Shown here: piece by piece, positions 1 through 64,000 of the stretch
Position numbering within the stretch: position 1 is the first letter of the stretch
How the letters are laid out: each line of letters opens with the position of its first letter
Assembly: GCF_037971845.1 (NCBI RefSeq)
Contig: NZ_CP150227.1
Location: 6,510,001 to 6,574,000, forward strand
Direction: 5' to 3'
Length of the DNA stretch: 64,000 nt
Source of the DNA: Paenibacillus sp. FSL R5-0766
GTDB lineage: Bacteria; Bacillota; Bacilli; Paenibacillales; Paenibacillaceae
Made by a program: the position numbers and the translations under genes
The notes under the pieces: generated by a model
Told to the model about the DNA's origin: nothing
What the model saw: the letters and a program-made list of their open reading frames with translations, nothing else
The model's database searches: none

Positions 1-1563
1 TTAATTGACACCTCTCTGTATGCACCACTCAGTACCGGACAGGACAAGACAGCGTATTACGGCATATTGCGTGAGCAGCTTAGTCAGCTGCGCGAGGCCA
101 ATGGACTTAAGTATCTGTACACCCTTGGTACACGCGAAGAAAATGGAACAAATACATATTTCTACGTTGTGGATGGGGCTGCTGCCGATGTGGCAGAGGA
201 TGACTTCTCCCCTTACGGTTCCGCAGAAGAGACCCACTATGAAGGAATGCTGCAAGCTTTTGAACAGAATGAGCCTATTCGGGGCGAACTCACACAGGAT
301 GAATATGGCGCTACCATTACAGCCTATGTGCCGATCCATGGGGCTGACGGAAAAGTACTGGGGCTGGTCGGTGCGGATCTGGACTCCACTGCGGTCTATG
401 AACTGATGTCCCGCAACCGTATGACCATGATCTGGACAGCCTTGGCTATTGTTCTGCTGAGTGTCTTGTTGGTGTATGGATTCGCCCACTACTTGACCCG
501 TCCATTGGTGAAGTTGAAGAAGTTAATCACCCAGGTAGGAAAAGGCGACCTGACCGTCAACGTTGAACTTAGTCGCAAGGACGAGGTGGGGCAGCTCGCT
601 TCCGAGTTCAAACATCTGGTTACAGGTACTCGTGATGTCATGACTGGCATCCGTCAAAGCTCCGATTCTCTGCTACAGGCTGCAGAAGGTGTATCGAAAC
701 ATTCACAGGCGACTGCAGAAGCCAGTCAGCGTATTGCCGAACATACGAATCATACGGCCAGTGGAGCTGCTGAACAGGTAGCTCGTGCGGGCGAAGTTAC
801 GGTAGCCATGGAAGAGATCACGCGCAGCATGCAGCACATTGCGAATTCTTCTTCTATGGTCGCCGATGTATCACAGGAAACGACCAATAATGCGGTGCAA
901 GGTCAGGCCAACATCAACACGGCGATTGACAGTATGGACAAAATTCATCAAGCGAATGTGCAGATGGTGGCCTCCACCTCTCAGCTGGAGCAGTACTCAG
1001 GTAAAATTGAGTCGGTGGCACATCTGATGAAAGGCATCGCTTCACAGACCAATCTGCTCGCACTTAATGCAAGTATTGAAGCGGCTCGTGCAGGAGAGTA
1101 TGGCAGCGGGTTTGCGGTGGTTGCCTCAGAGGTTCGCAAGCTTGCGGGGGAATCAGAGCAATCGTCCCAGCATGTAACCGAACTGATCGCCGAGATGACA
1201 CGCCAGACCGCCCTGTTGTCAGAACATATGTCTGCCAGCACATCAGCAGTCCAATCCGGTCTCGCTGTTGTTCAGGAGGCAGGCCGTTCATTCACATCCA
1301 TTCATACCGGGATTGAGACGATGAATGAACGTCTGCACGAAGTATCCGCAGCATCCGAGCAACTGTCTGCCAGTGCAGAAGAAGTGTCCGCTTCTGTGGA
1401 GGACATGGAACATATCTCACGCGAATCCTCTTCAAGTATCCAGAAGGTGTCTCATGCTACCGGAAGCCAGCTGCAATCCATGGATGAGATGAGTGCATCC
1501 GCCGAATCTCTGCGGGTATTGTCCAGTGAGTTGAACGGATTGATTAGTCGATTTAAAATATAG
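1..1563 (+). CDS. Methyl-accepting chemotaxis protein, 5' end outside window
   Basis: The reading frame is open from base 1, so the N-terminus lies upstream. About 520 residues are visible. The first ~140 are the end of an extracellular Cache-type sensor with a [10 protein letters not shown] motif. One membrane segment follows (bases ~421-490, [18 protein letters not shown]), then a HAMP linker ([12 protein letters not shown] to [10 protein letters not shown]) and a long coiled-coil signalling domain. The hairpin tip carries the conserved [21 protein letters not shown] core of chemoreceptors. By family it signals from the membrane to CheA/CheW; the ligand cannot be told. It stands alone and is followed by a repeat and a strong terminator. 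Confidence 0.95.
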
Positions 1564-1592
1564 CGTGCAGCTTAGATTGCTATATAGATCGG

Positions 1593-1679
1593 CTATATAG
1601 ATTGAACTAAAGAATATTCACACTTGCCACTTCGATGACAGAACAACCTTCCGATCGCTGTTATCAATCTATATAAATC
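1593..1679 (-). repeat. Interspersed quasi-palindromic repeat, copy A (half-size)
   Basis: Bases 1600-1665 match the reverse complement of the right end of the longer copy at 56279-56474 over about 65 bases with only a few mismatches. Shared blocks include ATTGAACTAAAGAATATT, ACACTTGCCAC and GATGACAGAACAACCTTC. Both ends carry CTATATA. It lies between the chemoreceptor stop codon and its terminator. Confidence 0.75.
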
Positions 1680-1689
1680 AGCACAAACA

Positions 1690-1764
1690 AAAAGCCGCAC
1701 GGCAGGGACGGGATCATGGGGTTCAACCCCATATCCAGACCACTGCCTGCGGCTTTATTTTTGT
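1690..1764 (+). terminator. Rho-independent terminator after chemoreceptor gene
   Basis: AAAGCCGCA-CGGCAG pairs with CTGCC-TGCGGCTTT. A second inner stem (ATGGGGTT/AACCCCAT) caps it, and ATTTTTGTT follows. Confidence 0.85.
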
Positions 1765-1802
1765 TGTACCTTTAAGGATGGCAGGCCCTGAGGCTGCCTG
1801 AA

Positions 1803-2756
1803 TTAGTAGCGCTGCGGAGCAGCTTTTTTACCCAAATCCGTCATGTACGTAAAGAACGCTTCCGGATCGGTATCATACACCAGTTGTACTGGACGTCCGT
1901 CTGCTTGCTCCACCGTACGGCCCTGGCTAGGACCATCCGGGATGACAATACAGTTCACGGTTTTTTTCTTCACGATGTCCTCGCGTCCAACGGAAGCCGT
2001 TGTCAGCACATCCCACAGATAGTATGTGGAATTTGTCTCACTGTACACCAGTGGCGGACAACCTGCGTAACAGTTACCCAGGAAATCGACGCCTTCGAAG
2101 CGACGCTCTGCTGCCCAGCGGTTACGAACGGCTGGAGTCAGAGGTACTTTGTTCGTGCTTTCCAGTGCAACCAGATCGATCTGGATACCACTCTGCCATA
2201 CACGGTAAGCCGCTTCCGGGTCCCAGAATACGTTCCACTCTGCTGTGCCGTCATGCTCAGGCTCTTCTACGTTACCGCGCTCGAATGTACCACCCATCCA
2301 TACCAGCTTGTCGATTTTCTCTTCAATGTCTGGTGCTTCGTCCAGTGCACGCGCAAGGTCAGTCAGTGGGCCTGTGAACAGAAGCAACGTTTTGCCTTCG
2401 GTATTGCGCACTTTCTCAATCAGATGCTGGTGTGCAGGAACGGCAGAGAGTGGTGCTTCCATTTTGCCGGACTCGTTCAGTACAGGAAGTGCATCTACAT
2501 AGAAGGAATGCAGTCTCCACGCCGCAGGAAATGGATTTTTCCCTCTGGAGTTGGATTTGGATACCTCTACGGAATATGTACCAAAACGATCGATAATTTT
2601 ACGGCTGGCATCTGTTGCTGGCTCCAGATATCCGTCTGCCGGAATAACCGATACGCCGGTTACATGTACATTGTCCATTTGCAGAAGCATGAACAGCGAT
2701 ACGAGGTCATCCACGCCGCCGTCATGGTTGAAATACACATTAAGTTGGTTCGTCAT
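1803..2756 (-). CDS. Nucleoside hydrolase family protein
   Basis: A protein of 317 residues of the inosine-uridine nucleoside N-ribohydrolase superfamily, which splits the N-glycosidic bond of ribonucleosides using a calcium ion held by an N-terminal aspartate cluster. The cluster is at residues ~8-16 as NHDGGVDDL, where most relatives have DTDxGxDDA, so the first aspartate is Asn. The central LLFTGPLTDLARAL and the C-terminal LWDVLTTASV (usually HDPLA) are present, with Trp replacing the usual His. I took the ATG before TNQLNVYFN; an ATG four codons upstream directly abuts the GGGGAAGG site, so the start may shift by 4 residues. No signal peptide. Monocistronic. Substrate unknown. Confidence 0.85.
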   Translation of the reverse strand: MTNQLNVYFNHDGGVDDLVSLFMLLQMDNVHVTGVSVIPADGYLEPATDASRKIIDRFGTYSVEVSKSNSRGKNPFPAAWRLHSFYVDALPVLNESGKMEAPLSAVPAHQHLIEKVRNTEGKTLLLFTGPLTDLARALDEAPDIEEKIDKLVWMGGTFERGNVEEPEHDGTAEWNVFWDPEAAYRVWQSGIQIDLVALESTNKVPLTPAVRNRWAAERRFEGVDFLGNCYAGCPPLVYSETNSTYYLWDVLTTASVGREDIVKKKTVNCIVIPDGPSQGRTVEQADGRPVQLVYDTDPEAFFTYMTDLGKKAAPQRY

Positions 2757-2964
2757 GCTTGCTTTCATCCTTCCCCTGGTTGTCCCATTGATGTTGATCA
2801 TCCGTCTGCCCAAGGCCGACGCTCTCTCTATTATGTCCCATAACCCTTGGCTACGTAAACCTTCCCCATGCAAAGAAAACAAGGATCACGCCTCATCCTG
2901 CGGATATTTTACAGTTCCACCATTCCATCTCAGGAGGACACACAGCTCTACTCTCATTGTTATA

Positions 2965-3007
2965 AAAATAAAGAAATGGACAGCAGGCTTGAAGCCCCGC
3001 CGTCCAT
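2965..3007 (-). terminator. Terminator after MMPL transporter gene
   Basis: On the minus strand ATGGAC...GTCCAT encloses a GC-rich inner stem (GGGGCTTCAAGCCT region). It is followed by TTCTTTATTTTT, just past the stop codon at 3025. Confidence 0.65.
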
Positions 3008-3024
3008 CTCACCCCATCCATGCA

Positions 3025-5256
3025 TTACATGGACTGGTTCTGTTTCTCTTCATTCTTCTCTGCAATCGGCACATACTTGCCTGGCCAGAAGGCCCATTTG
3101 CCCAGCAATGCGGTGATCGCCGGTACCATGAACGGACGAACCAGGAAGGTATCCAACATCACACCAACGGCTGTGATAATACCAAACTGCACCAACACCT
3201 GAATTGGCAAAGTAGCAAGTACGGCAAATGTTCCTGCCAAGATCAGACCTGCAGATGTAATAACCGAACTTGTCTCGCCAACACCTTCTCTAATCGCTTG
3301 ACGAAGCGGCATCGTTTTGCGTTTCTGCCAGATGCTAGAGATCATGAAGATGTTGTAGTCTTCACCCAGTGCCACGAGGAATACGAAGGAATACAGCGGA
3401 ATCGCTCCCTGAATGGCATCTGCGCCAAGTCCGTAGTGAATAATGATCCAACCCAGACCCAGTGCAGAGAAGTACGATAGAACGACTGTCGCGATCAAGT
3501 ACGCTGTGGCTACGATTGAACGCAAGTACATCAGTAGTAACAATGTAATCATGCCGATGACTACCGGAATAATGATCTTGGAATCCCGTTCTCCGGTTAC
3601 TTCAATGTCATACTGTTCAGCCGTCTGACCATCGATCCAGACTTGACTGTCCACATTAGCTACACCAGCGTCTTGAAGCGCCTGTTCGGCAGTAGCCCGC
3701 AGATCTGGAATATGCTGCATTGCCTCCATGGAATATGGATTCAGATTAAATTCCACATCAAAGGCAGTAATGTTGGCATTCTCAGCACCCTGCTGAGCAT
3801 CGCCTACTTTGCTAATGTAATCCAGCGCTTCGAGACGCTGCTTCAGATCAGTTTCTTTGCCTTCGGCATCAACGATCACTTTGACTGGAGCCAGCTCACC
3901 TTGGGAGAATTGTTCGCCGATGACGGTGAAACCTTCGCGGGAAGGTACATCCTCCGGGAAGGAAGACAACAGATCATACGTGAATTTAACCTGAGTAGAG
4001 AATGTCGCCAGTCCTCCCAGCAATACCAACGTAATTGCAAGAACGGTCCATGGCTTTGTTATTACAACACGGCCAATCCAGCTTTCCTTGATTTTGCGTG
4101 GGGCCGGAGCCGGTTTGCCTTTTTTCTTCGCACGTTCCACTTCCATCTCATGTGTACGCGGTACGAACGGGTAAAATGAACCCCGACCGAAGATCGCCAG
4201 GAGCGCCGGAACCAGCGTCAGACTTGCAATAAACATAATAAAGATGGACAGACTGAATGGTACGGCAAAGCGTTGATATGCACCGTATTCAGCCAACAAC
4301 AGCACCAGTAGTGCTGCAACAACCGTGAATCCACTCATGGCAATGGCGCCGGAAGATCCGGTAATTGCCTGGAAGATGGCTTTCTTTTTGTCTGGCTCAT
4401 GATAGAGAATTTGACGGTATCTGGAGATCATAAACAAGCAATAATCTGTTCCTGCTCCAAATAACAATACCGTCATGATCGAGATCGACTGTGCGTCTAC
4501 CGTAATCCAGCCTTGATCTGCCATGAATCCGAGTATGGGGCTTGTCACCATATACGCGAACCCAACCGCAATAATCGGGATAATTGCCAATACCGGCGAG
4601 CGGTAGATCAGCAGCAACAGGACTAATACCAGAACAACCGTAGCGATCAGCAAGGATACATCGGCGGAAGAGAACAGTCCGCTCGCATCAATGGATATTC
4701 CTACCGGTCCTGTTACACGGGCAATCAGTGTATTGGTATCATCAATGGCTACATCGAACGGATTTGCCCCGAAGATGTCTTGTGTTTTTTGCTCAAGTGC
4801 TTCAATGGCTTCCTTCAATTGTTCCGAATCGGCACCTTCATTGAAGAAAAGTGGCATTACCAAAGTACTTCCGTCTTCCGAAAGCTGACCTTTCAATGCC
4901 TGTGGTGGCAATTGATAGAGTGGCACAACGGACTGTTGTTGTTCTACCGGATCTTGATCCAGTCGCTCCGTTAATGCCTGAATGTTCTCAATCTGCTCAT
5001 CTGTCAGACCGCCGGCTTGACGCCATACGATCAGTGCGGGCAATCCTTCACCACCAGGGAATTCCTTCTCTGCAAGTGCAGCTGCCTGAATCGATGGTTT
5101 GGATTCACTCAGATCCTGTGCGTTATTGGTTTCACGATCACCTACAGCAGGCCATACCATGCCAAGCACAACGGCGATAATGATCCATACCAACAGTGTA
5201 ATCCATTTGCTTCGTTTGCCGGCTACCCAGCGGCCGTAACCCGAACCTTCCTGCAT
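3025..5256 (-). CDS. MMPL/RND-family membrane transporter (YdfJ-like)
   Basis: A 743-residue protein with the two-fold RND architecture. One N-terminal membrane segment (residues ~18-36, ITLLVWIIIAVVLGMVWPAV) precedes a large external loop. Five segments follow around residues 205-365, then a second segment and loop, and five more segments near residues 560-720. The motifs GAGTDYCLFMISRYR and ALGEDYNIFMISSIW are the paired Asp-Tyr sites of segment 4 in each half, expected for proton coupling in MMPL proteins. Such transporters move lipids or export hydrophobic compounds; the substrate here is not known. The gene is divergent from a TetR regulator 178 bases away, which probably controls it. 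Confidence 0.9.
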   Translation of the reverse strand: MQEGSGYGRWVAGKRSKWITLLVWIIIAVVLGMVWPAVGDRETNNAQDLSESKPSIQAAALAEKEFPGGEGLPALIVWRQAGGLTDEQIENIQALTERLDQDPVEQQQSVVPLYQLPPQALKGQLSEDGSTLVMPLFFNEGADSEQLKEAIEALEQKTQDIFGANPFDVAIDDTNTLIARVTGPVGISIDASGLFSSADVSLLIATVVLVLVLLLLIYRSPVLAIIPIIAVGFAYMVTSPILGFMADQGWITVDAQSISIMTVLLFGAGTDYCLFMISRYRQILYHEPDKKKAIFQAITGSSGAIAMSGFTVVAALLVLLLAEYGAYQRFAVPFSLSIFIMFIASLTLVPALLAIFGRGSFYPFVPRTHEMEVERAKKKGKPAPAPRKIKESWIGRVVITKPWTVLAITLVLLGGLATFSTQVKFTYDLLSSFPEDVPSREGFTVIGEQFSQGELAPVKVIVDAEGKETDLKQRLEALDYISKVGDAQQGAENANITAFDVEFNLNPYSMEAMQHIPDLRATAEQALQDAGVANVDSQVWIDGQTAEQYDIEVTGERDSKIIIPVVIGMITLLLLMYLRSIVATAYLIATVVLSYFSALGLGWIIIHYGLGADAIQGAIPLYSFVFLVALGEDYNIFMISSIWQKRKTMPLRQAIREGVGETSSVITSAGLILAGTFAVLATLPIQVLVQFGIITAVGVMLDTFLVRPFMVPAITALLGKWAFWPGKYVPIAEKNEEKQNQSM

Positions 5257-5434
5257 TGTCTCTTCATCTCCCTATTCTGTTTCTATGAAGCCCTAATATA
5301 TATGATGGTGTAGTAATGAACCACGGGTCATAGTATAATCGAGTTAATTATATATACCGGAAGGTTAATTTTGCAATGCCTAATTTTGTGAACACTTCTA
5401 ACAAGCAATTAAATACGTAAAGAGGTATGTACTT
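5257..5434. promoter_or_regulatory. Divergent promoter region, MMPL gene / TetR gene
   Basis: An AT-rich 178-base gap holds the promoters of both genes. A TATAAT is at 5334-5339 on the plus strand and TATACT reads on the minus strand over the same bases, so the two promoters may overlap. GTTAATT occurs twice about 21 bases apart (near 5344 and 5365). I see no clean palindrome that can be named as the TetR operator. Confidence 0.4.
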
Positions 5435-6061
5435 ATGAGCAAAAAAACAAACATTCCCCGTTCACCGGGTAGGCCCAAAACAGCTGTGGATCAAGCATCT
5501 GTTCAAACCAACATATTGATGACCGCGTCACATCTGTTTATGGAATACGGGTATGAACCCGTCTCTCTCCAGCAGATCGCTTCGTTATGTAATGTGACCA
5601 AAGCATCAATCTATTATCATTTCACCAGCAAAGCCGACCTGTTCACCGTTGCCATCACCCGCATGATGGCGATGGGCATGCAGCAGACTTCGCTCCGTCT
5701 GGATGAACCGGGTACGTTGCAAGAACGACTGGTTAAGGTTGCTGAAGCGAAGATGCAGCATTCCCATATTGAAACGGAGACCATGATGCGAGAAGCCGAG
5801 AAACATCTGGACACGGAGCAGCTCGCTCAGATTCGGGAAGCAGAGGTTCGCATATTCGAAGTACTAGCTACCCATTTTCAGAAGGAGATGGACAACGGTT
5901 ATTTGCGGGTCGTGAACCCTATGCTGCTTGCCCATGCATTTACGTCACTGCTGATGCTCGCGAACCGCGAAGATGTACGCAACATGAATGGCGACAGCAT
6001 CGAGGAACTTGCGCAGGAACTGGTGGCGCTGTTTCTGGATGGAGCGGTTAAGCGGAGCTAA
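5435..6061 (+). CDS. TetR/AcrR-family transcriptional regulator
   Basis: A 208-residue protein with the TetR N-terminal helix-turn-helix at residues ~27-75 (ASHLFMEYGYEPVSLQQIA, then VTKASIYYHF). The all-helical C-terminal half would be the ligand and dimer domain. An AAAGAGG site lies 7 bases before the ATG. Divergent placement next to the MMPL transporter suggests local repression relieved by a transported compound, as in many TetR-pump pairs; this is inference. The basic N-terminal tail (SKKTNIPRSPGRPK) could contact DNA. Confidence 0.9.
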   Translation: MSKKTNIPRSPGRPKTAVDQASVQTNILMTASHLFMEYGYEPVSLQQIASLCNVTKASIYYHFTSKADLFTVAITRMMAMGMQQTSLRLDEPGTLQERLVKVAEAKMQHSHIETETMMREAEKHLDTEQLAQIREAEVRIFEVLATHFQKEMDNGYLRVVNPMLLAHAFTSLLMLANREDVRNMNGDSIEELAQELVALFLDGAVKRS

Positions 6062-6097
6062 AATATATAGCTGTATCTCAAAAGCAGTTATGCAAAA

Positions 6098-6140
6098 AAA
6101 ACCATCGGGCGATGCAATGAACACACCTACCGATGGTTTA
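6098..6140. terminator. Terminator between tetR and MORN gene
   Basis: AAACCATCGG and CCGATGGTTT form a 10-bp stem with an 18-base loop. There is a T-rich tail to the right and an A-run to the left, so it can serve both converging genes. Confidence 0.75.
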
Positions 6141-6218
6141 TTGGTTGAAATCTAATCATGATTATAGGACTCTGCTCCTGAAAGTTTTGAATTGATCCTG
6201 TAATTACTTACCTGTTAC

Positions 6219-7016
6219 TTAATCGACAGTGATATAAATAGATATATTAGGGCCATCACTACTATTCTCCGTATAGAATTTACCTTCACCCGTTGGTCTT
6301 CCGTTTTTAAACATGCCCACATAGACTAACTTACCGTTTAAGTACCCTTTACCTTTGCCGGTAATAGCTCCATTTTTAGCCTGCCCATCATAGATGATTA
6401 CACCATCTTCGTACAATTTAATTTTGCCAGAATACGTGGGTACTCCTTTATCAAATGCACCAACATAGGCAATTTCTCCATATTGATATGCTTTACCTTG
6501 TCCCTGTGGCAAACCATTCTTAAACGTACCCTGATAGAACATTTCACCATATTCTGTATACCACTTACCTTGACCATGAAACGAACCATTCAAAAAATCG
6601 CCCTTATATTTAACCGTTCCATTTATGTCGTACTCAGTACCTTTACCTGAGGGAAGCCACGTTTCCTTATCCACCTTACCAACATAATTAAACTTTCCAT
6701 TTGGGTAATAGATCTTTCCCTGTCCATTAGAAATATCCGAGTACAGCTTTCCATCTGCGTTATACCTTTTTCCTTCATGAGGCATTCCCGCTACAAACTT
6801 ACCTTCAAAGCTCTTCTTCCCATTTGGAAAGTAGGATATTCCTTTACCATTAGGAACACCATTTTTGACTTCTCCCACATATCTGTGTTTCTCACCAGAA
6901 AGAGTAATATAGATTTCTTTTTTCGCTGCTAAGACCTGTCCAGGTGAAGTAAACAGCGGTGTAGCCAAAATTAAAAAAACAGTAAACCACTTCAAATAAT
7001 TCTCTAACTTTCGCAT
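6219..7016 (-). CDS. Secreted MORN-repeat protein
   Basis: A 265-residue protein. Residues 1-31 form a signal peptide (WFTVFLILATPLFTS, then VLA-A as a likely cleavage site). The rest is about ten repeats of ~22 residues of the type Y-x-G-x-(F/V)-K-N-G-x-P-x-G-x-G-K-x-Y, the MORN pattern (for example FKNGLPQGQGKAYQYG and FKNGRPTGEGKFYTE). MORN repeats build an elongated beta-sheet; in bacteria the role is mostly unknown, possibly surface or membrane contact. The gene is AT-richer than its neighbours and stands alone, converging with tetR. The repeat call is secure; the function is not. Confidence 0.85.
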   Translation of the reverse strand: MRKLENYLKWFTVFLILATPLFTSPGQVLAAKKEIYITLSGEKHRYVGEVKNGVPNGKGISYFPNGKKSFEGKFVAGMPHEGKRYNADGKLYSDISNGQGKIYYPNGKFNYVGKVDKETWLPSGKGTEYDINGTVKYKGDFLNGSFHGQGKWYTEYGEMFYQGTFKNGLPQGQGKAYQYGEIAYVGAFDKGVPTYSGKIKLYEDGVIIYDGQAKNGAITGKGKGYLNGKLVYVGMFKNGRPTGEGKFYTENSSDGPNISIYITVD

Positions 7017-7344
7017 TTCGTTAAATCCCCATTTCTATTATATAAAATCTATCGGCCTGCTAAGGTAAACTGATACGTCTCTTTAAGACTATGAATGTCT
7101 GGTTTACTACAACGCAGCTATGTATACAGTACAGCAAATCAAAAATATAATTCGAGCAGAGTAATACGAATCTTCAAAAATAAGTTTCTCTTCGACTTAG
7201 CAAGCACGACAATACTTATATCGACCATTATAGCTACAAGCATGAGAAAATATGGTAAAGTGTTGTTAATTATCTATTTTCCGTTGATTAATACGATACA
7301 TAACATGAATAATACTAGCCTGGAACCTATAGGAGGAAATAACC
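7017..7344. other. Intergenic, divergent MORN gene / GNAT gene
   Basis: A 328-base AT-rich gap holds the two divergent promoters. A short open frame on the plus strand (from 7095) has no ribosome site and runs out of frame into the GNAT gene, so I do not call it. No hairpin or operator stands out. Confidence 0.4.
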
Positions 7345-7935
7345 ATGTCACATTCAAAACTATCCCCACGCATCCCTCGTCTGCTGGAAACGTCGCGCAT
7401 ATATCTGCGTCCCTTCGAGATTACAGATGTAGATGCATACTTCCCCGGTCTGTTTGACGCCGAGATGCGTAGGCTGACGGGAACACAGAACAGTTTCACA
7501 CGCGCTCAGGTCGAACGTTATGTTGAGAGCGCTGCACAAGATGACACCAGACTCATGCTACTTATTGCTTTACAGGAAAATGACCAGATCATCGGAGATG
7601 TTGTCCTGATGGACATGCATGCCAAGAATCGCAGTGCACATATTCGGGTTGCCATCGATCAGGCGGCGCATCAAGGAAAAGGTTACGGCAGCGAGGCGTT
7701 GCTGCTTATGCTGGACTACGGCTTCGGCATCTGTAACTTGCATCGAATCGAGCTTGAGGTGTACGCCTTCAACGAGCGAGCCATTCGCACGTACGAGAAA
7801 CTCGGATTCCAGCGCGAGGGTGTGAAGCGGGATGTCTTGTTCTACAATCATCAATACCATGATGCCATTCAGATGAGCATGCTGGAGGATGAGTTCAGAC
7901 AACGTCATATGAAAGATCAGCCAGGGAATGATTGA
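7345..7935 (+). CDS. GNAT N-acetyltransferase, RimJ/RimL type
   Basis: A 196-residue protein whose start is fixed by AGGAGG 8 bases before the ATG. It opens with LLETSRIYLRPFEITDVDAY, typical of the RimJ/RimL branch that acetylates N-terminal amino groups of proteins or small amines using acetyl-CoA. The pyrophosphate-binding loop is HQGKGYGSEA at residues ~110-120, followed by NLHRIELEVYAFNERAIRTYEKLGF, the classic motif B region. The acceptor substrate cannot be read from sequence. It converges with the lipid kinase gene. Confidence 0.9.
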   Translation: MSHSKLSPRIPRLLETSRIYLRPFEITDVDAYFPGLFDAEMRRLTGTQNSFTRAQVERYVESAAQDDTRLMLLIALQENDQIIGDVVLMDMHAKNRSAHIRVAIDQAAHQGKGYGSEALLLMLDYGFGICNLHRIELEVYAFNERAIRTYEKLGFQREGVKRDVLFYNHQYHDAIQMSMLEDEFRQRHMKDQPGND

Positions 7936-7960
7936 GTTTATGATCAGCCAAAATCAAACC

Positions 7961-7994
7961 AAAAAACCGGGGGTTCTAATAACCCTCCCCGGTT
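7961..7994 (-). terminator. Terminator overlapping the lipid-kinase stop codon
   Basis: On the minus strand AACCGGGGAGGGTT pairs with AACCCCCGGTT and is followed by TTTTGG. The loop holds the TAG stop codon at 7976-7978, so the hairpin forms across the end of the reading frame. Confidence 0.75.
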
Positions 7995-8872
7995 AGAAAC
8001 TTCAGATGACCCGTCAACACCGAAAGCTCGGCGGGTGTTTTCATATACAATTCGCCGTCCGTATCAGCTGACATCGGGGCATCCGTCTTCACTTTTAACG
8101 TAGATGCCTTGAAGTATGAAATACTCTCACTCTGAGGTTGCCAATCTCCCTCCGGCTTGTGCGACAGCATCTCTCGCAGCAGCGGAATGCCTGTCTCATG
8201 AATAATGAGCACGTCCAGTTCGCCATCCTGCAACGCATCCGGTGCAAAGGGTAATGCATTGGTTCCCAGAAAACGGCCGTTGGCTGCATAGATCATCACT
8301 GCTTCGCCTTCCATCTCATTCCCATCCGCCTCCAGTTGGTAACGAAACGGCTCTGTATGACTAATTGTCTGCAACGTGCTGATAAAATAACTGAGCTTAC
8401 CCAGCGCGCCTTTCAGATTTTCGTTAATATTCTGCGATGCATCACTGATCAAACCAATGCCGAAAAAGTTCGTGAACACCCGATCATTAGCCCGTCCAAC
8501 ATCAATGGACACCACCCGACCTGCCAGCATTTCTTGTGCCGCAGTCTCTGCATCCGGTGAAATCCCGAGCGAACGCGCAAAGTCATTACAGGTGCCCCCA
8601 GGCAATATGCCAATCAATGGAGGATGTTGCAGATCAGCCAGCCCATTCACGCATTCGTGCACCGTGCCATCCCCGCCCAGGATAAACACCACATCGAATT
8701 CTTCCCCGCGCTCACGACACAGCTTCTCTCCTTCACCAGCTTCATCCGTACGCACAATGACGAGTTCATGGACAGCGGGAGCCAGCACACCAGCCACAAG
8801 GCCTACTGTATTCTCACGATTGGCCTTGCCCGAATGATGATGATGAATTAACAATGCTTTGTTAAACTCCAT
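7976..8872 (-). CDS. Diacylglycerol kinase-like lipid kinase (YegS/BmrU family)
   Basis: A 298-residue protein. The ATP-binding motif GGDGTVHECVNGL sits at residues ~66-78 and GGTCNDFARSLG at ~93-104, both diagnostic of the DAGK catalytic domain. The C-terminal half is the beta-sandwich (FTNFFGIGLIS; EDGELYMKTPAELSVL near the end). The family phosphorylates diacylglycerol or related lipids at the membrane face; the exact lipid is not fixed here. GGAGGAAGAGGG before the ATG sets the start; an in-frame upstream ATG has no such site. The early His run (LIHHHHSGKAN) is unusual at the first strand, where relatives have NP-type residues. Confidence 0.88.
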   Translation of the reverse strand: MEFNKALLIHHHHSGKANRENTVGLVAGVLAPAVHELVIVRTDEAGEGEKLCRERGEEFDVVFILGGDGTVHECVNGLADLQHPPLIGILPGGTCNDFARSLGISPDAETAAQEMLAGRVVSIDVGRANDRVFTNFFGIGLISDASQNINENLKGALGKLSYFISTLQTISHTEPFRYQLEADGNEMEGEAVMIYAANGRFLGTNALPFAPDALQDGELDVLIIHETGIPLLREMLSHKPEGDWQPQSESISYFKASTLKVKTDAPMSADTDGELYMKTPAELSVLTGHLKFLTGEGY

Positions 8873-9188
8873 CCCTCTTCCTCCATTCCAATGCTTGTTA
8901 ACCTTTACCCACAAAGGTTGAAGCCGTAAACAAGCCCTTCGCTAAGCACTCATCATGATTCCAAATAGGTTTCCCAATCAGGTATGCATCCTAATCCTCA
9001 TTCATTCGTAATAGCTATATAACCCTTTTATCTAACTAGCCAATTCCTTTTTTAACCAGATTTATGCATGAGAATGAGGGTTTCTCCGCACCTTAATGTC
9101 ATAAGACCGCAAATTTAGCTGGTGAGAACCCATTCAAGTCGAGTCAAAACGGTTATATCTATACCATATACGAATGGAGGGATTCCCT
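8873..9188. other. Intergenic, nothing recognised
   Basis: A 316-base gap between two divergent genes, with only a small hairpin AACCTTTACCCACAAAGGTT near 8911-8930. No clear promoter pair or operator was found. Confidence 0.3.
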
Positions 9189-9782
9189 ATGATTCCAGCA
9201 ACGTTGGAACAATTGGAGCAAGTTCGCAAGGAATGCCGTACCATGGTTCGCAAAAGAGCTACCGCATCTGCCGGTACAACACTCGTTCCGCTGCCCGGTA
9301 CAGACGTACTGGCTGATGTGGGGATGCTGATGCAGCTGTTGCCTGCCATTAACAATAAATTCGGATTATCACAAAAACAGCTGGACGGTATGGACCCCGA
9401 GACCAAATCCATGATCTATGGATTCGTCATGTCCATCGGAAGCAAAGTCATCGGTCGTATGATCACCAAGGAGTTGGTGGTACAGGTTCTGAAAAGAGTC
9501 GGCGTACGCGTAGCCACCAAATCGGTCGCCAAATTTGTTCCGTTTGCAGGACAGGGACTGGCTGCCGCACTCAGCTTCACAGCCATGCGCTATGTAGGTA
9601 ACAAACATGTCGATGACTGTTATGAAGTCGTCAAACGCATGATTGAGCAGCGCGAATTGATTCCGGGTGAACCCGCTCCGTCTGCGCTGGAGGAAGCTAA
9701 CAGCGACGACGTGAAAGTAGAAGCGAAGTCGATCTCTAGCAACGGGGCAGATGAACCTGCGAAGGAGTCTAAGGATCAATGA
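9189..9782 (+). CDS. Conserved hypothetical, DUF697-like helical protein
   Basis: A 197-residue protein started at the ATG 9 bases after GGAGGG. Residues ~28-45 read TTLVPLPGTDVLADVGM and residues ~100-130 read GVRVATKSVAKFVPFAGQGLAAALSFTAMRYVG. Paired PxPGxD and glycine-rich hydrophobic helices of this kind occur in DUF697/YcjF-like proteins and in C-termini of some membrane-linked GTPases; the GTPase itself is absent. It probably sits at the membrane. The last ~35 residues are charged and low-complexity. Function unknown. Confidence 0.6.
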   Translation: MIPATLEQLEQVRKECRTMVRKRATASAGTTLVPLPGTDVLADVGMLMQLLPAINNKFGLSQKQLDGMDPETKSMIYGFVMSIGSKVIGRMITKELVVQVLKRVGVRVATKSVAKFVPFAGQGLAAALSFTAMRYVGNKHVDDCYEVVKRMIEQRELIPGEPAPSALEEANSDDVKVEAKSISSNGADEPAKESKDQ

Positions 9783-9788
9783 ACGCAA

Positions 9789-9824
9789 AAGCTCCTGTGC
9801 GACTGAACGCACAGGAGCTTCTTC
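9789..9824 (+). terminator. Terminator after DUF697-like gene
   Basis: AAGCTCCTGTGCG pairs with CGCACAGGAGCTT around a 6-base loop; TCTTC follows. It also lies just downstream of the converging toxin gene. Confidence 0.8.
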
Positions 9825-9839
9825 ATCTCACAAGAACTG

Positions 9840-10358
9840 CTAACTATTATTTAAAGTAATGTGTATTTCCTTTTGGATATCTAAAGAACCATACCGTTTA
9901 TTTTCAAGGTAGCTTATTTGTATATCATGTACTTCTTTGCGCGGTACAAAATATGGTAACTTGCCTGATTTTATAAGTGCATTCATCTTTTTAACTTTTT
10001 TCATAATGACTTCACGTTCAGCCGAGTTCTTAATTTCAATATGTATTTGTTTTACTGTAAATGGATCACCAATAAATTCCTTTCTTACATAGAACATATT
10101 TTGAATCAACAGGTAATTGTCATACTGATTCATCTTAATAGGATGAACATTAGTAGGTTTTGAAATCATTAATTGCTTGTATTTATTATGTTTATCATCA
10201 TCCTTTGAAATAGGAATACAACATAAGGAATCAGGAAATTGTTCATCTTCAAGAACTAGTAACAGGCCTGGTCGTTGTTCATTAATTGAAATTTTGTACT
10301 CTCTCCAATCACAAATGGAGTGAAATTCTTGTTTTAGTTTATATACTTTAAATTCCAT
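9840..10358 (-). CDS. Candidate type III toxin, ToxN/AbiQ-like endoribonuclease
   Basis: A 172-residue basic protein, the usual length of ToxN and AbiQ (about 170). A short strand-rich N-terminus leads to NEQRPGLLLVLED (residues ~26-38) and then LCCIPISKDDDKHNKY (~45-60). The latter resembles the P-(L/I)-(T/S)-S-x-K-x-x-H-N catalytic segment of the PemK-like ToxN fold. Helices follow (KNSAEREVIMKKVKKMNALIKSGKL). The call rests mainly on context: directly upstream on the same strand are a terminator and three 46-bp tandem repeats, the toxI-terminator-toxN order of type III systems. GGGGGAG lies 5 bases before the ATG. The gene is AT-rich against its neighbours, which suggests transfer. Family membership (ToxN, TenpN or CptN) is open. 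Confidence 0.7.
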   Translation of the reverse strand: MEFKVYKLKQEFHSICDWREYKISINEQRPGLLLVLEDEQFPDSLCCIPISKDDDKHNKYKQLMISKPTNVHPIKMNQYDNYLLIQNMFYVRKEFIGDPFTVKQIHIEIKNSAEREVIMKKVKKMNALIKSGKLPYFVPRKEVHDIQISYLENKRYGSLDIQKEIHITLNNS

Positions 10359-10379
10359 GTGTACTCCCCCAAGTAATTG

Positions 10380-10407
10380 AAAAAGGAGCAGGAAAAATCC
10401 TGCTCCT
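10380..10407 (-). terminator. Terminator between antitoxin repeats and toxin gene
   Basis: On the minus strand AGGAGCAGGA-TTTT-TCCTGCTCCT is a perfect 10-bp stem followed by TTTTTCAA. In known type III loci this leaky terminator makes the antitoxin RNA abundant while letting limited read-through into the toxin gene. It lies 22 bases before the toxin start. Confidence 0.85.
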
Positions 10408-10410
10408 CCT

Positions 10411-10548
10411 ATTTACACATCCGTTATCTTTTAGTTGCATACGGATCAGCAACAACATTTACACATCCGTTATCTTTTAGTTGCATACGGATTAGCAACA
10501 ACATTTACACATCCGTTATCTTTTAGTTGCATACGGATTAGCAACAAC
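10411..10548 (-). ncRNA. Candidate type III antitoxin RNA: three 46-nt tandem repeats
   Basis: Three full direct repeats of exactly 46 bases (10411-10456, 10457-10502, 10503-10548), preceded on the transcribed minus strand by a short partial copy. The second and third units are identical; the first differs by one base. In each unit RNA, GUUGC (bases 4-8) pairs with GCAAC (19-23), while AUCCGU (11-16), which lies between those arms, pairs with ACGGAU (33-38). That interleaved order is an H-type pseudoknot with a 9-base A-rich loop, the fold of type III antitoxins. The one variable base (unit position 10) is in the first loop. Repeats of 46 are longer than the 36 of classical ToxI. Expected role: bind and neutralise the downstream toxin. 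Confidence 0.75.
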
Positions 10549-10559
10549 ATTACATATAT

Positions 10560-10588
10560 AGTTTAGCACCAAACGGTTAGAAATACAA
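10560..10588 (-). promoter_or_regulatory. Probable promoter of the toxin-antitoxin locus
   Basis: On the minus strand TTGTAT (10588-10583) and TAAACT (10565-10560) are 17 bases apart. Transcription would start roughly at the first repeat. The fit to sigma-A consensus is moderate. Confidence 0.5.
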
Positions 10589-10637
10589 TAAATCATTAGC
10601 ATTTTTTAGATTTTTTTGTATTATTCCTAATTCATAT

Positions 10638-10713
10638 AACTAGCATTCCACACAATGATTGTGGTCGAATTTCAAATTCTAACCTAACATCAAATGCATG
10701 TGAAATGCTAGTT
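10638..10713. repeat. Inverted repeat bordering the toxin-antitoxin island
   Basis: AACTAGCATTCCACA at 10638 and its near-complement (TGTGAAATGCTAGTT) ending at 10713 are separated by about 45 AT-rich bases. The repeat lies just past the ABC transporter stop codon (10720). It could act in termination for that operon or mark the edge of inserted DNA. Confidence 0.5.
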
Positions 10714-10719
10714 CGAAAC

Positions 10720-12600
10720 TTAGATCGCCTGCGGTTGTTGCTCCGCAAACTGACTATTGTACAGATCGGCGTAGAAGCCCTGACTTGCCATCAATTCATC
10801 ATGATTACCCTGTTCAATCACGTTACCATGATCCATAACCAGGATCAGATCGGCGCCGCGAATGGTAGACAAACGGTGTGCAATGACAAAGCTCGTGCGA
10901 TCCTTCATCAGATCATTCATTGCTTTCTGGATAAATACTTCGGTCCGTGTATCCACGCTACTCGTCGCTTCATCCAGAATGAGGATGGCGGGGTTCGCCA
11001 GAATCGCTCTTGCAATGGTCAGCAATTGTTTCTGCCCTTGAGAGATGTTCGACGCCTCTTCATTCAGCACCGTATCATAACCATCAGGCAGTGTACGGAT
11101 AAAGTGATCCGCATGTGCCGCAACGGCTGCCTTGATTACATCGTCTTCCGTAGAACCTTCTCGACCATAGGCGATGTTGTCCCGAATCGTTCCGTTGAAC
11201 AACCAGGTATCCTGAAGCACCATGCCGAACAGACTGCGCAACTTGCCACGCTCCATGTCCTTAATGTCGGCACCGTCAATCGTAATCCGACCATCCTGAA
11301 TTTCGTAGAAACGCATTAACAGGTTGATCAGGGTGGTTTTACCGGCTCCCGTTGGTCCAACAATGGCTACCGTCTGTCCCGGTTTTACATCAATATTCAT
11401 GTTATGAATGAGCAGTTCATTTTCTTTATATCCAAAATTAACACCTTGGAATGCAACCGCACCTTTAGGCTGCTGTAGTTGCACGGGTTGTTTGGACTCC
11501 GGAACTTCTTCCTCTTCATCCAGCAACTCGAATACCCGTTCTGCCGAAGCAATCGTTGATTGAATGATATTGGAGATATTTGCAATCTGGTTAATCGGTT
11601 GTGTGAATTGACGGGAATACTGTGTGAAGGCCAGAATATCCCCGATAGAGATCGATCCGCGTGTAACGAAAATCCCACCAACCACACAGATCAGCACATA
11701 ACCCAGGTTACCAACAAAACTCATGAGCGGCATAATAATACCGGAGATAAACTGGGCTTTCCAGCCAGATTCATACAGCTCTTCATTGACCTTCTCAAAT
11801 TGCTGTACGGATTGTTCTTCACGTCCAAATGCTTTGACGACCTTGTGTCCCGTGTACATCTCTTCGACATGACCATTCAGTTCCCCAAGGGATTTCTGTT
11901 GACCCGCAAAGTGTTTTTGCGAACGAGATGCGACCAGCATGACAACAACTACACTGAGTGGCAACGTCAAAATCGTGATCAAGGTCATCCATGGACTAAT
12001 CGTCAGCATCATGATAATTACGCCGACAATCGTGACGATAGATGTAATGAACTGTGCCAAACTTTGCTGAAGTGTATTACTGATATTGTCCACGTCATTC
12101 GTGGCACGGCTAAGTGTCTCCCCAGTTGTGCGGGAGTCAAAATATTTCAAAGGAAGACGTCCAACCTTCGCACTGATCTGCTCACGCATGTCATACACAA
12201 CACGTTGGGCCACACCGGCCATCAGGTATTGCTGAACATACATAAATGCAGCACTGAACAGATAGAGTCCGCCAAGCAGGTATAATACTTTCATCAATGC
12301 AGGAAAATCAATCCCGGCTCCCTGTACACCCTGAAGGATGGCAATGGCGCCTTTACTGAGAATATCCGTTCCTTCGGCCATAACTTTTGGACTAATGATG
12401 CTGAATACGGTACTCAAGATGGCTGCAACCAGCACACCTAACAGACGAGAACTATGGGGCTGGAGATAACGAATCAAGCGCCGCAGTGTGCCTTTGAAAT
12501 CCTTCGCTTTCTCCACTGGAGGCCGCATACCCATTCCGCCTCCAGGGTGACCCGGCCCACCAGGGGGACGAGCCGACTTGCGTTCTGTACGTTCACTCAT
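10720..12600 (-). CDS. ABC multidrug exporter half-transporter, canonical Walker B subunit
   Basis: A 626-residue fused permease and ATPase of the type I exporter fold. Residues 1-28 are a Pro/Gly-rich cytosolic tail, ~40-330 hold six membrane segments, and ~380-620 the ATPase. Walker A is GPTGAGKTT, the signature is NISQGQKQ (SQGQ instead of SGGQ), and Walker B is LILDEATSSVD with the catalytic Glu. It overlaps the preceding ABC gene by ATGA, so the two are co-translated and very likely form a heterodimer like BmrCD, LmrCD or YheHI. The pair would have one canonical and one degenerate ATP site. The substrate is probably a drug or lipid; the MarR gene at the head of the operon supports drug response. 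Confidence 0.92.
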   Translation of the reverse strand: MSERTERKSARPPGGPGHPGGGMGMRPPVEKAKDFKGTLRRLIRYLQPHSSRLLGVLVAAILSTVFSIISPKVMAEGTDILSKGAIAILQGVQGAGIDFPALMKVLYLLGGLYLFSAAFMYVQQYLMAGVAQRVVYDMREQISAKVGRLPLKYFDSRTTGETLSRATNDVDNISNTLQQSLAQFITSIVTIVGVIIMMLTISPWMTLITILTLPLSVVVVMLVASRSQKHFAGQQKSLGELNGHVEEMYTGHKVVKAFGREEQSVQQFEKVNEELYESGWKAQFISGIIMPLMSFVGNLGYVLICVVGGIFVTRGSISIGDILAFTQYSRQFTQPINQIANISNIIQSTIASAERVFELLDEEEEVPESKQPVQLQQPKGAVAFQGVNFGYKENELLIHNMNIDVKPGQTVAIVGPTGAGKTTLINLLMRFYEIQDGRITIDGADIKDMERGKLRSLFGMVLQDTWLFNGTIRDNIAYGREGSTEDDVIKAAVAAHADHFIRTLPDGYDTVLNEEASNISQGQKQLLTIARAILANPAILILDEATSSVDTRTEVFIQKAMNDLMKDRTSFVIAHRLSTIRGADLILVMDHGNVIEQGNHDELMASQGFYADLYNSQFAEQQPQAI

Positions 12601-14324
12601 GCGATCTCCTCCTCTGTCAGCTGGGAGGATACAATCTCGCGATACACTTCATTGTGCTCCAGCAGCTCTTTATGTGTTCCTGAACCGACAATTCGACCCT
12701 CATCCATAACCAGAATGCGATCGGCATCCATTACTGTACTTACGCGTTGCGCAACAATCAACACAGCTGCTTCTGTCGTTTCGGACTTCAGCGCAGCACG
12801 AAGTTTAGCATCCGTTTTGAAATCGAGAGCAGAGAAACTGTCATCAAAGATATAGACTTCCGGACGGCGAACAAGTGCGCGAGCGATGGACAGACGTTGC
12901 TTTTGTCCACCAGATACGTTGTTACCACCTTGAGCGATAAGGCTGTCATATCCCTCTTTCATTTCGGTAATGAAGTTCTCCGCCTGAGCCGTGCGGGCCG
13001 CATGAACAACTTCATCCATTGTGGCATCATCTTTCCCGTGACGGATATTCTCCGTAATCGTACCCGTGAAGAGGACTGCCTTTTGTGGTACAAAGCCAAT
13101 TTTGGCACGCAGATCTTCCTGCCGAATTTCACGCACATCCGTACCATTTACCCGAACACTGCCTTCGGTCACATCATAAAATCGTGGAATAAGACTGAGC
13201 AATGTCGATTTTCCAGAACCCGTACCGCCGATAATGGCTGTTGTCTCACCTGAGCGAGCTGTGAAGGAGATATCGGACAAAGCTGGATTCTCTGCGCCCG
13301 GATAACGGAAAGTTACATTGTCAAACTCAATCATACCCTGCATGGATTTCATGCCACGAGGCTGTTCGGGGTTGCTAAGATCCGGCTGCATATCAAGCAC
13401 TTCGTTGATCCGTTCTGCCGATGCTGAAGCTCTTGGGATCATAACAAAGATCATCGAAACCATAATCAGTGAGAACATGATTTGCATTGCATACTGGATG
13501 AAGGCAATCAATGCACCGATGTTCATATTGCCACTGTCGATCCGCATTCCACCAAAATAAAGGATGGCAATCATCGAAAAGTTCATAACCAGCATCATCA
13601 CAGGCATGATGGTCGCCATGAGCACATTAACTTTGATCGATGAATCTCTCAGTTCTGTGTTGGCCCCGTTAAAGCGCACTTTCTCATGCTCCCCACGGTT
13701 AAAGGAACGAACAACCCGAATCCCTGTTAACTGCTCACGCAGCACCAGGTTGAGACGGTCCAGCTTTTTCTGAATGGTTTTGAACAAAGGTAAACCCTTG
13801 GCACCAATCAGCGCAATAGCTCCACCCAGTACCGGAAGCACGACCAGGAAAATCGTAGATAATTTGGCGTCCTGAGATACCGCCATGAAGATACCCCCGA
13901 TACACATGAGCGGAGCCATAATCATCATTCGCAGCATCATTGTAAGTACATTCTGTACCTGCGTGATGTCATTCGTCGTACGCGTAATCAGTGAAGCAGT
14001 CCCCATCTTATCGAACTCCTGGAGCGAGAAATTCTCCACATGGCGGAATACTCTGCTCCGCAGTTGTTTGGCAAATCCACCCGCTGTTCTAGATGAGAGA
14101 TAACTGGCGATCACCGAACACGCTGTTCCGCCAATCGCGATGACCAACATCCATCCACCAATCTGCCAGATATACGGAATATCCCCTTTAATGATGCCGT
14201 AATTCACAATATCTGCCATTAACGTGGGCAAGTACAATTCAGCAAGCGACTGAAACAGTACCAAAACCAGAATAAAAATAATCGGAATTCGGTATGGCTT
14301 CAGCATGCTAAACAGTTTCATCAT
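12597..14324 (-). CDS. ABC multidrug exporter half-transporter, degenerate Walker B subunit
   Basis: A 575-residue type I exporter half with six membrane segments in residues ~15-310 and an ATPase in ~335-570. Walker A is GGTGSGKST and the signature NVSGGQKQ is canonical, but Walker B reads VYIFDDSFSALD, so the catalytic Glu is Asp. In heterodimeric exporters such as BmrC/BmrD one subunit carries exactly this change while its partner has a weakened signature, as seen in the next gene. It starts inside the stop codon of the MarR gene (ATGA overlap) and ends with the same overlap into the second ABC gene, giving a tight three-gene operon. Confidence 0.93.
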   Translation of the reverse strand: MMKLFSMLKPYRIPIIFILVLVLFQSLAELYLPTLMADIVNYGIIKGDIPYIWQIGGWMLVIAIGGTACSVIASYLSSRTAGGFAKQLRSRVFRHVENFSLQEFDKMGTASLITRTTNDITQVQNVLTMMLRMMIMAPLMCIGGIFMAVSQDAKLSTIFLVVLPVLGGAIALIGAKGLPLFKTIQKKLDRLNLVLREQLTGIRVVRSFNRGEHEKVRFNGANTELRDSSIKVNVLMATIMPVMMLVMNFSMIAILYFGGMRIDSGNMNIGALIAFIQYAMQIMFSLIMVSMIFVMIPRASASAERINEVLDMQPDLSNPEQPRGMKSMQGMIEFDNVTFRYPGAENPALSDISFTARSGETTAIIGGTGSGKSTLLSLIPRFYDVTEGSVRVNGTDVREIRQEDLRAKIGFVPQKAVLFTGTITENIRHGKDDATMDEVVHAARTAQAENFITEMKEGYDSLIAQGGNNVSGGQKQRLSIARALVRRPEVYIFDDSFSALDFKTDAKLRAALKSETTEAAVLIVAQRVSTVMDADRILVMDEGRIVGSGTHKELLEHNEVYREIVSSQLTEEEIA

Positions 14325-14863
14325 GGCGTATCATCTCCTCTTGTCGAATCATCCTTTTGCAAGGAAGTTAATGTATCAAAAAAGGTGTATACCTTGGTCA
14401 ACAATTCAGCCAGCTGAGTACTGTCTTGCTCACCTAAATGCTCAACTAACTTATTGAATATTTCCATACGCTCTTGGTGAGCAGCCCGAATAATTTCACG
14501 ACCTGCTTCAGTAATCGTGATGCGGACAGCACGGCGATCCTCCGGGTCCATCGTCCGTTTGACCAGCCCCTCATCTTCAAGGCCACGAATAACAGGTGTA
14601 ATGGTCGGTGACTTCACTCGTAGCAATGCGCTAATTTCCGAAACTTTCATTCCGGGATGATTGGAGTGGATCGTGTCATTGAAATCAGGCGGATTGTCCT
14701 GCCAGTTCAATTGTTCTCCCGGATGCATCCCGTGGAGTAAGCAACCCAGCACCATAATTTCATTGTGATTGCGCCCATGAGGTTTATGTTGCCTCCATTT
14801 GCCTTTATTAAACTGCATAATGGAGTACAAAAGCTTCTGAGCGACCGGATCTATACCAGTCAT
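14321..14863 (-). CDS. MarR-family transcriptional regulator
   Basis: A 180-residue winged-helix regulator. Residues ~70-135 hold the MarR core: MKVSEISALLRVKSPTITPVI, then GLEDEGLVKRTMDPEDRRAVRI with the wing DPEDRRA. The first ~65 residues are longer than usual and rich in His and Asn (KWRQHKPHGRNHNEI). It heads an operon with the two ABC exporter genes, so it probably represses them and itself until an inducer binds. Palindromic elements about 70-110 bases upstream could be its operator. Confidence 0.92.
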   Translation of the reverse strand: MTGIDPVAQKLLYSIMQFNKGKWRQHKPHGRNHNEIMVLGCLLHGMHPGEQLNWQDNPPDFNDTIHSNHPGMKVSEISALLRVKSPTITPVIRGLEDEGLVKRTMDPEDRRAVRITITEAGREIIRAAHQERMEIFNKLVEHLGEQDSTQLAELLTKVYTFFDTLTSLQKDDSTRGDDTP

Positions 14864-14930
14864 AATGGGTCCCTCCTTCTTTCTTTATCATTCCGTAGAC
14901 ATCCAACATCATAGGACATCTATTAAATAG

Positions 14931-14970
14931 TAGTACAATTAAATAGATGCACAATTAATTAGGTGTACTA
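14931..14970. promoter_or_regulatory. Possible MarR operator upstream of the exporter operon
   Basis: TAGTACA and TGTACTA are perfect complementary arms at the two ends of a 40-base AT-rich stretch. It also contains two related direct copies, TACAATTAAATAG and GCACAATTAATTAG. The position suits a promoter for the marR operon. Confidence 0.45.
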
Positions 14971-15132
14971 AGTATATTATCGCAAGAAACGAATGTCAAA
15001 CATCTAAAAATAACCAATATAAACCCATAACCGAGAGCCAATACGCGCTTGATTTTGGGTTTTGTCATTTTGCCGTCATTGGAGTCCGGTATACTTATTA
15101 TGTGCCATTCCATGAATTCAATTTACAAAGAA

Positions 15133-15190
15133 GCTCCCATTCTATACTCCGGTGGATGATGACCCGGGGGTAAGAAATGGGAGCATTTTT
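15133..15190. terminator. Hairpin between uxaC and marR
   Basis: GCTCCCATT and AATGGGAGC are separated by 34 bases containing a second stem around CCGG/CCGG. On the plus strand ATTTTTAATT follows; on the minus strand TTCTTTG. It most likely ends the uxaC transcript. The rest of the 402-base gap (14864-15265) holds the marR promoter region. Confidence 0.55.
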
Positions 15191-15265
15191 AATTACGATT
15201 GAAAATTAGAAACTAGAGAAACTTCATATTGCATAACTTGCATGATTAAATTCGTTTGTTACTCA

Positions 15266-16708
15266 TTAAGACTGTGAAGCAGAGACTGTTTTTGGCACTG
15301 AAGCAAACGGGAAATACTCTTTTGCATTGTTGTAGGCGATGCCCTGTACGATCTGACCGAGCAGCTCCATATCCTGCGGTGCTTCGCCCTGTTCAGCCCA
15401 TTCACCAATGAGATTGCAGACCAGACGACGGAAATACTCATGCCGGGTGTAGGACAGGAAGCTGCGTGAATCGGTCAGCATGCCGACAAAGCGGCTGAGC
15501 AAACCAACATTCGCTAGGGCTTTCATCTGGGCTAACATGCCATCCTTTGTATCATTGAACCACCAGGCGGCACCAAGCTGGATTTTACCCGGAATGCCCC
15601 CGCCCTGGAAGCTGCCGATAATCGCTGCGAGTACTTCGTTGTCCCTTGGATTCAGAGAATACAGAATCGTTTTGGGCAGTGCTTGTTGCTGCTCCAACGC
15701 GTCGAGCAATCCAATCATCGCTGCGGAAAGCGGCGTATCATTCACGGCATCATAACCGGTATCCGGCCCAAGCTTGGCAAACATCCGTGTATTGTTGTTA
15801 CGGGCTGCATTAATGTGGAACTGCATCACCCAGCCTCGCTCTGCATACAGTTTGCCAAGGAACGTCAGCGTTACCGTCTTGTACTTGTCCTCTTCCTCAC
15901 GAGTTACCTTCTGACCCGCAAGTACCTTTGCAAAGATGGCAGCTGCTTCTTCGCGTGTAGCCACGCCGTAAGGAACATAATCAAGTGCATGGTCAGAGAC
16001 TCTGCCGCCTACAGAATGGAAGAATTCCACACGTGACTCCAGCGCAGCAAGGAAGGATTCATAATCTGAAATGGCGGTGCCAGATGCCTGCGACAGCTTG
16101 CCCACCCATTCCACGAAGGTATCCCGGTTCAATTCCAAGCCTTTATCCGGGCGGAAAGAAGGTAATACCGCCGTATCAAAGCCTTCGATTTCCTGAATTT
16201 TCAGATGATACTCCAGAGAATCCGTTGGATCATCGGTTGTGCACACAACAGTGACATTGGACTTGGTAATCAGATCACGTGCACCGAATCCGTCACTGTT
16301 CAGTTTGGCATTTACTTTGTCCCATATGGCTGGTGCGCTTGTCTCATTCAATACTTCGTAGACGCCGAAATATCGCTGTAATTCCAAGTGAGACCAGGCA
16401 TACAGCGGATTACCGATCATCATGGGTACCGTTTTGGCGTAAGCCAGAAAACGATCGTAATCGGTTACTCCTTCACCACCGGTCACATATTGCTCTTCAA
16501 TTCCGTTTGCGCGCATGAGCCGCCACTTATAGTGATCACCGTATAACCAAGCCTCTGTAAGATTGCCAAAGGTTTTGTTCTCGTAGATCTCCTGAGGACT
16601 GAGGTGGCAATGATAATCAATAATCGGCATGTCTTTGGCATAATCCTCATATAACTTGATCGCCGTTTCATTGTGCAGCAAAAATTGTTCATCCAGAAAA
16701 GATTTCAT
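15266..16708 (-). CDS. uxaC: Glucuronate isomerase
   Basis: A 480-residue protein that converts D-glucuronate to D-fructuronate and D-galacturonate to D-tagaturonate, the first step of hexuronate breakdown in the cytoplasm. The N-terminus is typical: IKLYEDYAKDMPIIDYHCHLSPQEIYENK, with the HCH metal-binding motif of the amidohydrolase fold. Other family blocks are WLYGDHYKWRLMRANGI and, near the C-terminus, LTDSRSFLSYTRHEYFRRLVC. Length fits the family. It has a promoter region with a perfect cre site, so catabolite repression by CcpA is expected. The other hexuronate genes are not in this window. Confidence 0.96.
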   Translation of the reverse strand: MKSFLDEQFLLHNETAIKLYEDYAKDMPIIDYHCHLSPQEIYENKTFGNLTEAWLYGDHYKWRLMRANGIEEQYVTGGEGVTDYDRFLAYAKTVPMMIGNPLYAWSHLELQRYFGVYEVLNETSAPAIWDKVNAKLNSDGFGARDLITKSNVTVVCTTDDPTDSLEYHLKIQEIEGFDTAVLPSFRPDKGLELNRDTFVEWVGKLSQASGTAISDYESFLAALESRVEFFHSVGGRVSDHALDYVPYGVATREEAAAIFAKVLAGQKVTREEEDKYKTVTLTFLGKLYAERGWVMQFHINAARNNNTRMFAKLGPDTGYDAVNDTPLSAAMIGLLDALEQQQALPKTILYSLNPRDNEVLAAIIGSFQGGGIPGKIQLGAAWWFNDTKDGMLAQMKALANVGLLSRFVGMLTDSRSFLSYTRHEYFRRLVCNLIGEWAEQGEAPQDMELLGQIVQGIAYNNAKEYFPFASVPKTVSASQS

Positions 16709-16803
16709 TCGCCTCGCACGCTCCCTTTAGGTGAGTTTACGTTCATATGGGTTCACTTCCCATCTTTACGCTACACTGTTTATCATCAAAGTTCAATATA
16801 AAA

Positions 16804-16817
16804 TGATAGCGTTATCA
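16804..16817 (-). promoter_or_regulatory. CcpA cre site upstream of uxaC
   Basis: TGATAGCGTTATCA matches the consensus TGWNANCGNTNWCA at every fixed position and is nearly palindromic. It lies 96 bases before the uxaC start, where it could act on the promoter. Confidence 0.75.
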
Positions 16818-16911
16818 AAAAAGGTTGATTTAGGCATATATTCGGGAACAAGGTATACTGGATTTAACGCAAGGATGCTGATCTGAAGATCACACAAGGA
16901 GATGAAATGAA

Positions 16912-17655
16912 TTGAAAATTACTTTTCTCGGCACAGGAGATATGTTCAGCGTGGAGCAGCCCCACAATAGTATGCTGGCTGAATTCAGAGACACGCATCT
17001 GGTCATTGATTTTCCAGAATCAAATGCCAAAGCACTCAAGGAATACGGATTCGCCATGACCGATATCCACAATGTGTTCATTACTCATTTGCATGAAGAT
17101 CATATTAATGGTGTACAGATGCTGGGTTATTACGCACAGATCGTAGGCGACCGCAAACCCCGTCTGTTCATCCATGAACAATTAGTAGATCCGCTCTGGA
17201 ACATTCTATCCCCCGGCATGCGTTACACAACGGATGGTGAACGTACCCTGAGCGATTACTACGATGTCGTTCCCCTGCCAGATGGAGGCACATTTGAACT
17301 GGGCGGCGTGACGTTTGAGACCTTTCGGACACAACACGTGCCAGGTATGGTCAGTAACGGACTGCTGGCCAAGCCCTATTTCTATTACAGTGCAGACAGT
17401 ACACTGGACCAGGAACGGGTGGAGCAGGTTGCCGCTGATGTGCAGCTGATTTTCCATGAATGTCATATGCATGATCTGGTGATCAAATCCCATACCTCAT
17501 TGAAGGATCTGGAGCAGTTACCCGCGGAAGTGAGACAGAAAACCGTACTGATGCATTATCATGACGAGTACGCCGATGCCTACAAACGGGAACAGTTTAA
17601 CCGCGAGCATGATCTGCAGATGGTCGGCACGCTGGAATCATTTGAATTGGAGTAG
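16912..17655 (+). CDS. MBL-fold metallo-hydrolase (RNase Z-like)
   Basis: A 247-residue protein started at TTG, with AAGGAG 11 bases upstream. The N-terminus MKITFLGTGDMFSVEQPHNS and the motif THLHEDHING (residues ~59-68, HxHxDH) are those of metallo-beta-lactamase-fold enzymes of the RNase Z/phosphonate-lyase branch. Later ligands are YSADSTLD (Asp), FHECHMHD and the C-terminal MHYHDEY. Two metal ions would sit at this site. The substrate is not known; the short length argues against tRNase Z itself, which is around 300 residues. Confidence 0.85.
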   Translation: MKITFLGTGDMFSVEQPHNSMLAEFRDTHLVIDFPESNAKALKEYGFAMTDIHNVFITHLHEDHINGVQMLGYYAQIVGDRKPRLFIHEQLVDPLWNILSPGMRYTTDGERTLSDYYDVVPLPDGGTFELGGVTFETFRTQHVPGMVSNGLLAKPYFYYSADSTLDQERVEQVAADVQLIFHECHMHDLVIKSHTSLKDLEQLPAEVRQKTVLMHYHDEYADAYKREQFNREHDLQMVGTLESFELE

Positions 17656-17692
17656 GTAAAACCACAAACCCGAAAAGCCTGGAGCATTTTCA

Positions 17693-17752
17693 ATGGAACG
17701 AAGTGAGTTCAATCGAATGTGGGATACGATGAATCAGTATTTTGAAGAGTAA
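17693..17752 (+). CDS. Possible 19-residue small protein
   Basis: An ATG 7 bases after a GGAG site opens a 19-codon frame (MERSEFNRMWDTMNQYFEE) ending in TAA. It follows the MBL gene by 37 bases in the same direction. The amphipathic, charged peptide could be a real small protein or the remnant of a longer gene. There is no other support. Confidence 0.25.
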   Translation: MERSEFNRMWDTMNQYFEE

Positions 17753-17837
17753 TAACCTTACTATCTCAAATAGATGAACCGGCAGCGTCTACTCAGATTC
17801 CTCATATGGAACTGGTGGATGCTGCCTTCCCATTAAT

Positions 17838-18470
17838 CTAATCTATCTCCCATGACTTCATATACTCAATTGTTCTTGGAGACGGATCGGCATGGATGTG
17901 AAAATAATCTTCCGTTCGCTGATCATTTGGGCCATAGGAAATTTTGATATACATATCTGCATAATGCTGGAGGATATTGCTGTCGATCTCCGCCTTGGGC
18001 TTCAAGACGTAACTTCTGCTCAGACTCAAACCAAGCGGTTCCTTATCAAACTCTAAACTAATCTCGTGTGTATTGCTCACATTGGAATGAAATAACTCTC
18101 CAGCATTTATTCGATTTATCATGTTGGGATCGAGGGTGAAGGACTGTATGAGATTAACCATGGGCACCCGAGCCTCATTCACCAAAATCTCATAAGTAAT
18201 CCGATCAACTCCGGATTCATTACTCACATCTACCGTTGCTGCCAAAGTATAGCCATCTGTCGAGTTCTTCTGAAAGGACTCAGGGTTCCTCCTAACCCAC
18301 TCATTTAAATCTCTCCGCTCCGAATTCAACGTATACTCATCGGTCCGTTTCGGTTCGCCCGCTGGCCCCTGGTTGTTTGGTGCCAAACTGCAAGCCCCCA
18401 GACACACGGCTATTACACATAGGTACATGACTAACGGGAAGAAACGGTTCATCTCTCTTTTGGGGCTCAT
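17838..18470 (-). CDS. Putative lipoprotein of unknown function
   Basis: A 210-residue protein. The ATG before SPKREMNRF is chosen because AGGAGG lies 6 bases upstream; an earlier in-frame ATG gives a longer basic leader. Residues ~8-25 are a hydrophobic signal (FFPLVMYLCVIAVCLGAC) ending in the lipobox LGAC, so the mature protein should be lipid-anchored outside the membrane. The rest is hydrophilic with no motif I recognise. It stands alone, converging with the MBL gene region. Confidence 0.7.
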   Translation of the reverse strand: MSPKREMNRFFPLVMYLCVIAVCLGACSLAPNNQGPAGEPKRTDEYTLNSERRDLNEWVRRNPESFQKNSTDGYTLAATVDVSNESGVDRITYEILVNEARVPMVNLIQSFTLDPNMINRINAGELFHSNVSNTHEISLEFDKEPLGLSLSRSYVLKPKAEIDSNILQHYADMYIKISYGPNDQRTEDYFHIHADPSPRTIEYMKSWEID

Positions 18471-18751
18471 TCCATCCCTCCTCTTCTCCATCTTCTGCAA
18501 AAAATATCGCTTATTACGTTCTCTCATTTTGTTTTATAACACTCCATATTTGGATTATTGTACCATGTATTAAGATGTGGAACCGAACTGTTTCTTTATC
18601 ATTTCATGTTTTTACTTGCGGCAGTGATTCGTTTGCCTATGGCGGCGAGCCTTAACCCACGTTAAGCTAACAAATCTGAGTGGCTTATTCGGTTGAAATC
18701 CGAGTTTTCAATATTCTAGCTATGATGAAGTTTTACTTGTACATAGAAATG

Positions 18752-18798
18752 CAAAAAAAACACCTGAACACAGGCATGCATGCTCTCCTGTTCAGGTG
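18752..18798 (-). terminator. Terminator after amylase gene
   Basis: On the minus strand CACCTGAACA...TGTTCAGGTG (18789-18798 with 18761-18770) is followed by a run of eight T. The rest of the 397-base gap (18471-18867) shows nothing else beyond the promoter of the lipoprotein gene. Confidence 0.85.
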
Positions 18799-18867
18799 GT
18801 TTAACGATCTGCATACTGTTTTCATATCAATCCGTGTACCTTTTCTTATCCTGCCTGGCACATGCCG

Positions 18868-20349
18868 TTACTCAGCGTCAGCGCAGTCCTCATTCTGCTC
18901 TGGAAGAGCCCATACCGACAAGCCTCCACCGCACACATGGAAGGTGGCCCAACCGTCTTCCTCAATGGTAATCTGGTCCTCACAGCTGTTTGTCAGATCC
19001 ACCCAGACTTCACCAGCACGATGCTCGCCGATGAACATTCTCTTCTCACCGTCATCCCCGTTGGAGATGACCACTGCACAACCGGAACCTTCGATTTCCT
19101 CTACGCCACGACGTACCCAGCCAATCGTATTGGCGTGATCGAAGTAATCTTCCTGCTCTCCATACGCCTTGTTGCAACGGGCTGACAGCAGAATGTCCAA
19201 AATTTCCTTTTTGCCATCCACAGGTTCAGGTCCACCAATGCCATAATAATCCCCGTAAAATACAACCGGATAACCGTCACGACGTAATAGGGTCAACGCA
19301 TAAGCGCTCGGCTTAAACCAGTCTCCAACCCATGATTCCAACGCTTCATGAGGTTGGGAGTCATGATTATCTACAAAAGTTACCGCATGGGTAGGATGGG
19401 TCTGAACCAAGGTATCATCAAAAATTTTGGAGAGATCAAAGTCTCTACCTGCAAGCGAAGCCTCATGTAACTTGTAGTGAAGAGACACGTCAAACAGGTC
19501 GATCTGATAGTCTACCGTATCGAGGAATTCACGACATGCATCCAGGTTTGAATTCCAGAACTCACCTACGATGTAGAAATCCTGACCGCGTTTGCGGATC
19601 ATCTCTGCTGCAAACTCCTTGATGAATTCGTGGTTGATATGTTTAATCGCATCCAGCCGGAACCCACCGCACTGGAGGGTATCGATCAGCCATTTTCCCC
19701 AATCGATCATCTCGCGTCGAACATCCGGGTGGTTATAATCTATATTGGCGAACATCAGATAATCGTAGTTGCCAAACTCATCATCGACATTCTCATTCCA
19801 TTTTTTATTCTCTCCTGCGATGCGGAATACACCTGTTCGTTCTCCCTTGGCGTCAAAGTCTGTACCGTTGAAATGTTCAGAGCTCCACTTAAAGGAGGAG
19901 TATTGATCCCCGCGGCCCGGGAATGTGAATTTGGTCCAGCCCTCAATTTCGAACGGCTCAGAAATTTCCTTCGTTCGATCATTCGGATCAACCTCAATCA
20001 CTTTGAACACTTCCGTCTCATCTGCTCCGGCCTTGTGATTCATAACCAGATCCACATAGACGGCTATGCCGTTCTTCTGACACTCAGCAACGGCCTCCAC
20101 CAATTCCTGCTTGGTGCCATATTTAGTTCGTACGGTACCCTTTTGATCAAATTCGCCCAGATCGTACAGATCATATACACCATAACCTGTATCTTCTGCG
20201 GACACTGCCTTGGTTACGGGTGGCACCCATACCGAGTCAATGCCTTTGGCTTTCAGTTCCGGGGCCATTTCAGCCAGTCGCTTCCAATGATCTCCGTCTG
20301 CAGCTAGGTGCCATTCAAAAAACTGCATCATGGTATGATTTCTCTTCAT
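18868..20349 (-). CDS. Cytoplasmic alpha-amylase (GH13, AmyS-like)
   Basis: A 493-residue glycoside hydrolase family 13 protein without a signal peptide, so it acts inside the cell on maltodextrins or glycogen. It opens with TMMQFFEWHLAADGDHW. The conserved regions are in order: VYVDLVMNHKAG (region I), GFRLDAIKHIN (region II, nucleophile Asp), FYIVGEFWN (region III, acid/base Glu) and TFVDNHDSQP (region IV, transition-state Asp). The calcium-binding loop between domains A and B (FTFPGRGDQYSSFKWSSEHF) matches liquefying amylases of bacilli. GGAGG lies 9 bases before the ATG. Monocistronic with its own terminator. Confidence 0.95.
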   Translation of the reverse strand: MKRNHTMMQFFEWHLAADGDHWKRLAEMAPELKAKGIDSVWVPPVTKAVSAEDTGYGVYDLYDLGEFDQKGTVRTKYGTKQELVEAVAECQKNGIAVYVDLVMNHKAGADETEVFKVIEVDPNDRTKEISEPFEIEGWTKFTFPGRGDQYSSFKWSSEHFNGTDFDAKGERTGVFRIAGENKKWNENVDDEFGNYDYLMFANIDYNHPDVRREMIDWGKWLIDTLQCGGFRLDAIKHINHEFIKEFAAEMIRKRGQDFYIVGEFWNSNLDACREFLDTVDYQIDLFDVSLHYKLHEASLAGRDFDLSKIFDDTLVQTHPTHAVTFVDNHDSQPHEALESWVGDWFKPSAYALTLLRRDGYPVVFYGDYYGIGGPEPVDGKKEILDILLSARCNKAYGEQEDYFDHANTIGWVRRGVEEIEGSGCAVVISNGDDGEKRMFIGEHRAGEVWVDLTNSCEDQITIEEDGWATFHVCGGGLSVWALPEQNEDCADAE

Positions 20350-20553
20350 TATAACCGACCTCCTTGATTGCTTTCGAAGCGGACCGCGGAACGGATAGGG
20401 TAATCGCCGTTGTTCGTTCGTTGCTAACCAAGTTATAACCCTTTCACCCTACCCTTCAATCATATAAAGGAAAGAAATCTGAGAAAAATGTTAAACTTCT
20501 TGGTTCAGCATTTGCCTGATTCCATTGAAAATTACTGTGGAGATGCATCATAT

Positions 20554-22863
20554 TCAAATTCGCTTGTAGTCCCGCCACTCCTCGGGCAGCAGGGAACGAT
20601 ACGGTTCCTGGATAAAACGATCGTCGACCAGCACCAACACGCCCCTGTCTTCCTCTGTCCGAATCAGCCTTCCTCCTGCCTGCAGCACCTTGTTCATACC
20701 GGGGAAAATATAGGCATAATTGAACCCGTTGCGGCCTGTACGGTCATAATAATCACGAAGCACATTGTTCTCCAGACCAATCTGCGGCAGCCCCGCACCT
20801 ACTACAACGACGCCATTCAAACGGTCTCCCGGCAGATCGACACCCTCAGAGAATACGCCACCCATGACGGCAAACACCAATCGTGTTCGTTCAGGATTGG
20901 GTTGAAAACCATCCAGAAACTGCTCCCGTTCCAGTTCGTTCATACCTTGCTTTTGTATGACCGTATCCGCTTCATTCGGAAGTTGTGCATAGGTTTCATA
21001 TATCTCGCGCATATAAGGGTAAGAAGGGAAGAAGACCATCAGATTACTGCGCGGCCATTCACTTACCAGCTGTTGCAGCATCTCCGCAATGGGGCGCCGG
21101 GATTGCTCCCGATCCTTATAACGCACGGATAAGGGCAGGAGTCTCACATCCAATTGTTCGCGCTGAAATGGTGATGGAATCTGCAATGTATAATCCTCTT
21201 CCTCTGCACCCAGCATATCCCGATAATAGCGAAGGGGTGACAATGTGGCCGAGAAATGAATGAGGGAGCGGAATCCTTTGGCCGTCTGACGAAGCAGTAC
21301 CGAAGGATCGAGACAAAATAACTTCACTCTCACTTCACTTCGAACACACTCTGCATACGTAATAAAACGTTCATCATACAGCTTGGCAATACGCAGGAAA
21401 TTCTGTGCTGTGAAGTAGGCATCCAACAGCAGTTGATCCGTCTCGGCATTCCCCGAGCCACCTTCAACAAGGCATTGCTCCGCGACCATGACAAAAGGCT
21501 CCAGCCGTTCAATCAGTTCCTCCGGTGCTTCTTGCTGAATGATCTTTCCTTCTTCTCCACCGTTCTTTCGAAGAGTAATCAGATACTTATCAATGGCCCC
21601 AGTGTAGTCAACAATAGCTTTGGCAGCAGGCACACTGCTGTCCAGCGACTGGAACTCTCTTTTCACATCCAGGAACACAGCCTTCTCCAGCTCGGCGGAA
21701 AACATCATTCGGCCACGATCAACCAGATTATGTGCCTCGTCCACCAATAACACCGTCTTGCGTTTCTGCTCCTCCAACATTCTTTTCAGAGAGATCCTCG
21801 GATCGAAAATATAGTTATAATCGCAGATCACCGCATCGGCTGCATACGCCGCATCCAGTGAAAACTCAAACGGACACACCCGATGTTTGCGCGCATACTG
21901 CTCGATGACCGGACGTGTCATCAACGTCTCATGTTCCAGCATGTCCAGCACAGCACCGTTAATACGGTCATAATACCCTTCACACATGCCGCATTGCCCC
22001 GTATCACAAGCTTCTTCTTCCTTAAAACAAATCTTGTCCTTCGCGGTCAGACTGATCACATGCATCTTCAATCCTTCCGATTGCATCCGGGCAAAAGCTT
22101 CTTCTGCCGCCACCCGTGTTGTCGTCCTCGCGGTCAGATAGAACAATCGGCTTGCTTCGCCTTCACCAATCGCTTTGACCGTGGGGAACAGTACGGACAT
22201 CGTTTTACCAATGCCTGTTGGTGCTTTGGCCATCAATCCCTGACCCTCACGGATTGTTTTGTAAACGGCTCCTGCCAGCTTTCGCTGTCCCTCCCTGTAT
22301 TTGCGAAAAGGAAACGGCAGCTCTTTCACACTGATATCACGCTTTTCTTCATATGCAGCGATCATCTCTGCATATGGCGCATAACCGGCAATCACTTCTG
22401 CCGCAAACTGCTCCAGTTCCTGTCGTTCTGCCATTCGGCGAAACCGTCTTTCTTCATGGGTAACCGAATGCACATACGTCAACTGAACTTGCATACGTGG
22501 TTCGTCTTGCTGAACGGCGTACATATAGGCATACATCATGGCCTGTGCCCAATGTACGGGAAGACCTTCTCCCAGATCATCCAGATTGCCCGCAGTTGAT
22601 TTGATCTCATCCACCGTCAACTGACCCTCCAACCGGATCAGGCCATCACATCGTCCCTCCACCACATAAGTCAGATCCCCATGTTGAATCTCAGCTTCGA
22701 GCACAATCTCTTTTAAATCCTCTTCGGTGTACTCCTTCTGCACCCGTTGGTGAATTCGAGTTCCCTCCTGCATCGATGCATTGGTCCGGAACCCTGGACG
22801 TATGCTGCCACTGCGGTACACATACTCCACCAAAGGTCTAACCGATATCCGAATTGTTGTCAT
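20554..22863 (-). CDS. XPD/DinG-like DNA helicase with N-terminal PD-(D/E)XK domain
   Basis: A 769-residue superfamily 2 helicase. Residues ~30-160 look like a Cas4/RecB-type nuclease fold (VVEGRCDGL, then VDEIKST, the D...DExK pattern). Residues ~185-770 are the helicase: Walker A APTGIGKTMS, Walker B LLVDEAHNL, and motif VI near AGGRLIRTEEDRG. Four cysteines between motifs I and II (CFKEEEACDTGQCGMCEGYY region) match the 4Fe-4S domain of XPD/DinG, which gives 5'-3' unwinding. The family is thought to act in repair or resolution of unusual DNA. It is not beside any CRISPR gene. Start: ATG 2-3 bases after GGGTGATCGT, a modest site. Confidence 0.88.
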   Translation of the reverse strand: MTTIRISVRPLVEYVYRSGSIRPGFRTNASMQEGTRIHQRVQKEYTEEDLKEIVLEAEIQHGDLTYVVEGRCDGLIRLEGQLTVDEIKSTAGNLDDLGEGLPVHWAQAMMYAYMYAVQQDEPRMQVQLTYVHSVTHEERRFRRMAERQELEQFAAEVIAGYAPYAEMIAAYEEKRDISVKELPFPFRKYREGQRKLAGAVYKTIREGQGLMAKAPTGIGKTMSVLFPTVKAIGEGEASRLFYLTARTTTRVAAEEAFARMQSEGLKMHVISLTAKDKICFKEEEACDTGQCGMCEGYYDRINGAVLDMLEHETLMTRPVIEQYARKHRVCPFEFSLDAAYAADAVICDYNYIFDPRISLKRMLEEQKRKTVLLVDEAHNLVDRGRMMFSAELEKAVFLDVKREFQSLDSSVPAAKAIVDYTGAIDKYLITLRKNGGEEGKIIQQEAPEELIERLEPFVMVAEQCLVEGGSGNAETDQLLLDAYFTAQNFLRIAKLYDERFITYAECVRSEVRVKLFCLDPSVLLRQTAKGFRSLIHFSATLSPLRYYRDMLGAEEEDYTLQIPSPFQREQLDVRLLPLSVRYKDREQSRRPIAEMLQQLVSEWPRSNLMVFFPSYPYMREIYETYAQLPNEADTVIQKQGMNELEREQFLDGFQPNPERTRLVFAVMGGVFSEGVDLPGDRLNGVVVVGAGLPQIGLENNVLRDYYDRTGRNGFNYAYIFPGMNKVLQAGGRLIRTEEDRGVLVLVDDRFIQEPYRSLLPEEWRDYKRI

Positions 22864-22936
22864 ACGATCACCCGTTCTGTTTGTAGTGATTATACTTTAT
22901 CATGAAAAGACGTACTCAAACCAGTTGACTCGCTGA

Positions 22937-23497
<561 letters not shown>

Positions 23498-23546
23498 CGA
23501 AATTGGGTCGCATCTGTCTTTTATCGCAGTAGCCCATGTTTTTTCA

Positions 23547-23576
23547 AACCTCTTCCTGCATGGAAGAGGTTTTTTA
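23547..23576 (+). terminator. Terminator after hmoB
   Basis: AACCTCTTCC-TGCAT-GGAAGAGGTT, a perfect 10-bp stem, followed by TTTTACC. Confidence 0.88.
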
Positions 23577-23668
23577 CCGTCAATTGTTGAAGGCTCTCAT
23601 TTTTGACACAGCCATGCTGAGATAGGATAATACTTGTTAAATGAAACTTCGGAAGGGAAGGCGGTACC

Positions 23669-25651
23669 TTGTCACGCAGTTCACTCACCCGATTTCTAAG
23701 CGGACCGTTTATATTCTTTACCATTATCATGATGATCAAAAGTTCACTGGCCTGGATTGTTATCTTCGATGACATCCCTGTCTGGAAACCACTGCTGACT
23801 GAATTGCCGCTCATCTGGATCGGCTTCTGTCTAATTGAGTGGTTTGCTGCCAAGCGGCGAATGTGGATATACCTTGCCATGAATTTGCTGCTCTCAGGGA
23901 TTTTCTTTGCAGCCATCATGTACTACAAATACTATGGTGTAATCGTTAACTATCACGCGTTGGCACAAGTGAATCAGGTGACCTCGGTCAAGAGCAGTAT
24001 GTTCTCTTTACTTGACCCCTATTATTTGTTTATTTTTGCAGACGTTCTGATCATTGGGGGGATACTCATTCGTCGCCGGATCAAGCTCGGGAGTACAGAA
24101 CGCCCGAACCGCATTCCGCTTGAACGACGTGCCAGAAGACGGGTTGCCTCGGTCATTCTGACCCTGTCCATGATCCTGTGTATGCTCAACATCTATCCCA
24201 ATCGGGCTAGCATGAGTGAGCTTACACAAGCAGAACAGATGGGCATCCTCGGTTACGAGGCGTATACTATCCTGGATCGACCTGATAAACCTGTGCCCAT
24301 CGCTCACATCGATCAGGATGACATCGACAAACTGAAGCAAACGACCGAACTTCCTGCGATTGTGGAGCAGGGTGCCGCGAGCGGACGCAATGTGATTATG
24401 CTCCAGTTGGAATCGTTTCAGGACTTTCTGATTGGATTAGAGGTAGATGGACAGGAAATTACGCCTAATCTGAATCAATTGGCTAGACAGAGCCTGTATT
24501 TTCCGAACTTTTATCAGCAAGTGGGACAGGGAAATACATCGGATGCAGAATTTGTTGTGAACACATCGTTCTACACCCCGCCAAACGGGGCAGCAACAAC
24601 TGTATACGCGGATAAAGCTCTGCCGAGTCTACCCAAGTTGATGTCAGCAAACGGATATCAAACAGCCACATTCCATACAAATGATGTTCGTTTCTGGAAT
24701 CGGGATCAGTTATACAAGGCACTTGGATTCGACCAGTATTATGATATTGATTATTTTGGTACACAGGACTCTATCGCCTTTTCGGCCTCGGATGAAGTAC
24801 TGTATTCCAAAACACTGGATAAGCTGGAATCCATGCATTCTTCGGGCAAGCCCTTCTATGCCCATATCATCTCCATGTCAGCCCACCACCCGTACACTTT
24901 GCCTAAAAACAAGGTGAAGCTGACGCTGCCAGAGCGTTACAAGGATACGTTGCCCGGTGATTATCTGATATCACAGCATTATGCGGATGAGGCAGTTGGA
25001 CAGTTGATTGCTGGATTGAAAAAACGGGGATTATGGGAAAATAGCTTGTTTGTCTTGTACGGGGATCACCTGGGACTTCCCATCTATTCACTGGATCGGG
25101 ATGACAAAGTCCTTATGAAAGAGTTGTATGGTCGGGAATACACATCAGCAGATATGATTAATATTCCACTCATTATCTCGGCCCCGGGTGCTACTCCCGG
25201 TGTACAGCTGGAGCAGATCGGAGGCCAGGTGGACATTCTGCCAACGATTGCGGGACTCACCGGAGTATCGCTGAAGGACCAATTACACTTCGGACAGGAT
25301 TTGTTGCATGAAGGTGGAAATCTCCTACCCGAACGATATTATCTTCCTTCCGGTTCCGTGCTAAACGATGCTTCTCTCTTCATACCGGCGAAAGGATACG
25401 GGGACGGAACGCATTATTCCCTAGCTGATGCGGGCAGACAAGATGCCGAGCAACAGCAGACGGGTGTTCCTTCAGAAGAGATGCCGAAGAATTCGGGAGA
25501 TGAGGAATCTCCAGCATTGACCACACCCAATAACAGTGGGGTACCCTCTTCACGGTTTATAACGAAGGAACAATATGATCGGGCATTGGATCTTGCACAC
25601 TTGTCCAACAGTTATTTGAGCCAGTTACCGGATCGAAATGACACGAAGTAA
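23669..25651 (+). CDS. LTA synthase family protein (membrane sulfatase-fold)
   Basis: A 660-residue protein started at TTG, with a GGAAGG-type site upstream. Five membrane segments lie in residues ~8-185; the remainder is an external alkaline-phosphatase/sulfatase domain (~225-600). The motif GNTSDAEF holds the catalytic Thr of lipoteichoic acid synthases. FHTNDVRFWNRD, HIISMSAHHPY and LYGDHLGLP carry further metal and substrate residues. These enzymes polymerise glycerol phosphate from phosphatidylglycerol, or prime that reaction. It differs from true LtaS by a low-complexity tail of ~60 residues (EQQQTGVPSEEMPKNSG). Monocistronic, bracketed by terminators. Confidence 0.9.
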   Translation: MSRSSLTRFLSGPFIFFTIIMMIKSSLAWIVIFDDIPVWKPLLTELPLIWIGFCLIEWFAAKRRMWIYLAMNLLLSGIFFAAIMYYKYYGVIVNYHALAQVNQVTSVKSSMFSLLDPYYLFIFADVLIIGGILIRRRIKLGSTERPNRIPLERRARRRVASVILTLSMILCMLNIYPNRASMSELTQAEQMGILGYEAYTILDRPDKPVPIAHIDQDDIDKLKQTTELPAIVEQGAASGRNVIMLQLESFQDFLIGLEVDGQEITPNLNQLARQSLYFPNFYQQVGQGNTSDAEFVVNTSFYTPPNGAATTVYADKALPSLPKLMSANGYQTATFHTNDVRFWNRDQLYKALGFDQYYDIDYFGTQDSIAFSASDEVLYSKTLDKLESMHSSGKPFYAHIISMSAHHPYTLPKNKVKLTLPERYKDTLPGDYLISQHYADEAVGQLIAGLKKRGLWENSLFVLYGDHLGLPIYSLDRDDKVLMKELYGREYTSADMINIPLIISAPGATPGVQLEQIGGQVDILPTIAGLTGVSLKDQLHFGQDLLHEGGNLLPERYYLPSGSVLNDASLFIPAKGYGDGTHYSLADAGRQDAEQQQTGVPSEEMPKNSGDEESPALTTPNNSGVPSSRFITKEQYDRALDLAHLSNSYLSQLPDRNDTK

Positions 25652-25684
25652 ACATTAAATCTTTTACTCGAACTCATCTATGTG

Positions 25685-25729
25685 GCGACCTTCCTCCTTA
25701 ACATCCAGGGACGGTCGCTATTTATTTTA
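25685..25729 (+). terminator. Terminator after LTA synthase-like gene
   Basis: GCGACC...GGTCGC with a 22-base loop followed by TATTTATTTTA. Confidence 0.65.
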
Positions 25730-25747
25730 CTGAACCAGACTAGTGGC

Positions 25748-26308
25748 CTATCCATTAGTGAGCAGACCATCAAAGAGCCAGTTACCTTCCTCGGAACGAA
25801 TGTAATAAAGATCCAATGCACTGTTTCCATCAGACCATATTATAGCCATATGTAAAATGACACGATCTGAATCCAGCGGATTAAATCCACGGTACTCCAA
25901 ATTGTTCAGGCTAACGTCCTGCAGAAAAGGTACTTCGTAATCCCCCTGTTCCAGTTTCGAAATAATGATATTGTTCTGTTGCGATATTTCTATGTTCGGA
26001 GAAGACACCGATTCAAGATATGTATAGTTATTGGATTGCATCGCCGCCATCAGTTTAAACGTTATGTTCAGCGTTTCTCTTAAACTTTCTACTTCTTCCT
26101 GCTCTTTTGCGTCTTTTTCATCTTTTTCCTTCTGGTTGTTCCGTACCTGCTCTTTCAGCAGTTCATTTTCCTTCCGCATTTGTTCGGTATTTATGGCATC
26201 CTTGCGTTCCCTCTCCTGTACATCTGGTAGTGAAGCATCGTCACTTGAACTGCAGGCTGTTAAAAATAAAGCGAGCATCCATATCAACAAGATTCTGCTT
26301 TTTCTCAT
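25748..26308 (-). CDS. Putative coiled-coil lipoprotein
   Basis: A 186-residue protein. Residues 1-19 are a lipoprotein signal (ILLIWMLALFLTAC, lipobox LTAC), so it is likely anchored to the outer face of the membrane. Residues ~30-80 are very rich in Glu, Lys and Gln and predicted by eye to be a coiled coil (NELLKEQVRNNQKEKDEKD). The C-terminal ~100 residues resemble a small NTF2-like domain (ILHMAIIWSDGNSALDLYYI, EEGNWLFDGL). AGGAGG lies 8 bases before the ATG. It converges with the LTA synthase-like gene. Function unknown. Confidence 0.75.
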   Translation of the reverse strand: MRKSRILLIWMLALFLTACSSSDDASLPDVQERERKDAINTEQMRKENELLKEQVRNNQKEKDEKDAKEQEEVESLRETLNITFKLMAAMQSNNYTYLESVSSPNIEISQQNNIIISKLEQGDYEVPFLQDVSLNNLEYRGFNPLDSDRVILHMAIIWSDGNSALDLYYIRSEEGNWLFDGLLTNG

Positions 26309-26411
26309 CTAATCCCCTCCTTAATAATAATGAATAGGAACACATATCTTCCATATTTATGGTAACATATCCCATATAAAAGAAAAGAGTATCTTGTTCA
26401 TTCTGAAAAAT

Positions 26412-26451
26412 AACAAAAATGACCCGAACCCTGTTAGTCCGGGCTCGGGTC
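26412..26451 (-). terminator. Terminator of the nitrilase-GNAT operon
   Basis: On the minus strand GACCCGAGCCC...GGGTTCGGGTC is followed by ATTTTTG, 11 bases past the stop codon at 26462. Confidence 0.85.
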
Positions 26452-26461
26452 GTTCATATGT

Positions 26462-27133
26462 TTACAACGGCAGTAGCGCAACCGACTTGCGAGTAGTCAA
26501 TTGCTCTACCATGGCAAGCCATTCTTGCGGTTTGTTTGGTAACACCGCATAATATCGATTCAGGAAATCAGCCACCAGACTTGCTGGCAGTTCACCAAGC
26601 GACTCATCACCTGGCATGAAGCACAGGTCTAAGCCGCCAACCGCTTCACCGTCACCTTGCCAGGATGGATGAACATATGGGAAGTCCAGACGCTGATATC
26701 CCAGATGGGACAGAACTTCGCGACGCACATACGGGTCCATTGGCTTGATTCCGCCAAACTCGTGATCCTGACTCAGATAAGGATTATAGATTTCGGCAAA
26801 CATGCCGAACAATTCTTTCCCGTTTGCCGCAGCCAGCTTTTGCAGATCATGCTTGCGGTGATTCGCCAGGAAACTGCCAATTCCCAGACCTTCACGCCCA
26901 ATAATCGTAAAGTCCGTCATGGCTACGTTCCAATCCTCGTAATAACGGTACTCCGTCGCTCCAACGACCTGTCCCTCATGCACAGCCACGAACACCCGAA
27001 TACCCGGATCTTCCAGTGGTTCTTCCCACAGTGGGAATTCCAGCACTTCTTCCCGCGGGAAAATCTCCTGCATCAGCTTGTGCATTTGGGAAAATAATGG
27101 ATCATTAATGGATGTAATACGCGTAAATTCCAT
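26462..27133 (-). CDS. GNAT-family acetyltransferase, third gene of operon
   Basis: A 223-residue protein. The GNAT core is divergent: RVFVAVHEGQVVGATEYRYY (strands 2-3), MTDFTIIGREGLGIGSFLANHRKHDLQ (motif A, with GLGIGS as the acetyl-CoA loop), then FAEIYNPYL. The ATG is picked because GAGGGGG precedes it by 9 bases. It follows the other GNAT gene by 44 bases on the same strand and ends at a strong terminator. Substrate unknown; grouping with an amidase-fold protein suggests a shared amine or amide pathway. Confidence 0.8.
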   Translation of the reverse strand: MEFTRITSINDPLFSQMHKLMQEIFPREEVLEFPLWEEPLEDPGIRVFVAVHEGQVVGATEYRYYEDWNVAMTDFTIIGREGLGIGSFLANHRKHDLQKLAAANGKELFGMFAEIYNPYLSQDHEFGGIKPMDPYVRREVLSHLGYQRLDFPYVHPSWQGDGEAVGGLDLCFMPGDESLGELPASLVADFLNRYYAVLPNKPQEWLAMVEQLTTRKSVALLPL

Positions 27134-27177
27134 GAATAAATACCCCCTCAATTGAATGATGTATTTCATTTGTTTTT

Positions 27178-27852
27178 TTATTTGAACGGATTCCGCCACT
27201 CCATCAGGGCAGCATAATTGCAGGATTCCTCATCGTCCAGATAGTCTGCGGTCACACCAACAGGCATGCGGCCACAGCGAAGCAGGAACGAGATCACCGG
27301 GTCACGTCTCTCTCCCGCTGCTACCTGATCCAGATATTCCTGCGCAGACAGTTGGTCTGCAACCAGATGATAACCCGGCATTCTACCAGCACCCAGTAAC
27401 CGATCCATCCCCTGAGCGATGACAAGGTGGTACATCGCCTGCATCATAAGTTGAGCCAGTCCCCATTTGCGGTACTTTGGACGAACACAGAGATCAACAA
27501 TATACAGCGTGTTGCCATCCCTCTGGTGGTTACGAATATAACCGTCATCCGTTACTTGGGCCCAGGTATGACTTGCTGGATGTGCAGGGTCCCACTGCAT
27601 CCGTAGCGAGGTCATTGATCCGGCCAACTCTCCATCCACTTCAATACAGATGGCACCCTCCGGGTAATGCTGCACATGACTGGTGAGCTGCTCCTGACTC
27701 CAGAGCAGCTCTTCCGGATAAGGAGGAGGGAAACTCTCCGCCTGAATGCGAATGAGTTCCTCAAAGTCGGATGCAACATAATTGCGAACGACTGCTTTTA
27801 CCCTTTTACCACTTCGCTCCGGGTCGGTGATCAGCATTTCTTTGGTATACAT
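27178..27852 (-). CDS. GNAT-family acetyltransferase, similar to N-terminal half of YhcX
   Basis: A 224-residue protein with RNYVASDFEELIRIQAESFP at the N-terminus and LYIVDLCVRPKYRKWGLAQLMMQAMYHL (motif A, RKWGLA). The GRMPGYH and YLDQVAAGERRDPV blocks are characteristic of the acetyltransferase half of YhcX-type fusion proteins, which carry a C-terminal nitrilase domain. Here the nitrilase is a separate gene 72 bases upstream. No substrate can be assigned. The gene is the middle of a three-gene operon. Confidence 0.82.
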   Translation of the reverse strand: MYTKEMLITDPERSGKRVKAVVRNYVASDFEELIRIQAESFPPPYPEELLWSQEQLTSHVQHYPEGAICIEVDGELAGSMTSLRMQWDPAHPASHTWAQVTDDGYIRNHQRDGNTLYIVDLCVRPKYRKWGLAQLMMQAMYHLVIAQGMDRLLGAGRMPGYHLVADQLSAQEYLDQVAAGERRDPVISFLLRCGRMPVGVTADYLDDEESCNYAALMEWRNPFK

Positions 27853-27924
27853 GTTGCCGGGTCACCCCTTTCCACTGACAAAATGAATTCCCTGCTCGTT
27901 TCGTTCGGTTTTAAGAGCAACTTG

Positions 27925-28782
27925 CTACTCCCAATCGGTATACAGATCAGTACGGCGGTCACGCCAGGTCGTTACCGATCCACGTTCGCGTACCTCATAC
28001 AACAAGTCCAGATCCAGATCGGCGGTCACGATCATATCGTTGTTAATCTCACCCTCGGCCAGAATGCCACGTGGCGGGAACGGAATATCATTTGGTGTAA
28101 TAATCGCTGCCTGTCCATAGTTAGCACGCATGAAATCAACGGTTGGCAGGTTGCCCACTGTTCCGGTTAACACAACGTACACCTGATTCTCCACCGCGCG
28201 GGCATGACTCGTATAACGCACACGGTAGAATCCGTGACGATCGTCCGTGCATGAAGGACAGAAGATCACGTCAGCACCTTTGGCTTTGGCCATCCGCACA
28301 ATTTCCGGGAACTCAATATCGTAACAGGTCAGCATCGCAATACGGCCTTTATCCGTGTCGAACACCTCAAGTCCATCCCCGGGAGCCATATTCCATTCCT
28401 GCACTTCGGTTGGTGTAATGTGAATCTTGTCCTGGCGCGCGATGCGACCATCCGGGTAGAACATGTGGGCTGTATTATACAGCTTCCCCTCACGTCGAAT
28501 GACGTGGGTTCCCCCGATAACGTGCATACCGTACTTGGCAGCAAGTGACGTGAACAGTTTTTCATATTGCTCCGTAAAGTTCGGCAGATCCTCAATTGTC
28601 AGTGCATTGCCTTGTTCGTCCCCAATGGACATTAATTGTGTTGTGAAAAATTCCGGGAACAGCACAAATTCGGTTCCGTATTCGCTCGCTGTCCGTATGT
28701 AATGCTCAGCCTGAGCGGCGAACTGCTCAAACGAGCTGATTGTGTGTAATTGGTATTGTACAGCGGATACCCGCAGTTTCAT
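27925..28782 (-). CDS. Carbon-nitrogen hydrolase (nitrilase superfamily)
   Basis: A 285-residue protein of the nitrilase/omega-amidase superfamily. The catalytic triad is visible: Glu in FVLFPEFFTTQ (residue ~43), Lys in RQDKIHITPTE (~116) and Cys in AMLTCYDIEFPE (~150). YNTAHMFYPDG and RARAVENQ-like text (SHARAVENQVYVV) are typical. Such enzymes hydrolyse amides, carbamoyl compounds or nitriles in the cytoplasm. GGAGGTG lies 7 bases before the ATG. It is the first gene of the operon with two acetyltransferases; the pairing matches the domains of YhcX proteins. Confidence 0.9.
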   Translation of the reverse strand: MKLRVSAVQYQLHTISSFEQFAAQAEHYIRTASEYGTEFVLFPEFFTTQLMSIGDEQGNALTIEDLPNFTEQYEKLFTSLAAKYGMHVIGGTHVIRREGKLYNTAHMFYPDGRIARQDKIHITPTEVQEWNMAPGDGLEVFDTDKGRIAMLTCYDIEFPEIVRMAKAKGADVIFCPSCTDDRHGFYRVRYTSHARAVENQVYVVLTGTVGNLPTVDFMRANYGQAAIITPNDIPFPPRGILAEGEINNDMIVTADLDLDLLYEVRERGSVTTWRDRRTDLYTDWE

Positions 28783-28842
28783 GTTCGTACACCTCCATCA
28801 TGATTATGCTTCCATTGTAACAACGATCCGGGGTCAACAAAA

Positions 28843-28891
28843 GAGTATTTACACTGGGCACTACAATGACAGAATAACCTTCCGATCGCTT
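28843..28891 (-). repeat. Interspersed repeat, fragment copy B
   Basis: GAGTATTTACACTGGGCACTACAATGACAGAATAACCTTCCGATCGCT (split here as a description: blocks TATTTACAC, CACTAC, ATGACAGAA, AACCTTCCGATCGC) aligns with the arm of the repeat at 56279-56474 and with copy A. It lies just downstream of the LysR gene stop codon. Confidence 0.65.
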
Positions 28892-28894
28892 CCC

Positions 28895-29779
28895 TTACTC
28901 ACCCAGCATTGACTGTGTAAATCCGATCCACTCTCTCGTGGCAAAAGACAGATAGCGGTCCTTCCGCCAGATCATGCCAAGCTGCCATGGAATCACCGGT
29001 TCCACTACCGGTATGATGCGTACACGCATATGGTCCACCTCACGACAGATCGTCTCCGGCAGTAAGGCCACCCCCAGATTGGCGGCAACCATCGCGCTGA
29101 GCAGATCCCACTGGGAGCTCTCATATACCACCCGGGGTTGGAACCCGGCATGCTGACAAGCCACAATAATCCGGTCATGCAATGCAAAATCCTCCCGAAA
29201 CAGCACAAAGGCATCGTTTTCCAGTTCATGCAGCGCAACCGATTCTTTTCCTGCAAGCGGATGTGAAGGGTGTACAAGCAGGTTCAGCTTCTCTTTGACA
29301 AACACAAAATGATCCAACAGCTCATCCACCGTTGGCAGTACGGCAACGCCAATATCCAGAGCACCACTGATCACATCGGCCTCCACTTTTTTGGCACCAT
29401 CCTCGAACAGCTGAATGGTCACCTGCGGGTAGGCTTTGTGAAATTCACCAATAATCATGGGGAAAAAGCTTGATCCTACCATTGGCGGCAAGCCGATCCG
29501 CAGATGGCCTTTCTTCAAATTCATCAGGTCGTCCAATTCGGACGACAAACTGCGGAATGATTTTTCAATCTCCAGTGCCTGCCGAAAAAACACATGACCT
29601 GCATCGGTTAGTTCCACTTTTTTACCATAACGGTCCAGTAGCGTGATCCCTAATTCCTCTTCAAGACTCTTGACCGTCTTGCTGATCGTAGGCTGGGTGA
29701 TATACAGAACTTCGGCGGCTTTAGTGAAGCTCTGTTGCCGGGCAACTTCCAGAAAATATTGCAAATGGCGGATATCCAT
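28895..29779 (-). CDS. cidR: LysR-family regulator, CidR-like
   Basis: A 294-residue LysR protein. The helix-turn-helix is in residues 1-60: MDIRHLQYFLEVARQQSFT, then AEVLYITQPTISKTVKSLEEELGI. The rest is the two-lobed effector domain (LRIGLPPMVGSSFFP). The start is set by GAGGTGGGG 8 bases before the ATG. It is divergent from cidA and cidB, the arrangement of cidR-cidAB in staphylococci and ywbI-ywbHG in B. subtilis, so it probably activates them in response to acetate or pyruvate overflow. That link is by homology of layout. Confidence 0.88.
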   Translation of the reverse strand: MDIRHLQYFLEVARQQSFTKAAEVLYITQPTISKTVKSLEEELGITLLDRYGKKVELTDAGHVFFRQALEIEKSFRSLSSELDDLMNLKKGHLRIGLPPMVGSSFFPMIIGEFHKAYPQVTIQLFEDGAKKVEADVISGALDIGVAVLPTVDELLDHFVFVKEKLNLLVHPSHPLAGKESVALHELENDAFVLFREDFALHDRIIVACQHAGFQPRVVYESSQWDLLSAMVAANLGVALLPETICREVDHMRVRIIPVVEPVIPWQLGMIWRKDRYLSFATREWIGFTQSMLGE

Positions 29780-29940
29780 CGGTTGATCCCCACCTCTCAT
29801 AGACAAATGGAATAGTAAACATTCTTAATATGCATTTTACTCATGAAAGAATGCCATGTAAAATTTATGATATCAAATGAATCATTTTCATTTTCATATT
29901 AACTCAAAGGATTACGTTGATTATACAAGGAGGGATTGAA

Positions 29941-30312
29941 GTGAAAAAATGGGGCCTTGGTATTGCACAAGTTGCGCTCTTAATGGTTTTTTCACTGCTC
30001 ATGGACCTGCTGGCCCGTACTCTCCATCTTCCTGTACCAGGTTCAATACTCGGTATGGTCGTGTTATTCATTCTGCTTCAGACTCGTGTCGTGAAGCTGC
30101 GCTGGATTGAAGTTGGAGCTGCCTGGCTGCTCGGTGAACTATTGTTATTTTTTATCCCGTCAGCCGTTGGCATTATGAACTATATGCCCATGCTGGAGCA
30201 TGACGGTCTGCAGATTTTATTCATCGTACTGCTTAGTACATTTCTGGTCATGTCCTGCACAGGCCTGGTGGCTACACGAATCGCGAAACGAAAGGAGCGT
30301 CACACCGGATGA
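29941..30312 (+). CDS. cidA: CidA/LrgA-family holin-like protein
   Basis: A 123-residue integral membrane protein with four hydrophobic segments. The start is GTG, with AAGGAGGG 6 bases upstream. Family marks are LPVPGSILGMVVLFILL and WLLGELLLFFIPSAVGIMNY. CidA proteins form membrane oligomers linked to murein hydrolase export, overflow metabolism and cell death. It overlaps cidB by four bases (ATGA). Confidence 0.93.
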   Translation: MKKWGLGIAQVALLMVFSLLMDLLARTLHLPVPGSILGMVVLFILLQTRVVKLRWIEVGAAWLLGELLLFFIPSAVGIMNYMPMLEHDGLQILFIVLLSTFLVMSCTGLVATRIAKRKERHTG

Positions 30313-30989
30313 TTGGATTTCTCTGCCTGCTGTTAACCGTCGGTATCTATGCGGTCGCCAAACGAATGTATCGTAGTCTGCCAAAAGTATATCTGTCTCC
30401 ACTGCTCATTACGCCGCTGCTTGTCGTTGGCATATTGCTCGCAACGGGAACGGATTATACCACGTATAGCAGTGGCGGCAAATGGCTGAGTCTGCTTCTC
30501 CAACCGGCCACCGTGGCGTTTGCCGTACCGCTTTATACCTTTTTCCATGTACTCAAAAAACATATTTCCGAGATTGTCTTCAGTGTCATGACCGGCTCGG
30601 TGGTTGCTGTACTTTCTTCTGCCCTGCTCGCCAAATGGTTGCGCCTGGATTCCGGTCTCATTCATAGTCTGATCCCAAGATCGATTACCACCCCAATTGC
30701 CATGAACGTATCCGCCACAATCGGTGGCATACCCGCAGTGACAGCTGTTTTTGTTATTATGACTGGTCTGCTCGGAGTAATTATGGGCCCTTCGATCGTC
30801 AAAATGCTGCGCATCGATGGGGAGATTGCACGAGGCACACTGTTTGGAACCGGTGCCCATGGCACAGGGACATCCAAGGCGTTTGAACTGAGTTCCCTGA
30901 CCGGTACCATCTCCAGCATCTCCATGGTGCTCGCTGCATTGTTCACTTTAGCCGTTGCACCCGTCCTTTCTAAACTTATTTTCCCATAA
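30309..30989 (+). CDS. cidB: CidB/LrgB-family membrane protein
   Basis: A 226-residue membrane protein with seven or so segments. Signature blocks are LIPRSITTPIAMNVSATIGGIPAVTA and LFGTGAHGTGTSKAFELSSLTGTISS, found in all LrgB/CidB proteins. It partners with the upstream CidA and is translationally coupled to it by the ATGA overlap. No good terminator follows before the AbrB-like gene, 104 bases on. Confidence 0.94.
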   Translation: MIGFLCLLLTVGIYAVAKRMYRSLPKVYLSPLLITPLLVVGILLATGTDYTTYSSGGKWLSLLLQPATVAFAVPLYTFFHVLKKHISEIVFSVMTGSVVAVLSSALLAKWLRLDSGLIHSLIPRSITTPIAMNVSATIGGIPAVTAVFVIMTGLLGVIMGPSIVKMLRIDGEIARGTLFGTGAHGTGTSKAFELSSLTGTISSISMVLAALFTLAVAPVLSKLIFP

Positions 30990-31093
30990 TGGATGGAATT
31001 ATCCACTTTTTTGAAATATTATTGTTGTATTAAAGCCCTTTCTTCCTTACAATAAGGACAGGTTTTAATTGAGAATATTGCGGGGGAGATGCG

Positions 31094-31612
31094 ATGAAAA
31101 GAACCGGAATGAAGAGATCTCTGGACCGTCTTGGACGAATTGTCCTTCCCAAAGAAATGCGGGATACGATGGAAATCCATATCGGCGATCCGCTTGAGTT
31201 TTTCATTGAAGGAAAAGAGTTGATTTTAAGAAAGTACAAATCAACATTATGTATTTTTTGCGGTGATGTAGATACGGAAATGTATTTCAAAGAACAATTC
31301 ATCTGCCGGACTTGTGCAATTCAATTAAAACACCCGGATGACTCTCCCGACTGGTTCGTACCTCAGAACAAACAGGCTCCTGCACCCGTGGAGCGTCCTG
31401 CTTCCAAATCCGCCTCAGTCTCATCTCCCGCTAGGGAAGAAGGGACCACAGCTGACAACCAAGAATATCCGGATCTGCGGCCGAAAACGGCACGCATGCT
31501 GCAACAGATGAAAGAAATTGTTGAACAGAATCCTGGTTTGGCTCAACAGCAAATTGCGGAAAAGCTTGGCATCAGCCAAGGACGCGTCTCTCAATTAAAA
31601 AAGTTACTATAA
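31094..31612 (+). CDS. AbrB-type regulator with Cys4 knuckle and C-terminal HTH
   Basis: A 172-residue protein with three parts. Residues 1-48 are a SpoVT/AbrB swapped-hairpin DNA-binding domain (SLDRLGRIVLPKEMRDTMEIH, DPLEFFIEG). Residues ~53-78 hold CIFCGD and CRTCAI, two CxxC pairs 18 residues apart that could bind zinc. After a Pro/Ser-rich linker, residues ~130-172 form a helix-turn-helix (NPGLAQQQIAEKLGISQGRVSQLKKLL). AbrB alone is about 95 residues, so this is a fusion with two DNA-binding ends. GGGGGAG precedes the ATG. Targets unknown. Confidence 0.82.
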   Translation: MKRTGMKRSLDRLGRIVLPKEMRDTMEIHIGDPLEFFIEGKELILRKYKSTLCIFCGDVDTEMYFKEQFICRTCAIQLKHPDDSPDWFVPQNKQAPAPVERPASKSASVSSPAREEGTTADNQEYPDLRPKTARMLQQMKEIVEQNPGLAQQQIAEKLGISQGRVSQLKKLL

Positions 31613-31637
31613 GCAGAATGGTATTGGATCATTTATA

Positions 31638-31658
31638 GTCAGAAGACCTTCCGATCAG
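31638..31658 (-). repeat. Possible interspersed repeat fragment, copy E
   Basis: AGTCAGAAGACCTTCCGATCA resembles the core ACAGAACAACCTTCCGATCG of copies A and B. The match is short, so it may be chance. Confidence 0.3.
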
Positions 31659-31674
31659 GAAGTCCCGCTGCAAG

Positions 31675-31711
31675 AGAACCCGTTGTTTTTCGTGGGTTCT
31701 TCTTTTTTTAT
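31675..31711 (+). terminator. Terminator after AbrB-type gene
   Basis: AGAACCC...GGGTTCT with a 12-base loop, followed by TCTTTTTTTA. Confidence 0.85.
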
Positions 31712-31738
31712 ATTCATATTGTTATGGAAAGGAGTTCT

Positions 31739-32434
31739 ATGGATAAAATTCTGTATTTATCACAATTCGACCTCATGTCCTCCTTGTCCGAGGCAGACCT
31801 GATTGAAATGGATGGGATGACTTCTATTACGACCATACCCAAAAACAGACAGATCCAGACACCGGATACGTTTACAGAAGGTTTCTATTTTGTAAAAAGG
31901 GGAAAGGTTCGTTTATATACTTTAAATCCGGAGGGCAAGCAGTTCACTCTCGATATTTTGACGGAAGGTAACGTGTTTGGAGAAATGAACGGAATCTCAC
32001 TCGGAACACGTGCTGTTTATATCGAAACGATGGAGGAGTGTGACATTTGCCTGATGAACAAACAACGTTTTGAACAGTTTCTGATTGAACATCCACAGTT
32101 TATGATGAGACTGATGAACGTACTAAGCGAGCGGATCAAACGAATGAGCGAGTTGACACAGACGCTCGCACTCGGAAACCTGCATGAAAAGGTGATACAT
32201 AACCTCTTCCGGCTGGCTGAACAGATGGGATGGATCGAAGAAGATGAGTACTGCCGGATTCAACTTGGGCTTACCCATCAGGAGATTGCCTGGATGGCAG
32301 GAGCCACACGGGAATCGGTTACGATTGTCATGCAAGACTTGGCAAAAGCCGGCCGTATTCGTACCGGATTCAAATCAGTCTCCCTTCATCGTGACGAAAT
32401 CACTACCCTCCGGAAAATCACTGCCCACTTGTAA
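31739..32434 (+). CDS. Crp/Fnr-family transcriptional regulator
   Basis: A 231-residue protein. Residues ~10-120 are a cyclic-nucleotide-binding-type beta-roll (GFYFVKRGKVRLYTLNPEGKQ, LTEGNVFGEMNGISLG). A dimer helix and a winged helix with LTHQEIAWMAGATRESVTIVMQDL (~175-200) follow. The N-terminus lacks the cysteine cluster of FNR, and the RxS pair that binds cAMP in Crp is not evident, so the signal is unknown. GGAAAGGAG lies 5 bases before the chosen ATG. TGTGA-N6-TCACA sites in front of cydA are of the type this family binds, but a link is only a guess. Confidence 0.9.
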   Translation: MDKILYLSQFDLMSSLSEADLIEMDGMTSITTIPKNRQIQTPDTFTEGFYFVKRGKVRLYTLNPEGKQFTLDILTEGNVFGEMNGISLGTRAVYIETMEECDICLMNKQRFEQFLIEHPQFMMRLMNVLSERIKRMSELTQTLALGNLHEKVIHNLFRLAEQMGWIEEDEYCRIQLGLTHQEIAWMAGATRESVTIVMQDLAKAGRIRTGFKSVSLHRDEITTLRKITAHL

Positions 32435-32511
32435 GATGCCTTACATCCCTGTTCTCCAGCAAGTTGTATTGTATAACGCATGATGCTATACAACCAAGGA
32501 GGAATATACTG

Positions 32512-33351
32512 TTGAATGCTAAGCCAGATCTCTTTATCCCTGAAGACATTCTTCTTCGCAAAGGTGCACGTAAAGCAACGGAAATCCCTGAGCATATCCG
32601 CAATTGGCTACAAGCAGGACATATCGAATCGGTCAATCTGACCGAATGGCTGGCTGTAGATCATGTTTCTCTTTTTCAGAAGGTTACCCATGAATGGGGA
32701 ATGGATGCTGAAACCAGAGCAATTACAGAGCAGTTAACACAGATGGATGAGCAGCGGATCATGAAAATCATCCCGGCCATAGCCACGCAATGGCTTGATC
32801 TGTTGAAACGTCCAACAATGAATGAACAAACGAATCTCTTTCGTTCCATTGCAGAGCATCGTTCAGACAGTGTTCGCTGCTGGGCGGCTTATATCATTGG
32901 GCTGGATTCCGGTCTGAACCTGACTGAAAAGTTGGAGCATATTCGGCCCTTTGCAGCAGATCATCACTTTGGTGTAAGAGAAATCGCCTGGATGGCTGTA
33001 CGGGAGTCCATCTCTGCCGAATTATCCTTAGCCTTGCAGCAGTTAATCCCATGGAGCGTTGACCCTGATCCACTGATCCGTCGCTTTGCTATAGAGTCAA
33101 TCAGACCTCGTGGCGTCTGGGCCAAGCATATTCAGCAGTTAAAAGAAAATCCGGCGATGGCCCTTCCCTTGCTTGACGCGGTGAAATCCGATGCCCATAA
33201 GTATGTGCAGGATTCGGTAAGTAACTGGCTGAACGACGCCAGCAAGACCAATCCAGAGTGGGTGCGGCAGGTCTGTGCCACTTGGACTCAGCAGTCGGAT
33301 ACCCAACATACGCGGCGAATCGTTACACGTGCCACGCGAAGTCTTACATAA
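32512..33351 (+). CDS. HEAT-repeat DNA alkylation repair protein (AlkD/AlkC-like)
   Basis: A 279-residue all-helical protein started at TTG, with AAGGAGG 9 bases upstream. The repeats read like HEAT units (FRSIAEHRSDSVRCWAAYIIG, ADHHFGVREIAWMAVRESI, VDPDPLIRRFAIESIRPRG, SDAHKYVQDSVSNWLNDA). The last blocks, DPDPLIRRFAIES and YVQDSVSNWLNDASKTNP, are close to those of the AlkD/AlkC family of DNA glycosylases that remove 3-methyl- and 7-methyl-purines without base flipping. Followed by a two-way terminator. Confidence 0.8.
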   Translation: MNAKPDLFIPEDILLRKGARKATEIPEHIRNWLQAGHIESVNLTEWLAVDHVSLFQKVTHEWGMDAETRAITEQLTQMDEQRIMKIIPAIATQWLDLLKRPTMNEQTNLFRSIAEHRSDSVRCWAAYIIGLDSGLNLTEKLEHIRPFAADHHFGVREIAWMAVRESISAELSLALQQLIPWSVDPDPLIRRFAIESIRPRGVWAKHIQQLKENPAMALPLLDAVKSDAHKYVQDSVSNWLNDASKTNPEWVRQVCATWTQQSDTQHTRRIVTRATRSLT

Positions 33352-33388
33352 AAAAGATGACCACCGCTTACTGGCAGTGGTCATCTTC
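33352..33388. terminator. Bidirectional terminator between alkylation-repair and doxX genes
   Basis: AAAAAAGATGACCACC and GGTGGTCATCTT-type arms (AGATGACCAC / GTGGTCATCT). A-run on the left and TTCTGT on the right. Confidence 0.8.
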
Positions 33389-33398
33389 TGTATAACAC

Positions 33399-33779
33399 TT
33401 ACGCCTGAATCGCGTCCATCTGTCCTTCTTCTTCCGCTTCCAATCTGCGCATGCCTAACACCAGGACAATGATGTTAGCTACCAACAACACAGCCGGGAA
33501 CGGAACAGCAGCGTATTGTGCATAGATCAGATGACTTCCCACGGCCCCAATCAGAATGAATGTCAGTATGCCAGAAGCCAGGATGCGAGTCCGTGGAATC
33601 AGCAGTCCTACAGCACTAAGCAACTCCGCAGCGCCCAGCAGATACATCGTCCATGTCGGATAAGAGAAACTTTCGAATGTCTGAATCATCATGTCTGCCC
33701 CACTAATATTGTTAAACCCCGTCATGACAAACACACCTGCAAGAATAACCAGAAAAATATATCCCAAAATTTTGTTCAT
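33399..33779 (-). CDS. DoxX-family membrane protein
   Basis: A 126-residue protein with four membrane segments. It opens with MNKILGYIFLVILAGVFVMTGFNNISG, and further blocks are YLLGAAELLSAVGLLIPRTRILA and LIGAVGSHL, typical of DoxX/DoxD relatives. In some bacteria these membrane proteins work with redox enzymes in thiol stress; the role here is unknown. AGGAGG lies 7 bases before the ATG. It is divergent from an HxlR regulator whose relatives (YodB, HypR) sense electrophiles, so DoxX is a likely target. Confidence 0.85.
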   Translation of the reverse strand: MNKILGYIFLVILAGVFVMTGFNNISGADMMIQTFESFSYPTWTMYLLGAAELLSAVGLLIPRTRILASGILTFILIGAVGSHLIYAQYAAVPFPAVLLVANIIVLVLGMRRLEAEEEGQMDAIQA

Positions 33780-34165
33780 ATGTAGATCCTCCTGTAACAA
33801 ATTATATGTTCCTACTATGTAATGATTATTTTTGCTGCACATTGTAAAAAAAGAATCTATGTAAAAGCTCCCAAAGGTCACTCTGTTTTCAACCGTTCAG
33901 CCCAGTTCAATTTTCAGAATAGTACGCGTTCATATTATACGTATTATTTATCAGCAACTTACTTTTATAAAGTTAGTATATAATAATAATATAATTTCTT
34001 CAAGTAATTTTTCACTGTATGATGTATAATACATACAAAAGGTATGTTACAGTATATTTTGTAGTAACCCTCATTTACTTGGATGTCCTATATTCTTAAA
34101 GCGGCAGAAATCATGTCCTTTCATATACAACTTGAAAAAAATACTTATGAATCGAGGTGAACACG
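33780..34165. promoter_or_regulatory. Divergent promoter region, doxX / hxlR
   Basis: A 386-base, strongly AT-rich gap. It contains the 49-bp operator-like sequence (33959-34007) annotated separately. Further elements are ATACATACAAAAGGTATGT (around 34030-34050) and GTAGTAACC. Several TATAAT-like words occur, so the start points cannot be fixed. Confidence 0.45.
33959..34007. promoter_or_regulatory. 49-bp operator-like sequence, copy 1 (hxlR/doxX)
   Basis: Begins TTACTTT, contains AAGTTAGT and ends CAAGTAA. By manual alignment 35 of 49 positions match the sequence at 40895-40943 without gaps. The outer arms TTACTT and AAGTAA are complementary, as in operators bound by HxlR-family dimers. Confidence 0.55.
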
Positions 34166-34501
34166 TTGAAGCTGAAAAAAGTAAAAGCACCAAGTCCCTG
34201 TATGATCACTCAAGCCATAGACATCATAGGCAAGAAGTGGGTACTGTTAATCATGTACCAACTGTTGTCCGGACCCAAGCGGTTTACGGAGCTTGAAGCA
34301 GAGATGGCGATCAGTGGACGACTTTTATCGGAGCGACTGAAGGAAATGGAGACGGAAGGTATCGTAACCCGGCACATGTTTCCCGAGATACCTCCCCGTG
34401 TAGAGTATGAATTGACACCGAAAGGCAGAGCCATTGAACCTGTCATTGATCAGATCTACAGTTGGTCATCGGACTGGTTGAAACAGCAGAAATCCGAGTA
34501 G
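34166..34501 (+). CDS. HxlR-family transcriptional regulator
   Basis: A 111-residue winged-helix protein. It opens with the family motif SPCMITQAIDIIGKKWVLLIMYQLLSGPKRFTEL and continues ISGRLLSERLKEMETEGIV and VEYELTPKGRAIEPVI. The Cys at residue ~10 sits where YodB- and HypR-type sensors carry their redox-active cysteine. GAGGTG lies 6 bases before a TTG, which I take as the start; a GTG nine bases earlier is also in frame. Divergent from doxX, with a palindromic operator candidate between them. Confidence 0.9.
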   Translation: MKLKKVKAPSPCMITQAIDIIGKKWVLLIMYQLLSGPKRFTELEAEMAISGRLLSERLKEMETEGIVTRHMFPEIPPRVEYELTPKGRAIEPVIDQIYSWSSDWLKQQKSE

Positions 34502-34538
34502 TTGAATTGCTGCTCAATAATCTCTACTCAACACAAAT

Positions 34539-34584
34539 ACGCCTGAATCAGGCTGATCTGCGGATCATTCCCTGATTCAGGCGT
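34539..34584. terminator. Terminator between hxlR and oxidoreductase gene
   Basis: ACGCCTGAATCAG pairs perfectly with CTGATTCAGGCGT; ATTTATATT follows on the plus strand. It can serve both converging genes. Confidence 0.8.
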
Positions 34585-34605
34585 ATTTATATTACCTTCA
34601 ACCTT

Positions 34606-35610
34606 TTAATGAGAGAGATGTTTTGAAGGCTGAAGCTGTACAGGCAGACCGGAATCTGCCGATGCCAGCGCCGCCGTCGTAATCTCCTGTGTACGGCAGG
34701 CATCCGCATAATCGGACAGAATTCGTGAACGGTCTCCCGTACGCAGGGCATGAATGAACGCTTCATTCTCACGCTCGTATGGATTATGTCCTGCCGGAAT
34801 CTCCAGACCTGCCATCGCATGTGTTGCCGCACTTGGCAGAAGCAAACGTTCTGGCGTCCAATCCCACACACCTGCATCCGTGTAGAACTGGAGCCCAGCA
34901 CCGCCCTCTCCGTCTGGCAACAGACATGTATTGGCGATACTGGCAATCGCTCCACTTTCCAGCTTGAGCGTCACATTCGCCACATCAGCAACGCTCACAT
35001 GTTCATGCTTCTCATGCATGCTTCGCTGAGCTGCTACAGCATATACCTCCGTAACTTCTCCTGCACAATACCGAAGCAAGTCTACAATATGTGTAGTTTG
35101 CTCTACGAATTGTCCTCCTGAACCGTCCTGACGCCGCCACCAGGCGACCCCTGGCATTCCGCCCATCCAGCGGCCAAGAGCCATGCCGACCGTCTGTTCT
35201 TTCATTGCTTGCTGTAGTACTTGAGCAGCCTCCTGATAACGGAAATGGTAACCGACAGAGGTTAACAAACCGCTCTTCTGTACCTGATCCAACACCTGAC
35301 GCGGAACATCCATTCCGGTGCTCAAAGGTTTCTCCACCAGGAATGGAATACCGCGACGGATTAATTCGGACTCAATCGATCCGTGGGACATCGGAGGCAC
35401 ACAGATATACACCGCATCCAGCTTCTCACCATCCAGCATATGTTCAAGTTCCCCGTAACCAACAGCATCATAAACGGAGGCCATAGCCTCTGCCTTTTCG
35501 AGCGATGTTCCACAGACACTCGCAACACGAACACCTTCCATCCGTGCGAGAATATCCGCGTGTACCTTACTGAACCAGCCTGTTCCAATGATTCCGATCT
35601 GTAATGTCAT
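34606..35610 (-). CDS. Gfo/Idh/MocA-family oxidoreductase
   Basis: A 334-residue NAD(P)-dependent dehydrogenase. The Rossmann motif is at the N-terminus (GIIGTGWFSKVHADIL), and the active-site EKPLS is at residue ~93. The C-terminal half is the mixed-sheet substrate domain (SGGQFVEQTTHIVDLLRY, with the conserved His). Such enzymes oxidise sugars, inositol or their derivatives in the cytoplasm; the substrate is not readable. It stands alone. Confidence 0.9.
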   Translation of the reverse strand: MTLQIGIIGTGWFSKVHADILARMEGVRVASVCGTSLEKAEAMASVYDAVGYGELEHMLDGEKLDAVYICVPPMSHGSIESELIRRGIPFLVEKPLSTGMDVPRQVLDQVQKSGLLTSVGYHFRYQEAAQVLQQAMKEQTVGMALGRWMGGMPGVAWWRRQDGSGGQFVEQTTHIVDLLRYCAGEVTEVYAVAAQRSMHEKHEHVSVADVANVTLKLESGAIASIANTCLLPDGEGGAGLQFYTDAGVWDWTPERLLLPSAATHAMAGLEIPAGHNPYERENEAFIHALRTGDRSRILSDYADACRTQEITTAALASADSGLPVQLQPSKHLSH

Positions 35611-35678
35611 GGATGTAATCCCCTCTCTATGTTACACGCTTACATGTTCCATTCGACTCTCGATCTTGAAATCCTGCC

Positions 35679-37337
35679 TCAGATTTTGCCGGATGTTTCC
35701 AGCAACAGCTGATCCAGTTCCTGTGTATGTTTAACCTCTTCCTCTTCAGACCAGTTCAAACGACCTGCCATATACGAGATAACTGCTGCTTTATAGCGAC
35801 GAACTTCGTCAATACGGAAGAATAAATCACCTGTTCTTCGTACCAAAAAGTCAGACGGGGTTACAGCCATCTCTTCATCAATCGCGTAACGCAGCATCAG
35901 CAATAGCTCCTGTGGCATGCCATGAAGCTCGGACTTGGTGCGTGGATCGGGCATTCGCTCATACAGTGCCTCCACATTGGAACCATACGTGCGAACCAGC
36001 CGCTCCGCAGCAGGTCGGGCAAGCCCGAGAGCAACACCGTCCTTGATCTTGCGCTCCGCATACGATACAAATCCAGCCGATCCCCCTACATCACCGCCGG
36101 AGATGGGCATCTTCTTCGTTACACAAGGGCCTATGGAATGCCCACTCTCCTGCTCCATCTGGCGTGCGACCAGATCAACAACCATCTCGGCCATTTTACG
36201 GTATCCGGTTAACTTGCCCCCGGCAATCGTAATAAGATTGGATTCGGATACCCAGACTTCATCTTTACGTGAAATTTCGGAAGGATTCTTGCCTTCCTCA
36301 TGAATTAGTGGACGTACACCCGCCCATCCGGATTCCACGTCCTCGGTACCAATGTGTACATCTGGAAACATGCCATTAACTGCATTAATGACATAATCAC
36401 GGTCGGAGTCGGAAATTTGGGGGTGTGCAGGATCGTCCTGATATACGGTGTCTGTCGTTCCTACATAGGTTTTGCCATCACGTGGGACAGCAAACACCAT
36501 TCGACCATCTGGTGTATCAAAATAGACAGCCTGTCTTAATGGGAATCGTTCACCATCAAAGACCAAATGAATACCTTTGGTCATCTGCAGCGTTTTCCCC
36601 TTGCGCGAACCGTCCAATTCCCGCAGCCCATCCACCCATGGGCCGGAAGCGTTGATCACCTTGCTTGCTTTCAGCGTATAGGTCTGACCACCGATCTGAT
36701 CCGTAGCTTCAATACCTGTAATCTTGCCATTCTCCTTCAGGAAACCTTTCGCCTTGACGTAGTTCACTGCCTGTGCCCCACGTTTGACAGCTTCTTTCAT
36801 AACTTCTATGGTGAGCCTGGCATCATCAGTCCGGTACTCCACATAGAGTCCACCACCCAACAACCCCTGTTTGCGTAATAAAGGTTCACTGTCTGACACC
36901 GCTCCAGCATTCAACATTTGGCGCCGTTCACTGCGCTTCACCCCGGCGAGCCGGTCATACACCATCAGTCCAATGGATGTGCTGAAGCGGCCGAACGTGC
37001 CAGCCGTATAGATCGGTAACAACATCGGTTCCGGTGTGGTCACATGTGGCCCATTCTCATAAACTACAGCCCGCTCCCGTCCTACCTCAGCAACCATCTT
37101 CACTTCATATTGCTTCAAATAACGCAATCCGCCATGGACAAGCTTGGTCGAACGACTGGATGTACCTGCTGCAAAATCCTGCATTTCTACAAGCGCTGTC
37201 TTCAATCCACGGGAAGCCGCGTCCAATGCAATCCCTGCGCCTGTAATCCCGCCGCCAATAATTAATACGTCAAAATGTGCATTCGCCATATTTTGCAAAT
37301 ATTCGGTCCGGTGTGCTGACGAGAACGTCTCTGTCAT
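35679..37337 (-). CDS. glpD: Aerobic glycerol-3-phosphate dehydrogenase
   Basis: A 552-residue FAD enzyme that oxidises sn-glycerol 3-phosphate to dihydroxyacetone phosphate at the membrane and feeds electrons to quinone. FAD-binding motif: DVLIIGGGITGAGIALDAA (residues ~24-42), then FAAGTSSRSTKLVHGGLRYL. The C-terminal cap reads LRYAIDEEMAVTPSDFLVRRTG. GGGAGG lies 7 bases before the ATG. Its leader holds a strong terminator about 45 bases upstream, the known target layout for GlpP antitermination, and glpP lies 2 kb away on the same strand. Length matches B. subtilis GlpD. Confidence 0.96.
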   Translation of the reverse strand: MTETFSSAHRTEYLQNMANAHFDVLIIGGGITGAGIALDAASRGLKTALVEMQDFAAGTSSRSTKLVHGGLRYLKQYEVKMVAEVGRERAVVYENGPHVTTPEPMLLPIYTAGTFGRFSTSIGLMVYDRLAGVKRSERRQMLNAGAVSDSEPLLRKQGLLGGGLYVEYRTDDARLTIEVMKEAVKRGAQAVNYVKAKGFLKENGKITGIEATDQIGGQTYTLKASKVINASGPWVDGLRELDGSRKGKTLQMTKGIHLVFDGERFPLRQAVYFDTPDGRMVFAVPRDGKTYVGTTDTVYQDDPAHPQISDSDRDYVINAVNGMFPDVHIGTEDVESGWAGVRPLIHEEGKNPSEISRKDEVWVSESNLITIAGGKLTGYRKMAEMVVDLVARQMEQESGHSIGPCVTKKMPISGGDVGGSAGFVSYAERKIKDGVALGLARPAAERLVRTYGSNVEALYERMPDPRTKSELHGMPQELLLMLRYAIDEEMAVTPSDFLVRRTGDLFFRIDEVRRYKAAVISYMAGRLNWSEEEEVKHTQELDQLLLETSGKI

Positions 37338-37380
37338 TCTTGAACCTCCCATTTATCCCCTTAATATTTCCGTAAAAAAC

Positions 37381-37431
37381 AAAAAAAGGACCACGTCATT
37401 CGCTCAGCAATTGCTGAGCGGCACGTGGTCC
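37381..37431 (-). terminator. glpD leader terminator, probable GlpP antitermination site
   Basis: On the minus strand GGACCACGT...ACGTGGTCC encloses a second perfect stem (GCTCAGCAATTGCTGAGC) and is followed by seven T. It lies between the likely promoter (TTCACG/TAGGAT near 37465-37495) and the glpD start. In B. subtilis GlpP with glycerol 3-phosphate allows read-through at such a leader hairpin. The rest of the 399-base gap up to glpK (37338-37736) shows no other structure. Confidence 0.8.
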
Positions 37432-37736
37432 CTCCCGATCTCCAGACATCATTTTTTAACTTGTGCCTTTATCCTATCACAGATTTTTGACGGCGTGAAG
37501 TCCTGAAATGACACATTATTCAAAAAAAATTCAAAAAGTTGTTCTGCCAAAGGATGGAATTTCAAATGAATCCACTAACCTTGTTTTTTTCCTTATAGTG
37601 GGTATATATTTTGCCTCCTCCAGGAAGAATAACCCTGTAAATCATGCATCATTTTCCACCAGTAAATATCATTTATAACATATGTTTAGTTAAAAAGTAC
37701 AAATACCCACACCAAGAAACATTCATTTCATTTCTT

Positions 37737-39822
<2,086 letters not shown>

Positions 39823-39854
39823 CTTGGTTCCTCCCGCATTCATCAGATGCCTAT

Positions 39855-39884
39855 ATTGTATAATCCGTACTGTACGAACGGCAA
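39855..39884 (-). promoter_or_regulatory. Probable sigma-A promoter of glpPK
   Basis: TTGCCG (39884-39879) and TACAAT (39860-39855) with an 18-base spacer. The leader would be only about 25 bases, with no room for an antitermination hairpin. Confidence 0.55.
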
Positions 39885-39931
39885 GCCTTCCGTGAATCAG
39901 GAAAATCTGAACGCTATGCTAGTATCCATAC

Positions 39932-39979
39932 AAAAAAGCCGCTGCTGTACTTCTCCATAACGGAGAGTACTACAACGAC
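39932..39979 (-). terminator. Terminator after GTP cyclohydrolase II gene
   Basis: On the minus strand GTAGTACTCTCC pairs imperfectly with GGAGAAGTACAGCAG, followed by TTTTTTG. Confidence 0.75.
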
Positions 39980-40013
39980 TAATCCACTAATCGATTACGT
40001 CTATTAATAATGA

Positions 40014-40781
40014 TTAACCCTGCGCATGCGGAAGCAGCGTCTCTGCCCCAGCCCAACCATCACTTTCTGCCAAATGACCGGAACGGTTCACTTTCGTTTG
40101 CAGATACTTCTCGTTAAAAGCAGAGCGATCTCCCCATAGTGGCACACGTCCACCCACATTTAATCCCGCTTCCTGCAAAGCAGCCAGCTTCCGTGGATTG
40201 TTGGTGATCAATGTAACCGGTGCGGAGCGAAGTGCACGCAGCACAGCAATCGCATCGTCATAATTACGAGCATCGTCCGTGAATCCGAGCTGTAAGTTCG
40301 CATCTACCGTATCCAGACCTTCTTCTTGCAAAATGTACGCCATGGCTTTGCTGAACAGACCAATGCCACGTCCTTCATGGTTGGCAAGGTAGAACAGTGC
40401 GCCCGCTCCGTGAGCGGCGATCATTTTCATGGATTGCTCCAATTGGAAGCCACAATCACAGCGTTTGCTGCCAAAGATGTCGCCTGTATGACAGATGCTA
40501 TGCATCCGAATCAGCGCTTCTTGTGCGTCGGCAAAGTCACCGTACACCAGAACACTGGATTGTTGACGCTCTGCCAGTTCAGCCTCAGCAAGAGATTCGA
40601 TTAACTCGCCGCTCTCCATCGCTTTGTCCGATTTCATCCAGCTGTACCACTGGAATGTCTTGGTCTCCCCATCGAGGTTAACCGGGAGTTTGATTGGTCC
40701 CACCAGGTATATGAACTCTTTTCCACTCGGAAAAGTCTGAATTTTGGGGGCAAGCAGTTGAATAATATGTGAATTGATCAT
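40014..40781 (-). CDS. GTP cyclohydrolase II (RibA-like)
   Basis: A 255-residue protein. The zinc site is HSICHTGDIFGSKRCDCGFQL (three Cys) at residues ~93-113. The catalytic region is LANHEGRGIGLFSKAMAYILQ, followed by LGFTDDARNYDDAIAVLRAL and ITNNPRKLAAL, all standard in GTP cyclohydrolase II. It opens GTP to the pyrimidine precursor of riboflavin. The usual fused RibB half is missing and the ~60-residue N-terminus is different, so it may be a stand-alone paralogue. An operator-like element shared with hxlR/doxX lies upstream, which hints at stress control. Riboflavin operon partners are absent. Confidence 0.88.
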   Translation of the reverse strand: MINSHIIQLLAPKIQTFPSGKEFIYLVGPIKLPVNLDGETKTFQWYSWMKSDKAMESGELIESLAEAELAERQQSSVLVYGDFADAQEALIRMHSICHTGDIFGSKRCDCGFQLEQSMKMIAAHGAGALFYLANHEGRGIGLFSKAMAYILQEEGLDTVDANLQLGFTDDARNYDDAIAVLRALRSAPVTLITNNPRKLAALQEAGLNVGGRVPLWGDRSAFNEKYLQTKVNRSGHLAESDGWAGAETLLPHAQG

Positions 40782-40894
40782 TGTCGTTCCTCCTGTTTAG
40801 GCCAACTTGTATGTTGATTGATTCGCATCCAGCGTGAAATTGGATCACTTGGATGTTATATAGTACGTATCTATATTATTCTCATCATCATTAG

Positions 40895-40943
40895 TTACTT
40901 TATGTAAGTTAGTTTAGAATAAAAATTATAATGTGTCAAGTAA
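40895..40943. promoter_or_regulatory. 49-bp operator-like sequence, copy 2 (ribA-like / sugar ABC)
   Basis: TTACTTT...AAGTTAGT...CAAGTAA, gap-free match to 33959-34007. An extra AAAGTAACT at 40955-40963 is the complement of AGTTACTTT at 40893. It lies in the 323-base divergent gap (40782-41104) between the GTP cyclohydrolase gene and the ABC substrate-binding gene. No riboswitch fold was recognised there. Confidence 0.5.
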
Positions 40944-41104
40944 CTTTTATTTTTAAAGTAACTACCCAATTTATGTTACGCAACGGACACAAATATGTGT
41001 TTCATTTCGGGAATATTGGGTATGAGTTTATAAACTGCTCATACACTAATGTTGTAGTCCAAAGCACTTCATGCCTCGAACTTAACGATGAGGGGGTAAT
41101 ACAC

Positions 41105-42379
41105 ATGATCCGCCGGAAAAGAACATGCTGGACAGCCATACTGATGGTCTGCGTCCTGCTCATAAGCGGATGCTCCATCTGGCCCGGACAGGACGATTCA
41201 GCGAACAACAAAAAGGTAGCGCTTACATTATGGTACTGGAATCGTTCCATCGATGATAAGTTGATTGCCAGGGCTAAGGAAAAGTTCCCCAATATCGAAC
41301 TGACAGCTCAGAAAATCGGCGGTGATTTCAAAGCAAAACTCAAAACAACACTCGCTGCACGCTCAGGTGAACCAGACATTGTAGCATTGAACGACTGGAT
41401 CATGGAGCTATTCCCCAGTGAGGACCGTTTCTATAATCTGTATGATCTCGGCGCAGGAGATATTGAAGACCAATATCTGCCGTGGAAATGGAAGCAAGGC
41501 GTTACGCCAAGTGGACAGATGATCGGGTTCCCGATGGATACCGGACCAACTGCCCTCTTCTACCGAGAAGATCTGTTCAAGGAGGCCGGATTGCCATCTG
41601 ATCCCGAAGACGTTACACGCCAGATCAACAGCTGGGATGCATATGCTGCTGCCGGAGAACAGCTCAAGGAAAAATTCGGAGGCAAGGTTTTTCTAACCGA
41701 CAATATTGCAACCGTTTACAATCAAGTCATATCGCAGTCTGCGGAGCGTTATTTCCGGCCGGACGGGTCCTTTATCGGCATGGATTCCCCTATTGTGGGC
41801 AAGAGCTGGGATACGGCCGTTGCTTTCAAAGAGAAGGGACTGCTAGCCAATGCAGATGGCTGGACTCCAAGCTGGAACGCCGCGATGAATAATGGCGAAA
41901 TCGCCTCTTTCGTGGGCGCTGTCTGGATGAAACAAGTTCTTCAGGAAGCCGCTCCGGACACCTCCGGGAAATGGCGGGTCGCTCGGGCACCAGGGGGAGA
42001 TGGCAACAACGGGGGATCATTCCTGTCCATCCTGAAGTCGAGTGAACATCCTCAGGAAGCCTTCGAACTGGTTCGCTGGCTGCAAAGTCCCGAAAATCAA
42101 CTGGAGCAATATCAGACACTGAACCTGTTCCCTTCTGCACCAGGTGTGTTTGATGATCCTGCCATGAAAGAAAAAGAACCTTTCTTCGGTGGACAGGCGA
42201 CAGGGCCTGTATTTGCCGAATCGGCACAGGATGTGCCGAATGCTTTCTTTGGCGAAAGATATCCATCCGTACACAACATTATCACTCGACGGCTGAATGA
42301 TGTCGCGAAGCAAAATGCCGATCCACAGCAGGTCTGGACAGATACAGTACACCGCGTCGAGCGGGAATTGCAGCGTTAA
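41105..42379 (+). CDS. Sugar ABC transporter substrate-binding lipoprotein
   Basis: A 424-residue family 1 extracellular solute-binding protein. Residues 1-25 are a lipoprotein signal (AILMVCVLLISGC, lipobox ISGC). The mature part has the usual VALTLWYWN start and GFPMDTGPTALFYREDLFKEAG, then SFLSILKSSEHPQEAFELVRWL. The ATG is preceded by GAGGGGG; an open frame further upstream is not needed. It begins an operon with two permeases and no ATPase, so a shared MsmX-type ATPase is expected. The ligand is probably an oligosaccharide or polyol. Confidence 0.92.
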   Translation: MIRRKRTCWTAILMVCVLLISGCSIWPGQDDSANNKKVALTLWYWNRSIDDKLIARAKEKFPNIELTAQKIGGDFKAKLKTTLAARSGEPDIVALNDWIMELFPSEDRFYNLYDLGAGDIEDQYLPWKWKQGVTPSGQMIGFPMDTGPTALFYREDLFKEAGLPSDPEDVTRQINSWDAYAAAGEQLKEKFGGKVFLTDNIATVYNQVISQSAERYFRPDGSFIGMDSPIVGKSWDTAVAFKEKGLLANADGWTPSWNAAMNNGEIASFVGAVWMKQVLQEAAPDTSGKWRVARAPGGDGNNGGSFLSILKSSEHPQEAFELVRWLQSPENQLEQYQTLNLFPSAPGVFDDPAMKEKEPFFGGQATGPVFAESAQDVPNAFFGERYPSVHNIITRRLNDVAKQNADPQQVWTDTVHRVERELQR

Positions 42380-42423
42380 CCTGAAGAACGTGTGGTTTCG
42401 TTATCCGCAAAGGAGGAATTCAT

Positions 42424-43374
42424 ATGGCTGTAACTGAACCTCGTCTTACTCCCGATCCCGGAAATGCAAGACCTGATCTGGATCGGCAGAAGTCACTGTG
42501 GTCCAGGATGTGGGAGCATCGTGCACTTTATGTCGCGATATCGCCGTTTTATATTCTGTTTGCGGTATTTGGGCTGTTCCCAATCGGATTCTCACTCTAT
42601 CTGGCTTTTCATAAATGGGATGGCATCGGTGTCATGACGTTTAACGGGTTCAACAACTTCAAATACATGCTGACCGATGCCGAGTTCTGGCAAGCCGTGG
42701 GCAACACGTTCATGATCTGGATCTATTCGACGATTCCGATGCTCTTCTTTGCCCTGATTATTGCCTTTTTGCTGCATGCACCATTTGTGAAGTTCCGTAC
42801 ATTATTTCGGGTCGGTTATTTCCTGCCAAACGTTACGTCCATCGTGGCGGTGGCCATCATCTTCGGTGCTTTATTTGCCAACAATTATGGCTTTCTCAAT
42901 TATCTGTTGCAGTCGATCGGGCTACCGGTAGTGGAGTGGCTTAATGCACCATGGGGCATCAAAGTCGCAATCTCCTCCATGGTAGTCTGGCGCTGGACCG
43001 GATATAACGCCGTCATCTATCTGGCCGGACTTCAGAGTATTCCGCAGACATTATACGAAGCGGCCAAGATTGACGGTGCATCAGCGATACAGTCCTTTTT
43101 CCGAATTACAATTCCGATGTTGCGTCCAGTGATCCTCTTTACGGTCATTACATCAACGATCGGGGGTATGCAACTGTTCACCGAGCCTCAAGTATTGGTA
43201 GGTAATGATGGCGGCGCTGGTGCAGCAGGCATGACGATTGTACTCTACCTCTACCGTGAATCCTTCATTAACAATTACTTCGGATATGGTGCTGCCGTTG
43301 GTTGGGGCATGTTCCTCATTATCGCCCTGTTCTCGATTGTGAACTGGAAGCTTGTTCAAGGCAAATCATCCTGA
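42424..43374 (+). CDS. Sugar ABC transporter permease, MalF-like
   Basis: A 316-residue inner-membrane permease with six main segments. The EAA loop that docks the ATPase reads YEAAKIDGASAIQSFFRIT (residues ~218-236). The early segment AISPFYILFAVFGLFPIGFSLYLAF and FNGFNNFKYML are typical of the MalF class. AAGGAGG precedes the ATG by 9 bases. It follows the binding protein by 44 bases and is followed by the second permease after 20. Confidence 0.94.
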   Translation: MAVTEPRLTPDPGNARPDLDRQKSLWSRMWEHRALYVAISPFYILFAVFGLFPIGFSLYLAFHKWDGIGVMTFNGFNNFKYMLTDAEFWQAVGNTFMIWIYSTIPMLFFALIIAFLLHAPFVKFRTLFRVGYFLPNVTSIVAVAIIFGALFANNYGFLNYLLQSIGLPVVEWLNAPWGIKVAISSMVVWRWTGYNAVIYLAGLQSIPQTLYEAAKIDGASAIQSFFRITIPMLRPVILFTVITSTIGGMQLFTEPQVLVGNDGGAGAAGMTIVLYLYRESFINNYFGYGAAVGWGMFLIIALFSIVNWKLVQGKSS

Positions 43375-43394
43375 TGTGATAAGGGGGAGCTCAC

Positions 43395-44222
43395 ATGGCG
43401 ACCAAACACCTCAAATCGCTGGTGTTGTATACCGGTCTTATCGGGGGCATGCTCATATCCATGTTCCCGTTCTATTGGCTGATTGTAATGTCTACCCGGA
43501 CAACGTCCGATATCTACAAGTTTCCACCCCAGCTCTGGTTCGGGGGCGAATTGTGGAATAATATTACGCGGGTGTTACAGCAGATTGACTTCTGGGGAGC
43601 TTTTCTGAATACGTTGTTTGTGTCGGGCCTCGTGACCATACTTGTACTGTTTTTTGACTCACTGGCGGGGTTTGCGTTTGCGAAGTTTGAATTTCCCGGC
43701 AAAAAGTGGCTCTTCATCTTGCTGCTCGCAACCATGATGGTACCTTCCCAGCTGTCGCTGGTGCCTTCCTTCGTACTGATGGCAACGTTCGGTTGGGTCG
43801 GTTCCTTCAAAGCCCTTATTATTCCGGGCATGGTGAACGCCTTCGGCATCTTCTGGATTCGCCAATATGCCACAGAGTCGATTCCGAACGATCTGCTGGA
43901 TGCAGGCCGCATCGACGGCTGTAATTTCTTCCGACTCTATTGGAACGTGGCGCTGCCAATTCTGCGACCTGCCTTTGCTTTCCTCGGCGCGTTCACCTTT
44001 ATCGGGGTATGGAATGATTATCTGTGGCCTTTGATCGTCCTGACGGATGAACGCAAATATACGTTGCAGATTGCGTTGTCTCAATTAAACGGACTGTATA
44101 ACACAGACTATGCCATGGTTATCGCGGGTACGTTGCTTGCCGTCATTCCGCTCATCGTTATGTTCCTGTTCATTAGCCGACAGTTTATCTCGGATATCGC
44201 GGCAGGAGCAGTGAAGGACTAA
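43395..44222 (+). CDS. Sugar ABC transporter permease, MalG-like
   Basis: A 275-residue permease with six membrane segments. The EAA loop is LLDAGRIDGCNFFRLYWNVA, and FAFAKFEFPGKKWLF and WNDYLWPLIVL are typical MalG-class blocks. GGGGGAG precedes the ATG. It ends the three-gene importer operon; the following FGGY kinase gene is separated by 265 bases that include a degenerate repeat copy. Confidence 0.94.
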   Translation: MATKHLKSLVLYTGLIGGMLISMFPFYWLIVMSTRTTSDIYKFPPQLWFGGELWNNITRVLQQIDFWGAFLNTLFVSGLVTILVLFFDSLAGFAFAKFEFPGKKWLFILLLATMMVPSQLSLVPSFVLMATFGWVGSFKALIIPGMVNAFGIFWIRQYATESIPNDLLDAGRIDGCNFFRLYWNVALPILRPAFAFLGAFTFIGVWNDYLWPLIVLTDERKYTLQIALSQLNGLYNTDYAMVIAGTLLAVIPLIVMFLFISRQFISDIAAGAVKD

Positions 44223-44317
44223 GATTGTGGCATTTTGATCCATCCCTCAAGTCTGATATTCTTATCTATAGATGAAATAACAGATGCCATATAAGTTGGA
44301 TGAATAGCACCACGTGC

Positions 44318-44440
44318 GCGGAGGGGACAGAAAGGGCCTGAAGAAATGGAATTAAAAGCTTTCCAGAGGAAAGCTACTTCGAAAGCATATGCTTCGCATT
44401 TACGCGATCGGAAGGCTTTCTGTACCCGAAGTGTTAACGT
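44318..44440 (+). repeat. Interspersed repeat, degenerate copy C
   Basis: GAGGGGACAGAAAGGGCCTGAAGAA (44320 region, blocks GGACAGAAA and CCTGAAGAA) and GCGATCGGAAGG-CTTTCTGT (44404 region) align with the left and right arms of the 56279-56474 copy. The central part differs (GCTTTCC/GGAAAGC stems). Confidence 0.55.
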
Positions 44441-44487
44441 GTAACAGCAATCATTCACTTATATATTCAAGAAAGAGGGATGACAAA

Positions 44488-46038
44488 ATGGCTTCTTCAC
44501 CCTATATGATCGGCGTAGATATCGGCACGACCTCCACCAAGGCCGTCTTGTTTGAACAGAACGGAACCATTGTGGCTCAAGGCAGCGCCGACTATCCGCT
44601 GCACACCCCCACACCTGCGATTGCGGAGCAGGATGCGGAAGATATTTTCAAAGCAGTCATCGATTCCGTTAAACAGGCCACTTCCAAAGCGGAGGTTAAA
44701 CCAGAGGATATCCTGTTTGTATCCTTCAGTTCGGCCATGCACAGCATTCTGCCAGTCGATCAACACGGCAAACCGCTGATGCGGGCCATGACTTGGGCAG
44801 ATAATCGCAGTGCCGAGTGGACGGAAGTACTCAAATCGGAGATGAATGGTCACGAAATCTATCTGAGAACAGGTACGCCGATTCATCCGATGTCCCCTAT
44901 CACCAAGATCATGTGGCTCACCCGGGATCAGCCTGAATTGTTTAGACAGACGCACAAATTCATATCCATGAAAGAATATGTTTTCTATAAATTATTCTCT
45001 GAATACGTCATCGACCACTCGATGGCCTCAGCCACCGGACTCATGAATCTGGAAAAACTCGACTGGGATGCAGAAGCGCTGCATGTGGCGGGCATTACGC
45101 CGGAACACCTGTCCCGATTGGTCCCAACCACACATGTGCTGAAACATGGATTGCACCCGGAGTACGCCAAGGAGATGGGCATTGCGGTCACCACACCATT
45201 TGTCATCGGAGCAAGTGATGGTGTGCTCTCTAATCTGGGCGTGAACGCCATTGATCCGGGCGTTGTGGCCGTGACCATTGGTACCAGTGGAGCGATTCGT
45301 ACAGTCGTAGACAAACCGGTCACCGATCCAAAAGGACGCTTCTTCTGTTATGCGCTCACGGAGGATGCCTGGGTCATTGGCGGACCGGTTAACAATGGCG
45401 GTGTTATTTTCCGTTGGATTCGGGACGAGTTTGCAGCTTCTGAGGTCGAGACCGCGAAACGACTTGGCATCGATCCGTATGAAGTGCTCACTCGTGTTGC
45501 TGAGAACGTACCTCCCGGTTCGGAAGGTCTCTTGTTCCATCCGTACATGACAGGTGAGCGGGCTCCGCTCTGGAATCCGAACGCACGCGGCTCGTTCTTC
45601 GGCCTGACGCTGCATCATAAGAAGGAACATATGATTCGCGCTGCACTTGAGGGTGTGTTGTTTAACCTGTACACGGTCATGCTGGCGATTGAAGAAAAGA
45701 TCGGTCGGCCGAAAAAAATTCAGGCGACTGGCGGCTTCGCCCGCTCTGAATTGTGGCGCCAGATGATGGCCGATATTTTCGATCAGGATGTCATCATCCC
45801 CGAAAGTATTGAAAGCTCCTGTCTCGGCGCAGCCGTACTGGGCTTGTACGCTCTTGGCCGCATCGATTCCCTGAGCGCCGTCTCCGGCATGATCGGATCA
45901 ACGCATCGGCACCAACCAGACCCGGACAGTGTTCGCGTGTACCGTGAACTGCTGCCGATCTTCATCCGCATCTCCCGTAAGTTTGAAGAGGAGTATGCGG
46001 ATATCGCCGCTTTTCAGAATAAGACGATGCAAGGGTAG
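44488..46038 (+). CDS. gntK: Gluconokinase
   Basis: A 516-residue FGGY kinase that phosphorylates D-gluconate to 6-phosphogluconate. It reads like B. subtilis GntK along its length: MIGVDIGTTSTKAVLF, FISFSSAMHS-type VSFSSAMHSILPVD, EMNGHEIYLRTGTPIHPMSP, FVIGASDGVLSNLGVNAI, TIGTSGAIRTVVDKP and MIGSTHRH near the end. The ATG is preceded by AAAGAGGG at 8 bases. It stands apart from any gntP or gntZ gene here. The sugar ABC operon just upstream runs in the same direction, but a functional link is not shown. Confidence 0.94.
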   Translation: MASSPYMIGVDIGTTSTKAVLFEQNGTIVAQGSADYPLHTPTPAIAEQDAEDIFKAVIDSVKQATSKAEVKPEDILFVSFSSAMHSILPVDQHGKPLMRAMTWADNRSAEWTEVLKSEMNGHEIYLRTGTPIHPMSPITKIMWLTRDQPELFRQTHKFISMKEYVFYKLFSEYVIDHSMASATGLMNLEKLDWDAEALHVAGITPEHLSRLVPTTHVLKHGLHPEYAKEMGIAVTTPFVIGASDGVLSNLGVNAIDPGVVAVTIGTSGAIRTVVDKPVTDPKGRFFCYALTEDAWVIGGPVNNGGVIFRWIRDEFAASEVETAKRLGIDPYEVLTRVAENVPPGSEGLLFHPYMTGERAPLWNPNARGSFFGLTLHHKKEHMIRAALEGVLFNLYTVMLAIEEKIGRPKKIQATGGFARSELWRQMMADIFDQDVIIPESIESSCLGAAVLGLYALGRIDSLSAVSGMIGSTHRHQPDPDSVRVYRELLPIFIRISRKFEEEYADIAAFQNKTMQG

Positions 46039-46134
46039 GGAAGGCGTGGGATGTTACACGTCGGAGGGTCAAAACGTTGAACATGGAATACGCTCGTAGA
46101 CGTCTTATTTGAAGCTTTTAGCATGTTTTCAAAA

Positions 46135-46284
46135 TTTAACGAACCTGAGACACCTTATATCGGATTACATGGGCAAAAACCTGCAAAATATCTGAACATG
46201 TAGCATATTAACGTGTCTGTAATTCGTTAGAAAATTATTTTCTCCAAATACCCTCCAATAGCGTGTGTACAGTTCGTTAGAATT
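46135..46284. repeat. REP-like inverted and direct repeats after gntK
   Basis: TTTAACGAACCTGAGACAC (46135) is inversely repeated as GTGTCTGTAATTCGTTAGAAA (46213), and the latter recurs directly as GTGTGTACAGTTCGTTAGAA (46263). The motif TAACGAAYNNNAGACAC is shared. It occupies part of the 387-base gap between gntK and the next gene. Confidence 0.55.
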
Positions 46285-46310
46285 AATACGAGATATCGTA
46301 AGTTAAAGAG

Positions 46311-46355
46311 ACCCACCCCGCCATGGTTATGTCCATATGGGAATGGGCTTTTTTT
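46311..46355 (+). terminator. Terminator downstream of gntK and repeat
   Basis: CCCACCCCGCCATGG pairs imperfectly with CCATATGGGAATGGG, followed by CTTTTTTTC. Confidence 0.6.
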
Positions 46356-46425
46356 CATGCACAGACTATATAAATTCTATTTAGATTGGATCAAATTTAT
46401 CTCTCATCATACTTGGAGCTTCCCT

Positions 46426-46734
46426 TTATGTTCTATTAAAGTATCCAGGGGCCGCCACAGCAACCGTCCTAAAATAGAAAAATCTCTTTTCCAGTTCCTG
46501 ATTCTCTGGCGTAAACTCGGTCAGAAACTCAACTGAATTCATCATTTCTTCGGTCATCACGCTAGGTCTCCACAAAGCCAATTGGATGTCTTTGAAAATA
46601 AAAGAAAATCCCAACTCCGCATCGATGTCTCGAGTATATGGTGTCTTGCTATCTATTAGCTTAACGAGATCATCAGCCTCCAATCCTACCCTAAAAAGAA
46701 TGATTGAGCATGTTGGGTATAACAAAACCCCCAC
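46426..46734 (-). CDS. Short hypothetical, possibly a C-terminal fragment
   Basis: A 102-residue frame from a GTG with no ribosome site. The readable part, LEADDLVKLIDSKTPYTRDIDAELGFSFIFKDIQLALWRPSV, looks like the C-terminal half of a longer globular protein whose N-terminus has been lost. Codon use and composition are compatible with a real gene. No family recognised. It lies in an accessory-looking stretch beside the REP-like repeats, so gene decay is plausible. Confidence 0.4.
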   Translation of the reverse strand: MGVLLYPTCSIILFRVGLEADDLVKLIDSKTPYTRDIDAELGFSFIFKDIQLALWRPSVMTEEMMNSVEFLTEFTPENQELEKRFFYFRTVAVAAPGYFNRT

Positions 46735-46821
46735 AGCATGAAAAAGCGGTGGAGTTAAGGTTTCCTATCTTTTATTGATTCAGATTTCTAACAACTATAG
46801 AACTGAAATCCTAGATTTTAA

Positions 46822-47202
46822 TTACTGATTATACTTGCTGAACGCATTCTGATCGGCCTGTACATTCTCCAGATACACAATCTGGCCCGCATCATTTACA
46901 CGAGCGATATCAATGCCTGCTTTGGCATATACCGTTCCGTCTGCCGCTTGTCCACACACTGCCCAGTTCGTTTGGTAGCTGCCGTCAGGTTGTTGCACCC
47001 ACGCGTCCCACATATGTTTTACATCCTTATTGTATTCGTAGAAAGCCTTCATGAAACCATCGAATCCTGTTCGACTGGTGCCGTTAAGCACAATCTCTGC
47101 GTCAGGTGTAAACAGGGACAACAAATCCTGCATGGCGCGCTCGTCTGTGCGTGAAGCATCAAATAAACGGAAATAGTTGTTCAACAGTGTAGTGGTACTC
47201 AT
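46822..47202 (-). CDS. SnoaL/NTF2-like fold protein
   Basis: A 126-residue protein with the cone-shaped NTF2 pattern: an N-terminal helix (LLNNYFRLFDASRTDERAMQDLLSLF), TPDAEIVLNG, GFDGFMKAFYEYNKDVKHMWDAW, then strands ending IVYLENVQADQNAFSKY. Members are small-molecule binding proteins, isomerases or cyclases. AGGAGG lies 8 bases before the ATG. It is divergent from an ArsR regulator, with two palindromic operators between them, so it is probably the regulator's target. Confidence 0.8.
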   Translation of the reverse strand: MSTTTLLNNYFRLFDASRTDERAMQDLLSLFTPDAEIVLNGTSRTGFDGFMKAFYEYNKDVKHMWDAWVQQPDGSYQTNWAVCGQAADGTVYAKAGIDIARVNDAGQIVYLENVQADQNAFSKYNQ

Positions 47203-47244
47203 ATATATTCCTCCTGAAATAAAAAGCCGTTTTCCAATCTTTCA

Positions 47245-47262
47245 GTTCGAATATTTTCGAAC
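47245..47262. promoter_or_regulatory. ArsR-type operator 1
   Basis: GTTCGAATATTTTCGAAC, a perfect 7-4-7 palindrome, 43 bases before the SnoaL-like gene start on the other strand. Confidence 0.6.
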
Positions 47263-47309
47263 TATTGAAAAGAAATGTATCATACTTCTTATACTCCCCG
47301 CAAGGTATA

Positions 47310-47327
47310 GTTCGAAATTTTTCAAAC
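47310..47327. promoter_or_regulatory. ArsR-type operator 2
   Basis: GTTCGAAATTTTTCAAAC, the same palindrome with one arm mismatch. Both copies are followed by (T)ATTGAAA. TATACT at 47290-47295 between the copies may be the -10 box for arsR, which puts operator 2 just past the start point. Confidence 0.55.
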
Positions 47328-47364
47328 ATTGAAAGAGAAAGCCGAATATGCTAACGTCATAGAT

Positions 47365-47682
47365 ATGAGAACTCCAACGATACCTATGGCTTCGGAACTG
47401 AAGCTGACCACGGTCTGCAATGCATTGGGTGATCCGATCCGCATGAAAATTGCACACTGTCTGGCCAGTTCTGGCGAGAAAAACTGCTCCGCCTTCGAAG
47501 TAGACCATATTTCCAAATCCACGTTGTCCCATCACATCAAAATTTTACGTGAAGCTGGCGTGATCCAGCCGCGCATTGAAGGTAAACAGCACTTTTATTC
47601 CCTACGAAAGGAAGAATTAAACGTACGTTTTCCAGGCCTCGTCGACATGATTCTGAATACAACCGAGGAATACGTACATTAA
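47365..47682 (+). CDS. ArsR-family transcriptional regulator
   Basis: A 105-residue winged-helix protein: LKLTTVCNALGDPIRMKIAHCLA, then FEVDHISKSTLSHHIKILREAGVIQPRIEGKQHFYSLR. No ArsR CxC metal site is seen (single cysteines only). The first ATG past the probable operator is used; a TTG 36 bases earlier is in frame but overlaps the operator-promoter region and lacks a ribosome site, so the true start is unsure. Divergent from the SnoaL-like gene. Confidence 0.85.
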   Translation: MRTPTIPMASELKLTTVCNALGDPIRMKIAHCLASSGEKNCSAFEVDHISKSTLSHHIKILREAGVIQPRIEGKQHFYSLRKEELNVRFPGLVDMILNTTEEYVH

Positions 47683-47750
47683 AGTAAGCAGGTTTGGGAT
47701 AAACAAATCACTTTCATGATGATCGCAATTCCCATAAAGGAGGCTGACCA

Positions 47751-48566
47751 ATGGACAAAAAGGCGGCAAAGATACTGCTGAGCACGTTCTGGGGAGGTGG
47801 AGGCTGGAAAACAACCTCTCTACCCTTCTCTGGAGATGAATTTGAATATGCCAAAAGCAAAGGTGTTATGTTCGATCCACTCACGATCACGCATGACGAG
47901 ATCGTCCAGCGTCTGTACGACATGCATCAGGATGACTCGTTTAAAGAACGGGTGATTTCGGCATTTTTACATAGTCTGTCCACCAAAAAAGTCTATCTGC
48001 GCAGTGCATTATCCAGCTGGGCTTTAACATCGAACATGCCTTTACACACCTATGCGGAACGCCCTGCCCTTCACCCTAACACCAGTGCCTGTGGAGATTG
48101 TAACTTCCTGCGTTTGCAGTCAGACAAGGAATATTCCAACGTCGACTTAAACGTCCTGAACTTTGAACGGATCAAGTGGGGCGGCGTGCGTCATGGCTGG
48201 CTTATCTATTGCCTGATGGATCTGGAATTACTGCTTCAGGACAACGATACAAACTACGAAGTAACCCCTGAAGACCAAGCCATCCTGGTCAACCTGCTTG
48301 AAGCAGCTCAGACAGAAGACCCCAAGGACAGTGCACGCTCCCTCGAGAAGAAGTGGAAGGATCTCTTCCCTTCCAACAAACAGGAGCGAGATGCCCTGCT
48401 GGAAATCTGGGCGGCAGCCGGCATACTGGTTCCTGGAGATAAACCGAGAAAACGCAAAGGTGGTTCCAGTGATTTTGTCTTTGCAGCAACCTGGCAAGGT
48501 GATGATGGATATCATACAGAAGCCGTAAAACATTATTTCGGCTCCTATCTTCCTCACATGCAATAA
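47751..48566 (+). CDS. Conserved hypothetical protein
   Basis: A 271-residue soluble protein I do not recognise. It has no signal or membrane segment. Visible features are STFWGGGGWKT near the N-terminus, a CGDC pair (SACGDCNFLRL, residue ~115), several Trp-rich stretches (RIKWGGVRHGWLIYCL) and a basic patch KPRKRKGGSS near residue 240. AAAGGAGG lies 8 bases before the ATG, so it is clearly translated. It follows arsR by 68 bases on the same strand and could be co-transcribed with it. Confidence 0.7.
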   Translation: MDKKAAKILLSTFWGGGGWKTTSLPFSGDEFEYAKSKGVMFDPLTITHDEIVQRLYDMHQDDSFKERVISAFLHSLSTKKVYLRSALSSWALTSNMPLHTYAERPALHPNTSACGDCNFLRLQSDKEYSNVDLNVLNFERIKWGGVRHGWLIYCLMDLELLLQDNDTNYEVTPEDQAILVNLLEAAQTEDPKDSARSLEKKWKDLFPSNKQERDALLEIWAAAGILVPGDKPRKRKGGSSDFVFAATWQGDDGYHTEAVKHYFGSYLPHMQ

Positions 48567-48615
48567 AACCTGAACTTTTGCTCACCTTTGCGTACGTCTG
48601 GTTACAATAATGACA

Positions 48616-48645
48616 TCGACAGATTTCCTGTTTAACTCGTATAAT
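48616..48645 (+). promoter_or_regulatory. Probable sigma-A promoter of tagO
   Basis: TCGACA (48616-48621) and TATAAT (48640-48645) with an 18-base spacer. It lies inside the longest possible reading frame, so the gene must start downstream of it. Confidence 0.65.
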
Positions 48646-48684
48646 AAGGGGAAATTGGTAGATGGGAGTGAAACAAGCGAGTTT

Positions 48685-49644
48685 ATGGTATACATACTGG
48701 CTTTTATAGTGTCTTTTGCTGTCGTGGTTCTGCTTATTCCACCGCTTGGTCGATTGGCTCACCGGCTCGATTTTGTGGACAAGCCTCGGGAAGATGTGGA
48801 GCGTAAGCTACACAGGCAACCTATCCCGCTCACGGCGAGTTACGCGATATTTACTGGATTTTTCCTGACATACATTGCTCTGACGAAAGAAATCACATGG
48901 GAAACAGCGGCTCTTGTCGCTGGTGGTATGCTTCTGCTAACGATTGGTACCGTCGACGACTGGTACAAAACAAAAGGCAAAGATTTTCCTGCTCTGCCCA
49001 AAATGCTTGTACAGGTCTCCGCGGCAGTACTCGTATTTGCTTCTGGCATTGCGTTCACCGGATTCGTGAATCCCTTCAACGCGGAATATGTCATGCTTCC
49101 AATCTGGCTGCAATTCATTCTCACGATCCTATGGATCTTCGGGGTGACAACCGTCATTAACTTTTCGGACGGCATGGACGGACTGGCTGGCGGATTATCG
49201 GCCATCTCGGCGATTACCCTGTTCATCGTGGCGCTTGCCAAAGGTCAAAGTGATTCCGCACTCATGTCGATCATTCTGGTCGGTGTGACGATTGGTTATC
49301 TGAAGTACAACAAAGCTCCTGCCAAAGTGTTCATGGGTGATGCAGGCGCTACGTTCCTTGGCTTCATTCTGGCGGTTATCGCTCTGGATGGTGCATTCAA
49401 ACAAGCAACCATGTTGTCCATCTTCATTCCGATTCTGGCGCTGGGTGTACCGATCTTCGACAACATCTTTGTCGTTATCAAACGTTTCATTCAAGGTAAA
49501 GCGATCTACCAGGCCGATGCAAGTCAAGCCCATTATCGGTTGCTGCGTGCCGGTTTGAATCAAAATCAGGTGGTGGGTGTGCTGTATCTAGTCAGCACAT
49601 GTCTGTGTCTATCCTCCATTATTCTGATGTTAGTGGAGTTGTAA
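48685..49644 (+). CDS. tagO: Undecaprenyl-phosphate GlcNAc-1-phosphate transferase
   Basis: A 319-residue polytopic membrane enzyme of the MraY/WecA/TagO family. It moves GlcNAc-1-P from UDP-GlcNAc to undecaprenyl phosphate, the first step of wall teichoic acid and other glycan linkage units. Catalytic blocks are GTVDDWYKTKGKDFPALPK (DDxx motif), INFSDGMDGLAGGLS, APAKVFMGDAGATFLG, and QADASQAHYRLLRAGLNQNQ, the cytosolic loop before the last segment. The usual GG in the first loop is replaced (QPIPLTASYAIF). I chose the ATG at MVYILAF because a promoter covers the upstream part of the frame; TTG at 48655 is an alternative. Confidence 0.88.
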   Translation: MVYILAFIVSFAVVVLLIPPLGRLAHRLDFVDKPREDVERKLHRQPIPLTASYAIFTGFFLTYIALTKEITWETAALVAGGMLLLTIGTVDDWYKTKGKDFPALPKMLVQVSAAVLVFASGIAFTGFVNPFNAEYVMLPIWLQFILTILWIFGVTTVINFSDGMDGLAGGLSAISAITLFIVALAKGQSDSALMSIILVGVTIGYLKYNKAPAKVFMGDAGATFLGFILAVIALDGAFKQATMLSIFIPILALGVPIFDNIFVVIKRFIQGKAIYQADASQAHYRLLRAGLNQNQVVGVLYLVSTCLCLSSIILMLVEL

Positions 49645-49778
49645 AACCAAAATAACGATGAAAATAATAGAAGCCACCTTCATTGTGAAGTGCTCCCTGT
49701 CAAGTAGACAGACTAAAAAAACAAAATCATTAGTATTCAATATCCCCTCGGTTATATTGAGGGGATTATTTTTCTTAA

Positions 49779-50687
49779 TTAAACTGCTCGTCGATATTCG
49801 TTTGGGGATAAGCCGTTTAGTCGTTCCGTGTATCGAAAATTATTGTAATAATGGATATACGTTCTTACGCTACGAAGGAGACTGTCATACGTATCGTACT
49901 TCTCCAGATAAAAGCTTTCTGCTTTAAAGGTACCCCAGAATCGTTCAATGGGTTGGTTGTCCAAACACCGGCTTACACGAGACATACTTTTTGTAAACTT
50001 GTATCTCTTTTGAAGTTGTTTGTATTCCAGCGAAGTATATTGAAAGCCGCGATCACTGTGCAAGAGCGGCGTAGCATTCGGGTTTCTTTTATAAGCTTTC
50101 TTTACTGTGTTCATGACAAGCTCATTGTTATTGGAGTGGCTGAGCACCCATGAAACAATAGAGTTGTCATAACCGTCAATAATGGCACTCAGATAGGCCT
50201 TACGGCCATTTCCGTATTTTAACTCTGTTACATCGGTGCACCACTTTTGGTTGGCGACCTCCGCTTGGAATTTTCGGTTCATGACATTCTCAGCGATATG
50301 AAGGGTTGGAGCTTTCACGTAATTTGGCCGCTTTTTTGCGAATCACTGCCTTTAATTCAAGGGCTCGCATGATGCGGTAATACCGTTTACGGTTGTACCT
50401 TTTTTTAAGCTTACGATTCAACTGAGTACGCATTTGGCGATAACCGAGTATCCCGTTTCGTTTGTCATAGCGAAGTTTGACTTCCTTGGCTAGTGCAAGG
50501 TTTTCAAGTTCCCTGTCGGATGGCATCCATTTCAGCCACTTATAATAGGCAGATCGGGCGATTCCTGCTAGCTCACAGAGCTTGGTGACCGCATACCCTT
50601 TCTCGGCATGCAGCTCTGTAATCGCTTGATAGATGTCTGCATGTCGAACAAAGGTTAACGTGTATTTCTTCGCCGGATCTCTGCCAA
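49779..50687 (-). pseudogene. IS150-like orfB transposase, frameshifted
   Basis: The orfB frame entered from the slippage site reads KKVGRDPAKKYTLTFV and then the HTH_21 domain (GILGYRQMRTQLNRKLKK). It hits a stop near 50290, just after KLRESSNPSYR. In the shifted frame the catalytic DDE domain continues from VKAPTLHIAENVMNRKF: WCTDVTELKYG (first Asp), LLHSDRGFQYTS (second Asp) and PIERFWGTFKAE (Glu). Relatives run through this junction (KKYxKxTPxHVAEN). The extra base is near 50320-50325. This is a single-base insertion relative to the intact frame, so the full transposase is not made. Confidence 0.85.
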
Positions 50688-51344
50688 CTTTTTTGCGAGT
50701 GCATTCTCCATTTCTAAATGCTCATTTCGTGCCTCGAGTTCCTTGATCCGAAGCTTTAGCCGTTCCTGTTCGTCTAGCTCTTCTAGCGGCTTTTTACGAC
50801 CTCGGAGGTCTTTTAAAGCTTCATGACCACTCGCTTGATATTTACGAACCCATGCGTACACTTGCTGGTAAGAGACACCGTACTTGTCGATGGCTTTCTG
50901 GTAATCTAAATCATGGGCGATGGCGAATTGTACAATTTCAATACGTTCCTCGTAAGTCGTTTTCCGTCCTTTATTCATATGAGGGGATCCAATCCTGTTC
51001 CGAGTTGGTTTCATTTTCACCCCTTCAGTATACTTGGAAATCCAGCTCTCTAACACAGATTTACTCGAAATATGGTACTTTTTCACCACCGCTCGTACAG
51101 AGTATTCGCCAGAGCGTACATCTTGAATGGCAGATAGCTTTAGCTCCTTGGAGTAAGATTTCCATCCCCTCGATTCTCTTAATCCTTCTTCTCCATCTAC
51201 CTTGTATTTTCTTATCCAATCGGTAACCGTGTTTTTATGGACCCCCAGTTGCTTTGCCTCATGGTTGGGGTTGGATTCATGTTGCAGGCAACGCCTTACA
51301 ACCTGAATCTTGATTTCATATGAAACCGGGCTTCTTTTGGACAT
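50655..51344 (-). CDS. IS150-like orfA, transposase DNA-binding subunit
   Basis: A 229-residue protein with two or three helix-turn-helix units: YEIKIQVVRRCLQ to LGVHKNTVTDWIRKYK, a second unit IQDVRSGEYSVRAVVKKYHISSKSVLESWISKY, and a third, ERIEIVQFAIAHDLDYQKAIDKYGVSYQQVYAWVRKY. A leucine-zipper end follows (LDEQERLKLRIKELEARNEHLEMENALAKKL). The ATG is set by GGGAG at 8 bases. The A6G slippage site lies near its end. Intact. Confidence 0.9.
   Translation of the reverse strand: MSKRSPVSYEIKIQVVRRCLQHESNPNHEAKQLGVHKNTVTDWIRKYKVDGEEGLRESRGWKSYSKELKLSAIQDVRSGEYSVRAVVKKYHISSKSVLESWISKYTEGVKMKPTRNRIGSPHMNKGRKTTYEERIEIVQFAIAHDLDYQKAIDKYGVSYQQVYAWVRKYQASGHEALKDLRGRKKPLEELDEQERLKLRIKELEARNEHLEMENALAKKLAEIRRRNTR
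50688..50694 (-). other. Programmed -1 frameshift site (AAAAAAG)
   Basis: On the minus strand the heptamer A-AAA-AAG lies 11 codons before the orfA stop. A -1 slip joins the orfA frame to KKVGRDP of orfB, the standard way IS3 elements make the OrfAB transposase. Confidence 0.8.
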
Positions 51345-51497
51345 TACAAAAACTCCCATCATGGTAGAAGTAGAGTTTTGTTTTTTCTACTGTCTCCTGT
51401 GATGGGAGCATATCATTGCGTTGAGGGTGGCTTTCTTATGATATTTTTTTGGATCGCTTGCCTTTTTTCGTTTCAGTTAAAGCGGAGTGATTCTAAC

Positions 51498-52316
51498 TTA
51501 CGATTTAACAGCCCCTGCCATAGCACCTCCAACAATGAAACGTTGCAAAGCAACATACAGGACAACCAGTGGCAAGGTAACAATCAGAATGCCACAGGCG
51601 AGCAGCGGCCAGTTGTTCATGTACTGTCCATAAAATGTAAAGAGTCCTTTGGTTACCGGCTGATAATTCGGATCAGATAAATAAATGGTCGGCCCGATAA
51701 TATCGTTCCATACACCAATCGCGGTAAGAATAATACCTGTTGCCAGGATCGGTTTCATTAACGGAACAAGGATGGTGAACAGATACCTTGTATACCCGCA
51801 CCCGTCCATGGCAGAGGCCTCATCCAGTTCACGCGATATTGATTTGATATAACCCACAAACATGAGAAAGGCAATGCCCGTACCTGTCGTCTTCAATAAG
51901 ATGTACCCAATTTGGGTGTTGTAAAGACCCAGATTGTTGATCAGGGAAAACTGCGGAATGAGCGGGTTGGGAAGGTACATGGAAATCAGAAAGAAAATAT
52001 AAATGAGTGTGCTGAATTTAACATATCTGCGTGCGAGCGGGAATGCAGCAAATATAGATAAAATCAACGTCAGCAGGGTGGACATCCCTGTATAGAGCAC
52101 ACTGTTCCACATATACTGAGAGAAGTTCCCTTTGTTCCATGCTTCGGAAAAGTTCTCAAGCCGGATCCCTTCGGTAAGAGCTACAGGATCGAGCAGATAC
52201 TCTGTCTGTGTCTTCATGGATACATTGAACAGATAGAACAGAGGGAAAACGTACATCGCAAGCATGAGCAGAACGATGACATAGCTGACCATTCTGGACG
52301 TTTGGCTCTGTTTCAT
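51498..52316 (-). CDS. Sugar ABC transporter permease, MalG-like
   Basis: A 272-residue permease with six membrane segments. The EAA loop is LDEASAMDGCGYTRYLFTILVP (residues ~165-186), the docking site for a shared ATPase. FPLFYLFNVSMKTQTEYL near the N-terminus and IGVWNDIIGPTIYLSDPNYQ are class marks. The stop overlaps the next gene's start by one base in TAATG arrangement with the MalF-like gene. Its 3' end lies 80 bases from an IS element that disrupted a nearby terminator. Confidence 0.93.
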   Translation of the reverse strand: MKQSQTSRMVSYVIVLLMLAMYVFPLFYLFNVSMKTQTEYLLDPVALTEGIRLENFSEAWNKGNFSQYMWNSVLYTGMSTLLTLILSIFAAFPLARRYVKFSTLIYIFFLISMYLPNPLIPQFSLINNLGLYNTQIGYILLKTTGTGIAFLMFVGYIKSISRELDEASAMDGCGYTRYLFTILVPLMKPILATGIILTAIGVWNDIIGPTIYLSDPNYQPVTKGLFTFYGQYMNNWPLLACGILIVTLPLVVLYVALQRFIVGGAMAGAVKS

Positions 52317-53209
52317 TACGCTTCCACCTCTCTTCTGCGAAGGTAAAATAAAGCGACCATCGATATGGTAAATACAAAGAGGAACTGAATCATCGCGACA
52401 GCAGAAGCCAAACCGTAATCAGCCGTTCCTGTGCCAAATGCTGTAGCATAAACATCAAACGCAAGCGTCGTTGTATTGAACTTGCCGCCTGTAAGTACAT
52501 AGATAATATCAAAGGTTTGCAATGCCCCTATGATAGACAAGAGCATGTTAACCGTGAATGCAGGAGCAATCATGGGGAATGTAATGTTCGTAAATGCTTT
52601 CCACCCCGAAGCACCATCCATGTAACCCGCCTCATACAGATCGCTCGGAATGGACTGTAGACCTGCAAGAAAAATCGTCATGGAGTAACCCATGTACATC
52701 CAGATTTGAACAAAAATAATCAGTTCAAAGGCGATATTATAATCGCCAAAAAAGTTGGAACTGGTACCCAAGAAATTCAGAAAGGACTGGGCCGGTCCGC
52801 CCAGCGGATTTGCAACGAGTTGCCAAATGAGTCCAGACACAGTAACCCCCAGCACCACTGGCAAAAAGAATACCGCGCGATATAATTTATCGCCTCTAAG
52901 CTTTTTATTGATCAAAATCGCTATAAACAAACCCACTGCATTTTGTATGATCACAACAGCAAACGCAAAGTATAAGGATCGCCCAATAGCATCCATTCGG
53001 TCTCCAGCATTGGATGCACCAAAAAATGTTTTATAGTTTTCAAAGCCGATAAAGTTCCATTCCTGGCCCCGAACACCAGTAGCATCTGTAAACGAAAACA
53101 GTATCGTCACAAGTGATGGACCGAAGCCAAACACAACATAAAGTAACAACGGAATGCTCAAATACAGATAAGGAATCAGTCTTGCCTTACCTTTCCCAAA
53201 CGGATACAT
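52316..53209 (-). CDS. Sugar ABC transporter permease, MalF-like
   Basis: A 297-residue permease. It opens MYPFGKGKARLIPYLYLSIPLLLYVVFGFGPSL; the EAA loop is LYEAGYMDGASGWKAFTNITFP. The ATG chosen is the one after AGGTGTGAGG; an in-frame ATG 36 bases upstream would add a short tail. It lies between the binding-protein gene and the MalG-like gene in one operon, with a hairpin in the gap before it. Confidence 0.92.
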   Translation of the reverse strand: MYPFGKGKARLIPYLYLSIPLLLYVVFGFGPSLVTILFSFTDATGVRGQEWNFIGFENYKTFFGASNAGDRMDAIGRSLYFAFAVVIIQNAVGLFIAILINKKLRGDKLYRAVFFLPVVLGVTVSGLIWQLVANPLGGPAQSFLNFLGTSSNFFGDYNIAFELIIFVQIWMYMGYSMTIFLAGLQSIPSDLYEAGYMDGASGWKAFTNITFPMIAPAFTVNMLLSIIGALQTFDIIYVLTGGKFNTTTLAFDVYATAFGTGTADYGLASAVAMIQFLFVFTISMVALFYLRRREVEA

Positions 53210-53248
53210 CGTCCTCACACCTTTCATGGGGTAAAACCAAGACATAAG

Positions 53249-53305
53249 AAAACCGGAATAACAGCCTTGTCTGGCCTGAAGGCTCAGACCCGAGCGCTAT
53301 TCCGG
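53249..53305 (-). terminator. Intra-operon hairpin between binding protein and permease genes
   Basis: On the minus strand CCGGAATA...TATTCCGG-type arms (53298-53305 with 53253-53260) are followed by TTTTC. Such partial terminators lower permease expression relative to the binding protein. Confidence 0.7.
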
Positions 53306-53347
53306 CGCATGCGGCCAACTTGTGCCATGAATATGAATGATTATGAA

Positions 53348-54691
53348 TTACTTTGGAGCAGCAGCATCCCAGTCCGCTTGGGATTTACCCGCAAGCTCTT
53401 CCGGTGTTGCAATCGGTCCGGCTGGCTTGAGCATCTCTGCGTGAACGCTGGCCTCAGAAATGTACTGCCCTACATTTTGTCGGTTAATGAATAATTGATC
53501 CCAAGAAAGTTTAAAGTCCTCCAGGTAAGGCTGAATGCCTTGGATAAACTCACTTGTCATCTCCACATCAGGCTGTGTAGGCAGGAAGCCGGCTGCATTC
53601 ACAAATTCCGTGTAGTTCTCTTTCTCCGATAACATATCAAGCCATTTCATTGCGTAATCCTTGTTCGGTGAGTTATCCACCACCATCCAGGTCATATCGT
53701 ATTTACCCGCCAGATTTTTGTTCTTGGCTGCATCATTGCTACCTGGAATTGGGAAATATCCAAACTTCAGATCAGGGTTGGCCGTTTGAATTGTTGTTGC
53801 ATCCCAAGTGCCGTCAGCAATCATAGCCACCTTGCCTGTAGCGAACAAACTGGGCAATGTTCCGTAGTCAATACCCATGAAACCAGGCATTGCATTGTTC
53901 ATCAGATCCTGAGATTTCTGCAAGACTTCAAGTTGAACCGGATCAGTCAGCTTAGTTTCACCAGTCCATAGACCTTTGATATAAGCAAGCTGATCTTCAT
54001 GAATAGAGGCCTGAAGCCCTTGCACCGCAAGACCTATTGGCCATACATCTTTACCCGCCAGACCCAGCGCTTCGACACCATTGTCTTTGAACACTTTGAT
54101 AACATGTTGCAATTCATCCCAGGTTGTAGGGATTTCCAGATTATATTTTGCGAAGAGTTCCTTATTGTAGAACAGTCCTGTGAATGCCACCTTGCCCATG
54201 TTTACACCGTACACCTTATCGTTATATGTCATTGCGTTCTGTACATCCGATTCATTGTAGTTGTTGATAAAAGATTGATCGGACAGATCACTGATTAACC
54301 CGGCATCGATCCATTGCTTCCACATCGGATCAGCAGCACCACTGGACCATTCCTGCGGAGCGCCTACAAAGCTTGATTTGAGTGGAATGATATCCACATC
54401 CCCATTACTTCCGGCGTTCATCCGTGTTTGCATCAACTGATCGTAAGTCGCGTCTGCCGGAACGGTAGTATACTCCACCTTTACGTCCGGATATTTCGCT
54501 TCAAATTTCGTATTAAACGCTTTGATGTAGTTGTTAATATTCTCTTGCTGCCAGTGAATGATCTTCAAGGTAACTTTTTTGCTGCTGTCTGTAGCCTGAG
54601 TTCCTTCTGATTCCGAAGAGCTGTTACTACAAGCGGCGAGCACACATAATAAAGCGGTTACAAGTACAATGGCTAACGTCATTTTCCTCAT
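53348..54691 (-). CDS. Sugar ABC transporter substrate-binding lipoprotein
   Basis: A 447-residue family 1 solute-binding protein. Residues 1-21 are a lipoprotein signal (AIVLVTALLCVLAAC, lipobox LAAC), followed by a Ser/Glu-rich linker. Mature blocks are VTLKIIHWQQENINNYIKAFNTKFE, FTGLFYNKELFAKYNLEIPTTWDEL and MIADGTWDATTIQ. First gene of the operon with two permeases; no ATPase gene present. A palindrome ACGAAA-ATAG-TTTCGT lies 34 bases before its start, and a LacI regulator is divergent, so it is probably repressed by that protein. Ligand unknown. Confidence 0.93.
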   Translation of the reverse strand: MRKMTLAIVLVTALLCVLAACSNSSSESEGTQATDSSKKVTLKIIHWQQENINNYIKAFNTKFEAKYPDVKVEYTTVPADATYDQLMQTRMNAGSNGDVDIIPLKSSFVGAPQEWSSGAADPMWKQWIDAGLISDLSDQSFINNYNESDVQNAMTYNDKVYGVNMGKVAFTGLFYNKELFAKYNLEIPTTWDELQHVIKVFKDNGVEALGLAGKDVWPIGLAVQGLQASIHEDQLAYIKGLWTGETKLTDPVQLEVLQKSQDLMNNAMPGFMGIDYGTLPSLFATGKVAMIADGTWDATTIQTANPDLKFGYFPIPGSNDAAKNKNLAGKYDMTWMVVDNSPNKDYAMKWLDMLSEKENYTEFVNAAGFLPTQPDVEMTSEFIQGIQPYLEDFKLSWDQLFINRQNVGQYISEASVHAEMLKPAGPIATPEELAGKSQADWDAAAPK

Positions 54692-54724
54692 TTTCGTTGT
54701 CCCCCAAATTTTTGAATTAAATCT

Positions 54725-54740
54725 ACGAAAATAGTTTCGT
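54725..54740. promoter_or_regulatory. Possible LacI-family operator
   Basis: ACGAAA-ATAG-TTTCGT, perfect 6-base arms. Related half sites (TTACGAAA, TTTCGT) recur at 54880-54900, 54985-55000 and 55148 in the 490-base gap 54692-55181. The rest of that gap is AT-rich promoter DNA; a 68-residue frame on the minus strand has no ribosome site and is not called. Confidence 0.5.
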
Positions 54741-55181
54741 TAATTCCACCCTTATTATGACTTCAGATCTTTATTTTGTAAATAGTCATTTTGTTTTTTT
54801 GATTTCCATGCTCCAAACCGCTTGATAAAAGCTTTATTTATTGCTGTATACGTTGAAATCAAGGTAAACTTTACGATAGTTACGAAAGTTACGAAACACA
54901 GCACATGACATAATTTCATATACAGCCCCAGATAACCCAGTATTCCTTTAAATGGACTCAAAATCTGTAAAAGAATTAAGATTACGAGCTAAATTTCGTC
55001 TTTATTTTCGCAACAAACATCCTTGATCACTTCAAACCGATGGATGCATATCATTTCAAGTGTGAAACCCTCTCTCTGCTGTTGACTCTCCGGTCTATGT
55101 AGCATAGAATACTTGCAAGAAAGCGAAAAAACCGATACAGCCCCAGTTTACGAAACCAGTTTAGGAATCCGAGGGATGTTT

Positions 55182-56213
55182 ATGAATATCAAAACGATAG
55201 CGAGTTTAGCCGGCGTGTCTGTAGCCACGGTGTCCAAAATTATCAATAACTATCCAGATATTAGCGAGGAAACGCGCCAGCGTGTGCTTAAAATTATGGA
55301 AGAGACAGGCTATCGTCCATCTTCTTCAGCCAAAACACTGGCAACCAAAAAATCCAGCCTCGTTGGCGTTGTGTTTGCAGGGAAGCTAAACGTCGATTTC
55401 AGTCACCCTTTCTTCGTACAGGTTATCAATGCGTTTAAGAAACAAATTGGCTTGCTTGGATACGATCTACTCTTCTTCTCGAATGAGAAGTTTCTGGATC
55501 AGGGTGAGGACTACTTGGCGAGATCCAAGTATTTTCAAGTGGATGGCTGTATTATTATTGCGGGGGATGAGGTCGAGAGCAGCATATTCGACCTGGATGC
55601 CAGCCCGATTCCTTGTATCGGAATAGATATCGAGCTAACAGGACAAAGCTCCTGTTACATCATGTCCGATAACGATAAGATCTCAACCAAAGTTGTAGAA
55701 CAATTTTATATGAACGGTTATCGAGATGTTGGTTTTATCGGGCTGGAGCGCGCCTCTCTTGTGATGCAACAGAGAGAGATGGCTTTCAAACGTTCACTAA
55801 ATCAGTTTAGTCTTGATGAAAAGCCCGAGTGGGTTGTATACAGCAAAGATTATGCCGCAGCGGATGGATACGAAGCGGCCAAGAAAATGCTCGCCTGCAA
55901 GACTCTGCCACGTGCCGTGTTTGCAGCCACAGATCTACTTGCCTTTGGAGCTATTCGCGCCTTTAAGGAAGTGGGGTTACGCATTCCAGAAGATATAGCT
56001 GTGGCAGGTTGTGACGATATCGAAGCCTGCCGTTATACCGATCCACCGCTAACAACCGTCAAGCAGGATACGGACAAAATTGGACGTCTTGCTGCCATGA
56101 TTCTGTTTGATCTGATGAACAAACAAATGGATAATCGTTGCATTAAAGTTGAGCCGGAACTGGTTGTGCGTCAATCCTGTGGCACAGCCATACTGCTGGC
56201 ACAGGAAATCTGA
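55182..56213 (+). CDS. LacI-family transcriptional regulator
   Basis: A 343-residue repressor. Residues 1-50 are the LacI helix-turn-helix and hinge (MNIKTIASLAGVSVATVSKIINNYPDISEETRQRV). The rest is a periplasmic-binding-protein fold (SLVGVVFAGKLNVDFSHPFF, AVFAATDLLAFGAIRAFKEVGLRIPEDIAVAGCDDIEA). The ATG after GAGGGATGTTT is preferred to an earlier in-frame ATG because it matches the family N-terminus. It is divergent from the sugar ABC operon and very probably controls it. Confidence 0.92.
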   Translation: MNIKTIASLAGVSVATVSKIINNYPDISEETRQRVLKIMEETGYRPSSSAKTLATKKSSLVGVVFAGKLNVDFSHPFFVQVINAFKKQIGLLGYDLLFFSNEKFLDQGEDYLARSKYFQVDGCIIIAGDEVESSIFDLDASPIPCIGIDIELTGQSSCYIMSDNDKISTKVVEQFYMNGYRDVGFIGLERASLVMQQREMAFKRSLNQFSLDEKPEWVVYSKDYAAADGYEAAKKMLACKTLPRAVFAATDLLAFGAIRAFKEVGLRIPEDIAVAGCDDIEACRYTDPPLTTVKQDTDKIGRLAAMILFDLMNKQMDNRCIKVEPELVVRQSCGTAILLAQEI

Positions 56214-56278
56214 GCGTTAAGTCCTTGGGACTGGCTGCTGCAGATCAATTCACATCATAGACATAGCGATTTTTAATA

Positions 56279-56474
56279 CTATATAAATTGAACTAAACAT
56301 TTACACGAGAACGTAGAGGACAGAAATAACCTGAAGAAGCGGAGCGTTCGCCTTTATCACCAGATTTTCTCCTTTGTAAAGCCGAATATAAAAAATCTGG
56401 GGATAACAGCGATCAGAAGGTTGTTCTGTCATCGGAGTGGCAAGTGTAAATATTCTTTAGTTCAATTTATATAG
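56279..56474 (+). repeat. Interspersed quasi-palindromic repeat, full copy D (~196 bp)
   Basis: Ends CTATATAAATTGAACTAAA (left) and its complement TTTAGTTCAATTTATATAG (right). The two halves are imperfect inverted repeats (GACAGAAATAACCTGAAGAA against TTCTGATC...CTGTC regions) with a central CCAGATTTT/AAAATCTGG stem. This MITE-like structure is also present in shorter or decayed form at 1593, 28843 and 44318. Confidence 0.75.
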
Positions 56475-56496
56475 AGTCCACACCAGGAAGCGAAAA

Positions 56497-56540
56497 GGGG
56501 ATGTCCCATAAGTCATGAATATGACAGGGGACATCCCTTG
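56497..56540. terminator. Bidirectional terminator between lacI-type gene and cydC
   Basis: GGGGATGTCCC and GGGACATCCC arms with a ~20-base loop; TTGTTTG follows on the plus strand and CTTTTC on the minus strand. With the repeat it fills the 394-base gap 56214-56607. Confidence 0.75.
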
Positions 56541-56607
56541 TTTGTGTTATTTTGTTTTTAATGAACTTGAGACACGCTATTCGCTTCCATTTGCCGAGAA
56601 GTTCCTG

Positions 56608-58545
56608 CTATCTGGAAGCGGCAGTAGGCAGCTTGCCCTTTACTGTCTGCAAGTCAGACCACCCCGGCCGATCAAGTTCGATGAGACGGCGGTATCGCTC
56701 TTCCCCAGCCAGCAATTGTTCGTGAGAACCCTGCATGGCAATCTTTCCATTTTCCATAAAAATAAGTTCATCCATCTGTTCCGCACCAATCAGGTGATGG
56801 GTGACCCAGATCATCGTTTTGCCTTGCAAGCTGTCCAGGATAGTCCGCATCAGTTCGCGTTCCGTCACCGGATCAAGCCCTACGGTTGGTTCATCCAATA
56901 TAATAACAGGTGTCTCCCGAAGCAGTACCCGGGCCAGAGCGATCCGTTGCCTTTCCCCACCAGAGAAACGCAGCCCCGTCTCCAGCATCGGTGTATCATA
57001 TCCCAGCGGCAAGGATTCGATCAGACCGGATAACCCTACTTGGGCGGCCACCTGACGAATCTCCTCATCTGTTGCATGTGGACGACCAATCCGCAAATTA
57101 TTGGCTACCGTGGTGTCGAACAGGTGAGGACTCTGATTCAACACTGCGATGACATCAGTGACACTCTCACCCAGGATCTGCACAGGCATATTATTAATAT
57201 GAACTTTCCCCGCAGACGGAAGTAATACCCCCTGAATCAGCTTCAACAATGTCGATTTGCCGCCGCCGCTTCGTCCAAGAATAGCCAATCGTTTGCCTTG
57301 TGGCAGATGAAGGGATACGTCCTGTACAGCGTAGGAATTATCTGCTGCATAACGGTAACTTACGCGATTAATCTCGATGTCTGCTCTGAGTTTGGGTGGA
57401 ATGCGAAGACGAATTCGTCTGTCCGGGATAACATTCGCAGCTGGCAAGGACTCGGATGGCTGTCCAGCCATCACGTTGCCGTTATTTACTACAGAGATCA
57501 AGTCGCCCGTTCCATCCGCATCACCGGCTCCATTCTGCAACGGAAGATGCTCTTTCCCTTCGAGCTGTTTCAAGCGATCCAGCGATTCCCGGTACTGTGG
57601 AAGATGCTCCACAGCATCCCCTACAGGCAGAAGTGATTCCGTAAGTGGAAATAACACCAGTACAAAAGCAGCAATCATCACGGCAGGTAAGTGCCCGACA
57701 GAAGCGGCGTTCCCGGCCCATAACGTAACCGATAATACCATCAGGCCAATGACGCACTGGGCCATCAGATCACGCCAGCGTGTCCAGCGCCGCAACTTGC
57801 GACGAACCGCGTCGACCTGTTCTTCTGCCTCTTCCTGCTGCTGAACAAATTCGGCCGCTCGTCCACTTGCAAGCCAATCTCCCAGTCCAAGCACACCGTC
57901 AGTCAGACGGGTATACAACCTGCTGTTTTCCTTTTTTAGCCGTATACGCCATTTCCACGTCACTTTCAGCGAGATCGCAGGTAACACGGCAACGAGAAAT
58001 AACATATACAAGCCCATCCACACCGCAAATCCCAGATCAACACTGCCAAAAGCAATCACAGCCCCACCGTACATCACGAGCGCCGTAACCGCAGGGAAGA
58101 CTGTACGCAGATAAATATCCTGCAACCGCTCCACATCATCGGCCAGTGCTCCGAGTACATCTCCGGTCTGCATGCGAGACCGCAGGAACAGGGCCTGTGG
58201 CTCCAGAATGCGATATAACTTCACCCGTTGATCGGCCAACACCCGCAGTACGGCATCATGTCCTGCCAATCGCTCGATATATCGAAAGACAGCGCGGAAT
58301 ATCCCAAATGCACGTACACCAACAATAGGTACATACACCATCAGAATATTTTCAGGACGCAGCGCAGACTTGGAGATCAGAAATCCGGAGGTGAACAGCA
58401 GCAGTACCGCACACAAGGCAGCGCATGTGCCCAGCGCAATGACTGCGATGAATCTCCAGCGGTACTGTGCCACATACGGAGCGATCCAGCTATTTTTTTC
58501 TTTTCCGTTACGAACGGTCTCCATATGTTCATATCCGGACTTCAT
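56608..58545 (-). CDS. cydC: Thiol reductant ABC exporter subunit CydC
   Basis: A 645-residue fused permease-ATPase half. It opens WIAPYVAQYRWRFIAVIALGTCAALCAVLLLFTSGFLISKSA, close to CydC; the loop VYVPIVGVRAFGIFRAVFRYIERLAGHDAVLRVLA is diagnostic. Walker A is LGRSGGGKSTLL, signature RFSGGERQR, Walker B VIILDEPTVGLD. With CydD it exports glutathione or cysteine to the outside, needed for cytochrome bd assembly. It begins one base after the cydD stop codon, with GGAGG at 10 bases. Last gene of cydABDC. Confidence 0.94.
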   Translation of the reverse strand: MKSGYEHMETVRNGKEKNSWIAPYVAQYRWRFIAVIALGTCAALCAVLLLFTSGFLISKSALRPENILMVYVPIVGVRAFGIFRAVFRYIERLAGHDAVLRVLADQRVKLYRILEPQALFLRSRMQTGDVLGALADDVERLQDIYLRTVFPAVTALVMYGGAVIAFGSVDLGFAVWMGLYMLFLVAVLPAISLKVTWKWRIRLKKENSRLYTRLTDGVLGLGDWLASGRAAEFVQQQEEAEEQVDAVRRKLRRWTRWRDLMAQCVIGLMVLSVTLWAGNAASVGHLPAVMIAAFVLVLFPLTESLLPVGDAVEHLPQYRESLDRLKQLEGKEHLPLQNGAGDADGTGDLISVVNNGNVMAGQPSESLPAANVIPDRRIRLRIPPKLRADIEINRVSYRYAADNSYAVQDVSLHLPQGKRLAILGRSGGGKSTLLKLIQGVLLPSAGKVHINNMPVQILGESVTDVIAVLNQSPHLFDTTVANNLRIGRPHATDEEIRQVAAQVGLSGLIESLPLGYDTPMLETGLRFSGGERQRIALARVLLRETPVIILDEPTVGLDPVTERELMRTILDSLQGKTMIWVTHHLIGAEQMDELIFMENGKIAMQGSHEQLLAGEERYRRLIELDRPGWSDLQTVKGKLPTAASR

Positions 58546-58546
58546 T

Positions 58547-60463
58547 TTATATCGCCTCCATCTGGGCCTGAATCATCTGATAATATACACCTTGCCTTGC
58601 GAGCAATTCCTGATGTGTTCCCGTCTCTGCCACCGTACCGCCGTCCATAACAATAATCCGATCCATATGTGGCATCCAATGCAGACGATGGGTAGCCAAA
58701 AATACAAGTTTTCCTTCAAACAGCGGCAGCATCGTCTGTTTCAGTTCATACTCTGTTTCCACATCCAGATGTGCTGTCGGTTCATCAAGCAACAGGATGT
58801 TTCGTTTACTAAGCAAAGCTCTTGCCAGCGCCACCCGTTGCTCCTGCCCACCACTGAGCTGTCTGCCACCAGCGCCAATGGGCTCATGCAGTCCACCGGA
58901 TAATGAGGACAGTATCTTGGTTAATCCGGCAGCGCTAATGGCCTTCGCCACTTCCGCATCCGATGCCTCCGGCATATAGAAACGAACGTTATCGGCCAGG
59001 CTTCCACTGAAAATATACGGATGCTGCGGGATAGCTGCCGTCTGTCTTCGCCAGGATTCAAGCATATCCTGTGTCACAGGCTGTCCGTTGGCTAATACTT
59101 GGCCTGAAGTAGGCAGCTGAAATCCAGCCAATACGTCAATCAACGTCGATTTGCCTGCTCCGCTGGCGCCAATAATACCGATTTTGCCAAGACCCGTGAT
59201 CTGAAATGTGACATCCTTTAGCGAATAAGGACCTTCATCATCATGCCGTACCTGTACATCCGTTAGAGCCAATCTGCTATTCTCATTCCAAGAGAACACT
59301 GAGGAAGAGGAAGAAACAAGCTCAGGAGTAGTAGAAACAGAAGCAGGATCAGGAGCACGATGCCCCGCAGCCGTTTTATCTTTCAACACGACGCGTATGG
59401 TCGAAGTAGCAGCTTTCCTTTTACCCAAAGATAATGATGGTGTAGATCCAGCCTCGTCCTCTGCCGTAACCGGATGTGCAACAACATTTGCATAGGCTTC
59501 TTTTTGTTTCTGTTCAGCAGCTTTCCCCCGTTCAATCACCTGGTTAATGGCTGCTCCTGCTTCCTTACCGTCCAATGTGGCATGATAATCAGCGCCGAGC
59601 ATACGTACAGGCAGGAAATATTCGGGTGCCAGAATCAGTACCATCAACGCAGGGCCAAGCAGCATATGTCCCTCCGTCAGACGTAATCCCAGACCAACCG
59701 CCACGGAAGCAACGGACAACATCGTAAAGAAGTCGAGGGCAAACGAAGAAAGAAAGGCCATGCGCAGGGTAGACATCGTTGCCTTCCGGTACCGCTGACT
59801 GACCCGCAGAATGGACCCTTCATGTGTTTTGCTCTGTCCCAATGTCTTTAGCGTCTCCAGCCCACGCAGGGTATCAACAAAATGGTTAGCGAGTGCTTTG
59901 TAGGATCTGAATTGTCTGTCTATCTTACGCTGCGCTGCGAGGCCAATCAGAATCATGAACACGATCAGGATTGGTAGTGTCAGCATCAGAATAACCCCGG
60001 ACATCAGATCCAGCTTGAATACATACAGCAAAACGACGATCGGTGTGAATCCTATGCCCAGCATGCGAGGAATGAATAGTTCGAGATACGTCTTGTATTG
60101 TGCTGTTCCCTCACGTGCCAGTGTAACCAGATGGCCTGTGCCTTCCGTCTTGGCATAACGCGGCCCAAGTCTGAACCACTGCTCCACCATCTGTCTGCGC
60201 AGATCAGTCCCTGTCTTCTCCGCATATCGTGAAGTCACGAGTTGTAACCAAAAGGATAGGGCGTAGCGGGCGGCAAAAGAAGCCAGGAACAGCAGCAGTA
60301 CAGGATACTGCTCCGTTACGGATGAACCTTCAAACAATGCCGTGATGGCCTGTGCCAGCCATTTGGCTTGCATAATGATCGTCATCGCCTGTAGCATCAC
60401 CAGCGCTGAGGCCAGCGCAAGTACCGGCCGGATGCCCGGCAGCTTCATCAGTCCCCGTCCCAT
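58547..60463 (-). CDS. cydD: Thiol reductant ABC exporter subunit CydD
   Basis: A 638-residue ABC half with six membrane segments (residues ~10-310) and an ATPase (~400-635). YLELFIPRMLGIGFTPIVVLLYVFKLDLMSG and LSSFALDFFTMLSVASVAVGLGLRL match CydD. Walker A is GASGAGKSTLI, signature LSGGQEQR, Walker B NILLLDEPTAHLD. A low-complexity linker of ~70 residues between membrane and ATPase domains is longer than usual. It follows cydB with an overlapped TGATATG junction and GGAG in the cydB end. Confidence 0.94.
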   Translation of the reverse strand: MGRGLMKLPGIRPVLALASALVMLQAMTIIMQAKWLAQAITALFEGSSVTEQYPVLLLFLASFAARYALSFWLQLVTSRYAEKTGTDLRRQMVEQWFRLGPRYAKTEGTGHLVTLAREGTAQYKTYLELFIPRMLGIGFTPIVVLLYVFKLDLMSGVILMLTLPILIVFMILIGLAAQRKIDRQFRSYKALANHFVDTLRGLETLKTLGQSKTHEGSILRVSQRYRKATMSTLRMAFLSSFALDFFTMLSVASVAVGLGLRLTEGHMLLGPALMVLILAPEYFLPVRMLGADYHATLDGKEAGAAINQVIERGKAAEQKQKEAYANVVAHPVTAEDEAGSTPSLSLGKRKAATSTIRVVLKDKTAAGHRAPDPASVSTTPELVSSSSSVFSWNENSRLALTDVQVRHDDEGPYSLKDVTFQITGLGKIGIIGASGAGKSTLIDVLAGFQLPTSGQVLANGQPVTQDMLESWRRQTAAIPQHPYIFSGSLADNVRFYMPEASDAEVAKAISAAGLTKILSSLSGGLHEPIGAGGRQLSGGQEQRVALARALLSKRNILLLDEPTAHLDVETEYELKQTMLPLFEGKLVFLATHRLHWMPHMDRIIVMDGGTVAETGTHQELLARQGVYYQMIQAQMEAI

Positions 60464-60464
60464 A

Positions 60465-61478
60465 TCAGTACTCCAGGTGGTGCTGCTCGTTCAGACGTTT
60501 GCGGAAGATATAATAACTCCAGATCTGATAGCCAAGAACAAACGGCAGCAATGTGCAAGCTACAATGGTCATTACTTTCAATGAATACGCACCCGATGCG
60601 GCATTGTATACAGTCAGGTCATACGCCGCCCCAAAGGAACTCACCATCACTCTTGGGAACAGTCCGATAAAGACCGAGGCAAAGGCAATTGCAATCACTG
60701 CTCCAGTCATACCAAAAGCCCAGCCTTCACGCTTCTGACGAACAAAGTATGCCGCAAGTGCAAGCGAAACTGCGCCAAGTACAACCATGATCCAAAGAGC
60801 CCAGCCGCGTACGGCGAACACATCCGTCATGAAATACGTCATTAACGCGTAAACGGCGAGCAGTGCAGCCAGCGGCAGCATCAATTTTTGCGCTGTCTTC
60901 AAGGCACGCTCTCTGAGATCACCTACTGTTCGTAGTGATGCAAACAGCAATCCATGAACCAGACACAGCAGGGTTACGCTCAAGCCACCAATCACGGTGT
61001 ACGGATTAACAATATCGAGGAATCCAGCACGCAACTGCATCTCCCCATCAATGGGCAGACCTTTCATCAAAGTGGCAAAAACAACCCCGAACAGGAACGG
61101 TAAAAGCGCGCTGGAGACCACAATGATGATGTCCCATGTTTTGCGCCAACGCTGCTGTTTCATTTTACTGCGGAATTCGAAAGCCACTCCGCGGCCAATC
61201 AAGGCCAGCAACACCACCACAAGTGGCAGGTAAAAACCACTGAACAACGTGGCATACCAGTGTGGGAAGGCAGCAAACATTGCTCCCCCCGCCGTAATCA
61301 GCCATACTTCATTACCATCCCAGAACGGACCGATCGAGTTGATCAGAGTCCGACGTTCGCGGTCCGTTTTGGCAATAATACCTGTAGACATCCCCACACC
61401 AAAATCAAAACCTTCCAAAAAGAAGAAACCAACAAACAATACGGCAATCAGCAAAAACCACAACTCACTTAGTGACAA
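60465..61478 (-). CDS. cydB: Cytochrome bd ubiquinol oxidase subunit II
   Basis: A 337-residue membrane protein, partner of CydA in the high-affinity oxidase that reduces oxygen to water with quinol. I start it at TTG so that it reads MSLSELWFLLIAVLFVGFFFLEGFDFGVGM, as CydB of bacilli does; GGAGG lies 8 bases upstream. This start lies inside the last 14 bases of cydA, so the two are translationally coupled. The conserved NSIGPFWDGNEVWLITAGGAMFAAFP is present. Eight membrane segments. Confidence 0.95.
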   Translation of the reverse strand: MSLSELWFLLIAVLFVGFFFLEGFDFGVGMSTGIIAKTDRERRTLINSIGPFWDGNEVWLITAGGAMFAAFPHWYATLFSGFYLPLVVVLLALIGRGVAFEFRSKMKQQRWRKTWDIIIVVSSALLPFLFGVVFATLMKGLPIDGEMQLRAGFLDIVNPYTVIGGLSVTLLCLVHGLLFASLRTVGDLRERALKTAQKLMLPLAALLAVYALMTYFMTDVFAVRGWALWIMVVLGAVSLALAAYFVRQKREGWAFGMTGAVIAIAFASVFIGLFPRVMVSSFGAAYDLTVYNAASGAYSLKVMTIVACTLLPFVLGYQIWSYYIFRKRLNEQHHLEY

Positions 61479-62880
61479 CGGAATAACCTCCATCCACGCC
61501 GAACGGATCGGCCGATTCATCGTGATCTTCTGGTTTCTCGACCGCAAATGGTCCTGCTTTGATCTCACGTACGAACAGGTATACCATCACGATTCCGAGA
61601 ACCGTATACGCAGCGGTAAAAGCGATGGTCGAGAACAGGATCATTCCTGCGGATACGTTCGGCGAGACCCCGGCTTCGGTTGTCATATAGCCAAATACTG
61701 TCCATGGCTGTCTTCCTACCTCGGTCATAATCCAACCTGACGTATTGGCGATAAACGGCAAAGATATGGCGAACACCATCAGACACATAAACCACTTTCC
61801 AGCGACCTCCAGCTTCTTACGCATGGCTAGGAACGTACCGTATAGCGCCAATGCAATCATTAAACCACCCGCTGCGATCATAATGCGGAAACTCCAGAAT
61901 GTTGTCCGTACCGGCGGGATGTAGTCCCCCGGTCCATACGTCTGTTCATACTCAGCTTGAAGCTCCTTCATGCCTTTGACACTACCGGAGAACTTGCTGT
62001 AGGACAGATAACTGAGCAATCCAGGGATTTTGATCTCACCCGTACTCTCCTGTTTATCCGGATCGATAAAGGCAACCACCGTCCATGGTGCCGGATCTTC
62101 TGTCGTTGTCCATGTGCCCTCACTGGCTGCCATCTTCATCGGCTGTGTCTCCACCAAATATTGCGCCTGGAAGTGACCCGAGAATGCGACGCCGAATGAA
62201 GAAACAAGCGCGATAATGATCGCAATATTAAACGATTTGCGGAAGATCTCCACATCCTGCTTTTTCATCAATTTGTAGGCACTGATTCCGGTTACGACGA
62301 AGGCCCCTGTCATCAATGCCCCAAAGATTGTATGTGGGAACTCGACGAGAAGCTGACCATTCGTGATAAGTGCAAAGAAATCATTCATCTCGGCTCGGCC
62401 GTTGTTGATCTCAAACCCGACAGGATGCTGCATAAATGAATTGGCTGCCAGAATCCACAGCGCGGACAGGAATGTGCCGACAAACACCAGCCAGATGCAG
62501 GCCAGATGCACTTTTTTGGATAAACGATCCCATCCGAATATCCACAACCCAATAAATGTAGACTCCATAAAAAACGCGAGTAACGCTTCAACAGCCAGTG
62601 GCGCACCAAACACGTCCCCCACAAACCGCGAGTACTCGGACCAGTTCATGCCGAACTGGAATTCTTGCAGAATACCTGTGACAACCCCGACAGCAAAGTT
62701 AATCAGGAACAGTTTGCCCCAGAACTTGGCCATCGTTTTGTAGATCTCCTTACCCTTAACAACGTACAACGTCTCCATGATTGCAACCAACAGTACAAGA
62801 CCGATGGATAGCGGGACAAAAAAGAAATGGAAAATCGTTGTAAGTGCATATTGGATACGCGATAACATAATCGGATCCAT
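61465..62880 (-). CDS. cydA: Cytochrome bd ubiquinol oxidase subunit I
   Basis: A 471-residue heme-binding subunit with nine membrane segments. Heme ligand His18 is in TTIFHFFFVPLSIG, and the second His is in VEFPHTIFGALMTGAF. The quinol-loop region before NTSGWIMTEVGRQPW is short, as in Gram-positive CydA. The residues for heme b558/b595/d are in the usual places. AAGGGG precedes the ATG by 7 bases. First gene of cydABDC; two TGTGA-N6-TCACA palindromes upstream suggest control by Rex or a Crp/Fnr protein according to oxygen or redox state. Confidence 0.96.
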   Translation of the reverse strand: MDPIMLSRIQYALTTIFHFFFVPLSIGLVLLVAIMETLYVVKGKEIYKTMAKFWGKLFLINFAVGVVTGILQEFQFGMNWSEYSRFVGDVFGAPLAVEALLAFFMESTFIGLWIFGWDRLSKKVHLACIWLVFVGTFLSALWILAANSFMQHPVGFEINNGRAEMNDFFALITNGQLLVEFPHTIFGALMTGAFVVTGISAYKLMKKQDVEIFRKSFNIAIIIALVSSFGVAFSGHFQAQYLVETQPMKMAASEGTWTTTEDPAPWTVVAFIDPDKQESTGEIKIPGLLSYLSYSKFSGSVKGMKELQAEYEQTYGPGDYIPPVRTTFWSFRIMIAAGGLMIALALYGTFLAMRKKLEVAGKWFMCLMVFAISLPFIANTSGWIMTEVGRQPWTVFGYMTTEAGVSPNVSAGMILFSTIAFTAAYTVLGIVMVYLFVREIKAGPFAVEKPEDHDESADPFGVDGGYSVVTK

Positions 62881-63002
62881 ACCGTTACCCCTTCTTTCTG
62901 TTCACTTCGCAGTATGCGTATTTGGCATTGAAGCTGCACCTTCGCTGTCTGTCCGCCAAATACGTTGATGAACGTATTGTGCCAGATTACCTATTTTATA
63001 CA

Positions 63003-63018
63003 TGTGATAATTATCACA
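63003..63018 (-). promoter_or_regulatory. Rex/Fnr-type palindrome proximal to cydA
   Basis: TGTGATAATTATCACA is a perfect 16-base palindrome. On the minus strand it is followed at once by GTATAAAAT, a likely -10 box, so a bound protein would cover the promoter. Confidence 0.65.
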
Positions 63019-63042
63019 ATCTTCGTCTCTAGAGCAAAAAAA

Positions 63043-63058
63043 AGTGATCCTGGTCACA
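63043..63058 (-). promoter_or_regulatory. Second palindrome upstream of cydA
   Basis: AGTGATCCTGGTCACA matches TGTGA-N6-TCACA at 9 of 10 fixed bases, 40 bases (about four helical turns) from the first. The rest of the 383-base gap (62881-63263) shows nothing else. Confidence 0.5.
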
Positions 63059-63263
63059 CAAAAGATAAAATTCAGCCTATTATCACAGCATGCCAACTGC
63101 ATCTATTCATGGAAGATACTCATGTTTGGGACGGAATGCCCATATGTTAGTCTCAGGCATATCATGCGAAGTACCGTGAGAGCTTTACATATGAAGTGAA
63201 AGCATGAAGTACATGCAGAGTGAATGACGCACCATATTACAGTCAAGGTGAGGTGAACTATTC

Positions 63264-64000
63264 ATGGAAAAACCTGCGCCATTACCAGGTGAAGACGCCG
63301 AAGCCAGCCTGGATAAGGCCAGTACAACACAGCCCCCTGTCCGATATGTTCTCTTCCCTCGCAAAGGAGGCTGGTCATCCTTTCCCTATCCCGATATTGC
63401 TGCACTGCTGTCGATTGAGGGAGAGGTCTACTATGTCAGCAGCCTGACGCAAACAGAAGATGTACCTCCGGTCATTACCGTCATCTCCCTCCCTGAGGCC
63501 GAGCAGCTATTGCTGGAACCTCGCACCGTAGCCGTAGTCGCCCATCCCTACTGGCTAATGGCTACGGCTTCGCTGGAGCCTGAGCTATGTATTGCCCTGC
63601 TCCCTGAGCCTGCTGGAAACGAAGCAGAATCTCCGCTATGGGAGAGCAGTATTTCCAAACTGGTCGGCATCGCCGATCTGGTAGGCACATCCTCCGAAAC
63701 ACGATATATGAAGCTGTTATTCCAAGGCGTACGTGCCATCTGGCTGGGCGGAGAGGACCCTGCACCTGCGGGGACGATGCAAAAGGATGATCTCGAAGTC
63801 CCCCTCCGGGACTACGAACTGCTCTTCCTGCATGCGCTGTGGCAGATCCTGTCAGGCACTCCGGATAGCGTCACCCTGCTTCAATGCAGTGTACGTGCCG
63901 ACTTCTACCGACAGCTCCGAGCCAAAGCAGGTGCACATGAGACGATATCCTTTTTGCTGGCAGCCTATGAGTACTTGCTTGAAGATCCGCGGGCCGTCCA
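63264..64000 (+). CDS. Unidentified protein, 3' end outside window
   Basis: The frame is open from an ATG (GAGGTGA 7 bases before) to the end of the window, about 245 residues. After a short acidic tail it reads RYVLFPRKGGWSSFPYPDIAALLS, TVAVVAHPYWLMATASLEPELCIALLPE, then KLVGIADLVGTSSETRYMKLLF and RAIWLGG. The order of a hydrophobic strand ending in HPYW, a helix, and ADLV-xTSS is like the N-terminal lobe of GT-B glycosyltransferases of the TuaH kind, but weakly so. The remainder (LLFLHALWQILSG, CSVRADFYRQLR) is helical. It is the first gene of a new unit divergent from cydA. Confidence 0.6.
   Translation, partial: MEKPAPLPGEDAEASLDKASTTQPPVRYVLFPRKGGWSSFPYPDIAALLSIEGEVYYVSSLTQTEDVPPVITVISLPEAEQLLLEPRTVAVVAHPYWLMATASLEPELCIALLPEPAGNEAESPLWESSISKLVGIADLVGTSSETRYMKLLFQGVRAIWLGGEDPAPAGTMQKDDLEVPLRDYELLFLHALWQILSGTPDSVTLLQCSVRADFYRQLRAKAGAHETISFLLAAYEYLLEDPRAV

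Follow-up and report, generated by a model that had tools for sequence, protein, structure and literature searches.

Analysis of a 64,000-nt stretch of the Paenibacillus sp. FSL R5-0766 genome (the whole of which is here called the window) indicates, with a probability of about 0.93, that its minus strand carries a CptIN-family type III toxin-antitoxin locus, located on the chromosome and gained by horizontal transfer. The locus is a distant branch of this known family and not a new kind of system. Its layout, the homology and some covariation of its repeat RNA, the homology of its toxin, and a predicted toxin fold were obtained directly here, and the type III reading that an earlier note had offered is borne out by the toxin homology, the predicted fold, and the repeat RNA homology.

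Along the minus strand, the order of elements previously described between 10590 and 9840 was recovered, apart from the promoter-like pair. Three 46-nt repeats of CptI type, each with an H-type pseudoknot, lie at 10503–10548 (repeat 1), 10457–10502 (repeat 2, identical to repeat 1), and 10411–10456 (repeat 3, one base different), and a tandem-repeat scan reported them as an array at 10411–10551 with 3.1 copies and 98% match. They are followed by an intrinsic terminator hairpin (10381–10410; 10-bp core at 10384–10407, 4-nt loop, U tract), by a ribosome-binding site read directly from the sequence (GGGGGAG, 10364–10370), and, five bases further on, by the ATG of a 172-codon open reading frame (9840–10358) for a CptN-like toxin, a predicted endoribonuclease with a MazF/Kid (PemK) fold. 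Folding confirmed the hairpin and its 10-bp core (−21.2 kcal/mol, z −6.3; none of 200 shuffles did as well), and a simple consensus terminator scan did not list it. A second terminator hairpin, not assigned to a strand, lies at 9779–9823 (−27.2 kcal/mol, z −7.3) between the toxin gene and a convergent plus-strand gene (9174–9782), which had no Pfam match at 1e-4; an ABC transporter pair flanks the locus on its other side.

The promoter-like pair that had been placed within 10590–9840 did not hold up: the best site within 90 nt of the repeats scored 7/12, a value equaled by 298 of 300 shuffles, and no strong promoter for the locus emerged from scans of the window. A plausible candidate, suited by position and weak by score, is TTCACA-17-TAGAAT (10/12) at 10704–10676 on the minus strand, outside that interval and 127 nt ahead of the repeats. 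In the 160-nt scan its score was equaled by 26 of 300 shuffles. Applied to nine loci, the 160-nt scan gave a pair of at least 10/12 in eight (all but L055). For L018, L054, L007, and L009, no more than 2 of 300 shuffles equaled the score, and the pair lies 110 nt (L018) or 95 nt (L054) before the repeats. The leader in the window also contains an inverted repeat (10638–10652/10699–10713; 15-nt arms, 93%, 46 nt between them). Its interpretation as a mobile-element end was not supported, and the 157-nt leader is single copy in its own genome.

The only significant sequence matches of the toxin were to the NCBIfam CptN model NF047359 (E 1.7e-10) and to CptN of Eubacterium rectale (PDB 4RMO; E 1.1e-10). 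Since it scores 41 bits against the curated NF047359 cut-off of 90 bits, the toxin is a relative of that equivalog rather than a member of it. Pfam gave only insignificant matches, PADLOC gave none, and profile and sequence searches found no match to ToxN or AbiQ. CptN was the best structural match by a clear margin, with 18% identity over the structural alignment to 4RMO, and sequence identity to five recognized CptN proteins was 15 to 24%. A fold unrelated to PemK and ToxN had been named beforehand as grounds for giving up the type III reading; fold prediction returned a MazF/Kid (PemK) fold, so the reading survived this check. By the type III criteria published in section 7 of PMC5086642, the toxin as predicted counts as structurally homologous to ToxN.

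Repeats for comparison came from L005 to L009, whose toxins exceed the NCBIfam cut-off (the L005 toxin scores 186.5 bits in the CptN model, and this locus has a single repeat unit), and from the window's clade, namely Tumebacillus avium (L002, 3 x 45 nt), Mesobacillus boroniphilus (L003, 4 x 45 nt), a Parageobacillus thermoglucosidasius plasmid (L018, 2 x 45 nt), and L054 (2 x 45 nt). Repeats of the recognized CptN loci L006 to L009 are 44 to 46 nt long, most with the same architecture, and the earlier suggestion of a possibly unlisted subfamily is not supported, because the 46-base length on which it rested is the CptIN norm. An independent test came from model R1. This model, built without the clade from five repeats of L005, L006, L007, and L009 and having S1 as its sole helix, returned the three repeats as its top three matches in the window (29.8, 29.8, and 26.3 bits; E 1.1e-4 for repeats 1 and 2 and 7.1e-4 for repeat 3), with the next match at E 2.1. 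On 12 further loci it also listed the repeats of L055, L020, L018, L002, and L054 and three of the four in L003 (weakest E 0.4), and it listed none in L008, L010, L012, or L019. Across the whole 7-Mb genome of the strain R1 gave nothing at E ≤ 0.001, as expected from a search space, and hence an E value, about 100 times larger. By R1 and the pseudoknot together, the repeats have the length of about 45 nt and the homology to CptI that identify a CptIN antitoxin. Rfam gave no match at gathering score in 9800–10800 of the window, and none at E ≤ 0.1 in L006, L007, or L009.

When viral contigs were searched with a 21-nt repeat pattern, the only matches were in L016 (4227–4247) and L017 (7258–7278), within an apparent phage coding gene. 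The matched stretch corresponds to the S1-L1-S2-S1' part of the repeats. R1 scored it at 14.5 bits (E 0.56), versus 15.1 to 15.7 bits for three of the four true repeats of L003 (the fourth was unlisted), and with scores so nearly equal R1 alone cannot separate the two. Phage pseudo-antitoxins are described for ToxIN (PMC5086642); the L016 and L017 stretches, which lack the S2 partner arm, are probably chance resemblances rather than antitoxin mimics.

The interleaved arms reported earlier, GUUGC/GCAAC and AUCCGU/ACGGAU, are present, and the H-type pseudoknot score of the repeat was reached by 0 of 2,000 single-base shuffles; a plain RNA fold, which is blind to pseudoknots, favors a nested structure. 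The sole base that varies (A/G, in the third copy) does lie in a loop, L1, as had been claimed. Because one base varies among three copies, selection on pairing cannot be demonstrated from the window alone. A pseudoknot script found the arrangement S1 (5 to 6 bp)-L1 (2 to 3 nt)-S2 (5 to 7 bp)-S1'-L2 (7 to 10 nt, A-rich)-S2' in 11 of 13 repeat units, a count that is not independent evidence since the script seeks pairing; L008 had no pseudoknot within the script's limits, and L010 had one of a different shape. In a gapless alignment of nine clade repeats, 98% of cells pair, versus 27 to 36% with the partner slid. Double changes occur in 2 of 11 pairs (U-A to C-G, one in S1 and one in S2), in four cells and in Parageobacillus repeats alone; this number of pairs was reached by 156 of 500 shuffles and the covariation score by 34 of 500. 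Given these counts and the single lineage of the changes, covariation within the clade is thin rather than strong, and is suggestive of selected pairing. Recognized CptN loci have quite different stem letters at the same places, which adds to the covariation.

The toxin belongs to a clade that has diverged far from recognized CptN. Our tree comprised 34 proteins: 19 clade rows (17 of the 19 proteins from the clade search, two under 140 aa having been left out, plus L018 and L003), 14 recognized CptN proteins (13 chosen from 120 listed, plus L007), and L010. In this unrooted tree with long branches, a branch of length 3.5 with 100/98 support separates the clade from recognized CptN and L010. 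Among named hosts, clade proteins occur in Paenibacillus hunanensis, T. avium, Pelotomaculum schinkii, M. boroniphilus, and P. thermoglucosidasius plasmids; no text joining type III toxin-antitoxin systems with Tumebacillus was found in the open-access literature. The active-site loop reads I-[S/T]-K-D in 19 of 19 clade proteins (alignment A1), with K52 and D53 invariant. At this position, recognized CptN proteins aligned with the clade have Ser-Ser in 117 of the best 120 of 2,278 profile matches, a set that leans toward one subgroup, and the residue that follows is Gln in 85 of these 120, Arg in 18, Lys in 16, and His in 1. Compared with the CptNEr triad Ser-[Ser/Thr]-Arg (S51-S52-R53, numbered here from the alignment and in agreement with the residues named in PMC4627078), the window toxin keeps S51 and has Lys for S52; R53 aligns with an Asp in the absence of a gap or, with an insertion of three residues, with K56, and Tyr104 aligns with Phe100. 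At 1483–1983, L010 has a distant relative of CptN (63.8 bits), accompanied by about three degenerate repeats of 44 nt; its active-site loop, IPMGDFS, likewise departs from Ser-Ser.

One tentative view, which we place on the unlikely side, is that the clade forms its own branch of type III toxins, keeping the CptI pseudoknot but with a rebuilt catalytic loop (S/T-K-D-D-D-K versus Ser-Ser), so that cleavage would follow another chemistry or specificity and the ring might differ as well. Another alternative is a fourth, separate type III family of the same layout and fold, with a toxin too distinct in active site and assembly for the CptIN name. The 15 to 24% identity to recognized CptN, the scores of 40.9 to 49.1 bits for all six clade proteins scanned (P0001, P0009, P0014, P0017, L018, and L003; cut-off 90 bits), the long and well-supported branch, and the I[ST]KD loop in place of Ser-Ser all favor this possibility. 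We nevertheless judge it improbable: the repeats are recognizable as CptI by both sequence and pseudoknot, CptN is the only significant sequence match and clearly the best structural one, published CptN members share only 35 to 44% identity among themselves (PMC4627078), and the triad Arg is not general in recognized members either (18 of the best 120).

The absence of the second triad Ser from the clade and of a strong promoter from the window would also fit a remnant of a CptIN locus that has decayed or been put to another use and whose toxin is inactive. This we consider very unlikely, since the reading frame is full length with a good ribosome site, the three repeats and terminator are intact, K52 and D53 do not vary across 19 proteins, as expected under selection, and the P0001 cluster has five member sequences. 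We give almost no credence to the idea that the repeats have nothing to do with the gene, being a satellite or regulatory leader placed next to it by chance. This idea draws on the single variable base among the three copies, yet toxins of three other named genera, of L054 in the clade, and of recognized CptN loci are preceded by the same architecture, the double changes keep pairs, and R1, built without the clade, finds the repeats. A distant branch of CptIN remains the preferred reading.

Comparison with other toxin-antitoxin systems places the locus in the same way. MazF and Kid (PemK) belong to type II systems, which have a protein antitoxin, whereas the window has repeats and a terminator upstream of its toxin. 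The CptINEr system of E. rectale (4RMO; NF047359) differs in its toxin, which is 18% identical to that of the window (itself under the NCBIfam cut-off), in its active-site loop (S-S-R versus S/T-K-D in the window's clade), and in having about two repeats rather than three; its CptI unit is 45 nt (PMC4627078). For ToxIN and AbiQ (2XD0, 4ATO, 7D8O, 4GLK), PMC5086642 gives repeats of 34 to 36 nt, versus 46 nt here. TenpIN has a similar type III layout, with repeats of 50 nt (PMC12373285). TenpIN identity is less likely because the toxin matches CptN. L012 was dropped from the CptI comparison (36-nt repeats, a match at E 7.9e-4, and a frame open on both strands). Its 36-nt tandem array (about 1244–1394, 4.2 copies) adjoins a gene on the other strand, and the two together look like a putative ToxIN locus.

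The earlier remarks on AT-richness and transfer were also sustained. The toxin gene has 28.9% GC in a window of 47.3%, the lowest value among 519-nt stretches sampled every 20 nt across the window. Within the genus, the best 29 loci among 74 other genomes matching the ABC gene were compared: the second flank lay within the stretch in 27 (absent in L022 and L050), the gap between flanks in these 27 was about 0.1 to 0.7 kb, and BLASTN matched the toxin-repeat stretch in none of the 29. In L022, the nearest genome by ABC gene (99%), the slot holds an apparent IS110-type transposase gene as judged by eye. Among 14 of the best 29 stretches inspected by eye, the interval between the ABC gene and the convergent gene in L023, L026, L027, L030, L035, L040, L041, and L043 contains a recurring noncoding element with inverted CTAACGAA.../...TTCGTTAG motifs, which looks like a dispersed repeat.

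In wider surveys, the clade profile matched 2 of 394 genomes of the family, the strain's own and, weakly, G008, a recognized CptIN; it missed G254, a recognized CptIN of the family that a mixed profile caught. Among 296 genomes of the order, the repeat pattern matched only that of the strain itself. In the class, the mixed profile matched six of 398: G000; G1069, with a toxin that reads identically to the Tumebacillus one; G1143 (L054), which by eye belongs to the clade; G254, of the recognized type; and two weak matches with internal stops. Phage records had no tblastn match, and none of 101 stretches found in viral contigs with a protein pattern was confirmed. Relatives of the locus occur on plasmids. 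Among P. thermoglucosidasius plasmids, L018 combines two repeats with a full toxin; L020 retains a single repeat and a toxin match over residues 27 to 132 only, with no annotated gene; and L019 has no repeats, a toxin cut short, and an adjoining IS256 transposase gene. A fourth Parageobacillus plasmid record gave the same match figures as L019. Repeat and toxin state thus go together across L018, L020, and L019 as a decay series, these three related records being too few to serve as a test. Taken with the low GC of the toxin gene, this rarity and patchiness among relatives makes it very likely that the locus was acquired.

The working of the locus can be proposed by analogy with E. rectale CptIN, from transcription and cleavage site to ring, toxicity, and biological role. 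Transcription would start upstream of the repeats; most transcripts would stop at the terminator, leaving repeat RNA in excess, and a minority would read through into the toxin gene. The endoribonuclease toxin would cleave the precursor between successive repeats, in the A-rich UAAAU linker. Each unit of 46 nt would fold into an H-type pseudoknot (S1 GUUGC/GCAAC, S2 AUCCGU/ACGGAU, and a 9-nt A-rich L2), and the toxin would hold this RNA in an inactive complex of protein and RNA closed into a ring. If the supply of antitoxin failed, the toxin would be freed, RNA would be cleaved, and growth would stop. The role would by the same analogy be at least addiction or stabilization, and phage defense by the CptIN family is a possible further one. 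CptINEr stabilized a plasmid and gave no resistance to more than 200 coliphages in E. coli, according to PMC4627078, and the earlier statement that the listed type III systems inhibit phage by abortive infection was accordingly too broad.

In combining a conserved antitoxin RNA with a very diverged toxin, the locus offers a good natural test of coevolution between an enzyme and its RNA inhibitor, and of the active-site requirements of type III toxins.
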